DNA from: Candidatus Latescibacterota bacterium
GTDB taxonomy: Bacteria; JAAXHH01; JABIQT01
Length of the DNA stretch: 8,585 nt
Assembly (NCBI GenBank): GCA_018667995.1
Contig: JABIQT010000392.1
Coordinates: forward strand, 1 to 8,585
Direction: 5' to 3'
In this document: positions 1 to 8,585 of the stretch, piece by piece
Numbering within the stretch: the stretch's first letter is position 1
Layout of the letters: each line of letters starts with the position of its first letter
Notes under the pieces: generated by a model
Told to the model about the DNA's origin: nothing
Seen by the model: the letters and a program-made list of their open reading frames with translations, nothing else
The model's database searches: none
Made by a program: the position numbers and the translations under genes

Positions 1-109
1 CAGCCCGCCAGGTGACCCCCCGTCCGCCCGACTCAAGGACCGCTTCTGTCAGCCCTTGGCTCAGGTCAGAGGCCCCGTCCTGGAGTGTGTTTTGATTCTC
101 GTTGGTCAC
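1..109 (-). CDS. Probable 5' end of an unidentified gene, truncated by the window edge
   Basis: A minus-strand frame opens with GTG at 109-107 and stays open for 36 codons to the window edge. It begins MTNENQNTLQDGASDLSQ, followed by a short stretch that looks amphipathic (GLTEAVLESGGRG). An in-frame TGA two codons upstream makes this GTG the first possible start. Third positions are GC-rich (about 26 of 36), which fits coding but is richer than the neighbours. No strong Shine-Dalgarno lies upstream. A lone TATCAT (141-146, complement) could be a -10 box, but no good -35 accompanies it. The gene would lie just beyond the operon terminator in the same direction. The N-terminus faintly recalls the starts of some trypsin-like serine proteases (an LSxxLxxAVxxAGR pattern), but this is only an impression and I assign no function. 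A competing 18-codon frame from an ATG slightly upstream ends quickly and is less likely. Confidence 0.4.
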   Translation of the reverse strand, partial: MTNENQNTLQDGASDLSQGLTEAVLESGGRGVTWRA

Positions 110-147
110 GAATCAAACTCATGTATCTGTTGGGAGGCTGATGATAA

Positions 148-180
148 AATGAGGCATGTGCAAATAACACATGCCTCATT
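148..180 (-). terminator. Intrinsic terminator of the ilv-leu operon
   Basis: A perfect 13-bp inverted repeat (148-160 with 168-180, arm AATGAGGCATGTG) encloses a 7-base loop, 38 bases past the leuB stop. Read on the minus strand the stem is followed by TTTTATCAT, a short U-tract. The plus strand has no such tract, so it should act only on the leuB side. It marks leuB as the last gene of the transcript. Confidence 0.82.
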
Positions 181-218
181 CAAGAGTTCAGCTATCGGGA
201 CAAATCCTTGTCAGTCCA

Positions 219-1265
219 TCATATCGCGGTTGCTACCAGATCCCCTACTTCTGTCGTACTGTATCCCATTTTACCGGCTTCCATCGCGTCCATTTTATTT
301 ACTGTCTCAACAATTGCTCGATCCACTGCGACGGCGGCATCGTCCTCGCCCAATTGTGCAATCATCATTTGGCACGCGCCAATGGCGGCGATAGGGTTGA
401 TTCTATTCTTACCAGCATGTCTGGGAGCAGATCCGCCCATAGGCTCAAACATAGAGACACTGTCTGGATTTATATTACCACCAGCCGCCACACCCAAGCC
501 TCCTTGGATGATCGCTCCCAGGTCGGTTATGATATCACCGAACATATTTGTGGTAACGATGACATCGAACCACTCGGGGTTTTTGACCATCCACATACAG
601 GTGGCGTCTACATATGCCGCATCGGTCTCGACATCCGAGTATTCCTCGCCAATTTCGGTGAATACTCTGCGCCACATGTCATGGGCATAGGTGAGCACAT
701 TGCTCTTATGGCAAAGCGTCAGCTTTTTGCGTTTATTACGCTTTCTGGTATATTCAAAGGCATAGCGAATACAGCGCTCAACGCCTTTTCGTGTATTTAT
801 TGATTCCTGAATAGCGACTTCATCATCCGTGCCCTTCTTGAAAACTCCGCCCGCCCCCGTATACAGATCCTCGGTATTCTCACGAATCACGACAAAATCC
901 ACTTCCTCAGGGCCCTTATCCTTCAAAGGGCAGTCCTGGCTACGGTAGAGTTTGACGGGACGTAAATTGATGTACAGATCAAGCTCGAAGCGGGTTTGGA
1001 GGATGATTCCCTTTTCTAGGACACCTTCAGGGGCGTCCGGATGACCGATCGCGCCTAGGAATATAGTGTCAAAGTGGCGAAATTCCTTGAGCGCCTCGGG
1101 CGGCAGAATCTCGCCGGTGCGAGAATAGCGATCGTATCCGAAGTCATATTCTGTGAGTTCATAGGTAAACCCGAATTTCTCGGACGCGGCTTTTAATACC
1201 TTCATGGCTTCACCCGTAACCTCCGGGCCCGTACAGTCTCCTGGTATAACTGCGATCTTGTGCAA
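219..1265 (-). CDS. leuB: 3-isopropylmalate dehydrogenase (beta-decarboxylating dehydrogenase family)
   Basis: This 348-residue cytoplasmic enzyme should oxidise and decarboxylate 3-isopropylmalate to 2-oxoisocaproate, the last step before transamination to leucine. Family marks include an N-terminal GDxxGPE-like motif (GDCTGPE, 9-15) and the substrate segment GVLEKGIILQTR, whose Arg92 is followed by NLRP with Arg102. Arg128 in VIREN, catalytic Tyr135 (ENTEDLYTG), Lys187 (CHKSNVLT), Asp220, and metal ligands Asp244 and Asp248 in GDIITDLG are also present. Position as the last gene after leuA, 25 bases downstream, supports isopropylmalate rather than isocitrate, homoisocitrate or tartrate as substrate. 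Two things are odd. The usual HGSAPDIAG cofactor loop reads GGSAPRHAG (277-285), so the NAD-binding Asp is Arg282 and the next residue is His283. The first motif also has Cys-Thr where Gly-Ile is common. The start is TTG, the first possible start in frame after a stop, with a strong ribosome site. Confidence 0.9.
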   Translation of the reverse strand: MHKIAVIPGDCTGPEVTGEAMKVLKAASEKFGFTYELTEYDFGYDRYSRTGEILPPEALKEFRHFDTIFLGAIGHPDAPEGVLEKGIILQTRFELDLYINLRPVKLYRSQDCPLKDKGPEEVDFVVIRENTEDLYTGAGGVFKKGTDDEVAIQESINTRKGVERCIRYAFEYTRKRNKRKKLTLCHKSNVLTYAHDMWRRVFTEIGEEYSDVETDAAYVDATCMWMVKNPEWFDVIVTTNMFGDIITDLGAIIQGGLGVAAGGNINPDSVSMFEPMGGSAPRHAGKNRINPIAAIGACQMMIAQLGEDDAAVAVDRAIVETVNKMDAMEAGKMGYSTTEVGDLVATAI

Positions 1266-1271
1266 CGTAAT

Positions 1272-1276
1272 CCTCC
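1272..1276 (-). promoter_or_regulatory. Ribosome binding site fixing the TTG start of leuB
   Basis: GGAGG on the minus strand lies 6 bases before TTG at 1265-1263. The frame is closed by a TAA upstream with no ATG or GTG in between, so the TTG start is well supported. Confidence 0.8.
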
Positions 1277-1290
1277 ACCGCTTGGGTTAT

Positions 1291-2823
1291 CTATTCGCCG
1301 ACTACACCGCTATGTGTGGCCACAAATTTGTTCAATGAGTTCAGATAGGCTCGGATGCTTGCCTCGACCACATCGGTTGCCGATGCCTGTCCTGTATACG
1401 ACTGATCGTGATAGCCCACATTTATTGTGACATTCTGCTCTCCGTGCTTCCCGACGGAGGTCGTCGAAGTGTTCTGAATTTCCGACGGTAGTTTCGTGAT
1501 CTCATCGATGGCGTTGAAAGCTGCCGCCACCGGACCATCTCCATTGGCTGCAGCCTGAACGACTTCGCCGCCGACGTTCAGTCTGACCGTGGCCATTGGT
1601 GTTCCTTGGATCCCCGCTACCGCTTGAAAATCAACAAGGTGATACTGCTCAGGCACCTCAACAGTTTCGCCCTTCATAATGTCATGAAGATCTGTATCAA
1701 GGACTTCCTTCTTGCGGTCTGCGACGTTAAGAAATCTGGCGTATATGTGATCAAACTCTTCGCGCTTTTCGTCTGAAAATGTATAACCCACTAGTTCGAG
1801 CCGATGGCGTAACGCGTGGCGACCTGATCGTGCAGTAAGAATAATCTCGTTCTGTTCAATGCCAACGTCTTCGGGCGTCATTATCTCGTAATTCTCACGA
1901 TTCTTTAGCACGCCATCCTGGTGTATTCCCGAGGAGTGCGAAAATGCATTGGCGCCGACGATTGCCTTATTGGCTTGTACTGGCATGTGCATACGTTCTC
2001 GCACCAATACACTTGTGGGGTATATCTGTCGTGTATCGATGTCGGTGTACGCCCCATAGAACTCGCCACGCATTTTCACCGCCATGACGATCTCTTCGAG
2101 TGAGGCGTTACCCGCTCGCTCTCCAATGCCGTTCATCGTGCACTCTACCTGCTGTGCCCCTGCTTTGATAGCTGCGAGCGAGTTTGCCGTTGCCATGCCG
2201 AGGTCGTTGTGGCAGTGAACGCTCACTTTGGCTTTGTGGATATTGGGAACGGTTTCAATAATCCGACGTATCAGCTCACCCCACTGTTCAGGAACCGCAT
2301 AGCCGACGGTGTCCGGAATATTCACTACAGATGCGCCGGCATCGATGACTGCCTCGAGGGTTCGACACAGATAATCGAAGTCGCTACGTGAGGCATCTTC
2401 CGTTGAGTATTCGATCTCTGGACAAAGGTTCCTCGCGAATTTGACCGCATCTACGCCCATTTTCAGAATGTCATCTTCTGATTTTCTGAACTTGTGATCA
2501 AGGTGTTGCTTCGACGTGCCCAGAACCATATGAATACGCGGTCTCTCAGCGGGTTTTACCGCCTCGGCCACCGCTTCAATGTCGGACTCCACCGCTCTTG
2601 CGAGTGCGGTTATCACCGGGCCTTTCACGGATTCAGCAATCATCTTAACCGCCGCGAAATCTCCTGGTGAAGATGCTGCAAAACCGGCCTCAATTATGTC
2701 GACGCCTAACGATGCGAGCTGGTGCGCTACATGCAATTTTTCGTCCCTATTCAGTGAAGCTCCAGGGACTTGCTCACCATCGCGCAAGGTGGTGTCGAAT
2801 ACATCAATCTTCCGTTGCGCCAT
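1291..2823 (-). CDS. leuA: 2-isopropylmalate synthase
   Basis: This 510-residue enzyme condenses acetyl-CoA with 2-oxoisovalerate, the committed step to leucine. The HMGL-like TIM barrel (about 1-270) opens with [10 protein letters not shown], with Arg14 and metal ligand Asp15. It contains HCHNDLG with ligands His203 and His205, and [10 protein letters not shown] with Asn239; these match the known synthase ligand set (Asp, two His, Asn). A linker with SSGIHQDG (297-304) follows. The C-terminal LeuA dimer/allosteric domain runs from about 390 to 505, with [14 protein letters not shown] and a [16 protein letters not shown] ending. That domain is the site of leucine feedback in the family, so inhibition by leucine is expected. 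Length and the GASLNRDEK context favour isopropylmalate synthase over citramalate synthase. A mild oddity is GFAAS where GFP is usual (47-51). ATG has GGAG seven bases upstream. The gene lies 57 bases after ilvC. Confidence 0.95.
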
Positions 2824-2838
2824 TATTGCTCTCCATGT

Positions 2839-2877
2839 GTTCGAGACTCAGTTACTGTTGATACTGATTTCTCAAAC
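2839..2877 (-). other. Intercistronic hairpin between ilvC and leuA
   Basis: Minus-strand RNA can fold 2863-2877 against 2839-2852: an outer 8-bp stem (one G-U), a 2x1 internal loop, then 5 bp closed by a 10-base loop. It begins 3 bases after the ilvC stop and ends before the leuA ribosome site (GGAG, 2831-2834). No U-tract follows, so it is not a standard terminator. It could protect the upstream mRNA end or adjust relative expression; the function is inferred. Confidence 0.45.
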
Positions 2878-2880
2878 AGA

Positions 2881-3870
2881 CTACTTATCTATCCAACTCA
2901 TCATTTTGCGCAACTCTCTACCGACCTCGACTATCTTGTGCTCAGACGCCTGACGACGCATGGCTCCCATAGTCGGCCGATTGGACTTGTTCTCCAAGAT
3001 CCATTCCTTGGCGAATTGGCCGTCCTGTACTTCCTTGAGTATCTTGCGCATTTCGGCCCGAGTTTCGTCCGTCACGATGCGAGGCCCGCGGGTAAGGTCA
3101 CCATATTCGGCGGTATCACTAATGGAATACCGCATGTGCTCAATGCCGCCCTCATACATCAAATCGACAATAAGCTTCAGTTCATGGAGACATTCAAAGT
3201 ATGCGACTTCGGGTTGATAGCCAGCTTCGACGAGGGTCTCGAATCCAGCAAGTACCAACTCTGTTGTACCGCCGCAGAGAACGGACTGTTCTCCAAATAG
3301 GTCGGTCTCAGTCTCTTCCTGAAAGGTGGTCTCGATGACACCGCCACGAGTGCCGCCGATGCCTTTCGCGTACGCCAATCCGATGTCTCTTGCCTTACCA
3401 GTGGTATCCTGATGCACTGCCAGCAGACAGGGAACTCCTGCGCCTTCCGTGAAAACACGCCGTACTAGATGTCCTGGGCCTTTCGGTGCAACCATGAATA
3501 CGTCTATGTCATCCGGGGCAACGATTTGCCCGAAATGGATATTGAATCCATGTGCGAATGCGATCGCATTTCCGGCAGAGAGGTTCGGTTTAATCTGTGA
3601 CTCATAAAGCTCAGCTTGAAGTTCATCATTCGCCAGCAACATGATCACATCGGCTTCTTTGGAAGCATCGGCGACAGTTCTGGGTTCAAAGCCGTCTTTT
3701 GTTGCCGCATCCCAAGATTTCCCTGGGCGCAACCCAACGATTACATTTAATCCCGATTCCTTCATGTTCAAAGCATGGGCGTGTCCCTGACTCCCGTATC
3801 CAATTACAGCAACAGTCTTACCGTCCAAAATACCGAGGTCCGCATCCTGATCATAATACATCCGCGCCAT
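2881..3870 (-). CDS. ilvC: Ketol-acid reductoisomerase, class I (NADP-type)
   Basis: This 329-residue enzyme isomerises and reduces acetolactate or acetohydroxybutyrate to the dihydroxy acids of valine/leucine and isoleucine synthesis, using Mg2+ and a nicotinamide cofactor. The Rossmann domain (about 1-182) has GYGSQGHA (24-31) and the cofactor loop GLRPGKSW (46-53). Arg48 and Ser52 in this short loop fit NADPH use. Active-site residues are all visible: His107 (AHGFN), Lys130 (PKGPG), Asp190 and Glu194 (DLFGEQ), Glu226 and Glu230 (ECLHELK) and Ser251 (SISDTAEYG). Residues 183-329 form the knotted C-terminal domain. The length is normal for the short class I form. ATG at 3870 is preceded by AAGGAG 8 bases upstream. 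A second ATG three codons in is possible but poorly spaced. ilvN lies 91 bases upstream. Nothing is unusual in the protein. Confidence 0.96.
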
Positions 3871-3961
3871 TCAAATGACTCCTTTGTCTGCAATCTGATG
3901 TTCTGGTGTGAGGTCTCTAATTTCTAAGAGCCACTTGCATACAATTCTCTGACATATTTAC

Positions 3962-4522
3962 TTAAGCGAGATCGGCCGTAATCTCTTTGCGTTCCTTCTC
4001 CCAGACGGATTCAGGTGCTTCGGGACTAGGCGCATCCTTGCTCTTGAAATCTCGTGCCAGTGCGACCCTTCCTGTTCTCGCCACCTCACGCAAGCCAAAT
4101 GGGCGAAGCATCCCCATGATGGCGTCAATCTTGTCTTCGTTGCCGGTGGCTTCAATGGTCAGTGTTTTCGGACTAATATCTACGATCTTCGCACGAAAAA
4201 TCTCGGATATCTGAACGATCTCCTGACGATTCGCCTGGTTGGCATTTACCTTTATTAGTGCCAACTCACGGTTTATGAAGCTATGATCCGTGAGATCGAC
4301 CACTCGGAGCACATCAATTACTCTGTTGAGCTGCTTGATGATCTGTTCAACGATCATCTCATCGCCTTGAGTAAGAATAGTAATACGCGATGTGCCCGGT
4401 TCAGCCCCCTCCCCGACACTGATGCTGTCGATATTGAACCCGCGACCGCTAAACAGTCCCGCAATTCGGGCTAGCACACCGAATCTATTTTCTACGAGGA
4501 GCGATATGGTATGACGTCTCAT
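3962..4522 (-). CDS. ilvN: Acetolactate synthase, regulatory small subunit
   Basis: This 186-residue subunit activates the IlvB catalytic subunit and, in the family, confers valine feedback. The N-terminal ACT domain (1-75) reads MRRHTISLLVENRFGVLARI and has Asn12, Gly15 and Asn30 at the positions that bind valine in E. coli IlvH, so valine inhibition is likely. The second domain (about 82-158) contains RELALIKV and ends GRVALARDF. A polar tail of about 27 residues (160-186, rich in Lys, Glu, Pro and Ala) makes it longer than the ~163-residue enteric homologue. The frame extends upstream to a GTG at 4609. I chose ATG 4522 because it matches the conserved N-terminus and has GAGGAG 9 bases upstream. 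Followed by ilvC after 91 bases. The family symbol could equally be ilvH. Confidence 0.94.
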   Translation of the reverse strand: MRRHTISLLVENRFGVLARIAGLFSGRGFNIDSISVGEGAEPGTSRITILTQGDEMIVEQIIKQLNRVIDVLRVVDLTDHSFINRELALIKVNANQANRQEIVQISEIFRAKIVDISPKTLTIEATGNEDKIDAIMGMLRPFGLREVARTGRVALARDFKSKDAPSPEAPESVWEKERKEITADLA

Positions 4523-4553
4523 TAACTTTTTCTCCTCAACATTAATATGAAAC

Positions 4554-4614
4554 AGGCCGTGAACAAAACCGAGCTGATCTATTGGCCAGTCTGGTTCGCG
4601 TTTGCCCACGGCCT
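4554..4614 (-). other. Intercistronic hairpin between ilvB and ilvN
   Basis: In minus-strand RNA the arm AGGCCGUGGGCAAA (complement of 4601-4614) pairs with UUUGUUCACGGCCU (complement of 4554-4567): 14 bp with two adjacent G-U pairs, around a 33-base loop. It starts 18 bases past the ilvB stop and ends about 16 bases before the ilvN ribosome site. No U-tract follows. The imperfect pairs would be A-C mismatches on the opposite strand, which fits selection on the transcribed RNA. A role in mRNA stability or in the IlvB:IlvN ratio is inferred. Confidence 0.55.
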
Positions 4615-4632
4615 ATTCAGCCATTTTGCCTA

Positions 4633-6369
4633 TTATTCTTCAATCATTTCGTGAGAGGCTGCCCCCGCCGGTATCATGGGATAAACATTATCCTCTTCTG
4701 CGATCACAAAATCCATGAGCACAGGACGATCATTAATAGCCATCGCCTCGGAGAGCGCATCTTCAACATCTTCGTCCCTGAACACCCGTATACCTACGGC
4801 GCCAAATGCCTCCGCCAGTTTCACGAAATCAGGATTGGTCTCCTTCAGATCAACGGCTGAATACCTTTTTGCGTAGAACAGATCCTGCCACTGTCGGACC
4901 ATCCCAAGGAAACCGTTGTTGAGCAATATGATCTTAAGAGGAAGTTTACAGGCCATCGCCGTGGCCATCTCTTGGATGTTCATCTGTATGCTGCCGTCAC
5001 CAGTTATCACGACTACATCGGCATCCGGGTAGGCCATTTGAACTCCAATACCAGCAGGAAGTCCAAAACCCATGGTCCCAAGGCCTCCCGAGGTAATCAT
5101 CGTTCGGGGTCTATTAAAGCCATACCATTGCGCAGCCCACATTTGATGTTGCCCGACATCCGTCACTACGTAGGCTTCGCCCTTCGTGGCTTCCCCCACC
5201 TTCTCTAAAACGTATTGGGCCCGAAGAGGCAATTTCTTTGGCGTTTCAACCGGCTGGTCATCGCGACCGTTGAGACCTTCCTCATGGACCGAGTCCGTAC
5301 TATCGTAAGTAAGCGGATGTTCCTGCTTCCAATTGTTGATTCGTTTGAGCCAATCTTCAGTATCGGCACGCTCGACGAGCGGTATCAACTGTTTTAGAAC
5401 ATGCTTTACATCCCCAACGATGGGAAGGTCTACAATCACATTCTTATTCATGGAAGACGGATCTATATCGATATGGATCTTCTTCGAGTTCTGAGAAAAC
5501 TCATCCAGATTACCTGTGACACGGTCATCGAACCTTGCACCGATATTTACCAGGAGATCACATTCCATTACTGCCGTATTGGCGAACCAGGTACCATGCA
5601 TGCCAAGCATTTTCATAGAAAGCTCATGAGACTCCGGAAATGCCCCTAAGCCCATCAGCGTTGTCGTGACAGGTGCTGCCGCCTTCACTGCCAGTTGCTG
5701 AATTTCTTCTGCGGCTCCGGAAATGATTGCGCCACCTCCGACATACAGCACAGGTTTTTTTGCCGCGGTTATCATTTCTGCGGCCTTCTTTATCTGGCCG
5801 GGATGCCCGTCATAGTTGGGCTTATACCCTCTGATTTGTGGTCGTTCCGGATACTCGAATTTCGCCGTCCCAACCTGGACATCTTTGGGCAGGTCTATCA
5901 GGACGGGACCGGGGCGACCTGTTGTCGCTATGAAGAAGGCTTCAGCAATTACCTGTGCTACGTCTTCTGTCTCTTTAATAAGAAAGTTGTGTTTGGTGAT
6001 GGGCCGTGTAATTCCCACGGTATCGGATTCTTGAAACGCATCGTTTCCAATGAGGTGAACCGGAACCTGACCTGTGAAGACTACCATGGGAATTGAATCC
6101 ATGTAGGCGGTGGCAATACCAGTAACCGTATTGGTCGCGCCTGGCCCCGAGGAGGCGATCACGACTCCAGGTTTTCCCGTCGCTCTTGCATATCCATCGG
6201 CCATGTGGGTCGCGCCCTGCTCATGCCTAACCAGGACGTGGCGGATTTCTGGGGTTCGCTGGAGCACATCATATAGCGGGATAACTACACCGCCGGGATA
6301 GCCGAATACGAGATCCACACCTTCGCGTTTCAAGGACTCGGTTAAGATCTCAGCACCGGTCAATTCCAT
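4633..6369 (-). CDS. ilvB: Acetolactate (acetohydroxyacid) synthase, catalytic large subunit
   Basis: This 578-residue thiamine diphosphate and FAD enzyme condenses pyruvate with pyruvate or 2-oxobutyrate, the first common step of branched-chain synthesis. The N-terminal PYR domain (about 1-165) carries GYPGG and catalytic Glu50 (RHEQGA). The middle FAD-binding domain spans roughly 190-330. The C-terminal domain has the ThDP motif GDGSIQMN (457-464) with Asn484-Asn485 and ends [15 protein letters not shown]. Positions where inhibitor-resistance changes are known in homologues keep the usual residues Ala78 (SSGPGATN), Pro103 (TGQVP) and Trp494 (RQWQD). The frame extends upstream to ATG 6456. 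I reject that start because it lies upstream of the predicted -10 box and the added 29 residues do not resemble the family. ATG 6369 gives the canonical MELTGAEIL start with AAGGAG 8 bases upstream. It is the first gene of the operon; ilvN follows after 110 bases. Confidence 0.96.
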
Positions 6370-6447
6370 CTCCCAACTCCTTTGTATTTTACGTCTAAAT
6401 TTCAGGTCATTAAATCGGTATATTGTAGCAACTGATAAAGTTGCCCT

Positions 6448-6475
6448 AAGATACATCGCCGCATGGTGATGTCAA
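6448..6475 (-). promoter_or_regulatory. Predicted sigma70-type promoter of the ilv-leu operon
   Basis: On the minus strand a perfect TTGACA (6475-6470) is followed after 16 bases by TATCTT (6453-6448, 4 of 6 consensus positions). Transcription would begin near 6440, giving a leader of about 70 bases before ilvB. That leader shows no leader peptide rich in Leu, Ile or Val, no T-box and no terminator hairpin, so control is probably at initiation. Confidence 0.6.
6453..6472. promoter_or_regulatory. Candidate operator in the ilvB promoter spacer
   Basis: ACATCGCC-GCAT-GGTGATGT is an inverted repeat with 8-base arms matching at 7 of 8 positions. It fills the space between the -35 and -10 boxes of the predicted ilvB promoter. 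A dimeric repressor here could block RNA polymerase, possibly in response to branched-chain amino acids. Which protein binds is unknown. Confidence 0.4.
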
Positions 6476-6543
6476 GCGAAAACTAATCGGTGTAAGCCGT
6501 GGTGGATTATCGACCTAAGGCCCGTAAAGTCAGTATAAACAGC

Positions 6544-6572
6544 TTGACTTGATATACGCAGATACGTATATG
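6544..6572 (+). promoter_or_regulatory. Predicted promoter of the TPR-aminotransferase pair
   Basis: TTGACT (6544-6549) matches the -35 consensus at 5 of 6 positions, and TATATG (6567-6572) follows after 17 bases. Initiation would fall near 6579, about 45 bases before the GTG start. It diverges from the ilvB promoter, with the two -35 boxes about 68 bases apart. Confidence 0.5.
6552..6571. promoter_or_regulatory. Candidate operator overlapping the plus-strand -10 box
   Basis: ATATACG (6552-6558) and CGTATAT (6565-6571) form a perfect 7-bp inverted repeat with a 6-base centre, covering the promoter spacer and most of the -10. A second, shorter repeat, AAGTCA-N12-TGACTT (6527-6550), spans the -35 side. 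Short AT-rich repeats can arise by chance, so this is only a candidate. Confidence 0.35.
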
Positions 6573-6612
6573 TTTACATCCTGAAATTGCAGATTAATCA
6601 AACATGAAATCC

Positions 6613-6617
6613 GGAGG
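6613..6617 (+). promoter_or_regulatory. Ribosome binding site fixing the GTG start of the TPR gene
   Basis: GGAGG stands 6 bases before GTG at 6624. A six-codon mini-frame (ATG 6604, MKSGGI) runs through this site and stops with TAG at 6622-6624, sharing one base with the GTG. Confidence 0.75.
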
Positions 6618-6623
6618 AATTTA

Positions 6624-7310
6624 GTGGCACGTCGTCGAATTACCCGCCGTGAAATCAAAGAAGATAGATTCATTCAGTTCATCTATAGTGCCAATGACTA
6701 TATCGCCGGTCACGTCCAAGAGATACTGATCGGAGTTGGAGTTGTTGTAATAGCGTCAGTTGCAGGGGCCTGGTTCGCCAATTCCAGGCAGGCCTCAGAT
6801 GAAGCTGCCGCTCGTCTGTTGGCGCCCGCACAAACTGCCATGCAAAACAACAGAACTGAGGATGCGATCCCGATCTATCAAAGAATTCTGACGGATCATG
6901 GTGGCGCCGAAGGTTCACGCGAGGCAACACTAGGATTGGCTAACGCTTTCTTCCGAACCGGCAACACCGATGAAGCCAAACGATACTATGAGAAATACAT
7001 TTCTGATTATGGATCCGGGTTTTTTGGAGGCGGGTCCGATGCGGACGTCGTCCTATTGGGTGCGGAATCTGGCGTAGCAGCTTGTGAGGAACAGGAAGGG
7101 AAATACCTTGAGGCGGCGATCCAGTATAGGACGCTTGCAGAGACTCACCCCGATGTATTTCTTGCCCCGCAGTTCTTGATTGATGCTGGAAGGTGTTATC
7201 AGGCAGCCGAACGCACAAGTGACGCCCGGAGCATGTACGAGAAAGTAGTATCCGACTACGAGGACTCACGTTATGTACGGGATGCGAGAGCCGCGTTGAC
7301 CATGCTATAA
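6624..7310 (+). CDS. Membrane-anchored tetratricopeptide repeat protein (YfgM-like layout)
   Basis: This 228-residue protein has a short basic cytoplasmic N-terminus (ARRRITRREIKEDR), one membrane span at about 33-52 (ILIGVGVVVIASVAGAWFA) and a C-terminal part that should lie outside the cytoplasm. That part shows four TPR-like helical pairs, at about 60-93, 97-130, 143-176 and 180-213. Their usual signatures are visible: AIPIYQRIL, LANAFFRTGNTDEAKRYYEKY, YLEAAIQYRTLAETHP and ARSMYEKVVSDY. A glycine-rich insert (GSGFFGGGSD, 130-139) separates repeats two and three. The plan resembles E. coli YfgM (206 residues), which works with the SecYEG translocon and PpiD, but similarity in layout does not prove that role. 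A scaffold or envelope function is inferred. The positive N-terminus fits an N-in, C-out anchor. GTG is chosen from its GGAGG. The aminotransferase follows after 38 bases, probably in one transcript. Confidence 0.8.
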   Translation: MARRRITRREIKEDRFIQFIYSANDYIAGHVQEILIGVGVVVIASVAGAWFANSRQASDEAAARLLAPAQTAMQNNRTEDAIPIYQRILTDHGGAEGSREATLGLANAFFRTGNTDEAKRYYEKYISDYGSGFFGGGSDADVVLLGAESGVAACEEQEGKYLEAAIQYRTLAETHPDVFLAPQFLIDAGRCYQAAERTSDARSMYEKVVSDYEDSRYVRDARAALTML

Positions 7311-7338
7311 AAGGTCACACAAGTGATGATACTCTTTC

Positions 7339-7344
7339 AGGAGG
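7339..7344 (+). promoter_or_regulatory. Ribosome binding site fixing the TTG start of the aminotransferase
   Basis: AGGAGG lies only 4 bases before TTG at 7349, and no ATG or GTG is in frame nearby. A mini-frame from ATG 7326 covers this site and ends with TGA at 7350-7352, overlapping the TTG start (TTGA). Confidence 0.75.
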
Positions 7345-7348
7345 CGCG

Positions 7349-8512
7349 TTGAAGTCCTATAATTTTGCCCCTGGGCCTACTCCGGTAACGGCGGAAGTAA
7401 CGGCAGCAATGTCCAGGCCGATATTGACGCATAGGTCCGCCGAATTCAGTGCCATGCTTCGCGAAGTTTCAGACGGTCTTAGGTATCTCTTCCAGACGAA
7501 AAACGATGTGTTGACTTTGACGTCGTCGGGATCCGGTGCCATGGAGGCCACAATAGTCAACTTGCTGTCACCTGGCGACAAGGTCTTGGCTATAGTTTCA
7601 GGAAAATTCGGAGCCCGGTGGGTAGAGTTGTGTGACGTTTACGGCGTGGATGTTATCGCTATCGATGTGCCCTGGGGAGAGGCCGTAAATATCGATGTAG
7701 TTGCTAATTCGCTACAGACAAATGACAATATCAAAGCCATTCTGTCTACACATAGCGAAACATCGACGGGCGTGTTGCATGACATTGAGGCACTGGGAGC
7801 GCTGGCCCGAGAACGAGACGTTCTACTGATCGTTGACGCGGTGAGTGGATTGGGTGCGAACGACCTAAGAACAGATGCCTGGGGTGTTGATGTGGTCGTC
7901 ACCGGCTCACAGAAAGGCCTCATGCTACCTCCAGGACTCGCATTCGTGAGCGTTAGCCAACGTGCATGGCGTGCCTCGGAGACGTCACGAAATCCCCGGT
8001 ATTACTTCAGCTTCGACCGTGCGAAATCCTCGCTCGAAAAAGGACTGACCCCTTATACGCCGGCAGTTTCCTTGCTCATGGGGCTTGCTGAGATTCTTCA
8101 TGAGATTCAGAGAATCGGTCTCGAAACGATTTTCGCTCACCATGCCGTGATGGCTGGTGCCACTCGGGCAGCTACCAGAGCCATGGGCCTGGAGCTTTTC
8201 GCTAAGACACCATCAAACGTATTGACATCGGTTAAGATGCCAGAAGGTATCGACGGTGGAGAACTGCTGAAACATATGAAGCAGTGCTACGGCGTAACCA
8301 TCGCGAATGGGATGGAGCAATACAAAGGAAAGACGATAAGGATCGCCCACCTTGGGTATGCCGTTGACGCCTTCGACATGATCATTGCCGTCTCCGCACT
8401 TGAACGGGGCCTTGCGTTTTTCGGGCACAATTTTGAACTGGGATCCGGCCTGTCCGCAATCCAACAGTTCCTCCATATGTCAGAGACAATTGATCGTGCA
8501 AGTGCAGGTTAG
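7349..8512 (+). CDS. Class V PLP aminotransferase (alanine-glyoxylate / serine-pyruvate type)
   Basis: This 387-residue cytoplasmic enzyme has aminotransferase fold type I, class V. Visible marks are NFAPGPTPV (5-13), THRSAEF (27-33), the phosphate-binding SSGSGAMEA (59-67), Asp163 in VDAVSG (pairs with the PLP pyridine nitrogen), Lys189 in TGSQKGLMLPPG (Schiff-base lysine) and Arg331 in TIRIAHLG (substrate carboxylate). The family includes alanine-glyoxylate, serine-pyruvate, serine-glyoxylate, ureidoglycine-glyoxylate and phosphoserine-type transaminases. Sequence alone does not choose between them, so I give no symbol. In some bacteria relatives stand beside serA and serve serine synthesis; whether serA follows here is not visible. 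It could supply glycine or serine, or use pyruvate, which is also the substrate of the divergent ilvB. The start is TTG with a strong ribosome site. A terminator stem begins 4 bases after the stop. Confidence 0.88.
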   Translation: MKSYNFAPGPTPVTAEVTAAMSRPILTHRSAEFSAMLREVSDGLRYLFQTKNDVLTLTSSGSGAMEATIVNLLSPGDKVLAIVSGKFGARWVELCDVYGVDVIAIDVPWGEAVNIDVVANSLQTNDNIKAILSTHSETSTGVLHDIEALGALARERDVLLIVDAVSGLGANDLRTDAWGVDVVVTGSQKGLMLPPGLAFVSVSQRAWRASETSRNPRYYFSFDRAKSSLEKGLTPYTPAVSLLMGLAEILHEIQRIGLETIFAHHAVMAGATRAATRAMGLELFAKTPSNVLTSVKMPEGIDGGELLKHMKQCYGVTIANGMEQYKGKTIRIAHLGYAVDAFDMIIAVSALERGLAFFGHNFELGSGLSAIQQFLHMSETIDRASAG

Positions 8513-8516
8513 ACTA

Positions 8517-8570
8517 TAAACAGATCGGGGCGCGAACCATTCGTGTGCGGTTCGCGCCCCGATCTGTTTA
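8517..8570. terminator. Perfect 22-bp hairpin terminator, possibly bidirectional
   Basis: Arms 8517-8538 and 8549-8570 are exact reverse complements, with a very GC-rich core (GGGGCGCGAACC) and a 10-base loop. It starts 4 bases after the aminotransferase stop. The flanks give TTTA on both strands and a broken U-run (TTTAACAATGTTT) on the plus side. The U-tract is weak, but the stem is very strong. It could also end a convergent gene beyond the window. Confidence 0.75.
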
Positions 8571-8585
8571 ACAATGTTTACAATC

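Follow-up and report, generated by a model that had tools for sequence, protein, structure and literature searches.

The stretch of DNA analyzed here (the window, 8,585 nucleotides of a Candidatus Latescibacterota contig) carries on its minus strand the genes ilvB-ilvN-ilvC-leuA-leuB, in that order. The last of these, leuB (219-1265, minus strand), starts with TTG and encodes a 348-residue 3-isopropylmalate dehydrogenase of the NF002898 (PRK03437) type. Profile searches placed leuA (2-isopropylmalate synthase; 1291-2823) directly upstream of it, preceded by ilvC (ketol-acid reductoisomerase; 2881-3870) with a GLRPGKSW cofactor loop, and by ilvN (3962-4609) and ilvB (4633-6456), which encode the small and large subunits of acetolactate synthase and whose true starts may both lie further in. 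All of these are on the minus strand, as is a candidate terminator-like element just downstream of leuB (148-180), a 13-bp perfect inverted repeat (148-160 and 168-180) read from the sequence. The plus strand encodes a TPR-type protein resembling YbgF/BamD, which scores below the cut-off and is divergent from ilvB (6624-7310), and a class V aminotransferase resembling BhcA (aspartate-glyoxylate; 7349-8512), whose 342.6 bits are well below the cut-off of 650. No Rfam family reached threshold anywhere in the window. The genome, which is 85% complete, has the window leuB as its single PF00180 gene; leuD and a leuC that is apparently split over two contigs are found elsewhere in it.

Translation of leuB confirmed that the cofactor-selecting loop reads GGSAPRHAG at residues 277-285 (411-437, minus strand), inside the segment 406-456 to which an earlier note had drawn attention. 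R282 is encoded by AGA and H283 by CAT, and we infer that each codon is one transition away from AAA (Lys) and TAT (Tyr), respectively. When the window LeuB was aligned with its relatives and with LeuB and Icd of E. coli, R282 fell on LeuB D289 and Icd K344, and H283 on LeuB I290 and Icd Y345. The note was therefore right to place Arg-His at the site of Asp-Ile and to name the Lys-Tyr of NADP-dependent isocitrate dehydrogenase (ICDH) as the equivalent pair. A third cofactor determinant, I289 (399-401, minus strand), occupies the position of LeuB A296 and Icd V351. At the three determinants the window has R/H/I, its clade K/Y/I, the LeuB controls D/I/A and NADP-Icd K344/Y345/V351. The Asp that characterizes NAD-type LeuBs at the adenosine-ribose position is replaced by Arg282 in the window and by Lys or Arg in 80 of 80 relatives. 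The basic-aromatic pair typical of the NADP enzymes is present, with Arg in place of Lys and an imidazole in place of a phenol.

In E. coli IDH, the residues that contact NADP include Lys344, Tyr345, Tyr391, Arg395 and Arg292' (PMC8623467). The last three have no basic or aromatic equivalent in the window LeuB, where the alignment, gapped and less sure in its C-terminal part, places N323, A327 and N229. The position of Icd R395 is adjoined by D326 (288-290, minus strand), which is Lys in 65 of the 80 clade members. Among the changes that switch E. coli LeuB to NADP are D289K, I290Y and A296V (Miller et al. 2006, tabulated in PMC5817062), which match the natural K-Y-I of the clade; the engineered enzyme is a laboratory construct, however, and its further changes D236R and G337Y are not shared by the clade. 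Its A229T and L248M match T222 and M241 of the window, but this was given no weight, because Met also occurs there in ordinary Asp-Ile LeuBs.

The distribution of the pair was determined by scanning named genomes with the patterns VDATCMW and MVKNPEW, both of which lie outside the loop. The best-scoring 80 of at least 570 loci were kept, and more distant members may carry other states. Lys-Tyr was found in 77 of these 80 loci and Arg-Tyr in the remaining three, all from Poribacteria; none has Asp, and the third determinant is Ile or Val in every one. The loci come from about ten phyla: Latescibacterota, Poribacteria, Thermodesulfobacteriota and other Deltaproteobacteria, Armatimonadota, Spirochaetota, Omnitrophota, Planctomycetota (Scalindua), Bacillota, Acidobacteriota and others. 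Of 118 genomes drawn from the Syntrophus phylum, 68 have a protein above the NF002898 cut-off; 30 loci were read there, and every one has Lys-Tyr (one of them is from a Syntrophus genome already in the named scan). Orthologues from the order of the window (L033-L045, L048) all read GGSAPKY. The three Poribacterial genes (L065, 909-1958; L134, 1575-2624; L139, 6001-7050) read HGSAPRYTG, and their Arg-Tyr is intermediate between Lys-Tyr and the Arg-His of the window. Judged by sequence, the window LeuB is part of a widespread, uncharacterised bacterial LeuB clade, and its pair is shared in kind and not unique to this genome. This agrees with the guess in the earlier note that basic residues might be clade-wide, with the refinement that Lys-Tyr is the state of the clade and Arg-His a local derivative. 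When the window leuB is compared with its relative L033 over 320 codons, the differences at codon positions 1, 2 and 3 number 60, 40 and 194; these values indicate that the ORF is under purifying selection. Since a basic-aromatic pair occupies this site throughout the clade and the ORF is selected in this way, the pair in the loop is more than chance.

Phylogenetic analysis separated these enzymes from the ICDHs. In a careful tree of 38 rows, from which the loop columns were left out, the LeuBs with KY, RY or RH form one clade (support 100/99.9), and its sister is actinobacterial LeuB, which keeps Asp-Ile. A joint clade of the basic-loop LeuBs and the KY ICDHs was rejected (p-AU 9e-7), which implies that LeuB and ICDH acquired the pair independently, by convergence. 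The window sequence nests with the KY sequences of its own order (99/98), and the simplest explanation is therefore that its Arg-His goes back to Lys-Tyr. A quick tree of 122 rows gave the same picture. A close parallel among known ICDHs is that of T. thermophilus (PDB 2d1c), whose loop GSAPKYAGKNVINP is nearly identical to the clade's GSAPKYTGKNVINP, although it is an isocitrate enzyme of another subfamily. E. coli NADP-Icd also shares the basic-aromatic pair and the hydrophobic residue at V351, but it belongs to a separate clade, and its S113, N115, Y391, R395 and R292' are absent from the window LeuB.

These data suggest that the clade has replaced the NAD-selecting Asp-Ile-Ala by an NADP-ICDH-like Lys-Tyr-Ile, with Arg-His-Ile as a local form, and that its members are probably functional LeuBs that use NADP, either preferentially or at least as dual enzymes. 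Basic residue 282 would pair with the adenosine 2'-phosphate and residue 283 would form a hydrogen bond to it, while the loss of Asp would remove a clash. Without Asp, and with the basic-aromatic pair and a larger residue at 289, the loop would most likely be able to accommodate the NADP 2'-phosphate; the T. thermophilus ICDH loop and the engineered E. coli LeuB are precedents for this. The GLRPGKSW loop of the window IlvC resembles those of KARIs named as NADP(+) enzymes, and because of this resemblance an NADP-linked LeuB could return NADPH to IlvC. In this plausible scheme, LeuB would produce NADPH to balance what IlvC, encoded in the same operon, consumes. The data show the sequence itself, its homology, the equivalence of the residues, their conservation in the clade, the convergent origin and the operon and pathway setting; from these we infer the cofactor preference, the contact with the 2'-phosphate and the redox coupling.

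The window member itself is unusually divergent. No other row differs from the clade at so many of its conserved sites (16 of 165, median 2); the changes include G11C, K282R, Y283H and T284A, and the window sequence sits on a long end branch in both the 122-row and the 38-row tree. Residue 11 (1233-1235, minus strand) is Cys, whereas Gly is found there in 80 of 80 relatives as part of a GDGTGPE/GDGIGPE motif. The window enzyme has also lost K326, a basic residue found close to the region of Icd R395 in most clade members. The three adjacent changes in the loop (282-284) were considered as a sign of selection on the loop, but with 16 changed sites they are not clearly beyond chance. The cofactor preference of the window enzyme could differ from that of the clade, and H283, A284 and D326 may weaken or shift its cofactor binding. 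One alternative is accordingly that the clade is of the NADP type while the window enzyme has drifted under relaxed or changed selection, and is now dual or partly back to NAD. The many departures, D326 and the long branch are in its favor; we nevertheless regard it as unlikely, since Arg retains the positive charge and also occurs in the Poribacterial relatives, position 282 has not reverted to an acidic residue, and the codon changes point to purifying selection.

It is equally doubtful that the whole clade is still NAD-dependent, with Lys-Tyr serving a structural role or binding another ligand. The missing equivalents of Y391, R395 and R292' would fit such a view, as does the fact that the familiar LeuBs are NAD enzymes. 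Against it stand the absence, from every member examined, of the Asp that binds the adenosine ribose in NAD-LeuBs, and the finding that three linked determinants have changed together and are fixed over many phyla.

The LeuB protein of the window scores 494.8 bits against NF002898 (3-isopropylmalate dehydrogenase; cut-off 393) and 256.5 bits against the classical leuB model TIGR00169 (cut-off 353.2). Alignment showed that the catalytic and substrate residues of LeuB are all kept (R92, R102, R128, Y135, K187, D220, D244, D248), that the hydrophobic isopropyl pocket consists of E84/I87/I88, and that the Icd substrate residues S113 and N115 are replaced in LeuB-like fashion by G86 and I88. An AlphaFold model is good overall (pLDDT 88), but with pLDDT below 50 at residues 283-285 its cofactor loop is of low confidence, which weighs against the NADP reading. 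The predicted fold is closest to M. tuberculosis LeuB (Rv2995c, PDB 1w0d; Z 43.7, rmsd 1.8, 332 residues), with 48% identity over the structural alignment and a substrate loop of equal length; the loop HGSAPDIAG of that enzyme, however, has Asp-Ile in the NAD arrangement. The second-best match is tartrate dehydrogenase from Pseudomonas putida (PDB 3flk; Z 43.2), which differs in having Asp at the cofactor position (HGSAPDIFG) and another substrate loop. That the enzyme is instead an NADP-using isocitrate, tartrate or malate-type dehydrogenase, for which the TIGR00169 score and this second match could be cited, is very improbable in view of the NF002898 score, the G86 and I88 substitutions, the best match to a LeuB, the location in leu/ilv operons and the lack of any other PF00180 gene in the genome.

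The genomic context points in the same direction. Of the 80 relatives, 36 have one or more of leuA, leuC, leuD, cimA or an ilv gene in their vicinity; many of these relatives are on short contigs. A protein above the canonical leuB cut-off occurs in only 4 of 40 clade genomes, a count limited by the incompleteness of the MAGs: these are two Smithella genomes, where it is a true Asp-Ile LeuB, and two window relatives, where it is a divergent SANDIEGK/SANDIEGR paralogue. The conserved catalytic residues, the leuA/leuC/leuD/cimA neighbours and the missing canonical LeuB in 36 of 40 genomes thus support the view that the window gene encodes a functional 3-isopropylmalate dehydrogenase of the leucine pathway, with putative activity on 3-isopropylmalate. 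Several related arrangements were noted. The Smithella genomes G097 and G098 (L146, L147) encode a Lys-Tyr LeuB alongside the canonical Asp-Ile enzyme. Genome G012 has a second Lys-Tyr copy in the order leuC-leuD-leuB-citramalate synthase (L048, 1-4047), which suggests one LeuB serving the leucine and isoleucine routes. In the order of the window, L018-L027, L148 and L149 carry the divergent LeuB-like paralogue with GSANDIEGK and with ANLRQ replacing ANLRP; in the same genomes L046 and L049-L060 carry a paralogue with GSAFELIGK (Glu/Asp then Leu at the cofactor site) that groups near tartrate dehydrogenases.

Natural LeuBs are generally taken as NAD enzymes, and to our knowledge NADP use by LeuB is known only from engineered forms. 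Miller and colleagues (in Science, 2006) reportedly argued from their engineered NADP-LeuB that an adaptive constraint, inhibition by NADPH, keeps LeuB NAD-dependent. A literature search, with most subscription papers outside its reach, found no report of a natural NADP-dependent isopropylmalate dehydrogenase. The present analysis suggests that these bacteria may use NADP in place of NAD to make leucine. It seems somewhat likely that the clade is a natural, multi-phylum lineage of NADP-dependent LeuBs with an origin independent of NADP-ICDH, which would make leucine, and probably isoleucine by the citramalate route, without NAD at the LeuB step; this would argue against a universal counter-selection of NADP. 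A large natural clade with NADP determinants offers enzymes for a direct test of the published argument for NAD constraint, and a natural cofactor switch that can be compared with the engineered one; the Asp-Ile and Lys-Tyr LeuBs of Smithella form a natural pair for comparing cofactors. The clade may also offer a way to make leucine production redox-balanced. If the proposed NADP use is true, the assumption of an NAD-based LeuB in metabolic models would be wrong for many, mostly uncultivated bacteria.
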